Shown one piece after another: positions 1 through 34,965 of a DNA stretch of 34,965 bases (its first letter is position 1; each line of letters opens with the position of its first letter). This DNA is from an uncultured Armatimonadota bacterium. GTDB lineage: Bacteria; Armatimonadota; Fimbriimonadia; Fimbriimonadales; Fimbriimonadaceae. The notes beneath the pieces are model-generated. The model saw nothing but the letters and a program-made list of their open reading frames with translations. It was not told the DNA's origin and ran no database searches. The stretch is taken from positions 1-34,965 of the forward strand of contig CALMEF010000032.1 of NCBI GenBank assembly GCA_937862825.1, given 5' to 3'. Both the position numbers and the translations under genes were made by a program.

Positions 1-1
1 C

Positions 2-1468
2 CCAAACCCCAAGGTCGCCCTCTTCATCGTCGATATGAACACCAAAAGTCGGATTCAGGTTGATGCTGAGTTTGGAGATCCCAGCCTTGGCCACTACGTT
101 TTCGAAGTTCGATGGTCACCATCGGGTGACGAATTACTTTTCCATCGAACGAATCGCAAACAGAACTTCATGGAGTTTTGCGCTGCGAACCCCTCAACAG
201 GTAAATCCCGGGTCATCATCCGAGAGGAGTGGTTGCCTTCTTGGACTGAAAACTCTCCACCGATCCAGTGGTTTGAGGACAAGAAGCGGTTCCTTTGGAC
301 GAGCGAACGGAACGGTTTCCGAAATCTCTATCTGGGCAACATTGATGGCTCGCCGCTTAAGCCTATTACGAGTCATCAGTTTGACGTGGGCAATGTTGTG
401 CGTCTCGACGAGAAGGGCGGACGGCTCTGGTACATGGCACGAAGCGCAGACAACCCGTATCGAATGCAGTTGCATCGCGTAGGAGTGGATGGCAAGAATG
501 ATAAGCGGTTGACTGATCCGAAACACCACCACAGCGTCAACCTGTCGCCGACGGGATCTGCATTCGTCGACACTGTTGAAAGCATTGAGACTGCACCCAC
601 CGTCCGGCTATGCAACGCAGAAGGAAAGGTTCTCGCCACCGTTTCCGAAAGCGATCTCACCAAATTTAAAGAACTTGGACTCAACTTCGTTGAACGGTTC
701 AAGTTCAAGGCAGCCGACGGCGTCACCGATTGCTATGGAACGCTGCAGAAGCCAAGTGACTTCGATCCACTCAAGAAATATCCCTTGATCGTTGACGTGT
801 ATGGTGGCCCAGACTCGGGTGGAAGTCCCGATCGATTCGCCCTCCCAGACGCTCGTACCGAACTCGGATTTCTAATCGTCTGGATTGACGGTCGCGGTAC
901 CAGTGGACGAGGAAAGGCCTTTAAGGACCCCGTTTACGGCAAGTTGGGCGTCGTAGAGATTGATGATCAAGCAGCAGGTGTTAAGGCCCTGGCGGCAAGG
1001 CCGTATGTGGATGCGACGAGAGTTGGCATCAACGGAACCTCTTACGGCGGCTACTCCAGCGTCATGGCCGTTTTGCGGCATCCTGACGTCTTCCACGTAG
1101 GCGTGGCCTGTTCCTCCGTAACCGCCTGGGAGAACTACGACACCATTTACACCGAGCGGTACATGGGCTTGCCCTGGGAGAACGAGAACAAGGCAGGCTA
1201 TGAAGCGGCTTCCGCGATGACCTACGCGAAGAACCTTAAAGGAAACCTGATGCTGTTCTATGGCACGGCCGATAACAACGTTCATCCTGCAAACACTTAT
1301 CAGTTAGTGCGGGCCCTCCAAAGGGCTGGCAAGCGGTTTGACCTCATGGTCGGCCCAGATCAAGGGCACGCAGGCATCAACGGCAACCTCGAACTTGAGT
1401 ATTTCATTGAGAACCTGATCCTCAGGTCAGGGAGACCGTCTCCCCCGGAACGGGGGAAGAGCCTGTAG
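2..1468 (+). CDS. S9 family peptidase (DPP-IV/prolyl oligopeptidase-like), 5' truncated by window edge
   Basis: The reading frame is open to the left edge of the window, so the N-terminus lies outside. The first Met (position 35) is unlikely to be the start, because the in-frame residues before it continue a beta-propeller-like pattern. Counting from that Met, residues 1-220 look like the DPP-IV N-terminal propeller (WSPSGDELLF, NLYLGNIDG). Residues 240-465 form the alpha/beta-hydrolase domain. The catalytic triad is visible: Ser336 in GTSYGG, Asp413 in YGTADNNVH and His445 in DQGHAG. Family knowledge: such enzymes cleave peptides after Pro/Ala and are often exported. The last 14 residues (RSGRPSPPERGKSL) are encoded by two palindromes and look like an acquired tail. 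The next gene starts 48 bp later with its own promoter. Confidence 0.93.
   Translation, partial: PNPKVALFIVDMNTKSRIQVDAEFGDPSLGHYVFEVRWSPSGDELLFHRTNRKQNFMEFCAANPSTGKSRVIIREEWLPSWTENSPPIQWFEDKKRFLWTSERNGFRNLYLGNIDGSPLKPITSHQFDVGNVVRLDEKGGRLWYMARSADNPYRMQLHRVGVDGKNDKRLTDPKHHHSVNLSPTGSAFVDTVESIETAPTVRLCNAEGKVLATVSESDLTKFKELGLNFVERFKFKAADGVTDCYGTLQKPSDFDPLKKYPLIVDVYGGPDSGGSPDRFALPDARTELGFLIVWIDGRGTSGRGKAFKDPVYGKLGVVEIDDQAAGVKALAARPYVDATRVGINGTSYGGYSSVMAVLRHPDVFHVGVACSSVTAWENYDTIYTERYMGLPWENENKAGYEAASAMTYAKNLKGNLMLFYGTADNNVHPANTYQLVRALQRAGKRFDLMVGPDQGHAGINGNLELEYFIENLILRSGRPSPPERGKSL
1430..1456. repeat. Two adjacent small palindromes at the 3' end of the peptidase gene
   Basis: GGGAGA-CCG-TCTCCC (1430-1444) runs into CCCCCG-GAA-CGGGGG (1442-1456). 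Together they encode the unusual C-terminal tail of the S9 peptidase. The GC-rich stems could slow or end transcription, but no T-run follows. The composition resembles the palindrome at 15091-15115, so a dispersed repeat is possible. Confidence 0.45.
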
Positions 1469-1503
1469 ACCATCAACTAACAACCAAGAACTAAACACTC
1501 ATG

Positions 1504-1509
1504 TATAGT
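1504..1509 (+). promoter_or_regulatory. -10 box (TATAGT) for a leaderless mRNA
   Basis: TATAGT lies exactly 7 nt (TGGAACC) before the ATG at 1517, and no Shine-Dalgarno sequence is present. Transcription would begin at or next to the start codon. No good -35 is seen. Confidence 0.5.
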
Positions 1510-1516
1510 TGGAACC

Positions 1517-2386
1517 ATGACTGCCCTCCTCATCGCCCTCACAATGTCACAAGACATCTTTCCGGTTGTTGACGGCAGAGTCGATTCAGCGGTCAAGTCT
1601 GCCTTCGCCGAGTTCAAAACACTCAAGCCTGAGCAACTCGCGGTGACTTTCATCGACCTCTCAAAGGGCGAACAAGAAGACTATCGCGGCAACGAGCCGT
1701 TCTATCCTGCCAGCGTCATTAAAGTCTTTTGGCTCGCGTTCGCGCACCACCGAATGGAGACGGGATTTCTGAAACAGACCCCCGAACTTGACCGAGCCAT
1801 AGCGGACATGATCAAGGATTCGTCGAATGATGCGACTGGCCTCGTCGTGGATATGACCACCGGAACGACTGGCGGACCAGAATTGCCCCCCGAGGAGTTC
1901 GAGGCTTGGACCCAAAAGCGACAAGCCGCAAACGAGTGGTTCCGGTCAATCGGCATCAACGGGCAAAACGTTTGCCAAAAGACTTGGGGTGACGGCCCCT
2001 ATGGTCGCGAGCGACAGTCTTACGGCGCGAAGTTCGAGAATCGTAACAGCCTTAGGACGAACGGAACTGCCAGGCTGTGGGCCGAGATCGCCAAAGGCAC
2101 ATTGGTCAGCGAAAAGCGCTCGAAGGCCATGCTAGCCGTCCTTAGACGAGACAATCCTGCCGACAAGAAAACGTCGGACGGACAGGCGTCAGACTATATT
2201 GGTGCTGCCCTGCCTAAAGGTGCCACCCTCTACTCGAAAGCCGGATGGGTGAGCAATGAGCGTCACGACAGTGCCTTAGTCGAGATGCCCGACGGACGAC
2301 GACTCATTCTGGTGATCTTCACGAAGGGCCATTCGAATGAGCAAAGGCTCATTCCGTACATCGCTGGAAAATTATTAGGCTCCTGA
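1517..2386 (+). CDS. Class A beta-lactamase-like serine hydrolase
   Basis: A 289-aa protein with the active-site motifs of the serine beta-lactamase/PBP fold. These are S66-V-I-K69 (SxxK, in YPASVIK), S102-S-N104 (the SxN position) and K241-A-G243 (the KTG-like triad) just before WVSNERHDSAL. The arrangement fits the beta-lactamase2 group (PF13354-like), many members of which are cell-wall or general serine hydrolases, so real beta-lactamase activity cannot be assumed. The N-terminus (MTALLIALTMSQDIFP) is a short hydrophobic stretch that may act as a weak signal peptide. The ATG start is supported by the -10 box 7 nt upstream. KAG in place of KTG is a common variant. Confidence 0.85.
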   Translation: MTALLIALTMSQDIFPVVDGRVDSAVKSAFAEFKTLKPEQLAVTFIDLSKGEQEDYRGNEPFYPASVIKVFWLAFAHHRMETGFLKQTPELDRAIADMIKDSSNDATGLVVDMTTGTTGGPELPPEEFEAWTQKRQAANEWFRSIGINGQNVCQKTWGDGPYGRERQSYGAKFENRNSLRTNGTARLWAEIAKGTLVSEKRSKAMLAVLRRDNPADKKTSDGQASDYIGAALPKGATLYSKAGWVSNERHDSALVEMPDGRRLILVIFTKGHSNEQRLIPYIAGKLLGS

Positions 2387-2448
2387 CGATCGTATCGAAC
2401 AGTCGTCCAATCCGTCAAACATGTTAACCGGATGACGGTGCTCTAGCC

Positions 2449-3093
2449 ATGGTTCTCTCCGCTCTCTCCCTCCTTTGCCTATCCCAAGATCCTTCGCGCC
2501 TCAGCGATCAGCAGATGCTCTCAATGGGCCATCAAGCGTATATGCAGGCGGTACGTCAGGCGCACCCTGACGATAAGGGTCACTGGGTTGCGGGCGAGAA
2601 ACGATATCAACTCCAGGTGGGGTATCGCAAGGAACGCCTGATCCGAGAGCACCCGAACCGCAATCACTTTGACCGCTTGGACATCTTGCTAGCCAACCTG
2701 ACCAAGGGTGCCTGCAGAGCAAGTGACGCATTTCTCCACGAAACATCCGACCAACTGTTGCTTAATGCGAAAGCCTCAACAGCCATGGTTCTGACCATGG
2801 AAGCCATTATCACCAATCAACTCACCTCTGCGGTCCTCCAAGACGAGGTCTGGCGAACCTACCGCGAGGTTCGCCAAGTTCAAACAGTCGAACGTGACCG
2901 TATTGCGAGTTATGCGCAACGAGGTGGGTTCTCGGTGGAACAACAAGGCTACACGATGGACGCCATTGGTAAAGCGATTTTCGACTCCGTCGCACTTATG
3001 AAAGATGCCAGCGTAGACCAGAAATCACACTTGTTCTCGCTGGCCATTCGACTCTTGCGATTGACCGTGGGACACGATCCTTTGCCCTATTAG
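2449..3093 (+). CDS. Secreted protein of unknown function, possible paralogue of the gene at 33479
   Basis: A 214-aa protein that begins with a short signal-peptide-like stretch (MVLSALSLLCLSQD). It then has a motif QDPsrLSDQQMLSMG that closely resembles QDDPkmgLTDKQILELG in the product of 33479-34156. Both are short exported helical proteins with a central region rich in Ala and Ser. No family is recognised. The rest is predicted mostly helical, with no Cys pairs or catalytic motif apparent. No clear Shine-Dalgarno or promoter is seen immediately before the ATG. The gene ends facing the SnoaL-like gene across a long perfect inverted repeat. Confidence 0.7.
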   Translation: MVLSALSLLCLSQDPSRLSDQQMLSMGHQAYMQAVRQAHPDDKGHWVAGEKRYQLQVGYRKERLIREHPNRNHFDRLDILLANLTKGACRASDAFLHETSDQLLLNAKASTAMVLTMEAIITNQLTSAVLQDEVWRTYREVRQVQTVERDRIASYAQRGGFSVEQQGYTMDAIGKAIFDSVALMKDASVDQKSHLFSLAIRLLRLTVGHDPLPY

Positions 3094-3098
3094 GGCGC

Positions 3099-3149
3099 GA
3101 CGGGCAGTTTTCGGGGCTCTCCTTTCACTTTGACCCCTAACTGCCCGTC
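3099..3149. terminator. Long inverted repeat between convergent genes, possible bidirectional terminator
   Basis: GACGGGCAGTT (3099-3109) is perfectly complementary to AACTGCCCGTC (3139-3149), and inner GGGG/CCCC can extend the stem. It sits in the 67-bp gap between two convergent genes. There is no T-run on either side, so a factor-independent terminator is uncertain. A small repeat element is the alternative. Confidence 0.45.
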
Positions 3150-3160
3150 CCCACCCAGGC

Positions 3161-3508
3161 TTAAAAGAACCGCTCCGAGACGATCTTGCCGTTCGATACT
3201 TCGTATACGGCGAGTTCTTCCATGTGGATGTCCTTACCGGTCGCTTTCTCCTTGACGTCAATAACAAACTTGACGATGAAGAAGGGTTCATTCACCCAAG
3301 GACCGTCTACTTGTGCTCCGACTACTTCAAAGGTTGAGTTCCACCACTCGGTCTTTCGGCGAATGGCGTCCATCCCGCGGGTTTCGCGTTCGGCGCCATC
3401 GGCCTCGACACTGAGGATGTTCTCGTCATAAAAGGTTTCAGCAGCCTGGTCGAATAGGCCTTGCTTACAGAGGGCGACCAGCCCCTCTCCGACTTCTTTA
3501 GCGGACAT
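3161..3508 (-). CDS. SnoaL-like / NTF2-like fold protein
   Basis: About 115 aa, starting at the ATG at 3508. The frame can be extended to a TTG at 3544, but that TTG is the first half of the TTGACA -35 box, so the ATG is preferred. The sequence has the pattern of SnoaL-like proteins of the NTF2 superfamily: an N-terminal helix (VGEGLVALCKQGLFDQAAETFYD), a central GMDAIRRKTEWWN segment, and a C-terminal beta sheet (FIVKFVIDVKEKATG, MEELAVYEVSNGKIVSERFF). Many relatives are single-domain proteins of unknown substrate, some acting as polyketide cyclases or isomerases. The gene is monocistronic. Confidence 0.8.
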   Translation of the reverse strand: MSAKEVGEGLVALCKQGLFDQAAETFYDENILSVEADGAERETRGMDAIRRKTEWWNSTFEVVGAQVDGPWVNEPFFIVKFVIDVKEKATGKDIHMEELAVYEVSNGKIVSERFF

Positions 3509-3515
3509 AGACAAT

Positions 3516-3544
3516 AGTCTACTATTCGATTGTGAATTTGTCAA
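3516..3544 (-). promoter_or_regulatory. Near-consensus sigma-70-type promoter, leaderless
   Basis: On the minus strand, a perfect TTGACA (3544-3539), a 17-nt spacer and TAGACT (3521-3516) are followed by 7 nt and then the ATG at 3508. The predicted transcript begins at the start codon. This is the clearest complete promoter in the window. Confidence 0.75.
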
Positions 3545-3789
3545 GCCAGTTCACAAAATGGCTTGCCACTTTTTTGAACTCAGAATTGTCCAAAAATCTC
3601 GGTTCAAAGGAACCTAACGTGTCATCATTCACAAGATTTTTGAGGAATCGGTGCCCCAATTGGGTTCCTGGCCCATTAAGAAACCGAAAATCACCACTCC
3701 CCACTCTAATTGCCGTCGCAGGCCGATTTTGTCAACAAACTTTTTTCGTCAGGCAGATGTTCTTTCGAAGGCTGGAAGCAGGGCCTTGC
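3545..3789. other. 245-bp intergenic region with a GGTTC-N4-GAACC palindrome
   Basis: No gene is seen. The perfect palindrome GGTTC-AAAG-GAACC at 3601-3614 matches sites near 8563, 23318 and 23379. It lies about 65 bp upstream of the -35 of the SnoaL-like gene. It is itself flanked by AAAAATCT and AGATTTTT, which form a wider inverted repeat. This region is visibly more AT-rich than the coding sequence. Confidence 0.5.
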
Positions 3790-4560
3790 CTACTCCGCAT
3801 CTTCGCGAGGAACGTACTCGAACTGCGTGAACCACCACGCGGCGAGGGCGCAGCAGAGTACCGAGAACACGGCTAGTCCGGTCATGGCCGTTGACTTGCT
3901 CAGCGTATTGATGCCCATTTCGCCACTCAATAGTCCCAGCAGTGCATTGCCGCCAGGGGCTGAAGGGTGCTGAGCGATGGCCTGAGTGTAGGAGAAGATC
4001 GACGTGTAGTACAGTTCACCAGGCATGTTTGGAATTGCCGTCTCCCACCCAAAGGCGTAGAGCAGACACACCAGCATGGCGCGGTTGATGAAAAGACTGA
4101 CCAAGAGGAAGACAGCGCCGTAAGCGGCGGTGCCAAAGGCCATTCCCATCACATCTCGCATCAAAATGGGATTGGAGGCAAAGTTCGATCCGTACACGCC
4201 AATGGAAAGCGAGATCGCCCCGAAGATGCCTAGGCCAAACACGACGACGCAGGCCGCCGCATAGCGGGCCAAAAGGAGGTCTCTTCGCTTGATTGGGCGG
4301 GTGAGCAGGTACGAGATGGTCTTTTGTTCCACTTCTTGACTCACGATCGCAGTCGTAAAGATCGCAGAACATAGGGCCAGAATGCGGAACAACAGGACGC
4401 TTGACAGTTCGCCATACACCTCGTCCATTGCGCGGGATGTATCGAGAGATTTCCATGCGACCCCAATGGCGCCAACACCAACCAAGACGATGATCCAAGG
4501 AATGATGCGACGAGCACGGGCAAAGTCCTTGAGAGCGCTTGTGAAAAGGAAGGCAAACAT
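3790..4560 (-). CDS. ABC-2 type transporter permease (second permease of the operon)
   Basis: A 256-aa integral membrane protein, last gene of a four-gene ABC exporter operon. The N-terminus is an amphipathic stretch plus TM1 (IIPWIIVLVGVGAIGVAW). The motif SQEVEQKTISYLLTRPIKRRDLLLARY, typical of ABC-2/NosY-like permeases between TM2 and TM3, is clear at about residues 74-100. Further TM segments follow at about 105-125, 143-160 and 225-245. It starts 5 bp after the stop of the adjacent ATPase gene and would partner with it. The substrate is unknown. Members of this group export drugs, lipids, polysaccharides or copper-related factors. Confidence 0.9.
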   Translation of the reverse strand: MFAFLFTSALKDFARARRIIPWIIVLVGVGAIGVAWKSLDTSRAMDEVYGELSSVLLFRILALCSAIFTTAIVSQEVEQKTISYLLTRPIKRRDLLLARYAAACVVVFGLGIFGAISLSIGVYGSNFASNPILMRDVMGMAFGTAAYGAVFLLVSLFINRAMLVCLLYAFGWETAIPNMPGELYYTSIFSYTQAIAQHPSAPGGNALLGLLSGEMGINTLSKSTAMTGLAVFSVLCCALAAWWFTQFEYVPREDAE

Positions 4561-4565
4561 GGTCG

Positions 4566-5483
4566 TTATGGCCCCACCAAGTAGCGAAACACGGATTCCA
4601 GGTTGTTGTCTGGACTTGAGACGCGATAGAGGGGCAGGCTCTCGTCTAGCACGAGGCCAGCCAGGCGATCATAGAACGAGTCTGGGTCTTTCGCTTGAAG
4701 TTCGAGCACGTTCGGCTCGAGGGTGAACGTTAGCGAAACGACATTGGGCATGGCGGCAAACAAGGGCGCCGCGCGTCGTGGATCTTGCGTTTCGATCCGA
4801 ATCTGGTGAGGGTGCTTGTCAATCAGCGAACGGATGACTCTCAGGTCTCCTGTCGCGAGGAGGCGACCTCGATGAAGCAAGAGAATGCTCTTGGTCATCT
4901 GCTCGACTTCGTAGAGAATGTGGCTGCTGACAATGATGGAGCGGCCCTCGTCGGCCAACTCGGCGAGGAGGTCAATAAACTCTCGTCGTCCGAGGGGGTC
5001 AAGTCCGTTCAGCGGCTCATCCAGCAAGATAATCTTGGGATCGTGGATCATCGCCTGGGCGAGTTTGATGCGCTGCCGCATGCCTTTGCTGTATCCAGCA
5101 ATCGGCTTGTGTGCTCGATCAGCCATACCCACCCGCTGGAGCATCTGCTCAGTTCTGTCGTTAGCTTCGCTTTGTGAGTACCCCGCCATTCGGCCCAGAA
5201 GCCGAACAAAACGCCTTCCAGACATATACTCGTAAAAACTGTCGATGTCTGGGCAGTAGCCCAGAATCTTGTAAACCTCCGGGTTGGCGAAAGGTTCCAT
5301 ACCCATGACGCGTACCGACCCCGTTGTCGGCCGCAGTTGGCCAGTTACCAGTCGCATCAGGGTTGACTTGCCAGCACCGTTGACCCCCAACAGGGCGGTC
5401 AGGCCGGTCGGAATCTCACACGAGACGTCGTTGAGGCCAATAACCTGGCCATACCATCGCGACACCCGATCAAAGGTGATCAT
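4566..5483 (-). CDS. ABC transporter ATP-binding protein (second ATPase of the operon)
   Basis: About 305 aa. The start is taken as the ATG at 5483 (MITFDRVSRWYGQ), which overlaps the TGA of the upstream permease by 4 bp (ATGA). A longer frame to 5561 exists but would overlap that permease and adds no conserved sequence. Motifs are Walker A GVNGAGKST, signature YSKGMRQR, Walker B KIILLDEPLNGLDP and the H-loop IIVSSHILYEVE. The domain and length match CcmA/NatA-type exporter ATPases with a C-terminal extension. It pairs with the permease at 3790-4560. Confidence 0.93.
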   Translation of the reverse strand: MITFDRVSRWYGQVIGLNDVSCEIPTGLTALLGVNGAGKSTLMRLVTGQLRPTTGSVRVMGMEPFANPEVYKILGYCPDIDSFYEYMSGRRFVRLLGRMAGYSQSEANDRTEQMLQRVGMADRAHKPIAGYSKGMRQRIKLAQAMIHDPKIILLDEPLNGLDPLGRREFIDLLAELADEGRSIIVSSHILYEVEQMTKSILLLHRGRLLATGDLRVIRSLIDKHPHQIRIETQDPRRAAPLFAAMPNVVSLTFTLEPNVLELQAKDPDSFYDRLAGLVLDESLPLYRVSSPDNNLESVFRYLVGP

Positions 5484-6454
5484 CCGATCACCTCGACTGC
5501 TCGAATCCTTCGCCAAGCAAGAGCCACGAATGCTAGGCAGATTCCCACAAACAGGACCCAATAGAACGGACTTGGAGGTGGTGGCATGGAGACGTTGCTC
5601 GGTGCATTAAATGGGGGCGATCCGGACGTGCCCAAGATGATCTTCGCCAACCCTTGCAGCATGCCATCCACTGAGCCATAAAAGAGGTCATCCAGTAGTG
5701 GGGATGCCCCACGGCGCTGCTGCATGACCACCCTCATAACACCAATAGCCACGGTCAAAAACGAGGTCAGGAAGTAGATTCCTGCGTATGTCGCGCCAGC
5801 CATCCGTGCCTGGTTGAAGAACGACGAAATGCCGACCATCGCACTCGCATGGAAGGCTGCTGGAAGGGGTGAGATCGCGAGCAACTTGACAATCAACCAA
5901 GGGTCTTGCGAAACGAATCCGTATTGACGGTAACTGAGGAAGCAGTATCCGTAAAACAACAGCGTTGGCACCAGGGTGACCAACCAGATCGGAATGAAGA
6001 TGCCGACCCACTTTCCGAGCAAGTAGTCGAACTTGGAGCACGGTTTGCTGAGGTACACGAGCAGGGCGTTGGCCCGGTTGTCACCTGCGATAGAGCCTGC
6101 CCCAATAAGCAGGGCGACAATGAAAAGGAACAGTTGACTCGTGTTGAAGGCCGTTAAGAACTGGTCCTTCCAAATCATGTTTCTAAAGAGCAGCGGCACC
6201 GGATTTGTGTCTGGTGCTTGGCCTGCCATTGCCGCTGCACCGCTGGCCTGTTGGCTGAGCGTTTCCGCGAAGTAGAAGACCGCCCCAAGGATGAGATAGA
6301 AGTACGCCGAGAACGATGACCAAACCCAGAACCCTTTCTTCTTGATGCTCAGGCGCATCATCATCTTCGCGATCGACCACCATCGGAACGTCGGTGGTTC
6401 GAGTTTGCCGTCGTAGTGGCGATAACTCAGGTCGGCAATAGGTGTGCTACTCAT
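5480..6454 (-). CDS. ABC transporter permease (first permease of the operon)
   Basis: A 324-aa membrane protein with a soluble N-terminal 45 residues, then about six TM segments. Examples are FWVWSSFSAYFYLILGAVFYF, FLFIVALLIGAGSIAGDNRA and IFIPIWLVTLVPTLLFYGYCFL. The segment GAGSIAGDNRANALLVYLSKPCSKFDYLLGKW corresponds to the conserved ABC-2 cytoplasmic motif (xxDxxxxtlxxlLsxPxsrxxyllgK). It overlaps its neighbours by ATGA on both sides, so the first three genes are translationally coupled. Two different ATPase/permease pairs in one operon suggest either a heteromeric exporter or two related exporters made together. Confidence 0.9.
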   Translation of the reverse strand: MSSTPIADLSYRHYDGKLEPPTFRWWSIAKMMMRLSIKKKGFWVWSSFSAYFYLILGAVFYFAETLSQQASGAAAMAGQAPDTNPVPLLFRNMIWKDQFLTAFNTSQLFLFIVALLIGAGSIAGDNRANALLVYLSKPCSKFDYLLGKWVGIFIPIWLVTLVPTLLFYGYCFLSYRQYGFVSQDPWLIVKLLAISPLPAAFHASAMVGISSFFNQARMAGATYAGIYFLTSFLTVAIGVMRVVMQQRRGASPLLDDLFYGSVDGMLQGLAKIILGTSGSPPFNAPSNVSMPPPPSPFYWVLFVGICLAFVALAWRRIRAVEVIG

Positions 6455-7365
6455 CGAATGGCCTCCAAGAAGGCTTGCTCAAGGGAACGCTCAGCCAGGG
6501 CGAAACCGCGCACTTGAGCCCCGGTTTCTCGGGCGCACTTCATGAGCGTCCGACAGACCTCATCGGGAGTGCCAGGAAGTTGGAAGCGATACTGATAGGC
6601 TTTGTCGACAAGAACGGCCCCACCTGCCCGCCTTACCGCTTCGACGAAATCCGCATTGGGCTCGCGAAGTTCAATGTCCACCGGGTGGCCTTCGATACGC
6701 TTCAGATCAGCGATGCTGCCAACTTCACGGAGTTGCCCACCCATCACGACAACGATGTGATCGCAAACTCGCTCGATGTCGGGCAACAGGTGGCTTGAGA
6801 CAAGAACATTGACGCCTTTACCGTGCGAGATTGACCGTACGAGGTCAAGCATCTCTTCTCGTCCCGCTGGGTCGAGGCCGTTAGTTGGCTCGTCCAGCAG
6901 TAGCAGTTTCGGACCGTGCACCAGAGCCTGTGCCAACTTGATGCGCTGTCGCATTCCGGTTGAGTAGGTCTCGACGTTTCGGTACCGTGCCTCACCAAGA
7001 CCACAGTATTCGAGGACTTCGTGGGCTCGCCTGAGCGCCTGCTCTTTGGGCATCCCCGCCAGTTCCCCAGCATAGGCCACGAACATCACGGCAGTCATGC
7101 CCGGTATGTGACAGTCCTGTTCGGGCATCAGGCCGAGTTTTTGCCGGATGGATCGGTCCTTCGAGGCAATGTCCATGCCAAGCACCCTCGCCGATCCGGA
7201 CGCTGGAGTAATGAACCCAAGCAGGGTTTTGATCAGCGTCGTTTTCCCAGCGCCGTTTGGCCCCAAGAGCCCGACACAACCTTCCGGGATGTCGACACTC
7301 AAGTTGTTGAGTGCAACGAAGTTTCCGTATCGGACGGTTAGGTTACGAATTTCGGCGACTGGCAT
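6451..7365 (-). CDS. ABC transporter ATP-binding protein (first gene of the exporter operon)
   Basis: 304 aa. Motifs are Walker A GPNGAGKTT, signature YSTGMRQR, Walker B LLLLDEPTNGLDP and the H-loop NVLVSSHLL, with a C-terminal domain of about 80 residues. This is the standard layout of ABC-2 exporter ATPases. It is the promoter-proximal gene of the cluster running left to 3790. Its ATG is 6 nt after TAGAGT, consistent with a leaderless transcript. The downstream permease start overlaps its stop (ATGA). Confidence 0.94.
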   Translation of the reverse strand: MPVAEIRNLTVRYGNFVALNNLSVDIPEGCVGLLGPNGAGKTTLIKTLLGFITPASGSARVLGMDIASKDRSIRQKLGLMPEQDCHIPGMTAVMFVAYAGELAGMPKEQALRRAHEVLEYCGLGEARYRNVETYSTGMRQRIKLAQALVHGPKLLLLDEPTNGLDPAGREEMLDLVRSISHGKGVNVLVSSHLLPDIERVCDHIVVVMGGQLREVGSIADLKRIEGHPVDIELREPNADFVEAVRRAGGAVLVDKAYQYRFQLPGTPDEVCRTLMKCARETGAQVRGFALAERSLEQAFLEAIR

Positions 7366-7371
7366 TCAGGG

Positions 7372-7377
7372 ACTCTA
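7372..7377 (-). promoter_or_regulatory. -10 box (TAGAGT) of the ABC exporter operon
   Basis: TAGAGT on the minus strand is 6 nt before the ATG at 7365, and no Shine-Dalgarno is present. No convincing -35 is visible, so this is supported mainly by the same spacing seen at other starts in the window. Confidence 0.4.
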
Positions 7378-7469
7378 GATTTGTGGACGGATTGTTGGCT
7401 CGGTTCGCATCCATACGCAAGCGAAGAGCAGAGCGTTGCATGCGCATCAGGCCTAAACCCGCCCTTAAC

Positions 7470-8012
7470 CTACTTCCAGAGCCAAGCGAAGGTTCCGGCT
7501 GTCACCAAGGCGTAGATTAGACTGTCTACGAAGTTCGGCCAAAACTTGCCATACCGATACCAAATGAAAAATGACATCCATCCCAAGCCATGGGCACAGA
7601 ATGCGACCGCGCCACAGAGCCTGAACTTTGTCAGATAGGCGGCACTTTCGGGAATGGCGTGGGTTCCGATGTAGGCCACAAAGACGCCGACGACCAGATA
7701 GAACAGAAGCGTCAGGCCCAGGTTTTGTCCCATGTTGACCCCGCCCGGCCAAACGACCAAAAGGCCATTCGGAACTTTTTCGACTTTGGCCTTGAACTCG
7801 GGCGAGTTCATTTCGCTGGCGTTGTTGACACAGGGAAACATGTACAGCCCGGGTGAGACGGTTGAAACGGTGTTCATGACACCGTCCTCATCCACCAACT
7901 TCTTGAACTCGCCCTTATGTAAGGGGAGCACCATGTGGGTTAGAAAACTCGCGATGAAAACGAGCACCGCAGAAACGACGATCGCCATCCATTGATCCAT
8001 TAGGAATTGCAT
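7470..8012 (-). CDS. Integral membrane protein of unknown function
   Basis: 180 aa, with about four TM segments: residues 8-28 (MAIVVSAVLVFIASFLTHMVL), about 100-120 (NLGLTLLFYLVVGVFVAYIG), about 130-150 (FRLCGAVAFCAHGLGWMSFFIW) and 160-178. Between TM1 and TM2 is a soluble loop of about 70 residues (HKGEFKKLVDEDGVMNTVSTVSPGLYMFP) with one Cys. No family name is recognised. A Shine-Dalgarno-like GGAAGGTG lies before the ATG at 8012. A second Met at residue 5 is an alternative start. The gene lies downstream of the terminator of the Cys-rich gene and so probably has its own promoter. Confidence 0.75.
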   Translation of the reverse strand: MQFLMDQWMAIVVSAVLVFIASFLTHMVLPLHKGEFKKLVDEDGVMNTVSTVSPGLYMFPCVNNASEMNSPEFKAKVEKVPNGLLVVWPGGVNMGQNLGLTLLFYLVVGVFVAYIGTHAIPESAAYLTKFRLCGAVAFCAHGLGWMSFFIWYRYGKFWPNFVDSLIYALVTAGTFAWLWK

Positions 8013-8063
8013 AACGCGTTCACCTTCCGTTTGTTGGGACGAGCGTCAAATGGATTCTGGCTA

Positions 8064-8098
8064 TAAAAAAGACCAGGCCCATTAAGGACCTGGTCTTG
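8064..8098 (-). terminator. Rho-independent terminator of the Cys-rich gene
   Basis: Read on the minus strand: AAGACCAGGTCC, loop TTAAT, GGGCCTGGTCTT, then a T-rich run (TTTTTTAT). The stem is 12 bp with one G-U pair. It follows the stop of the gene at 8122-8529 by about 25 bp. Confidence 0.9.
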
Positions 8099-8121
8099 GG
8101 TGTTACAAGTTTTGGACTTGC

Positions 8122-8529
8122 TTAGTGCATCGCGGGCAAGGCAACCTTGCTAGCAACCTTCTGGACGTTACCAGCCTTGTGGCCCTTCGCGACCCACTCG
8201 GTTCGGCCCTTCTTGGCAGATCCTTCGCAACCGAAGAACTGGTAGCCAACGCCAGAAACAAACACTTTAAACTTGGCCATTTCGCCAGCAGCATTGCAGC
8301 AGCCAGCCTCGCCCTTCACCTTGGGCATGGATGCGGTGGACTTGCAGCACATCTTCTTGCCTTCGGCAGCAGCCATCATTCGATGGGCTTCAGCCATGAA
8401 CTCAGCGTCTTGATCAACTTTGGCCACGACTCCACAGGAGCCTTGCTTGGCTTCAGCCTTGCAACAGGAATCTTGGGCGTTGGCGAAAGCCATCGCGCAC
8501 ACGGCGAGAGTGGTTACGAAAAATTTCAT
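8122..8529 (-). CDS. Secreted Cys-rich protein with a YHS-like metal-binding tail
   Basis: 135 aa with a clear signal peptide (MKFFVTTLAVCAMAFANA, cleavage after ANA). The mature protein has three CC pairs (C22-C23, C61-C62, C77-C78) plus C32 and C101. The segment KFKVFVSGVGYQFFGCEGSAKKG resembles the YHS motif (vdGktYyFCseGCkekF) but keeps only one of its Cys. The likely role is binding a soft metal outside the cytoplasm, which is inference. A Shine-Dalgarno (GAGGAAC) precedes the ATG and a strong terminator follows. A GTTC-N4-GAAC palindrome lies about 35-45 bp before the start codon. Confidence 0.8.
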   Translation of the reverse strand: MKFFVTTLAVCAMAFANAQDSCCKAEAKQGSCGVVAKVDQDAEFMAEAHRMMAAAEGKKMCCKSTASMPKVKGEAGCCNAAGEMAKFKVFVSGVGYQFFGCEGSAKKGRTEWVAKGHKAGNVQKVASKVALPAMH

Positions 8530-8562
8530 GTCGTTCCTCTTAACTGATTCGCACCATTGCGA

Positions 8563-8595
8563 GTTCCCAGGAACCCAATGGATTACTCATATTAT
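8563..8595. promoter_or_regulatory. Divergent control region with a GTTC-CCAG-GAAC palindrome and TATTAT box
   Basis: The palindrome occupies 8563-8574. On the plus strand a -10-like TATTAT follows at 8590-8595, with the mlaE start at 8621. On the minus strand the same site lies upstream of the Cys-rich gene. It matches the sites at 3602, 23318 and 23379. Confidence 0.5.
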
Positions 8596-8620
8596 AGGTC
8601 AAAAACGGTAAGGTTTCGGT

Positions 8621-9376
8621 ATGACATCGCTCATACGGACCGCGGAGGACTTCCTGACCTTCGTTGGCGAGTTGGCGATTCTGCTTGGAGACTCCGTCCG
8701 AAGACTGCTCCAGCGGCCTCATGAGATTGGAGAGACGCTCAACCAAATGGCCTTTGTTGGCGTTGCTTCGGTGCCAATCGTGGCCATGACCAACTTCTTT
8801 TCGGGAGCCGTTTTATCGCTTTACTCCACCCAGTTCCTGACCAAATATGGCGCTTCAGCCTTCGTTGGGGGAACGGTCGGATTATCCGTCGCTCGGGAAA
8901 TCGGGCCAGTGCTTGCAGGCATCATGGTGGCGGCACGCTGCGGTTCGGCGATGTCGGCCCAGATTGGAACGATGGCGGTTACCGAGCAGGTTGACGCACT
9001 CAAGATGCTGTCGGTTCATCCAACCAAGTTCCTCGTGTTGCCACGCGTCGTCGCGGCCGTGTTCATGTTGCCCATCCTCGCTCTGGTGGGGATCTATGCT
9101 GGGGTCTTTGGAGGCTGGTTGGTTGCTACCGCGGGCGGAGTCCCGTCGCAGACCTTCATCCAATCCATGCAACAGTATGTTGTGCCCTGGGACTTCATTG
9201 GAGGCGTTCTGAAAACCCCAGTCTTCGGGCTAATCGTAGCCCTCGTCGCTTGTCAGCAAGGGCTACGGACAACTGGGGGAGCGGTTGGCGTTGGCCGATC
9301 CACGACCAACACGGTAGTTATCAGCATGGTGCTGATTTACATTGCGAACTACTTCTTGGCGGCAGTGTTGTTTTAG
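8621..9376 (+). CDS. mlaE: MlaE/YrbE-family ABC permease (phospholipid transport)
   Basis: 251 aa, the normal length for MlaE. About five to six TM segments are visible, with the family hallmarks SVAREIGPVLAGIMVAARCGSAM and AVTEQVDALKMLSVHP and the C-terminal GAVGVGRSTTNTVV. In the known Mla system this inner-membrane permease works with MlaF ATPase and MlaD to move phospholipids to or from the outer membrane. Here it is alone: neither mlaF nor mlaD is adjacent. Its stop codon overlaps that of the convergent phosphatase gene by 4 bp. Its presence supports a double-membrane cell. Confidence 0.93.
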   Translation: MTSLIRTAEDFLTFVGELAILLGDSVRRLLQRPHEIGETLNQMAFVGVASVPIVAMTNFFSGAVLSLYSTQFLTKYGASAFVGGTVGLSVAREIGPVLAGIMVAARCGSAMSAQIGTMAVTEQVDALKMLSVHPTKFLVLPRVVAAVFMLPILALVGIYAGVFGGWLVATAGGVPSQTFIQSMQQYVVPWDFIGGVLKTPVFGLIVALVACQQGLRTTGGAVGVGRSTTNTVVISMVLIYIANYFLAAVLF

Positions 9377-9921
9377 GACCTGCCTTCGCCAACGATCCAC
9401 TGAGCGGCTTCTAAAACCGTTGGGAAGGCGGACTCGGGTTGATGCTTCCAATTTGTTTCTTCACCGGGCGCAGTGACGCCCGAGTACACGAGAAGTGTGC
9501 GAAGACCAGCACGCGCCCCCGCTTCGATGTCGCTCCATTTATCGCCGATCAAGAATGCGCCATTCAGGTCCAGGTTGAACTCGTCTCTCGCAGCCATGAT
9601 CATCCCTGGGGCTGGCTTGCGCCACGAATGATCCTCACCCTTGAGGGCCGTGCAGTAGTAGAACTTACGAATCTCAAAGCCCTGCTCTCGGCAGACATCT
9701 TGAAGAGCCTCGGTCATCTTCGAAAGCTCCTCTGGCGGGGTGATCCCCTTCGAAACGCCCTGTTGATTGGAAACCACGAAAAGATCAAAGCCCGCTTGGT
9801 TTAGAAGTCGGAGTGCTTCAGCGGTGTACGGAAAAATCTCAAGTTGCTCGATGCGCGAGACATAGGGGGTGACGTCAACGTTCAGAACGCCATCCCGGTC
9901 TAGGAAAAGGGGCTTTCGCAC
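9373..9921 (-). CDS. HAD-IIIA phosphatase, GmhB/HisB-N-like
   Basis: 182 aa from a GTG at 9921. The nucleophile motif is D8-R-D10-GVLN. The Thr/Ser motif is VVSNQQGV, followed by RKPAPGM (motif III Lys) and IGDKWSDIEAGARAG (motif IV). This matches the D-glycero-D-manno-heptose-1,7-bisphosphate phosphatase / histidinol-phosphatase group. The usual zinc loop (CxH...CxC) is reduced to YYCTALKGEDHSWRKP, so Zn binding is probably lost and the substrate is uncertain. It is the last gene of the run that includes pfkA and a PfkB kinase, 9 bp after the latter, which fits a sugar-phosphate substrate. Confidence 0.88.
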   Translation of the reverse strand: MRKPLFLDRDGVLNVDVTPYVSRIEQLEIFPYTAEALRLLNQAGFDLFVVSNQQGVSKGITPPEELSKMTEALQDVCREQGFEIRKFYYCTALKGEDHSWRKPAPGMIMAARDEFNLDLNGAFLIGDKWSDIEAGARAGLRTLLVYSGVTAPGEETNWKHQPESAFPTVLEAAQWIVGEGRS

Positions 9922-9930
9922 CCACAGAGG

Positions 9931-10866
9931 TTACACCGTTACGACTCTGGCTTGATCGAAAAGCAACTCGACGACGCCGAGACGAGCGATTTCGGACCCG
10001 TTGGTCGTTGCTGTTGCCGCTCCGGCAGCAAGGCCCCACCTAAAGGCAGCATCCCACGGAGAGCCCCGTTCCAAGGCCGCGAGGAGTCCACCGATCATTG
10101 AATCACCGCTCCCTATCGTGCTGCAAGGTTCGATGGAAGGCGAAATCCCTTTCAGGCGGAGTTCTTCGGAGACCAGAACAGCGCCATCCTTGCCTTGGGA
10201 AATCACGACGACGCCATCGTCGCTGAGGGAGCCGAGCAGCTCGCTTGCGGCTTGGAAGGCATCGTCGTCGCTCACTATGGTTCGCCCAAGCAGGCGAGAC
10301 GCCTCGTGCGTGTTGGGCTTGATAAGATCAGGTTTCGCTTCTAAACCGTTACGTAACAACTCGCCGTCGGCGTCAAGAAAGACCTTCCAGCCAGCGGATT
10401 TTGCCATGAGGCCCAGTTGTCGGTAGATGGCTTTGTCCACGCTGGGGGGTACTGAACCGCAAAGGCACACCCAGCCCTCAAACTGCTCTAGACACGCGCC
10501 GAAGGTGCTCAAGAATGCATTGAGCTCATCGGATGAAATGTGCGGGCCGCGTTCATTGAGGGTAGTTGGTGGTCCGTCGCCGGCCTCGACCGAGATGTTG
10601 ACTCGGGTGCTTTCGGCTACCTCGGTCATGCGGAATGCGACCCCTTCGGCTTCGAGGACGGAACGAATCACCTGACCTGGGCCAGCACCAAGAAAACCGG
10701 TCGCCAAGGTGGTACCTCCCAACTCGGCGGCTACGCGGGATAGGTTCAAGCCCTTGCCGCCAGCATCCACTTCGGTTCTCACCACTCGGTTGGTATCGCC
10801 CAGTTTGAGCCCATCGACGAAGAGAGTACGGTCAATTGAAGGGTTCAGCGTGACCGTGAGGATCAT
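9931..10866 (-). CDS. PfkB-family sugar-phosphate kinase (1-phosphofructokinase/LacC-like)
   Basis: 311 aa. Motifs are LTVTLNPSIDRTLFV at the N-terminus, DAGGKGLNLSRVAAELG (PfkB signature 1, residues 34-50) and IGSGDSMIGG (signature 2) with the catalytic base Asp255. The first motif is typical of the 1-phosphofructokinase / tagatose-6-phosphate kinase subgroup rather than ribokinase. The expected reaction is ATP-dependent phosphorylation of a ketohexose phosphate. No PTS gene is adjacent, so FruK proper is not certain. Its start overlaps the pfkA stop (ATGA), so the two kinases are translationally coupled. Confidence 0.9.
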   Translation of the reverse strand: MILTVTLNPSIDRTLFVDGLKLGDTNRVVRTEVDAGGKGLNLSRVAAELGGTTLATGFLGAGPGQVIRSVLEAEGVAFRMTEVAESTRVNISVEAGDGPPTTLNERGPHISSDELNAFLSTFGACLEQFEGWVCLCGSVPPSVDKAIYRQLGLMAKSAGWKVFLDADGELLRNGLEAKPDLIKPNTHEASRLLGRTIVSDDDAFQAASELLGSLSDDGVVVISQGKDGAVLVSEELRLKGISPSIEPCSTIGSGDSMIGGLLAALERGSPWDAAFRWGLAAGAATATTNGSEIARLGVVELLFDQARVVTV

Positions 10867-11825
10867 TGAGCCATGACCCCAGCGAGCAGCAGTTTTTCGG
10901 GATCGACTGTTCGCTCCATGCTGAGGACGTACGTTAGCGGATGAGAGACCAGTTTGATGCCATCCACACCGGCCATTTCCGCTTTAAAGCCACTGATCAG
11001 GCGGTTCGCGGCCAACGCTCCAAGACGCAAGGCAAGGACCCGGTCAAAGGCGGTGGGACTGCCGCCGCGTTGCATGTGGCCGAGGACGAGGTAGCGGGCC
11101 TCGAATCCGGTGTTTTCCTCGATTACGTCACGTATATCGCTGGCTCGCGCCGCACCTTCAGCAACAATGATGATGCTACTCTTCTTGCCTCGCAGCGCCG
11201 AGGTCTTGATCATGTCGCAGACGTCCAGGACCGAGAACGGGACTTCGGGGATGAGGATGGCTTCGGCGCCACAGGCCAAGCCTGCCTCCAAAGCGATAAA
11301 GCCGTTGCGTCGTCCCATCACTTCGATGACAAACACTCGCTCGTGGGAATAGGCGGTGTCGCGGACGCGGTCAATCGCCATCAGTGCGCCGTTGACGGCG
11401 GTATCGAAGCCGATTGAGAAATCCGTTCCAGAGATGTCGTTGTCAATGGAACCCGGCACCCCGACGACCGGAAAGCCGAACTCTTCGTACAGGGTTAGGG
11501 CACCGGTAAGCGATCCGTCTCCGCCGATGACGACGAGTCCCTCGATCCCCTTTCGCCCCAAGATTTCCATGGCCCGTAGGCGGCCCTCGGGTTTTCGAAA
11601 CTCCTCGCTGCGCGCGGAGCGGAGAAACGTGCCGCCGTGGCTGATGATTCCGCCCACTGACTTGGAGTCCATCGGCACGGACTCATCGTGCATCAAGCCC
11701 TCGTAACCGTGGTGAAAGCCGATGACTTCGACGCCTCGCCCAATCGCCGCTCGGACGACGGCTCGTATTGCTGCGTTCATCCCTGGGGCGTCGCCGCCGC
11801 TGGTCAGAACGCCAATTCGCCTCAT
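10863..11825 (-). CDS. pfkA: ATP-dependent 6-phosphofructokinase
   Basis: 320 aa, the usual bacterial length. N-terminal GVLTSGGDAPGMNAAIR; G101-G-D-G-S105, where Gly104 marks an ATP-using rather than a PPi-using enzyme; PGSIDND (126-130) with the catalytic Asp128; then MGRRNGFIALEA and LGHMQRGGSPTAFDR. It converts fructose-6-phosphate to fructose-1,6-bisphosphate, the committed step of glycolysis. PGSIDND differs from the common PGTIDND by Thr to Ser, and MGR is followed by RNG. It lies 12 bp downstream of the candidate selenoprotein gene and overlaps the PfkB kinase gene. Confidence 0.96.
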   Translation of the reverse strand: MRRIGVLTSGGDAPGMNAAIRAVVRAAIGRGVEVIGFHHGYEGLMHDESVPMDSKSVGGIISHGGTFLRSARSEEFRKPEGRLRAMEILGRKGIEGLVVIGGDGSLTGALTLYEEFGFPVVGVPGSIDNDISGTDFSIGFDTAVNGALMAIDRVRDTAYSHERVFVIEVMGRRNGFIALEAGLACGAEAILIPEVPFSVLDVCDMIKTSALRGKKSSIIIVAEGAARASDIRDVIEENTGFEARYLVLGHMQRGGSPTAFDRVLALRLGALAANRLISGFKAEMAGVDGIKLVSHPLTYVLSMERTVDPEKLLLAGVMAQ

Positions 11826-11837
11826 ACAGATTCTATG

Positions 11838-12362
11838 CTACCGGAGATTGGAGAGTTCCTTCTTGATTTCCTGGACAATCTTGATCGCATCAAAGTACTT
11901 TTCGTCTTCGAGGATTTGGTGCCAATAGTCGGTTGGTTCAGGTGCATCCGCCTTGAACTCGATTCCTGAACGGAACAAGAAGAAGACATCGTAGGCCAGC
12001 GGCGAATCTCTCGGCACTTTAACGACCTTGCCGAAGTTGAGGGCAAGGCTCCGGTCTTTATCCCAGAAGTGGCGAACACGGGGATCTTTCACGATTCCAA
12101 CACCCTGCTTGGCCATCGCATCGTCATCGGTGCCATAGGCAGGCGTCCAGATGAAGTAGGGTTGTAGCCGCTTCGAGTCGACCTTTGCGAGCACCTGTTC
12201 TTGCACTTCACGAGCGCCGTTCAGACAGTTGACTCAGGTCGGCGAAAGAATGACCAAGAACCGAACTTGGTTCTTGGCCTTGTTGAAATCCTCTTTGAAC
12301 TTCGCGCCGTCAAGAAGAGGCCCTCCTTGCAATAAGGTCAATGCAAGCAGGGCTGACGTCAA
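11838..12362 (-). CDS. Thioredoxin-like secreted protein read through an in-frame TGA: candidate selenoprotein (UxxC)
   Basis: Read naively, the frame begins at a GTG at 12206 (122 aa). The same frame continues upstream across one TGA (12236-12234) to a TTG at 12362, whose bases overlap the stop of the M28 peptidase gene (TTGA), giving 174 codons. Residues 1-12 (MTSALLALTLLQ) resemble a short signal peptide. The context around the TGA is VRFLVILSPT-U43-VNC46-LNGAREVQ, the place where thioredoxin-fold proteins carry CxxC. A hairpin suited to be a bacterial SECIS follows. The C-terminal part (FIWTPAYGTDDDAM, RHFWDKDRSLALNFGK) looks like one intact domain. Family knowledge: Sec often replaces the first Cys of CxxC in thiol oxidoreductases. 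Alternatives are a Cys-to-stop mutation or a base error. Without recoding, the redox motif would be lost. Confidence 0.7.
12203..12217 (-). promoter_or_regulatory. Candidate bSECIS hairpin downstream of the TGA
   Basis: On the mRNA strand, 16 nt after the TGA, GCGCU-CGUGA-AGUGC can form a 5-bp stem (one G-U) with a 5-nt loop whose second base is G. Bacterial SECIS elements are coding-region hairpins at about this distance with a G early in the apical loop. A weaker outer pairing CUGU/ACAG could extend it. Confidence 0.5.
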
Positions 12363-14122
12363 CTTTGGACTCCGTCTCGCTCTTCGACGGTGATTTCGAC
12401 GGTCATTTCCTTGCCGTCGCGCAGGAACTTGATCTTGACCTTGTCGCCTGGCTTCGCCGTCTTCATGGCGTCGTTGAGGGTTTCGATGTCGGTTACGGCC
12501 TTGCCGTTGAACTCAGTGATTCGGTCACCACCTTTTAAGCCAGCCTTGTCAGCGGGGCTACCGGGAACCGAACCCGAAATGGCTGCTCCGGGACCGCCCG
12601 CGTTGTAGTCGGGAATGAAACCGACACGGATTCTGCGCTCGGTCGGAGCGGGAGTCTCTTCGGGCTTGGGGTCTGGCGGCGGAACGCGGCGATCGTCCGG
12701 CTTGTTGCCAAGGACGACCTTGGGGTCAAACTCCAGCTTGTTGCCCGGGGCAAGGAGGTGCCCGGGTTTGGGGGCCGCATTGGCCACCTTAACGGCGCCT
12801 TTCAAGTTGACCATGTCAAACGTGTCCTTTTCGGAGTGGTACTCGTTGGTGAGGCCCGTGTGCCAGAATAGGACCGGGACGTTGCGTCGTGCAAAGGAAG
12901 CCTGATCGCTGTCGCCACGGACGTGTTCAGCCGTGACGAGATTAAGGTCGGCCACTTTCACTTGATCCAGAACTGACTTCCAACCTTGGCTTGAACTGAG
13001 ACCGAAGACGTACACGTTGTTTTGGCGAACGGTGCCAATCATGTCCATGTTGAGTGTTGCCGAGGTTTTTGCGAGAATCTCAGGAAAGTCTCGGCAGAAA
13101 GCGTTTGATCCTACCAACCCGACTTCTTCGCCGCTCCAGCAGTGGAACATGATGGTTCGTCGATTGGTTTTCCACTGGCTCATTGCGGAAGCAAGGGAGA
13201 GCACAGCAGCAGTTCCGCTTCCATTGTCATCGGCACCAGCGTGCATCGCATCACTGTTGGTTCGTGAGCCGATCTCTCCAAAGCCGAGGTGATCGTAGTG
13301 GCCGCCAACAATAATGAATTCATCCTTCAGCACCGGGTCGTTGCCGGGAAGGATGCCAATGATGTTTCGGCCCGAACCTGCCCCTCTTTCCAGTTCGGTT
13401 GTAATCTTGATGCTCGAGCCCAGCACCTTGCTTGCTGGTGCCTTGGCCGCCTTGGCTGCGGCAAAGTCAAGGCCAGTCAAGCCCTTGAAATACTTGCTGT
13501 GGACGCCGGCTGCGACCATTTCGAGACTTGATGGCACGCCTTGCGAGCGATTGGTTCGCGGAAACTCGGCCCCACCTGCAGCGGATGGCCCAACAAAAAT
13601 GATGCCGACAGCCCCTTTTTCGCTGGCAGTTCGTGCCTTTCTGGTGTTCGAAACATTTTGCTTGCCTTCGGGTACGCCACGGAACGCCAAGACAACCTTG
13701 CCTTTGACGTCTACGCCGGAATAGTCATCCCAGCCTTCTTCCGCGAGGCCATAGCCGACGTAAACCAAACCGGCATCAACTGGTTTGGCATTGGCGGTAC
13801 CCGCGAGCGGCATATAGTCGGTTTCGATGGTCAGTGTTGCCGCGCCGGGGCCTGTGAAGGAAAGGGAGTTGTTCTTTCCGGGCCGCTGGTTGACGTTGAC
13901 CTCGAACGTGTGGATGTACGAGCCATCTTTGAACGGCTTCAGCCCAACCTTTTTGAAGTGGTTTTCAATGTAGGTTGCGGCAAGGTCTTGGCCTTTCGAG
14001 CCAGTAAGACGGCCTTCCAGTTCTGGAGAAACAAGGTAACGAAGGTGGCCCGCCATTTCCGATTCGGAAACGCTGTACGCATTCACCGAAAGTACGAGCC
14101 CGGCAAAAAGGGATGCCAGCAT
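12359..14122 (-). CDS. M28 family aminopeptidase with PA and PDZ domains
   Basis: 587 aa. An N-terminal signal peptide (MLASLFAGLVLSVNAYS) is followed by an M28 domain with an inserted PA domain (about residues 110-215). The di-zinc ligands are visible: H275 (GGHYDHLG), D298 (HAGADDNGSG), E333 after the catalytic E332 (GEEVGLVGS), D360 (LNMDMIG) and H429 (NEYHS). A Pro-rich linker (470-495) leads to a PDZ domain (498-582; GSPADKAGLKGGDRITEFNG). The mature protein is expected outside the cytoplasm and releases N-terminal amino acids from peptides. TATAAG lies 6 nt before the ATG. It heads the run that includes the candidate selenoprotein and pfkA. Confidence 0.94.
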   Translation of the reverse strand: MLASLFAGLVLSVNAYSVSESEMAGHLRYLVSPELEGRLTGSKGQDLAATYIENHFKKVGLKPFKDGSYIHTFEVNVNQRPGKNNSLSFTGPGAATLTIETDYMPLAGTANAKPVDAGLVYVGYGLAEEGWDDYSGVDVKGKVVLAFRGVPEGKQNVSNTRKARTASEKGAVGIIFVGPSAAGGAEFPRTNRSQGVPSSLEMVAAGVHSKYFKGLTGLDFAAAKAAKAPASKVLGSSIKITTELERGAGSGRNIIGILPGNDPVLKDEFIIVGGHYDHLGFGEIGSRTNSDAMHAGADDNGSGTAAVLSLASAMSQWKTNRRTIMFHCWSGEEVGLVGSNAFCRDFPEILAKTSATLNMDMIGTVRQNNVYVFGLSSSQGWKSVLDQVKVADLNLVTAEHVRGDSDQASFARRNVPVLFWHTGLTNEYHSEKDTFDMVNLKGAVKVANAAPKPGHLLAPGNKLEFDPKVVLGNKPDDRRVPPPDPKPEETPAPTERRIRVGFIPDYNAGGPGAAISGSVPGSPADKAGLKGGDRITEFNGKAVTDIETLNDAMKTAKPGDKVKIKFLRDGKEMTVEITVEERDGVQS

Positions 14123-14128
14123 ATAGAC

Positions 14129-14134
14129 CTTATA
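14129..14134 (-). promoter_or_regulatory. -10 box (TATAAG) of the M28-selenoprotein-pfkA run
   Basis: TATAAG on the minus strand, 6 nt (GTCTAT) before the ATG at 14122. No Shine-Dalgarno. It fits the leaderless spacing found elsewhere in the window. Confidence 0.45.
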
Positions 14135-14179
14135 CCTTGGTTTGGGGCGTAGTAGTTTCCCAATCAGTCAGATTGGCCG

Positions 14180-14193
14180 GATCAGACTGATCA
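14180..14193. repeat. GATCAGACTGATCA palindromic repeat, copy 1
   Basis: A 14-nt sequence identical to 31131-31144. It contains the perfect dyad GATCAG-A-CTGATC and both copies sit in GATC-rich intergenic stretches. The role is unknown. Confidence 0.5.
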
Positions 14194-14238
14194 CCCAACC
14201 AACAACCGACAACCTATGCTCAAAAATTCCAAACCTGG

Positions 14239-14261
14239 CAACTTCGCGAGCGCGAAAGTTG
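14239..14261 (+). promoter_or_regulatory. Hairpin/dyad upstream of the hypothetical gene at 14295
   Basis: CAACTTCGCG-AG-CGCGAAAGTTG forms a 10-bp stem with one bulged A. TCTAAT (14262-14267), a possible -10, follows directly. The dyad could therefore be an operator over the promoter spacer or an RNA hairpin if transcription starts upstream. Confidence 0.4.
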
Positions 14262-14294
14262 TCTAATTGATCCAACACTACTGAAAGGGAACCT

Positions 14295-14798
14295 ATGGAC
14301 GACAGCATCGATCGCAAGCATACGCTTCGCGACTTCTTTGGCGAAGCGATCCACACGTCGCTAACCGACACGCTCGGCATGCGCGACGTTGACCATGTTG
14401 AGCAGTACCTGGCTGGGCTTCTCTTGGACTTCAGCCACCGCGACAAGGTTTTTGCCATTCGTGATCCGCTGGGCCAGCAAGTTGAGGACCTGGAGGCGAT
14501 GCTCGCTGAAGGCGATGTCACCCAGAACGCCGATTCGTTCGCCCGAGAGCGCGAGGTTCACAAGCACATTGGCGATTTCCTCCTGTTTTGGTCGGGGGTT
14601 TATCCAGAGTTCTTGGGTCGGTTCCATCGCTCACCTCATGCCTTGCAGCAGCAAGGGGCGGAAAGTTATCACATTGTCAGTACGTTCGACTTTGAGCCTT
14701 ACGCTGGGGATGCGCCGTTGTTCAAAAGGCTGAGCGAGGACTTTGAGATGTTTCGGATTGGGCTGAACATCGTGCGGAAGCGGTTGCCGCTGGGATAG
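14295..14798 (+). CDS. Conserved-looking hypothetical protein
   Basis: 167 aa, soluble, no signal peptide. A Shine-Dalgarno (GAAAGGG) lies 6 nt before the ATG. The protein is acidic and mostly helical. Distinctive segments are FFGEAIHTSL, VEQYLAGLLLDF, VHKHIGDFLLFWSGVYPEFL (a His/Trp/Tyr-rich helix at about 88-107) and AESYHIVSTFDF. The His-rich KHIGDF motif could hold a metal, but no family is recognised. The gene stands alone between the divergent M28 gene and a decayed gene remnant. Confidence 0.75.
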   Translation: MDDSIDRKHTLRDFFGEAIHTSLTDTLGMRDVDHVEQYLAGLLLDFSHRDKVFAIRDPLGQQVEDLEAMLAEGDVTQNADSFAREREVHKHIGDFLLFWSGVYPEFLGRFHRSPHALQQQGAESYHIVSTFDFEPYAGDAPLFKRLSEDFEMFRIGLNIVRKRLPLG

Positions 14799-14827
14799 AC
14801 CGGCGGCGTTTCAAGTGGGGACGCGAG

Positions 14828-15045
14828 TTGCTGGCAACCGCGCCGAACGCCAAACACGGCACCCCGGCGCCCACTTCAGGTCCACCCGAGTTGATGTCTA
14901 TGTCTATGTTGAACGACTGCGCGCAACCAACTGCATGTGTAGCGAGGAGGGCAACACAAGTAAGAATGCGGAAGCAGGACGAATGTTGCACTTTGGTCCC
15001 TTCTCCCAGGGGGCCTCTTGCGTCGCAAGTTTTCAATACCTCCAC
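14828..15045 (-). pseudogene. Remnant of a secreted-protein gene (N-terminal part only)
   Basis: The minus strand encodes a signal-peptide-like segment (CFRILTCVALLATHAVGCAQ) followed by SFNIDIDINSGGPEVGAGVPCLAFGAVA. As I know it, this form is the usual beginning of mature secreted (often PEP-CTERM) proteins in some environmental bacteria. After FGAVA the frame turns into arginine-rich sequence over the antisense of the 14295 gene, and no normal Met start with a ribosome site is present. I read it as the 5' end of a gene truncated by deletion. A short live peptide is possible but less likely. Confidence 0.4.
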
Positions 15046-15115
15046 ACTTCCAAGTGTGGAGATTCTTGCCCGAGAGTCAGACTCGAATTACCCTCCACCT
15101 CGGGGAGGCGGAGGG
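15017..15115. repeat. Cluster of three palindromes downstream of fabF
   Basis: CTTGCG-T-CGCAAG (15017-15029), CTCCACACTT-CC-AAGTGTGGAG (15040-15061, perfect 10-bp arms) and CCCTCCaCCTC-ggg-GAGGcGGAGGG (15091-15115). They lie between the fabF stop and the gene remnant. No T-run follows on the minus strand. They may end fabF transcription or be dispersed repeat units. No gene is seen in 14830-15169 apart from the remnant. Confidence 0.5.
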
Positions 15116-15169
15116 ATCAGGCCCTGCCAAACAGTGGGCGTGCATCAGGCTCAGGGTGAGAAAGAGACG

Positions 15170-16423
15170 TTACTGACCGCGGCTTAGTACCAGCGACACG
15201 TTGTGCCCGCCGAAGCCAAACGAGTTTGTAAGAGAGTACGTCACGTCCGCCTCTCGGGCGACGTTTGGTACGTAATCCAAGTCGCATTCAGGGTCGGGGG
15301 TCTCGTAGTTCACCGTTGGCGGCAACTTACCATCGCGCATCGCGAGAATGCAGATTAGTGCCTCGATCGCACCGGCAGCACCTAGGGTGTGCCCGATCAT
15401 GGACTTTGTCGAACTGATTGGCACCGTGTAGGCGTGCTCACCAAAGGCGCGCTTGATCGCCATGGTCTCAAACTTGTCGTTGTAGGGCGTTGAGGTGCCG
15501 TGAGCGTTGATGTAACCGATTTGAGATGGTTCCAGACCCGCCCGATGCAGGGCCATTTTCATCGAGCGATAGGCGCCATCGCCTTCGGGGTCGGGCATGG
15601 TCATGTGATGGGCATCGCCAGTAAACCCGTAGCCCAAAATCTCGGCGTAGATCGTTGCTCCGCGTGCCACAGCGTGGTCGTAATCTTCCATCACGAACAC
15701 CGCCGATCCCTCGGCCATCACGAACCCGTCGCGGTTGGCATCGAAGGGGCGCGACGCTCGAAGCGGTTCGTCGTTGCGGTTGGTCATGGCTCGTGCGGAG
15801 CAAAATCCGGCAAGGCCTATCTCGTTGATGGGTGCTTCGGAGCCGCCGGCAAGCATGGCGATCGCGTCTCCGCGCTTGATGATGTGATAGGCATCCCCGA
15901 TTGCATTGGCGCCAGTGGAACAGGCGGTGACCACACAAGTGTTTGGCCCTTTCAACCCGTGGCAAATGGAGACATAGCCAGACGCCATGTCGGGAATCAT
16001 GTAAGGCACGAGGAAAGGGGACACCTTGCCCGGGCCTGACTCAACCAACCGGCGATATTGCTCGCCCAGGAAGGTAAGGCCGCCGATACCGCTTCCGATT
16101 AGACAGCCGAAGTGTTCGGCAATGGACGTCGGATCAATTCCGGAATCGTCCAGGGCCATTTTCGCACTGGCCTCGGCAAAGGCGATAAACCGGTCTATTC
16201 GGCGGGCGTCCTTCTTGTCGAGCCAGTCTTCGGCGCTGAAGTCCTTTACCTCGGCCGCGATTCGAGTGGTGAACTCGGAGGCGTCAAGGAGGGTTATCGG
16301 GCCGACACCCGATTCGCCTGCCAACATTCGGGGCCAGAAGGTGTCAACGCCTGTTCCGAGCGGGGTTACCGCTCCGACTCCGGTGATGACGACCCGACCA
16401 GACGGGCGCGGCCAGTCGGACAT
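15170..16423 (-). CDS. fabF: Beta-ketoacyl-ACP synthase II
   Basis: 417 aa, standard length for FabF. The Cys-His-His active site is visible: Cys168 in VVTACSTGA, His308 in INAHGTSTPYND and His345 in STKSMIGHTLGAAGAIE, with Lys340. It condenses malonyl-ACP with acyl-ACP in fatty-acid elongation. The start ATG shares a base with the acpP stop (TAATG), so it is coupled to acpP, its substrate carrier. This is the usual acpP-fabF pairing. Confidence 0.97.
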   Translation of the reverse strand: MSDWPRPSGRVVITGVGAVTPLGTGVDTFWPRMLAGESGVGPITLLDASEFTTRIAAEVKDFSAEDWLDKKDARRIDRFIAFAEASAKMALDDSGIDPTSIAEHFGCLIGSGIGGLTFLGEQYRRLVESGPGKVSPFLVPYMIPDMASGYVSICHGLKGPNTCVVTACSTGANAIGDAYHIIKRGDAIAMLAGGSEAPINEIGLAGFCSARAMTNRNDEPLRASRPFDANRDGFVMAEGSAVFVMEDYDHAVARGATIYAEILGYGFTGDAHHMTMPDPEGDGAYRSMKMALHRAGLEPSQIGYINAHGTSTPYNDKFETMAIKRAFGEHAYTVPISSTKSMIGHTLGAAGAIEALICILAMRDGKLPPTVNYETPDPECDLDYVPNVAREADVTYSLTNSFGFGGHNVSLVLSRGQ

Positions 16424-16662
16424 TATCCTCGCTTTTTGTCGATGTAGGTTACGGCGTCGCCGACGGTCTTGATGACACCGACTTCATCATCTGGGATTTC
16501 GATACCGAACTCATCTTCAAATGCCATGACGAGTTCGACAACATCAAGGGAATCGGCGCCAAGGTCCTCAGTGAATGAGGCGGTCTCGATAACCTCTTCT
16601 TCCTTGACTCCTAACTTCTCGACGGTGACCTTTTTAACTCTTTCGAACGTGTCCGCTGCCAT
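16423..16662 (-). CDS. acpP: Acyl carrier protein
   Basis: 79 aa, acidic, with the phosphopantetheine attachment motif LGADS38LDVVELVM and the helix [13 protein letters not shown]. The length and motif are those of the fatty-acid ACP. It is followed directly by fabF (TAATG overlap). A GGTAAGG Shine-Dalgarno-like sequence lies about 12 nt before the ATG. Confidence 0.97.
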
Positions 16663-16727
16663 TGCGTGTAAACCTTACCCGGTTCATGTTTGTTTCGAAC
16701 CAAGCCTAGAGATTATGACAGGAATCG

Positions 16728-17165
16728 TCAGCGCGGTAGTCCTGGGAACATCTTTCGTTCCATTTGGGCCACGTCAACTTTCCATTCGCCGTCCACCAAG
16801 ATCATGGGGAGTTCGTACGTTTCGGGATATGGTGCGGCGCCAAGGACGTCGCGAATCACCTCAACTTTAACCACGGCTGTGTCTTCTGTGAGTTGCTTGG
16901 CTTGGCCCATTCGACTCACAAACCTAAAGTGAGGTGCCACCTTGGTCATGGTGAACGTCCACTTTTCCTTCACCTGTTCGGGAGTATTGCCGTCGATGTA
17001 CGAGTGTTTGGTTAACGTGTCCACATCGCCGCCTTTCAGGGCTTCCATGAACTTGTCTGCCGGAACCAAGGGGCCACCACCAGCAAAGAAGAGCATCACG
17101 ATGATGCCGAGAATGCTGGCGATACCGAGGATCAAGATAGGGCTGGCGCGGCCCGCTCGCTTCAT
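16728..17165 (-). CDS. Membrane-anchored NTF2-like (DUF4878-type) protein
   Basis: 145 aa. An N-terminal membrane anchor at residues 8-32 (PILILGIASILGIIVMLFFAGG) is followed by a soluble domain. PADKFMEALKGGDVDTLTKH starts the domain and LPMILVDGEWKVDVAQM closes it, a pattern typical of small NTF2-like lipoprotein or anchored domains. The neighbour upstream (17191-17625) has the same layout, suggesting a tandem duplication. The function is unknown. CACAAT lies 7 nt before the ATG. It precedes acpP in the same direction with a 65-bp gap. Confidence 0.75.
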   Translation of the reverse strand: MKRAGRASPILILGIASILGIIVMLFFAGGGPLVPADKFMEALKGGDVDTLTKHSYIDGNTPEQVKEKWTFTMTKVAPHFRFVSRMGQAKQLTEDTAVVKVEVIRDVLGAAPYPETYELPMILVDGEWKVDVAQMERKMFPGLPR

Positions 17166-17172
17166 GAACCTA

Positions 17173-17178
17173 ATTGTG
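17173..17178 (-). promoter_or_regulatory. -10-like box (CACAAT) 7 nt before the start at 17165
   Basis: A weak match to TATAAT, but at the exact 7-nt spacing seen at 1517, 3508 and 17625. It lies in the 25-bp gap between two co-directional genes. Confidence 0.3.
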
Positions 17179-17190
17179 ACACGGTGGGAG

Positions 17191-17625
17191 TTATCGTCCT
17201 TGAAGTTGTCCGAGGAAGCCCATTGGGTCCAGCGTCGCTTCGGCCTCTACACGCCAAAGTTGTTCCCGTTTACCGACGATCCATGGACGACTGAGAACGG
17301 GCCCTGGACGAGGCGGGCGGTACACGACATAGACGATAGTCACACGGAGCCTCGGGACGTTTTGGACTCGCTGGAACTCATAAGCGTAGCCCTGGCTGGC
17401 CAGGCTCTGGATCTCGCGAACGAGTTGGACGACGGCAATGTTCTGAGTGGATTCGTTGGTTATCGCGCGGATGGTTGCGAGATCGCCATTGGTGGCGGCC
17501 CGATGAAAACGTCGAACCACACTTTCGGGCCCGTAGTTTTGAAGGCCGAAGAAGATGCCGAGCGTTGACACCGCAAGAACCGCGCTTGACAGCACGGCGG
17601 CTTTACGGGAGTGGTCGGCGAACAC
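17191..17625 (-). CDS. Membrane-anchored NTF2-like protein, probable paralogue of its downstream neighbour
   Basis: 144 aa, starting at the GTG at 17625 (fMFADHSRKAAVL). The frame reaches a TTG/ATG at 17706/17703, but that would overlap the divergent DUF1501 start. The GTG is preceded at exactly 7 nt by TATATT. An N-terminal TM segment (AAVLSSAVLAVSTLGIFFGL) is followed by PESVVRRFHRAATNGDLATIRAITN, which resembles PADKFMEALKGGDVDTLTKH in the next gene. The C-terminus (LWRVEAEATLDPMGFLGQL) is the closing strand and helix. The function is unknown. Confidence 0.65.
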   Translation of the reverse strand: MFADHSRKAAVLSSAVLAVSTLGIFFGLQNYGPESVVRRFHRAATNGDLATIRAITNESTQNIAVVQLVREIQSLASQGYAYEFQRVQNVPRLRVTIVYVVYRPPRPGPVLSRPWIVGKREQLWRVEAEATLDPMGFLGQLQGR

Positions 17626-17632
17626 GCAAGCG

Positions 17633-17638
17633 AATATA
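17633..17638 (-). promoter_or_regulatory. -10 box (TATATT) for a leaderless GTG start
   Basis: TATATT on the minus strand, 7 nt before the GTG at 17625. It decides the start of the gene and removes an overlap with the divergent gene. No clear -35. Confidence 0.45.
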
Positions 17639-17705
17639 CCGCGATTACTGAACACAGACTGCGGAAACTCGTCTCGGCTACCATACTGACTATTGGGAAC
17701 CATCA

Positions 17706-18941
17706 ATGAGTGATTTTCTAAGCCGAAGAGATGTTGTGAAACGAGGCGGGATGATCGCCATCGGACTCACTGCCCCCCGCTGGCTCTCCAGCATCGCCCA
17801 CGCGGACGTGATTCGCCAGGCGAAGGGTGGTAAACCGACTGGCAATACCGTGTTGGTCGTGTGCCAACTGTCTGGTGGCAATGATGGGCTGAACACCGTG
17901 GTTCCTTACGCCGACGCAAAGTATCACTCGCTGCGCCCTACTCTTGGCCTTAAGGAGGACACCGTTCTCAAGATCAACGACCAGATGGGCTTTCATCCGT
18001 CGTTGGCCAAGGTTAGCGAATTGTATAAGCAAGGGAAGGTTGCAGTTATACAAAGCGTGGGTTATCCGAAGCCAAATCGGTCTCACTTTGCCTCGATGGA
18101 CATCTGGCAGTCAGCCAGCCCGGACCGACAACTTCGCTACGGTTGGATCGGTCGACATTTCGATTCTCAGATTGCCAAGGGCACCTTGAATCCGGTAGTC
18201 GCTATCGGGCTTTCAACTGAGAAGCCTTTGGCGCTGGCTGGGAAGCAGGCAAGTATTCCCTGTTTCGCTTCACTGGTTGATATTCAATCCATGGTTGGCG
18301 ATCCAGACGCGGAGCGCATGTTGCGGCAGATTCAGGGGACTGCGGCAGCGCCGGGCAGCAACTTGTCGGTCGTTCAGCAGGCGAACAAGTCGGCGTTGGA
18401 TGCCATGGCGGTGCTTTCGAAGCAGCTTGAGAAGTTCACCCCGAAGCAGACCTACGGAAATGATCCGTTTGGTGTTGGATTCAAGCAGATTGCCCAGTTG
18501 GTCGCGACATCGCCCCAGACTCGAGTCATCTATTTGTCGTCGGGCGGTGTCGACACTCACGCACGTCAGGCGGAGACGCATGCTAAGTTGTTGGAAAACT
18601 TTAGTAATGCGGTTTCGGCCTTCCAGCAGGAAATCGAAGAGGCTGGACATGCGGACAGAGTTATCCTGCTCGTGTTCTCTGAGTTCGGTCGCCGGTCGTT
18701 TGAGAATGCCAGTGGTGGTACCGACCATGGTGCGGCGGCCCCGATGTTTCTGGTCGGTAAGAACGTTAAGGGCGGGTTGCACGGGCCGATCCCGGATCTC
18801 AATGACCTACAGGACGGCGATCTCAAGTACAAGATCGACTTCCGTGAGGTTTATGCGACTACGCTTGACCAATGGATGGGTGGCGACTCCGAGGTGGTGC
18901 TTGGACAGAAGTTCACCCATCAAGGCGTGTTGCCTACTTAG
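17706..18941 (+). CDS. DUF1501 family Tat-exported protein
   Basis: 411 aa. A Tat-type signal (SRRDVVKRGGMIAIGLTAPRW) is followed by the DUF1501 hallmarks LVVCQLSGGNDGLNTVVPY, FHPSLAKVSELYKQGKVAVIQSVGYP, GVDTHARQAETH, VFSEFGRRSFENASGGTDHGAAAPMFLVG and FREVYATTLDQWMGG. DUF1501 belongs to the alkaline-phosphatase/sulfatase-like superfamily, with unknown substrate. Its usual partner, a DUF1800 gene, is not adjacent. Its last 8 bp overlap the 3' end of the convergent, shortened uvrA. Confidence 0.95.
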   Translation: MSDFLSRRDVVKRGGMIAIGLTAPRWLSSIAHADVIRQAKGGKPTGNTVLVVCQLSGGNDGLNTVVPYADAKYHSLRPTLGLKEDTVLKINDQMGFHPSLAKVSELYKQGKVAVIQSVGYPKPNRSHFASMDIWQSASPDRQLRYGWIGRHFDSQIAKGTLNPVVAIGLSTEKPLALAGKQASIPCFASLVDIQSMVGDPDAERMLRQIQGTAAAPGSNLSVVQQANKSALDAMAVLSKQLEKFTPKQTYGNDPFGVGFKQIAQLVATSPQTRVIYLSSGGVDTHARQAETHAKLLENFSNAVSAFQQEIEEAGHADRVILLVFSEFGRRSFENASGGTDHGAAAPMFLVGKNVKGGLHGPIPDLNDLQDGDLKYKIDFREVYATTLDQWMGGDSEVVLGQKFTHQGVLPT

Positions 18942-20823
18942 TGATCGGGCACGGGGTCTTTGGCTTTCGCCGGGCCTTCGGAACCTCAATACTTCGGCGC
19001 CCGCTGAGATAGTCCGAGGTTTCACAGGGCGAGGATAGGAAGGTTTCCAGGTCGCCTTGGGCGACGATATGGCCCCCGTGCTCACCAGCGCCGGGACCGA
19101 GTTCAATGAGCCAGTCTGCGGCCTTCATTGTCTCCTCGTCGTGTTCCACGACCAAGACAGTGTTGCCGATATCCCTTAGTCGTTTGAGGGTTTCGATCAA
19201 TTTGCCGTTGTCCCGCTGGTGCAATCCGATGCTGGGTTCGTCAAGAATGTAAAGGCACCCCATCAGCCCGGAGCCAATTTGTGTGGCGAGTCGAATCCGT
19301 TGGGCTTCACCTCCGGCCAACGTTCGCGCGGTTCGATTGAGCGTGAGATAGGAGAGGCCGACATCGTTGAGAAATCGCAATCGCTCGCCAATTTCCTTGA
19401 CCGCTCGCTCGGCGATCGTGAGTTGGCGCTTGCTGAGAAACGCAGGGAGTGCATCGAAGTAGGCGAGGCAGTCTGCCACCGCCATCGCTGAAACGTCAGC
19501 AATGCTTATCCCCTCGGTTTTCTTGGCCTTGGTCGTTGCCGGGAGGCGAACCGCCAGTGTCTCAGGCTTCAGGCGCTTGCCGAGGCACTCGGGGCACGGC
19601 TTGGTGCTCATGTACTGTTCGAGATCTTGCTTGACCCATTCGCTCTCGGTGGTTTCGTACCGTTTGCGGAGTGCACCAATTACGCCGTTCCACTCGGTCA
19701 CAAACTTACGTTCGTGGCGACCATATTTCATGATCACTTCGATGGGTTTCTCGAGCCCGTTCCAAACCGCATCAAGAGCCGCCTCGCCAAGTTCGTTGAC
19801 AGGAGTTCTTGAATCGAATCCGACGGCTCGGCCAACAGCATCCAGCATGTCTGGCCACCAATCTTTCGTCTCCCCCGATTTGTAAACGAAAGGTGCGATG
19901 GCTCCGTCTCTAAGTGGTTTTGTCGGATCGGGGCAACAAAGGACCGGGTCAAACTCGGTCTTCGTTCCAAGTCCCGTACACTCCGGGCAGGCACCGTAGG
20001 GCGAGTTGAAGGAAAACTGCCTTGGCTCCAATTCGGGCATGCTGAACCCACATTCCGGGCAGGAGTAGGACTCGGAGAAAATTAACTCGCCGGACTTTGA
20101 TGTCCCCTCATAACTCACTCCCACGAGGCCTTTGCCCATCTTCAAGGCCGCTTCAACCGAGTCGGTGAGGCGACGCTCCACCCCTTCCCGCAGAATGACA
20201 CGATCGACGACGACTTCAATCGTGTGCTGTTTGTAGCGATCCATGGGGATGTCATCGGTGACCTCGTACATCACCCCATCGACTCGCACGCGAACATAGC
20301 CAGCCTTGTTCACGTCTTGCAGGACACTCTTGTATTCTCCCTTTCGCCCTCGGACGAGGGGGGCCAAAACCTGGATTTTGGTCTCTGCCTCAAGTTCCAG
20401 AATCGCGTCCACGATCTGATCCGTTGATTGGCGCTCAATGGGACCATGCCCATTTGGACAATGCGGAACTCCGGCTCTTGCAAAGAGAATTCGGAGGTAG
20501 TCGTAAATCTCTGTTACAGTCCCGACAGTCGAGCGTGGGTTCTTTGACGTTGACTTCTGGTCAATACTCACTGCAGGCGAAAGGCCGTCAATATGATCGA
20601 CATCGGGCTTATCCATTTGGCCCAGAAACTGCCGGGCATAGGCACTCAGAGATTCGACATAACGTCGCTGTCCCTCGGCGTAGATCGTGTCAAAGGCGAG
20701 CGAAGACTTTCCGGAACCGGAGAGGCCGGTGATCACGACAAGTTTGTCCCGCGGAATCTCCACGGTGACGTTCTTGAGGTTGTTTTCTCGCGCTCCAACG
20801 ACGACGATTTTGTCTTGAGCCAT
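18934..20823 (-). CDS. uvrA: UvrA, first ABC half only (C-terminal half missing)
   Basis: 629 aa from the ATG at 20823 ([19 protein letters not shown]). A longer frame to 20907 has no conserved sequence. Present are Walker [10 protein letters not shown] (33-41), the Cys zinc module [19 protein letters not shown]...CPECTGLG, the second [12 protein letters not shown], the signature LAGGEAQR (about 502-509) and Walker [17 protein letters not shown] (from about 524). This is the complete first nucleotide-binding half of the excision-repair damage sensor. Normal UvrA continues for roughly 300 more residues with a second Walker A, zinc finger and signature. Here the frame stops in the inter-half linker ([17 protein letters not shown]). 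The missing part is not seen on either strand next to it, where DUF1501 begins. It could be a truncated paralogue or the product of a rearrangement. Confidence 0.93.
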
Positions 20824-20908
20824 GGTAGACGTATGGCTACAGTTTACCAGCCTTACCGGCGACCAGCATTTTGTGCCTACAGGCCAAAAAGGTATCCTCT
20901 TGTCCATC

Positions 20909-22717
20909 GTGAAGTTGGTCCAAGCCCTGCAAGCGGGGGTTCTCGTCGGCGATGGGGCGAATGGAACGATTCTCGCCGCGAAGGGTTTCTCCAGGCAGCC
21001 CTATGATTTGGCCAACCTTCTTGCTCCCGAGTTAGTTCGCGAGGTCCACAGCGAATACTTTGCTGCAGGAGCCGATCTCGTACAGACGAACACCTTCTCT
21101 GCAAGCCGCGTGCGGCTCGCTGAGCACGAAGTCGACGTTCCAGAACTCAACTTTGCTGGTGCCGCGCTTGCGCGCCAAGCCGCCGGTTCTGAGCGTATCG
21201 TTCTGGGTTCTATTGGCCCGATTGGCAAACCGATTGTGCCCATCGGTCACATCACGGAGGAAGAGGTCTACGAAGTTGTTCGAGAACAAGCGCTGGCCCT
21301 GGCTGAGGGAGGTGTGGACGGCTTCATTCTGGAAACTTACATTGACCTGCATGAACTTGAAATCGCCGTTCGCGCGGTCAGGTCCGTCGGAGAGTTTCCT
21401 ATCATCATCAGTAAGGCGTACATTGAGGATGGTGAACAGTTGGCCGAGGGTCTCCCCGGTCGCGTTGCCGAGCAAATGGCGGCGATGCATCCGGTTGCCG
21501 TTGGAGCGAACTGTATTGTTGGACCTCAACGGATGCTCGACCTCGTTCGGATGATCGCCGAGAACACCGAACTACCGATTGTGGCCCAACCCACGCCGGG
21601 CTTACCTCAGTTGGTGAAAGGGCAAGTCGTTTACGACACCTCGCCCGAATATTTCGCCAAGGCGGTTGGTCGCCTTGTTGAAGAAGGCGCCAGATACGTT
21701 GGCGGCTGTTGCGGCACGACCCCCGACCACATCCGAGCACTCAAGGCTCATTTGACGAGCGGTGCTCTCAAAGCCCGCACCCGGCCCCGAGTTCAAGTTA
21801 AGGAACAGGACCGAACGCCGCTACCACAGAGTGAGGTCAGTGAACTCAGCCGGAAGTTGGGCAAAAAGTTTATGACCGCGGTGGAGATGGACTTGCCGCG
21901 TGGTTTGAACCTGAGCAAACTTCTCGCTGGCGCGAAGGGGCTCAAGGTGTCTGGTTGTGACCTTATCAACATTTCTGATGGTGCTCGCGCGCGTTTGCGA
22001 ATGAATCCCATGTCGGTTTGCTCGCTCATCCAGAACAGCGTCGGTATCGAAACCACCATGCACTTCTCGTGCCGAGACCGCAACCTACTCGCGGTTCAAG
22101 CCGACCTGTTGGGCTCGCACGCCCTCGGGATCCGGAACATCTTGGCAGTCACTGGCGACCCAGCGACGATTGGCGATTATCCCAGTGCGACCAGCGTTTT
22201 TGACATTGATGCGATCGGCTTGATCCGGATTCTTCAGCGATTCAATGAGGGAATCGACTTGGCTGGGAACAGCGTGGGTGTGAAATGCGCCTTCACTATT
22301 TGCTGCGCTTACAATCCCCTGGCTATTGATTTGGATATTGAAAATGATCGCTTGCGTCGCAAGGCCGACGCGGGATGTCATGTTGTTTACACACAGCCGG
22401 TGTTCGACGAAGCGGATGTCGAGGCGGCCGTACGACTTTGTTCAGAGTTGACCCTCCCGGTTTTTGTTGGCGTTATGCCCCTGCGAAGCCAGCGACACAC
22501 CGAGTTCATGCACAACGAAGTGCCTGGTATCCGAATCCCTGAGTGGCTTCGATCAAAGATGGCTTCGGCGGAGTCCGACTCTGAGGCCCAGGCGATTGGA
22601 GCCGAAGAGGCGATGAAGTTATCCCAAGCAATTAAAAAGGCCGCTCAGGGACTCTACATCATGCCCCCGAGCGGCAACAACCTCATTGCTGAGCAACTGG
22701 TTGAGTCAGTTCGTTAG
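20909..22717 (+). CDS. Bifunctional homocysteine S-methyltransferase / methylenetetrahydrofolate reductase
   Basis: About 602 aa from the GTG at 20909 (fMKLVQALQAGVLVGDGANGT). The frame extends to an ATG at 20822, but those 29 residues are not conserved, and TATCCT lies 10 nt before the GTG. Domain 1 (1-290) is a homocysteine methyltransferase. Its zinc ligands Cys are in ANCIVGP (202) and GGCCGTT (267-268). Domain 2 (about 310-602) is an MTHFR with TAVEMDLPRG, GDPATIGDYP and VVYTQPVFD. The same fusion is known as YitJ-like. It makes methionine using a methyl donor and produces or consumes methyl-THF. It is divergent from uvrA, and its stop overlaps that of fur by 4 bp. Confidence 0.93.
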   Translation: MKLVQALQAGVLVGDGANGTILAAKGFSRQPYDLANLLAPELVREVHSEYFAAGADLVQTNTFSASRVRLAEHEVDVPELNFAGAALARQAAGSERIVLGSIGPIGKPIVPIGHITEEEVYEVVREQALALAEGGVDGFILETYIDLHELEIAVRAVRSVGEFPIIISKAYIEDGEQLAEGLPGRVAEQMAAMHPVAVGANCIVGPQRMLDLVRMIAENTELPIVAQPTPGLPQLVKGQVVYDTSPEYFAKAVGRLVEEGARYVGGCCGTTPDHIRALKAHLTSGALKARTRPRVQVKEQDRTPLPQSEVSELSRKLGKKFMTAVEMDLPRGLNLSKLLAGAKGLKVSGCDLINISDGARARLRMNPMSVCSLIQNSVGIETTMHFSCRDRNLLAVQADLLGSHALGIRNILAVTGDPATIGDYPSATSVFDIDAIGLIRILQRFNEGIDLAGNSVGVKCAFTICCAYNPLAIDLDIENDRLRRKADAGCHVVYTQPVFDEADVEAAVRLCSELTLPVFVGVMPLRSQRHTEFMHNEVPGIRIPEWLRSKMASAESDSEAQAIGAEEAMKLSQAIKKAAQGLYIMPPSGNNLIAEQLVESVR

Positions 22718-23196
22718 TTTTTGTACGCGCCGATCGCTTCGATCTTGACGGCGCGAAGTTCAAATCCTTGCTTCTTGCTCTCTGCGAGAAAGTGCTCTTT
22801 GCAGGGCTTCGGAAACTCGACTTCCACGACATGGCCAGTTTCCACATCAACGAAGTGAGCGGCGTCTCGCTGACCCGGTCCACTGATGCGGGACGGGAAG
22901 TAGCCATCGGCTGCACCAATGCGGTGAACGAGGCCGATCCCGATTAAGGTGTCAAGGATGCGATAAACGCTAACTACATCAATGCGACCGCCCTTATTGA
23001 GGATCTTTTGGTGAATATCGTAAGGAGTCAGGGCCACATCGGTATCACCGAGGGCTTGAATAACTTGGACACGCGGCATCGTGATGCGAAAACCGTGGAT
23101 GCGGATCTGAGTGAGTGCGTAGTTCTCGAACTCTTTCCCCAGTTCCCGGAGTTCTTCTTCACGAGCAGCAGATGGCTTCTTGGCGTCGGTTTTCAT
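22714..23196 (-). CDS. Fur-family transcriptional regulator with a reduced metal site
   Basis: 160 aa. The winged-helix N-terminal part is clear (RITMPRVQVIQALG, TPYDIHQKILNKGGRIDVVSVYRILDTLIGIGLVHRI, residues about 35-95). The C-terminal part (AAHFVDVETGHVVEVEFPKP) aligns with the DxHxxxDxxTGxVxEF core of Fur. However, there is no CxxC pair, and the usual HHDH cluster is reduced to a single His here, plus His in TGH. This pattern resembles the Cys-less Fur/Irr group, so ligand and target are uncertain. TATTCT lies 10 nt before the ATG. It is divergent from the 66-aa gene that has two dyads in its promoter. Confidence 0.92.
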   Translation of the reverse strand: MKTDAKKPSAAREEELRELGKEFENYALTQIRIHGFRITMPRVQVIQALGDTDVALTPYDIHQKILNKGGRIDVVSVYRILDTLIGIGLVHRIGAADGYFPSRISGPGQRDAAHFVDVETGHVVEVEFPKPCKEHFLAESKKQGFELRAVKIEAIGAYKN

Positions 23197-23312
23197 GTCA
23201 AGAACTAGAATAACCTCAATAACTTGGCAACTGTATTACGAATTCTAACGTTCATCTCAAGTTTGCGAAACACTAGGCAATATTAGACCGTCCTGAAAAA
23301 AAGCACGCACAA

Positions 23313-23402
23313 TTTAGGTTCTTTTGAACTTGAAGTGTGATATGCTGAAATCCGCAATACCACCAGGTGCCATTTTAGGTTCGCCTGAACTGGCCGGAGG
23401 GA
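23313..23402 (+). promoter_or_regulatory. Extended -10 promoter flanked by two TTTAGGTTC-N4-GAACT operators, plus Shine-Dalgarno
   Basis: Site 1 is TTTAGGTTC-TTTT-GAACT (23313-23330) and site 2 is TTTAGGTTC-GCCT-GAACT (23374-23391), 61 bp apart, about six helical turns. Between them lies TGA-TATGCT (23338-23346), an extended -10. Site 1 covers its -35 zone and site 2 lies in the leader. A strong GGAGGG ribosome site (23397-23402) precedes the ATG at 23410. The layout suggests tight repression by a dimer. The divergent Fur-family gene is one candidate regulator. Confidence 0.6.
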
Positions 23403-23409
23403 ATGACAC

Positions 23410-23610
23410 ATGAAGTTCTATAACCTGAAAACACGATCCCACGTCGACGTGCCGGATTCCGCCGTCAAGAAGATGAAGATGACTCGCAAGACCAAGTCTG
23501 GCGAGCAGGTCCGCTATGCGCTTACCGCAGAGCACGAGGGCAGCAAACTCTTTAAGTTCGTCAACGAAGCCACCTTCAAGGCAAGCAACGCCACCGAAGT
23601 TAAGGGCTAA
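23410..23610 (+). CDS. Small basic protein of unknown function (66 aa)
   Basis: 66 aa, with about a quarter Lys/Arg (MKFYNLKTRSHVDVPDSAVKKMKM...). The start is fixed by a strong Shine-Dalgarno 8 nt upstream, and a strong terminator follows 25 bp after the stop, so it is a real single-gene unit. It has no Cys or TM segment. The pattern (KFYNLKT.s.VdVPDs.VKK, YALTAEHEGSKLFKFV) suggests two small beta units. No family is assigned with confidence. The regulated promoter and strong expression signals suggest an abundant protein under specific control. Confidence 0.8.
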   Translation: MKFYNLKTRSHVDVPDSAVKKMKMTRKTKSGEQVRYALTAEHEGSKLFKFVNEATFKASNATEVKG

Positions 23611-23635
23611 GTTAACCAACTTATCACTTGGATTT

Positions 23636-23667
23636 GGAGTCGCCGTAAGGTGGCTCCTTTTCTTTTT
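23636..23667 (+). terminator. Rho-independent terminator
   Basis: GGAGTCGCC-GTAA-GGTGGCTCC forms a 9-bp stem (two G-U pairs) closed by a GNRA-type tetraloop, followed by TTTTCTTTTT. It ends the 66-aa gene and abuts the stop codon of the convergent dehydratase gene. Confidence 0.92.
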
Positions 23668-25561
23668 ATCCCAGGATGGCAGGATTGGAGTTCTTGCTCC
23701 ACGCCAGTTCCATGAGGAAGTTGTGGGCTTCTGTGGCCTTGCCTTGATCGCATAGCGCGAAAAGTGTGTTCAGGTCTTGCCTGAGCGTCTCCCAGTCTGG
23801 AGCATTCGCCTTGACCATACTGATCTTTGGATGCTCAGTTGGACTCAGTTCCTCTTGGTCGTACAGTAACTCTTCGTGAATCTTCTCGCCCGGACGCACT
23901 CCGGTGAACTGGATATCCACATCCTTGCCAGGAACAAGGCCGTGCAAGCGGATCAGATCTTGGGCTAGATTAAGAATCGGGATCGCTTCTCCCATATCAA
24001 GCAAGAACACTTCACCGCGGTGACCAATAGCGCCAGCCTGCAGGATCAGTTGCACGGCTTCGGGGATGGTCATGAAGTATCGCGTCATTTCGGGGTGGGT
24101 GACGCGCACGGGGCCCCCGCGACGGATCTGCGCCTTCAGCATGGGGATGAGGCTTCCTCGGCTTCCCATGACGTTTCCAAACCGCACAATCGCAAAATCA
24201 GTCTCGCTACGTTGACCCAGCGAGGAAACAATCATCTCGCCAACGCGCTTGGTCGCTCCCATCACGCTCGTGGGCTTGACCGCCTTATCGGTTGAGATGA
24301 AAATGAACAGGCCAGCCCCGTACTTGATCGCCATTTCCGCGGCCAACCACGTACCCAGAACGTTGTTTCGGATCGCTTCGATTGGGTTGCCCTGCATCAG
24401 CGGCACATGCTTGTGCGCGGCCGCATGAAACACGACGGTCGGCCGATGCTCATCAAAGGCCCTCTCCATTGATTGGCGATCTCTGACATCTGCGACGAGA
24501 GTTGCAGGCAAGAACCCTTTTGTCTGAACGAGTTCTTGTTCGATCTCGTAAACACTGTTCTCGCCGCGACCCAGGAGGATCAGGCTCCCGGGGCTGAGAC
24601 TGGCAATCTGCCTGGCCAGTTCCGAACCAATCGAACCGCCACCGCCGGTGATCATGATGCGCTCGCCGTTAAGTCTCTGCCCGATCTTTTCGAGGTCGGT
24701 CTTTACGGGCGGGCGGCGCAGAAGGTCCTCAATCTCAACTTCTCGAAGATGCTGTGAAATGTGTGGCGAGCCGCTGAGAATCGCGGAGACAGGGGGCAGC
24801 GTACGAACCCGCGCTCCAGTTTGGTCGCAGAGTTCAATAATCTTTCGCATCGCTTCGCCGTGGACGCTTGGCATTGCGATGAGCAGTTCTTCAATATCAA
24901 GGTCTTTGACCAGATATGGAATCCGATCGGTCGTGCCCATGACCCGCACACCGTGAATACGGAGGGTTGCTTTGCCTGGGTCATCGTCAACAAAACCGAC
25001 CACATCGTGGTTGGGGACCCGCGCTCTTGCGATTTCTCGCATGATCATTTCGCCAGCGTCGCCTGCGCCGACAATCAACGTTCGTTTTGGCTTAAATCCG
25101 TCCCGTTGCGCCGACCTGGCACTTCGCCAAGCGTAGATCCTTTGAGAGATTCGGACCACTGAGAGAAGGCTGATCGTAAGCAGACCAAAGAGGACGATGC
25201 GCTGCGTTGATCCGGGAAGGTCTTTGAGGGGCTGACTGCGCTCCAACAAACCGAAAGTGGTTGCGAGCACACCGCCCACGAGAACGATGTTGAGGAAGTC
25301 AACCAGTCCCACGTATCTCGCATTGATGCTATACAACCGCCGCCCGGTGAGAACCAAGGCTGCGACACCCACACAGACCAGTGAGAAATACCACGCGGTA
25401 TCAACGGCATGGTCGGGGAGCACGAAGTCGAAAGCGAGGCCAACGGTCAACCAGACCGAAGCCACGACAAGCAACAAGTCAATTGACAGTTCGCGTGCGA
25501 AACGAATCCAACTTGACAACGGCTTTCGCCGAACATCCTCCATGATGACTTTCCAGTTCAT
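23666..25561 (-). CDS. Membrane-bound nucleotide-sugar 4,6-dehydratase (PglF/WbpM/CapD-like)
   Basis: 631 aa from the ATG at 25561, which overlaps the aminotransferase stop (ATGA). The longer frame to 25603 is rejected for that reason. Four N-terminal TM helices (about 18-120) are followed by a CoA-binding-like Rossmann domain (TLIVGAGDAGEMIMREIA). The catalytic extended SDR domain then follows with MITGGGGSIGSELARQI, HAAAHKHVPLM and ISTDKAVKPTSVMGATKR (the atypical active site where Met replaces Tyr, as in PglF/WbpM). It makes UDP-4-keto-6-deoxy-GlcNAc at the membrane. It is the last gene of the operon that starts with the DOMON-like gene. Confidence 0.93.
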   Translation of the reverse strand: MNWKVIMEDVRRKPLSSWIRFARELSIDLLLVVASVWLTVGLAFDFVLPDHAVDTAWYFSLVCVGVAALVLTGRRLYSINARYVGLVDFLNIVLVGGVLATTFGLLERSQPLKDLPGSTQRIVLFGLLTISLLSVVRISQRIYAWRSARSAQRDGFKPKRTLIVGAGDAGEMIMREIARARVPNHDVVGFVDDDPGKATLRIHGVRVMGTTDRIPYLVKDLDIEELLIAMPSVHGEAMRKIIELCDQTGARVRTLPPVSAILSGSPHISQHLREVEIEDLLRRPPVKTDLEKIGQRLNGERIMITGGGGSIGSELARQIASLSPGSLILLGRGENSVYEIEQELVQTKGFLPATLVADVRDRQSMERAFDEHRPTVVFHAAAHKHVPLMQGNPIEAIRNNVLGTWLAAEMAIKYGAGLFIFISTDKAVKPTSVMGATKRVGEMIVSSLGQRSETDFAIVRFGNVMGSRGSLIPMLKAQIRRGGPVRVTHPEMTRYFMTIPEAVQLILQAGAIGHRGEVFLLDMGEAIPILNLAQDLIRLHGLVPGKDVDIQFTGVRPGEKIHEELLYDQEELSPTEHPKISMVKANAPDWETLRQDLNTLFALCDQGKATEAHNFLMELAWSKNSNPAILG

Positions 25562-26751
25562 CGTTGTGCCTCGCCAATGACATCGGTAATGACGTCGCAA
25601 CACCGGTCAACGACGCTCGAAGTCAACGTGGGGTGCACCAGGAAGCAGAGGGATGTGTCGCCGAGTTCCTTGGCTACTGGTAGCCGATCGTTATGCTGAG
25701 GGTGCCCGTCGAAGGCCTTTTCGAGATAAATCTCGCTGCAACTGCCAGAGAAACAAGGGACACCACGACCAGCAATCTCGCCCATGATCCGGTCGCGGGA
25801 CCAATCCGACTTCAGGGCCTCCGGTCGAACGTAGGCGTAGAGCCGATAATAGGCGTGATCGTAACCGGACGCCGGAACCGGCACTCGAACGGAACTGAAA
25901 TCCTCAAGTGCCTTTATCAGCTGGCGCGCGTTGTTGCGCCTTAGATTAACCCACTTGTCAAGTTTTCTGAGGGCTACCCGGCCCTGTGCTGACTGCACTT
26001 CGGTCATCCTCCAGTTTGTGCCGAACGACTCGTGCAACCAACGAAATCCTGGAGCATGGTCTCGATTAAAAACCGCATCGAAAGACTTCCCGTGGTCCTT
26101 CATTGACCAACCATCAGCCCATAACTCGTCGTTGTCCGTGGTCACCATACCACCCTCTCCAAGGGTCGTCATGATTTTGTCCTGACAGAATGACCAGGCT
26201 GACGCTACGCCAAATGAACCTACGGATTGCCCGTTTACCCGCGCTCCGTGCGCCTGCGCACAATCTTCAATCACCGTTGGTCCCAAAGACAGCAGGCCTT
26301 CCATGTCACACGGCCATCCGCCAAGGTGCACAGCGAGGAGCGCTTTGGTGCGAGGAGTCATCGCTCGCGCAACGGTCTCTGGCGTAATGTTGCCCGACTC
26401 CCTGTCAACGTCCGCGAACCTGACGCTCAGACCGCTTAGCACAGCGGAGGCTGCCGACGCGATGAAGGTCCGTGGTGTCGTGACGACCTCGTCTCCAGGC
26501 TCGAGGCCGAGTGCGCGCCAGATCAACTCAAGTGCTACAGTGCCGTTAGCCAAAGCAATTGCGTGCTTGGTACCAACATACGAGGCGAACTCAGACTCGA
26601 ACTGCTTGCCTTCGCTGCCGGTCCAGTAGTTGACCTTGCCGCTTGCCAGAACTCGGTTTACCGCTTCAACTTCGTCGGCTTCAAAGTGCGGCCAGGGCGC
26701 AGTAAGGGTTGGAAGCACCGAAGCGGCGAGCGGTTGCATAGACGAGTTCAC
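25558..26751 (-). CDS. DegT/DnrJ/EryC1/StrS (PglE-like) sugar aminotransferase
   Basis: 397 aa, PLP-dependent fold type I. The Schiff-base lysine is K192 in WSFCQDKIMTTLGEGG. ALANGTVALELIWRALG and VIEDCAQAHGA (the Asp that contacts the PLP ring nitrogen) are clear. The expected reaction is transfer of an amino group to C4 of a UDP-4-keto-6-deoxy sugar, the product of the adjacent dehydratase. The GTG at 26751 has GGCGGGGG upstream as a Shine-Dalgarno. An ATG 12 nt further in is the alternative start. It is flanked by the acetyltransferase gene (32-bp gap) and overlaps the dehydratase. Confidence 0.93.
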   Translation of the reverse strand: MNSSMQPLAASVLPTLTAPWPHFEADEVEAVNRVLASGKVNYWTGSEGKQFESEFASYVGTKHAIALANGTVALELIWRALGLEPGDEVVTTPRTFIASAASAVLSGLSVRFADVDRESGNITPETVARAMTPRTKALLAVHLGGWPCDMEGLLSLGPTVIEDCAQAHGARVNGQSVGSFGVASAWSFCQDKIMTTLGEGGMVTTDNDELWADGWSMKDHGKSFDAVFNRDHAPGFRWLHESFGTNWRMTEVQSAQGRVALRKLDKWVNLRRNNARQLIKALEDFSSVRVPVPASGYDHAYYRLYAYVRPEALKSDWSRDRIMGEIAGRGVPCFSGSCSEIYLEKAFDGHPQHNDRLPVAKELGDTSLCFLVHPTLTSSVVDRCCDVITDVIGEAQR

Positions 26752-26783
26752 CGAAAGGCCCCCGCCAGTGCGAAGGCGAAGGT

Positions 26784-27374
26784 CTAGGGTACCCGAACTC
26801 GCGGCTTCGCGGGAACTCCGACAACCTGCACTCCAGGTTCGACGTGCTTGACCACTGCGGCACCTGCGCCTACCGTCGCCCAGGCTCCGATTTCAATTCC
26901 TTGGATCACGGATGCACCGATTCCCAAGAATGCACCTTCCCCGACGATCACCCGTCCACCAAGGTGTGCTCCTGGAGCCACCTGCGCAAAGTCGGCCAAC
27001 CTGCACTCATGATCTACCGAGGCCGACGTGTTCACAATGCAATGCGAACCCAACACTGCTTCGGGCTGAATCACGGCACCAGCAAAAACAACTGATCCGG
27101 CACCGAGACGAACCGTTGGATCAACCCAGGCTGCAGGATGGACGAGGGTTAGCCACTGGCACGGCAGGGTCGAAAGCCTTTGCCGAACACGATTGTCTCC
27201 GATCGCAAGAACTGCTGGACCAGAGGCTGAACTCGTCGTGCCCAAAATGGGCACACCCATTACCGAGTTTGTCTCAAAGTCGTCATACAGGCCTCGGACA
27301 TCCAAACCCAAGGCTCGGCAAAGTCCAATAACCACGCGTGCATGTCCACCTGCACCGATGACCGCCAGACTCAT
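26784..27374 (-). CDS. PglD/NeuD-like sugar N-acetyltransferase
   Basis: 196 aa. The N-terminal Rossmann-like part LAVIGAGGHARVVIGLCRALG binds the UDP-sugar. It is followed by a left-handed beta-helix of hexapeptide repeats (LGAGSVVFAGAVIQPEAVLG..., IVGEGAFLGIGASVIQGIEIG). The catalytic His is expected in NTSASVDHECRLADFAQVAPG. It would acetylate the 4-amino group made by the neighbouring aminotransferase using acetyl-CoA. Its start overlaps the upstream phosphoglycosyl transferase stop (ATGA). Confidence 0.9.
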   Translation of the reverse strand: MSLAVIGAGGHARVVIGLCRALGLDVRGLYDDFETNSVMGVPILGTTSSASGPAVLAIGDNRVRQRLSTLPCQWLTLVHPAAWVDPTVRLGAGSVVFAGAVIQPEAVLGSHCIVNTSASVDHECRLADFAQVAPGAHLGGRVIVGEGAFLGIGASVIQGIEIGAWATVGAGAAVVKHVEPGVQVVGVPAKPRVRVP

Positions 27375-27961
27375 CCTGATTTCGATCCCGTGAACTCCGG
27401 CATCGTCACATGACCATCCGCAGCCACTCCATCACGCTTGACCACTTTGAGAACGGTCATCAACAAGATCTTGAGGTCCAACCCAAGCTTTCGGTTGTTG
27501 ACGTACCATATGTCCAAAGCGAAGCGGTCGTCCCAAGATTGGCGATTGCGCCCATTCACTTGCGCCCAACCTGTGATTCCTGGCCTAACCTCGTGTCGCC
27601 TAGACTGCTCCGGAGTATAGAGATTCAAGTACTTCATGAGTAAGGGACGTGGTCCAACGAGGCTCATTTCTCCCTTCAGCACGTTGAACAACTCGGGTAA
27701 CTCGTCCAAACTGGTCGCACGCAAGACCTGACCCAGTCTGCTCATTCGCTCTTCGTCTGAGCCTGATCCTGAGCGCATCGTGCGAAACTTGATCATGTTG
27801 AACGGTTTGCCGTTTAGCCCTGGACGTTCTTGGACAAAAAATACGGGTGAACCCAGTTTTATGCGAACGAGGATCGCGACGACAAGAAGGACGGGGCTGA
27901 AGACGACCAAGCCCACGAAGGCCCCGACCATGTCTATTAATCGCTTCAGCGCATCCTGCAT
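27371..27961 (-). CDS. Phosphoglycosyl transferase (PglC-like bacterial sugar transferase)
   Basis: 196 aa, a compact monotopic member. The re-entrant N-terminal helix (LIDMVGAFVGLVVFSPVLLVVAILVRI) is followed by FVQERPGLNGKPFNMIKFRTMR, which carries the conserved Glu, then TSLDELPELFNVLKGEMSLVGPRPLL and RPGITGWAQVNGRN. It transfers a sugar-1-phosphate from a UDP-sugar to undecaprenyl phosphate, starting a lipid-linked glycan. Its size fits PglC rather than the longer WbaP type. It begins 6 bp after the cysteine desulfurase stop. Confidence 0.94.
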   Translation of the reverse strand: MQDALKRLIDMVGAFVGLVVFSPVLLVVAILVRIKLGSPVFFVQERPGLNGKPFNMIKFRTMRSGSGSDEERMSRLGQVLRATSLDELPELFNVLKGEMSLVGPRPLLMKYLNLYTPEQSRRHEVRPGITGWAQVNGRNRQSWDDRFALDIWYVNNRKLGLDLKILLMTVLKVVKRDGVAADGHVTMPEFTGSKSG

Positions 27962-27967
27962 GTCTTA

Positions 27968-29074
27968 CTAGTGTAGCAAACGTTTTGCGGCTTCGACGAT
28001 TCGGCGTGCTGCATCCTCCAGTTCTTGTTCAGACTGGGCCTTTCCCAAACTGAACCTCAAGCCTTCAGCGGCCTCGTTCTCTCCGTATCCGCAGGCCATA
28101 AGTACATGACTTGGCTCGATGCTACCGCTACTACAAGCCGCACCGCTACTTGCGCTAACGCCCATGCGATCTAGGAGGATCAACATGGACTCAGCATTGA
28201 CTCCAGGAAACCGCCCGTGAACAATGTGATCAAGCCGGTTTGCCTTGCTTACCGAGGGGACAAAACCTCCTTCTAAGAGTACTTGCCTGAACTTGAGCGA
28301 ATGGTCCGTGAATTTCGGTTGGTGTTGGATTGCAGCCGCAAAGCCCACCATTCCGAAGACATTTTCGGTACCCGCCCGGAGTTCACGTTCCTGTCCACCG
28401 CCAGCCATGATCGCCTTCACCTGAGTCCCTGGTCGAATATATAAGGCTCCTACTCCCTTTGGACCACCGACCTTGTGGGCAGAAACCGAAACCAGATCAG
28501 CACCAATCTCATTGACGCTCCAGTCCCAGTTGAGAAAGGTCTGAACGGCATCACAGAAGACCATCGCTCCAACGGACTTTGCAATCTGCACGACCTCTTG
28601 AACCGGCTGAACAATGCCCAGTTCGTTGTTTGCATGCATGCACGCAACGAGCAGAACCGATTCATTGAGTGCTTCCTTGAGGGCATTCAAGTCAATACTG
28701 GCCTCGGAATCTACCGGAATCAACTCTACGACGAAGCCCAGCCTTTCCAGAACTTCCCGCACCTCAAGAACACAGTGATGTTCGGCAGCGGAGATTAGGA
28801 CGCGATTTCGCGTATCCCTGTGAGCCAGCGCGACGCCGACCATCGCCAACGTCGCTGCCTCCGTTCCGGAGCCGGTAAAAACCACTTCTGCAAACTGAGA
28901 ACCAAGCGCCCTACTCAGGACTTCCCTAGATTCATCAACCAGTTGACGTGCACGTCGGCCCTCCTCATGAAGACTGCTGGGATTGCCGAACTCGTCAATC
29001 GCGGCTTCCATCGCCTGCTTCGCCTCAGGCAAGAGTGGAGTAGTCGCCGCGTGGTCGAGATAGATGCGATTCAC
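27968..29074 (-). CDS. Cysteine desulfurase (NifS/IscS family)
   Basis: 368 aa. Present are YLDHAATTPL, GNPSSLHEEGRRAR, the PLP lysine K201 in SVSAHKVGGPKGVGALYI, RAGTENV, and the persulfide cysteine C314 in SSGAACSSGS. The Cys loop and length place it in group I (NifS/IscS-like). It moves sulfur from cysteine for Fe-S clusters or tRNA thiolation. No iscU is adjacent. Its start overlaps the DOMON-like gene stop (ATGA) and it is followed closely by the glycan genes. Some such enzymes can also act on selenocysteine, which is only suggestive here. Confidence 0.95.
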   Translation of the reverse strand: MNRIYLDHAATTPLLPEAKQAMEAAIDEFGNPSSLHEEGRRARQLVDESREVLSRALGSQFAEVVFTGSGTEAATLAMVGVALAHRDTRNRVLISAAEHHCVLEVREVLERLGFVVELIPVDSEASIDLNALKEALNESVLLVACMHANNELGIVQPVQEVVQIAKSVGAMVFCDAVQTFLNWDWSVNEIGADLVSVSAHKVGGPKGVGALYIRPGTQVKAIMAGGGQERELRAGTENVFGMVGFAAAIQHQPKFTDHSLKFRQVLLEGGFVPSVSKANRLDHIVHGRFPGVNAESMLILLDRMGVSASSGAACSSGSIEPSHVLMACGYGENEAAEGLRFSLGKAQSEQELEDAARRIVEAAKRLLH

Positions 29075-29649
29075 GAGAAGATCGCTCTAAACGGCAGAAA
29101 GTCTTGGGGCCGGTGAAAATCTGCGTGCGAGCAAGAAAACGTTGCGAGACTGTGCAAGTTGTCCAGATCAGGGTCTGTGTCATCGCACCCTCCGACTAAC
29201 ACAATGAGGTTTCCCACCCAAGTGCTCGGGTCGCCCCCGATTGCGGCGCGAATCGTGTCCAGTTCAACTGAGGCTTCCACAGACCAAGATTCGTTCCCCA
29301 TATGTCCAACTGCCTCACACAGTGGAGGTTCGGAGTTGGCGGGCATTCGAATCCCCTCAAACACGCGACTCCACCAGGCACCACTAGGCGAGAAGTTGAA
29401 CTCTACGTATCTACCTGTGTCTCGATTGGCAATGAACAACTCCACGCAATCCTCTCGCCAAAGTCCGTAAACGAAGCCTTTGGCCTGTGGATTCGCAGTT
29501 GATGGGCCGTTCACGAAGACGTTAATCAAGACGCGCCGAGCTTGGGAGTTTGACTGTTGTTCAACTTCCATCAACTCATAACGAATCTCTGTTTTCGCTG
29601 GTCCAGCAAGGCTCATTTCTAGCGTCCGCAGCGATTCCGCCTGAATCAT
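29071..29649 (-). CDS. DOMON-like / CBM9-related domain protein
   Basis: 192 aa, single domain, no signal peptide. The signature features of the DOMON-like group are visible: GLWREDCVELFIANRDTGRYVEFNFSPSGAWWS in the middle and DLDNLHSLATFSCSHADFHRPQDFLPF near the C-terminus. Relatives bind carbohydrates or haem, but cytosolic versions are uncharacterised. It heads the run with the cysteine desulfurase and Pgl-like genes. The ATG at 29649 is back-to-back with the divergent isomerase region. Confidence 0.75.
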   Translation of the reverse strand: MIQAESLRTLEMSLAGPAKTEIRYELMEVEQQSNSQARRVLINVFVNGPSTANPQAKGFVYGLWREDCVELFIANRDTGRYVEFNFSPSGAWWSRVFEGIRMPANSEPPLCEAVGHMGNESWSVEASVELDTIRAAIGGDPSTWVGNLIVLVGGCDDTDPDLDNLHSLATFSCSHADFHRPQDFLPFRAIFS

Positions 29650-29673
29650 GGTTTCAACTTACCCGCCAGACGG

Positions 29674-29682
29674 TGATAAACT
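29674..29682 (+). promoter_or_regulatory. Extended -10 (TGA-TAAACT) before the Tat-exported isomerase-like gene
   Basis: TGATAAACT ends 10 nt before the ATG at 29693, so the leader would be only a few bases. It supports the start at 29693 over the ATG at 29648, which lies before this promoter. Confidence 0.5.
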
Positions 29683-29692
29683 CGCGAGCACC

Positions 29693-30595
29693 ATGTTGAG
29701 CAGAAGAGATGTTATGCGTGCCGGTGCAGCACTTGCCGCGTCGTCCGTCCTTCCTGCCTTTGGAGAAAAGCCCATGAACCCCAAGTTCAAAATGAAGTTT
29801 GGACCGCACTTTGGAATGTTCCAGAACCACGCTGGCAATGACCTCGTTGATCAGTTGAAGTTTGCTGCCGACGAAGGATTTTCGGCTTGGGAAGACAACG
29901 GCATGCGCGGACGCAGTCCTCAGGATCAGGAAAAACTGGGCAAGGCCATGCGCGACCTGGGCATCACGATGGGCGTTTTCGTGGTTAACGACATTGACTG
30001 GAGCAAGCCCACACTTACGACAGGCGGCAAAGAGCATCTTGACCGGTTCATTCAGAACTGTAAGGACTCGGTTGAAGTTGCCAAGCGCGTCGGTGCCAAG
30101 TGGATGACGGTCGTGCCTGGTGTCATCGAACCTAGACTTGAGCCTGGCTACCAAACTGCTAACGTTATCGAGGCACTTCGGCAAGGCGCCGACATCTTCG
30201 AGCCCCACGGACTTGTGATGGTCCTTGAGCCCCTTAACTATCGGGATCACCCGAACCTCTTCCTCAACAAGGTCGCGCAGGCATTCATGATCTGCCGGGC
30301 AGTTGACAGCCCTTCTTGCAAGATCTTGGATGACCTGTACCACCAGCAAATTCACGAGGGTAACTTGATCCCCAACATGGATGCAGCGTGGTCAGAGATC
30401 GCCTACTTCCAGATTGGCGATAATCCGGGTCGTCGCGAGCCGACCACAGGTGAAATCAACTACAAGAACGTGTTCAAGCACATCGCGAGTAAGGGCTTCA
30501 CAGGCGTGATGGGAATGGAGCATGGCAACGCCAAACCGGGCAAAGAAGGCGAGCGCGCCTTGATCGAGGCCTATCGGTCCGTTGATCTGACCTAG
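29693..30595 (+). CDS. Tat-exported TIM-barrel sugar isomerase/epimerase (hydroxypyruvate isomerase-like)
   Basis: 300 aa from the ATG at 29693. The Tat signal is MLSRRDVMRAGAALAASSVLPAFG. The frame begins earlier (29648), but that would put 15 residues before the twin-arginine motif and precede the -10 box. The barrel matches the xylose-isomerase-like/Hyi group: LEPLNYRDHPNLFL (Glu at the metal site), CKILDDLYHQQIHEGN, YFQIGDNPGRREPTTGEINY and GMEHG. The GRREPTTGEINY region is a hallmark of hydroxypyruvate isomerases. Export outside the cytoplasm suggests a role in sugar catabolism in the envelope, as seen in related soil bacteria. The substrate is unknown. Confidence 0.92.
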   Translation: MLSRRDVMRAGAALAASSVLPAFGEKPMNPKFKMKFGPHFGMFQNHAGNDLVDQLKFAADEGFSAWEDNGMRGRSPQDQEKLGKAMRDLGITMGVFVVNDIDWSKPTLTTGGKEHLDRFIQNCKDSVEVAKRVGAKWMTVVPGVIEPRLEPGYQTANVIEALRQGADIFEPHGLVMVLEPLNYRDHPNLFLNKVAQAFMICRAVDSPSCKILDDLYHQQIHEGNLIPNMDAAWSEIAYFQIGDNPGRREPTTGEINYKNVFKHIASKGFTGVMGMEHGNAKPGKEGERALIEAYRSVDLT

Positions 30596-30610
30596 TAACC
30601 TATTCAGACG

Positions 30611-31093
30611 ATGTCTGACTTTGCCGTCTCTTGGAATCTGTCGCGTGGCCGTTTTGTGGACGCTCTGAAGGACCTTCGGCACGACCAATTGAACTGGCGA
30701 ATGCATCCTGGGACGTTGACCTTGGCTGAGGCCGCGCTACACGTAGCGGGGGTCGAAGTCTCGTTCATCACACAACTACTTGACCTTCAATTGGACGAGT
30801 TGGGGTCGCGCCTCAAATCTGCCGCGACAGAAGGAGTGGTCAACGAGGCTGGTTTTCCGTTCAAAGTGGAAGAGATGACCCCCGAGTTCGTCATTTCATG
30901 CTTGGAACTCAGCCGCGGCATGGTCGAGCCGGTGATCACAGCGCCCTCAGATGAGGTTCGAGGAAAGACGATTAAAAGCGCTCTGGGGCCGATGATTGAC
31001 GGGACTGGAGCGCTGGCGAGGCTGGCGTTTCATGCTGGCTATCACCAAGGACAGGCTCACTTCTTGTTGACCGCGCCGGGATTTCCGAAGTAG
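30611..31093 (+). CDS. DinB-family putative metal-dependent protein
   Basis: 160 aa, a four-helix bundle of the DinB/YfiT-like type. The metal-binding histidines are at expected places: H44 (EAALHVAGVE), H141 and H145 (FHAGYHQGQAHFL). Relatives include damage-inducible proteins and thiol-dependent transferases for bacillithiol or mycothiol. The partner thiol here is unknown. It starts 15 bp after the isomerase-like gene and is probably cotranscribed. Confidence 0.88.
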   Translation: MSDFAVSWNLSRGRFVDALKDLRHDQLNWRMHPGTLTLAEAALHVAGVEVSFITQLLDLQLDELGSRLKSAATEGVVNEAGFPFKVEEMTPEFVISCLELSRGMVEPVITAPSDEVRGKTIKSALGPMIDGTGALARLAFHAGYHQGQAHFLLTAPGFPK

Positions 31094-31100
31094 GTCTTTG

Positions 31101-31144
31101 TCGGATCGGTCGGATCGGACGGATATGTCAGATCAGACTGATCA
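31101..31144. repeat. GATC-rich repeat stretch with palindrome, copy 2
   Basis: Tandem CGGATCGGT/CGGATCGGA units run into GTCAGATCAGACTGATCAGTC. GATCAGACTGATCA (31131-31144) is identical to 14180-14193, and GACTGATCAGTC is a perfect 12-bp palindrome. The lipB stop codon lies inside it. Confidence 0.5.
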
Positions 31145-31816
31145 GTCAGCGAAGAACACCTTCTGTATAGCCTCGATCACGAGGGGCTTTGCCATCTCAG
31201 TTGAAACATCCCTCCCAGTCTCCTTACTAACTGAAGTCACGTCGTATCCCTCAATCCCGCACGGCACGATCAGGTCGAACGGGGACAGATCGTTGTTGCA
31301 GTTCAGCGCGATGCCGTGCATCGAGACCCACCGTTTGACTTGAATGCCGATCGCTGCAATTTTGCGGGGTAGGGCTCGGTCTACCCAAACGCCGGTGTGG
31401 GGTGGAAAGCGGAACCCTTCCAACTCGAACTTCGAGAGCACGTGGATGATGACCTCCTCAAGATCCCTCAAATACTTATGGAGGTCCTGACCGTGCTTCC
31501 GCAGGTCAAAGATGGGATAGATAACCAGTTGGTTGGGCCCGTGAAAGGTGACGTCTCCTCCGCGTCCCGTGCGAACGACCTCGATGCCTTTGGCTGAGTA
31601 GGACTCCACGGGCATCAACAGGTTTGACTCATGAAAGTTTGCCCCGAGAGTTAAAACTGGAGGGTGCTCGATCAAGATGAGCGTGTCGGGTCTTGAACCC
31701 TCAAGGACTTCCTTGTGGACGGACTCTTGAAGGGCGACGGCCTCAGTGTAGGGGACAAGGCCAGGTTCTAGAATGTCTAGTTTTGAGTTCAGGGTCCATA
31801 TTTTGACATGTGGCAT
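31142..31816 (-). CDS. lipB: Octanoyl-(acyl carrier protein):protein octanoyltransferase
   Basis: 224 aa, standard length. Conserved features are TLILIEHPPVLTLG, RTGRGGDVTFHGPNQLVIYP, the catalytic Lys152 (RKIAAIGIQVKRWVSMHGIALN) and Cys186 (LIVPCGI). It transfers octanoyl groups from ACP to lipoyl domains, the first step of lipoate synthesis. No lipA is adjacent. The ATG at 31816 has no clear Shine-Dalgarno. The gene ends inside a GATC-rich repeat facing dinB. Confidence 0.95.
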   Translation of the reverse strand: MPHVKIWTLNSKLDILEPGLVPYTEAVALQESVHKEVLEGSRPDTLILIEHPPVLTLGANFHESNLLMPVESYSAKGIEVVRTGRGGDVTFHGPNQLVIYPIFDLRKHGQDLHKYLRDLEEVIIHVLSKFELEGFRFPPHTGVWVDRALPRKIAAIGIQVKRWVSMHGIALNCNNDLSPFDLIVPCGIEGYDVTSVSKETGRDVSTEMAKPLVIEAIQKVFFAD

Positions 31817-31980
31817 GACTGTCTCTCAGCAATTTGAAGGAAGATCGGGCTTGCGTTTGCCGATCCTCTCTTGTCCACGGGTACCCTTCGGCCTAGGCAA
31901 GGCAACTAGGAGAATGCAAAGATGTTGTCCCAATAGAGCAAATTGGGGTTGACATTTTCACGGGGGGGGTAACGTTAAAA
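31817..31980 (+). promoter_or_regulatory. Intergenic region with a promoter holding a G8 tract between -35 and -10
   Basis: TTGACA (31949-31954) is followed by TTTTCAC, eight consecutive G (31962-31969) and TAACGT (31970-31975), 5 nt before the ATG at 31981. The spacer is 15 bp, and gain of two G would give the optimal 17. Homopolymers at this place are known to switch promoters by slipped-strand mispairing in other bacteria. Elsewhere in the region, GATCGG...CCGATC (31847-31866) and CCTAG...CTAGG are weak dyads. No gene is seen. Confidence 0.5.
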
Positions 31981-32430
31981 ATGCTTAGTTATGTGCTATT
32001 AGTCGCGACAATCACGTCATGGAATTGCGTATATTCTGACGTTGATACGGATAATGTTGAGTTCCACTTGAACACGTTCGACAACAATACAGGGGGATCC
32101 CAGACGGTGCCCGCATGGGGTCCGCATAACGCAACTTGGCAACGGGTTGTGTCAGGCGATAATCCAAGTACGGGCCCGAGTTGGTCAACTCTATTCGCAA
32201 CATTAGGTGATCAGTCAGTTTCTAGTCAGTACTCAGGTGGCGGCGAATCGGTCCCCGCCTACAAGAGGCGGCTTGATTACGTGCCGTTTACTCGGGAAAC
32301 CGGGGATGAGATATGGCAAAGCACGGGAGATCCTCTAGTTTTCGCATCTCGAGATCGTTTATGGGAGGTGGCGAGTGCAAAGACGTATCGGCTGATTGAC
32401 CTACAAGGTAACCCCGGAGGAGGTAACTAG
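31981..32430 (+). CDS. Secreted protein of unknown function (149 aa)
   Basis: An N-terminal hydrophobic segment (MLSYVLLVATITSWNCVYS) is probably a signal peptide. The mature part is rich in Ser, Thr, Gly, Asn and Trp (VEFHLNTFDNNTGGS, WGPHNATWQRVVSGDNPSTGPSW), typical of extracellular beta-rich proteins. No family is recognised. Codon use is less GC-rich than in the flanking genes (ATA, AGT and TTA are frequent). It ends 3 bp before the next gene, so the two form a unit behind the poly-G promoter. Confidence 0.65.
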   Translation: MLSYVLLVATITSWNCVYSDVDTDNVEFHLNTFDNNTGGSQTVPAWGPHNATWQRVVSGDNPSTGPSWSTLFATLGDQSVSSQYSGGGESVPAYKRRLDYVPFTRETGDEIWQSTGDPLVFASRDRLWEVASAKTYRLIDLQGNPGGGN

Positions 32431-32433
32431 TTC

Positions 32434-33423
32434 ATGATGCTTCGAGCGGCTTTTGTCCTGGTTACATTGGCAATGAGCACTCAGCACAAGCCGCTCGTCT
32501 TTGTTACCAGGCAGGGACTCAAGAGTGAGGACCTGTCGAAACTTGCAAAGGAGTCAAGTGTTTCTAAGGACAAGTCGGCAACGGGCTTCTTACATCTAGA
32601 AGGTGAAAGCTACCAGTTCCTTTTGTCCAAGTCGCTTTGGCCAGCAGATGCGATCAGGTGCCATCGCCAGTTGTTGTCCGTAATGACGAGGGCAATAGTA
32701 AAGGGTGAAACAAGCATTTCCTTGAAGGATTTAACTGCGGAGGAAAGGCATTCGGTTAAGGCTGCGCTCCTTTCTATGGCAGGATCGCTAGATGCCGGAA
32801 CACGCCACATTTTTGAAAGTGACTCGCTTAAGTTCGGCTTCCAGGCGTCCGTAACCGCGACATTTAAGGGCCAAGGTAAGACTGGCATTCTCAATGCCAA
32901 TAGCCCTAAGATCAACGGACATGACGTAATCACCGGAGACCGAGAACCAACGGATGCAGAGTTGGCGGCGGGATTCAAGAGGTTGCAAACCAGCCTCTCA
33001 GAACTGAATATTGGGCCACTAAGTCAGTTCGTCGTGCAACCCGCCTCTAGCTTGCGGATATCATCTCTCGCGAAGGTGACGACCGATCTGGAAGCCCTAC
33101 TCCGACCCATACAGGACTTGATTGATGAGTATGAAAGTGACTTGAGCGAACTTAAGAAGGCTGTAAGAGACGCTGGCTTTGGCAACGACATACCAAAGGA
33201 GTCAAACTTTGCCAATCTGCCTGAGAAGTTCAAGGATGAAATCGTAAGGGATGCCCGGTTGATGTATCGGGACCTGGGATTCTCTTCACCAACGGAAGCG
33301 GAGAATTGGGTTCGCCCTTCGCAAATGACGACTTCAAGGGGTTACCTGTCGCTTGCAATGGGTGGATGGGACCCCAACCAAAAAGCTCACACAGTTGGCT
33401 TCTTCCCGCTTGACCCACCGTAA
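32434..33423 (+). CDS. Secreted protein of unknown function (329 aa)
   Basis: A signal peptide (MMLRAAFVLVTLAMSTQH) is followed by a mixed domain and a helical segment (TTDLEALLRPIQDLIDEYESDLSELKKAVRDAG, about 210-250) that may form a coiled coil. The C-terminus (RGYLSLAMGGWDPNQKAHTVGFFPLDPP) is beta-like. A good Shine-Dalgarno (GGAGGAGG) lies inside the end of the upstream gene, 3 bp away. The ATG at 32437 is an alternative start. Base composition is shifted toward AT like its partner. I do not recognise a family, and there are no catalytic motifs I would defend. Confidence 0.7.
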   Translation: MMLRAAFVLVTLAMSTQHKPLVFVTRQGLKSEDLSKLAKESSVSKDKSATGFLHLEGESYQFLLSKSLWPADAIRCHRQLLSVMTRAIVKGETSISLKDLTAEERHSVKAALLSMAGSLDAGTRHIFESDSLKFGFQASVTATFKGQGKTGILNANSPKINGHDVITGDREPTDAELAAGFKRLQTSLSELNIGPLSQFVVQPASSLRISSLAKVTTDLEALLRPIQDLIDEYESDLSELKKAVRDAGFGNDIPKESNFANLPEKFKDEIVRDARLMYRDLGFSSPTEAENWVRPSQMTTSRGYLSLAMGGWDPNQKAHTVGFFPLDPP

Positions 33424-33445
33424 CAGTCAATTGAGGCGAGTATGC

Positions 33446-33465
33446 CACTAGTTAAGCAACTGGTG
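33446..33465. other. Hairpin between secreted-protein genes
   Basis: CACTAGTT-AAGC-AACTGGTG gives an 8-bp stem with one G-U pair. It lies 23 bp after one gene and 14 bp before the next. No T-run follows, so it may be an operator or a weak terminator. Confidence 0.3.
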
Positions 33466-33478
33466 CCAAACTAACCTC

Positions 33479-34156
33479 ATGATCTCCGTCCTCGCTGCGA
33501 TTGTCATCCTTACGTCGCCTCAAGATGACCCGAAAATGGGACTGACCGACAAGCAGATTCTTGAACTCGGGTTCAGTCGCTTCGTGAACCGGTTTTCCGT
33601 TAAGTTCGGTTCGAGCACTGCGGCGATGGTGGACGCTTGTGAAACTTACGGCGATGCGATCAAGCGGTTGAACGATAAGGCGATGGCAAAGACGCCGCAA
33701 TCGACCGTCTTCAAGATTGCCAAACTTCGCGCCCTGATGAAATCATTCCGAAACGAGTTCTGCGACATCGGCCGCGCCTTCTCCGGCGGTGGGACGATCT
33801 GGAACATCTCGTATTCGGAGACCAATGCTAACGTCGAGGAGTCCATCGCCGCCTTGCTCGGGGTTAAGAAACCATCCGCTCCAAAACAAGTGACGTCTGA
33901 CGTGAAGAAAGTGATCGACAAGGTGGAAACGGTGGCCAAGGAGAACGAGGCCGACATCGAATCTTATAAAGACAGTGGCGGGGGCATGGCTGAGGTGAAG
34001 TCTAGTCTCGAAGCCGCAAGAAAGAACTTCACAGGAATCTCAAATGTCCTTTCAGCGATGCCGAGGAAGGATAGCGACACGGTTCTGGCGTTTTGCAAGC
34101 AGGCTTGCCAGATTCCCCTGAGTCAGTTCGAGGGTGGTGAGTCTGTAAGTCAGTAG
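33479..34156 (+). CDS. Secreted protein of unknown function, possible paralogue of the gene at 2449
   Basis: 225 aa. A short signal-like stretch (MISVLAAIVILTSPQD) is followed by MGLTDKQILELGFSRFVNRF, which parallels LSDQQMLSMGHQAYMQAV in the 2449 gene product. The rest is helical and charged (VKKVIDKVETVAKENEADIESYKDSG), with several Cys (VDACETYG, NEFCDIGRAF, FCKQACQIPL) that could form disulfides. CAAACT lies 6 nt before the ATG, again hinting at a leaderless transcript. No family is recognised. Confidence 0.7.
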   Translation: MISVLAAIVILTSPQDDPKMGLTDKQILELGFSRFVNRFSVKFGSSTAAMVDACETYGDAIKRLNDKAMAKTPQSTVFKIAKLRALMKSFRNEFCDIGRAFSGGGTIWNISYSETNANVEESIAALLGVKKPSAPKQVTSDVKKVIDKVETVAKENEADIESYKDSGGGMAEVKSSLEAARKNFTGISNVLSAMPRKDSDTVLAFCKQACQIPLSQFEGGESVSQ

Positions 34157-34190
34157 TCAGGTGGGTGCGTGCGATCTTTGCACCTTTGCA

Positions 34191-34420
34191 AGGAGTTTCA
34201 CACGGAGCTCGCTAAGGACGCAAAGGAATGAAGATACTCAACTAACTTCGCGATCTTAGCGCTCTTTGCGTGAGTCCCTTCACGCAGGTTAACAGTGTTG
34301 GCCAAGTAAGGTGAGCCGATCCTGGAACTCCCTTGCGAGGAGTTTCACACAGAGCCCGCTAAGGACGCCAAGAGAACGATCGGCTGCTTAACTTTGCGAT
34401 CTTTGCGCCTTTGCGTGAAA
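34191..34420. repeat. Two direct copies of a palindromic intergenic repeat
   Basis: AGGAGTTTCACAC-R-GAGC-YCGCTAAGGACGC begins at 34191 and again at 34338 (147 bp apart). Each copy ends in a CTTTGCG-rich arm (to about 34272 and 34420) that is complementary to its beginning, for example CGCTAAG with CTTAGCG in copy 1. The type (GCAAAG...CTTTGCGTGAAA) is a dispersed repeat seen between genes in many environmental bacteria. A partial arm (GCGATCTTTGCACCTTTGCA) lies at 34171-34190. No gene is seen in 34157-34439. Confidence 0.75.
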
Positions 34421-34439
34421 CACCCCGAGACCCAATCCG

Positions 34440-34965
34440 TTACTTAACGGCAAGCAACGTGACTTGGTGCAGCAGGAACGTCCCGTTCTCCGGTTGGAAG
34501 TAGTCCATGAGGGCACCCGTTGAGAAGTTGACCGTGTTGCGCAAGATGGTTCGAGCGGGCTCCAAGACGCTCATTCGATCCATCCAATCTTCCAGTTCGT
34601 GACGAAACGACGCCCGGTACGTGAACTGAACTTCAAAGCCGGCAGACTCAACCCACGAAATCCACTGTGCAACCGTGTAATCCCGAACGTGCGACGGGTC
34701 GCGGAGTGCCTCAAACGAGTTCAGCGCATCGTCGGCTCCAGGATCATCATCGATTCCGATGGTATCAACGAGAAGAAACCACCCTCCCGGCGCAAGCACT
34801 CGGAACGACTCGTTCACGAAATGCTGGGGGTTCGCAAAGTGATGCGGTGCTACGCGGCAGGTGACGCCCTCAAAGGTTGCATCTTCGAATGGCATCGACT
34901 CTGCGTTACCTAGGACGGTTTCAATATTCAGCCCCCGTGCTTCAGACTCACGCGCAACTATGGCA
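34440..34965 (-). CDS. Class I SAM-dependent methyltransferase, 5' end outside window
   Basis: The frame is open to the right edge. The residues before the first Met (ARGLNIETVLGNAES) belong to the same domain, so the Met at 34895 is not the start. Visible are LGNAESMPFEDATFEGVTCRVAPHHF (the acidic motif II region of Methyltransf_11) and SFRVLAPGGWFLLVDTIG (motif III), followed by a C-terminal substrate part. SAM-binding motif I is beyond the window. The group includes ubiquinone/menaquinone and small-molecule methyltransferases. The substrate cannot be told. Confidence 0.88.
   Translation of the reverse strand, partial: AIVARESEARGLNIETVLGNAESMPFEDATFEGVTCRVAPHHFANPQHFVNESFRVLAPGGWFLLVDTIGIDDDPGADDALNSFEALRDPSHVRDYTVAQWISWVESAGFEVQFTYRASFRHELEDWMDRMSVLEPARTILRNTVNFSTGALMDYFQPENGTFLLHQVTLLAVK

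Follow-up and report, generated by a model that had tools for sequence, protein, structure and literature searches.

The window analyzed here, a stretch of 34,965 nucleotides from an uncultured member of the Fimbriimonadaceae (Armatimonadota), carries at positions 11838 to 12362 a complete gene predicted to encode a selenoprotein of 174 amino acids. Like all the window features described below, it lies on the minus strand. The upstream gene (12359..14122) encodes a peptidase of the M28 family that also has PA and PDZ domains (Pfam PF04389, PF13180 and PF02225), and the downstream gene (10863..11825) encodes a phosphofructokinase (PF00365, E = 2e-111). The TTG start (12362-12360) overlaps the peptidase stop codon TGA (12361-12359) in the sequence TTGA and is preceded by a probable ribosome-binding site, GGAG, at a distance of 7 nt (12370..12373). 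A TAG (11840-11838) ends the frame, which is crossed by a single in-frame TGA at 12236-12234. This TGA is codon 43 and stands in the context VILSPT-U-VNCLNGAREVQ, where it takes the first position of a UxxC motif. The presumed resolving residue of the motif, cysteine 46, is encoded by TGT at 12225..12227, and its column is invariant in an alignment of 16 sequences. The frame, the residues around the TGA, the 174-residue product with U at residue 43 and the placement of the gene between the peptidase and phosphofructokinase genes had all been given in a preliminary description of this DNA; the coordinates are exact, translation returns the same protein, and Pfam matches identify both neighbors.

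The product begins with a short hydrophobic leader (MTSALLALTLLQGGP; 12318..12362), probably a weak signal peptide. Relatives have longer leaders or lipoboxes, which make the earlier proposal of a secreted protein likely; the window protein's own leader is short and weak. By itself the open frame across the TGA proves little, as 19 of the window's 1,256 TGAs are flanked in a similar way, by 40 or more open codons on the upstream side and 100 or more on the downstream side.

Homologs and the residue at position 43

A contig scan with the window protein alone returned no match, and an alignment query was needed to find homologs of the window gene. The gene is present in 7 of 61 genomes (the source genome and 60 relatives), and a sweep of the Planctomycetota gave a match in ten genomes. 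With each gene counted once, the column of residue 43 holds TGA in 17 homologs besides the window gene (L020, L021, L022, L023, L025, L026, L027, L037, L041, L042, L043, L044, L081, L082, L083, L084 and L085), cysteine in six (L045, L046, L087, L088, L089 and L090) and threonine in one (L024); a further homolog, L086, ends before the motif and gives no residue at this column. The homologs with TGA come from the Armatimonadota, Planctomycetota, Acidobacteriota, Eremiobacterota and Zixibacteria, and judged from these sequences the family spans at least five bacterial phyla. Homologs with named sources belong to the Armatimonadetes (including one Fimbriimonadaceae genome), Planctomycetota, Pyrinomonadaceae, another Acidobacteria lineage, Eremiobacterota and Zixibacteria, several of their loci being the same contigs as those of the window's close relatives G024, G050 and G052, an identity that assigns the window to the Armatimonadota. 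In the threonine homolog (G013, contig C190), whose genome contains both selA and tRNA-Sec, an ACT codon replaces selenocysteine or cysteine; this is possibly an inactive or altered member of the family.

TGA alternating with cysteine at one column is an accepted signature of selenocysteine, and the computed alignment displays it. Homologs with TGA or cysteine at the column align with the gene as a single protein on both sides, over the 42 codons that precede the TGA and the 131 that follow. It is this homology, and not the open frame, that decides the case for a selenoprotein. Homologs with cysteine or selenocysteine at this column had been named beforehand as a check on the interpretation, as had the presence of selA, selB, selC and selD in the same genome. 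All four genes are there. In the source genome, an assembly of 336 contigs and 3.4 Mb that is 94% complete, they lie on separate contigs. Their scores, each higher than the cut-off, are 67.6 bits for a tRNA-Sec with anticodon UCA (tca in ARAGORN), 376 bits for SelB, 462 bits for SelA and 352 bits for SelD. The SelD of this genome (L018, on G000:C113) appears to be a selenoprotein itself, with the motif SCAG-U-A and a TGA at locus position 1531; downstream of that TGA is a hairpin, GGCGGA-CGUGC-UCCGCC, whose loop CGUGC resembles the CGUGA loop of the window gene.

The machinery also follows the gene among the relatives. A selA gene is present in 7/7 genomes that bear the family gene versus 34/61 overall (P = 0.012), and tRNA-Sec scores at least 69.5 bits in all six other gene-bearing Armatimonadota. 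A search for selA found none in G291, G292 and G293, which have homologs with TGA, and these genomes may be incomplete or misbinned. The tRNA-Sec of G291 scores 69.5 bits despite the missing selA match. G292 and G293, the genomes of L041 and L042, gave no convincing tRNA-Sec either, for which incomplete bins, misbinning and loss are the alternatives.

Were the TGA an ordinary stop codon, the gene would be a pseudogene or the product of an assembly error, or would yield a truncated or re-initiated protein of 122 amino acids. The mechanical list of open reading frames does give such a frame (11838-12206, with a GTG start at 12206), in a window where open frames across a TGA are not rare. The recurrence of the TGA at one column in 17 other homologs of several phyla, in alternation with cysteine, makes this explanation very improbable, and the 122-residue form would be missing both the active site and the first strand. 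An error in the reads at 12234-12236 is likewise very unlikely, because the same codon occupies the column in those 17 sequences. That the UGA is read as another amino acid, through a recoded genetic code or a near-cognate tRNA, is conceivable for any in-frame UGA (as tryptophan or cysteine) but has next to no probability here, where UGA is apparently an ordinary stop elsewhere in the window (as in the M28 peptidase gene), the column in relatives holds cysteine and not tryptophan, the genome has a complete selenocysteine machinery and the SECIS-type hairpin covaries. The pseudogene and alternative-code explanations are both rejected on the alternation of TGA with cysteine. The window gene thus very probably encodes a genuine selenoprotein, as first proposed, an interpretation backed by the TGA/cysteine column, the sel genes of the genome and the fold model described below.

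The hairpin after the TGA

A hairpin, GCGCU-CGUGA-AGUGC, lies 16 nt after the TGA (12203..12217), with the sequence, position and spacing that had been reported. It is of the bSECIS type, located just after the UGA and with a G early in the apical loop. Taken alone the window copy is not significant: about 11-18% of synonymous recodings contain such a hairpin, and the folding energy is average relative to recoded sequence (z = 0.12). Since an open frame and a hairpin are both common by chance, the initial observation was not enough to establish a selenoprotein.

Comparison among homologs is more informative. Seven sequences (the window gene, L020, L021, L025, L026, L027 and L037) form the same five pairs in the same register, with 100% of cells paired, and pairing falls to 20-57% of cells once the partner is slid. 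Two of the pairs have changed in a compensatory way, each from C-G to U-A, and each joins third codon positions. The chance of five pairs in one sequence under synonymous recoding is about 0.11-0.14. Multiplied over the six homologs besides the window gene, as though they were independent, this gives P ~5e-6, a product that overstates the strength of the evidence, since the sequences are related. The shuffle control gives a modest result for the pairs (11/500), since only seven sequences are in register. In L022 and L023 the loop CGUGA is retained on a stem displaced by two bases, and L041-L043 form another stem, from CUUCGG and CCGAA. The cysteine homologs L045 and L046 lack a hairpin of this kind. 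As evidence for a bSECIS element, the hairpin therefore holds through its covariation in register across homologs, and not as the single copy on which it had been proposed.

These features suggest how the gene would be expressed. With the hairpin 16 nt further on as the guide, SelB and Sec-tRNA-Sec would decode the UGA of codon 43 and so allow synthesis of the full-length protein of 174 amino acids; in the absence of selenium only the first 42 amino acids would be translated. The product is probably exported and would fold as a thioredoxin-like protein of the ResA/TlpA type, in which the selenolate of Sec43 would attack and Cys46 would resolve, the two forming the UxxC redox center. Selenocysteine insertion, export and the direction of the redox reaction are all steps that we infer.

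Fold and gene neighborhoods of the family

An AlphaFold2 model calculated from a 16-row alignment (pLDDT 95.8, pTM 0.91) has a thioredoxin-like fold. With residues numbered from position 12317, a strand spans 18-24, the motif 28-31 and a helix 29-43, so that, after the first central strand, the UxxC motif opens the first long helix, as in thioredoxin-like proteins. The best PDB folds found with Foldseek are ResA (the top match), CcmG, a secreted oxidoreductase of M. tuberculosis and human GPX8, with E ~1e-4 and TM ~0.5-0.6. The preliminary description had called the protein thioredoxin-like, and the confident model and these matches agree with it. A redox role for the window protein follows from the predicted fold and the motif.

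The neighborhoods of its relatives hint at what the protein might act on. MerT-type (mercury-uptake-type) genes adjoin the gene at five relatives' loci in three phyla, most with ArsR. In the Armatimonadota L049 (1915-3713), L051 (7307-10176) and L054 (7599-9638) have ArsR and a MerT-HMA protein beside the selenoprotein gene. The planctomycetal locus L037 (L037/L091; 2410-5447) has a neighboring MerT-HMA protein with a zf_CopZ domain, and in the Eremiobacterota L042 (714-1577) has a MerT-like gene immediately upstream, with an ArsR-like frame, recognized by eye, in front of it. In L051 a carboxymuconolactone-decarboxylase-like gene separates the MerT/ArsR genes from the selenoprotein gene. In L037 (4077-5444) the UxxC domain follows in frame a 300-residue N-terminal region that matched no Pfam model and is, by eye, possibly retroviral-protease-like. 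The main task of the selenoprotein could accordingly be the handling of soft metals, by reducing or binding them (for example mercury, beside MerT), instead of general thiol-disulfide exchange or antioxidant defense. The MerT-type genes in Armatimonadota, Planctomycetota and Eremiobacterota are consistent with this, as is the heavy-metal (HMA) domain fused to the C-terminus of the cysteine homologs L045 and L046. Against it, the flanks searched around the window copy, L047, L048 and L053 contain no MerT, and the nearest folds are thiol-disulfide oxidoreductases. On balance metal handling as the main task is possible but rather unlikely. The context, which comes from relatives, suggests that under soft-metal (mercury-type) stress part of the family may act on proteins or thiols, and the recurring ArsR-MerT neighborhood is a concrete hint at the function of the family.

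Three homologs (L023, L025 and L027) have a fused second thioredoxin-like domain that ends in PG/PS-U-R-x-Y and contains a second in-frame TGA, followed in each case by a hairpin around GGAGUUCC. Their sequences indicate that they are probably two-selenocysteine proteins. The C-terminal domains of L025 and L027 match the DF family (seleno)protein model NF049942 with E-values of 1.9e-8 and 3.4e-9, under its curated cut-off (34-37 versus 70 bits); NF049942 corresponds to hypothetical protein DF of PMC12013277. The window protein lacks this domain. A search of the source genome with this domain, for a separate DF-like partner, gave no match. DF-like domains with one in-frame TGA also occur at L067 (G026:C1) and L068 (G011:C35), in Armatimonadota genomes in which no UxxC gene was found. 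The two-selenocysteine fusions and the association with MerT are the more unusual parts of the family. Together they allow a speculative reading, one that we hold with little confidence, in which the window gene would belong to exported UxxC selenoproteins not yet described as a family, with an ancestral role in soft-metal (mercury-type) defense alongside MerT, and the two-selenocysteine forms would pass electrons between the second selenocysteine domain and the UxxC center.

Relation to known systems

The window protein matches no model in Pfam or NCBIfam (release 20.0). For the family, the best weak Pfam match is PF08534 (Redoxin), seen in 4 of 16 members with a best E-value of 6.6e-6, but its gathering cut-off is not reached, L025 scoring 24.8 versus 26.6 bits and the window protein giving no match. 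Table 1 of the review PMC13188914 lists a selenoprotein, HEU0032618.1, as a "Redoxin family protein" with the UxxC motif and PF08534, and an entry of the same name (MBA3499694.1) appears in PMC9312934. The two families share the UxxC motif and the affinity to PF08534, whereas the window protein gives no Pfam match of its own; compared by description only, the window family is possibly already listed under that name. Literature searches found no specific study of selenoproteins in Armatimonadota, and for selenoproteins with MerT only a review.

Mer-type gene clusters with ArsR, MerT and HMA domains include genes of the relatives, whereas the window copy lies between the M28 peptidase and phosphofructokinase genes. 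The gene adds, in the Armatimonadota, a probable selenoprotein family with neither a Pfam nor an NCBIfam release 20.0 model, and standard gene calling would lose the active site of its product. Because selenocysteine in the UxxC motif of thioredoxin-fold proteins is well known, the window gene is another case of a known type of protein. Its closest structural counterparts are proteins of the ResA/CcmG/TlpA type (PDB 2f9s and 1kng), with which the predicted protein shares the thioredoxin-like fold, probable export and redox residues spaced as in CxxC. It differs from them in sequence (11-22% identity, at a TM of about 0.5-0.6), in having selenocysteine for the first cysteine and in a conserved C-terminal stretch, AWDxY...PPxPxxWMHQL, that is particular to the window family.
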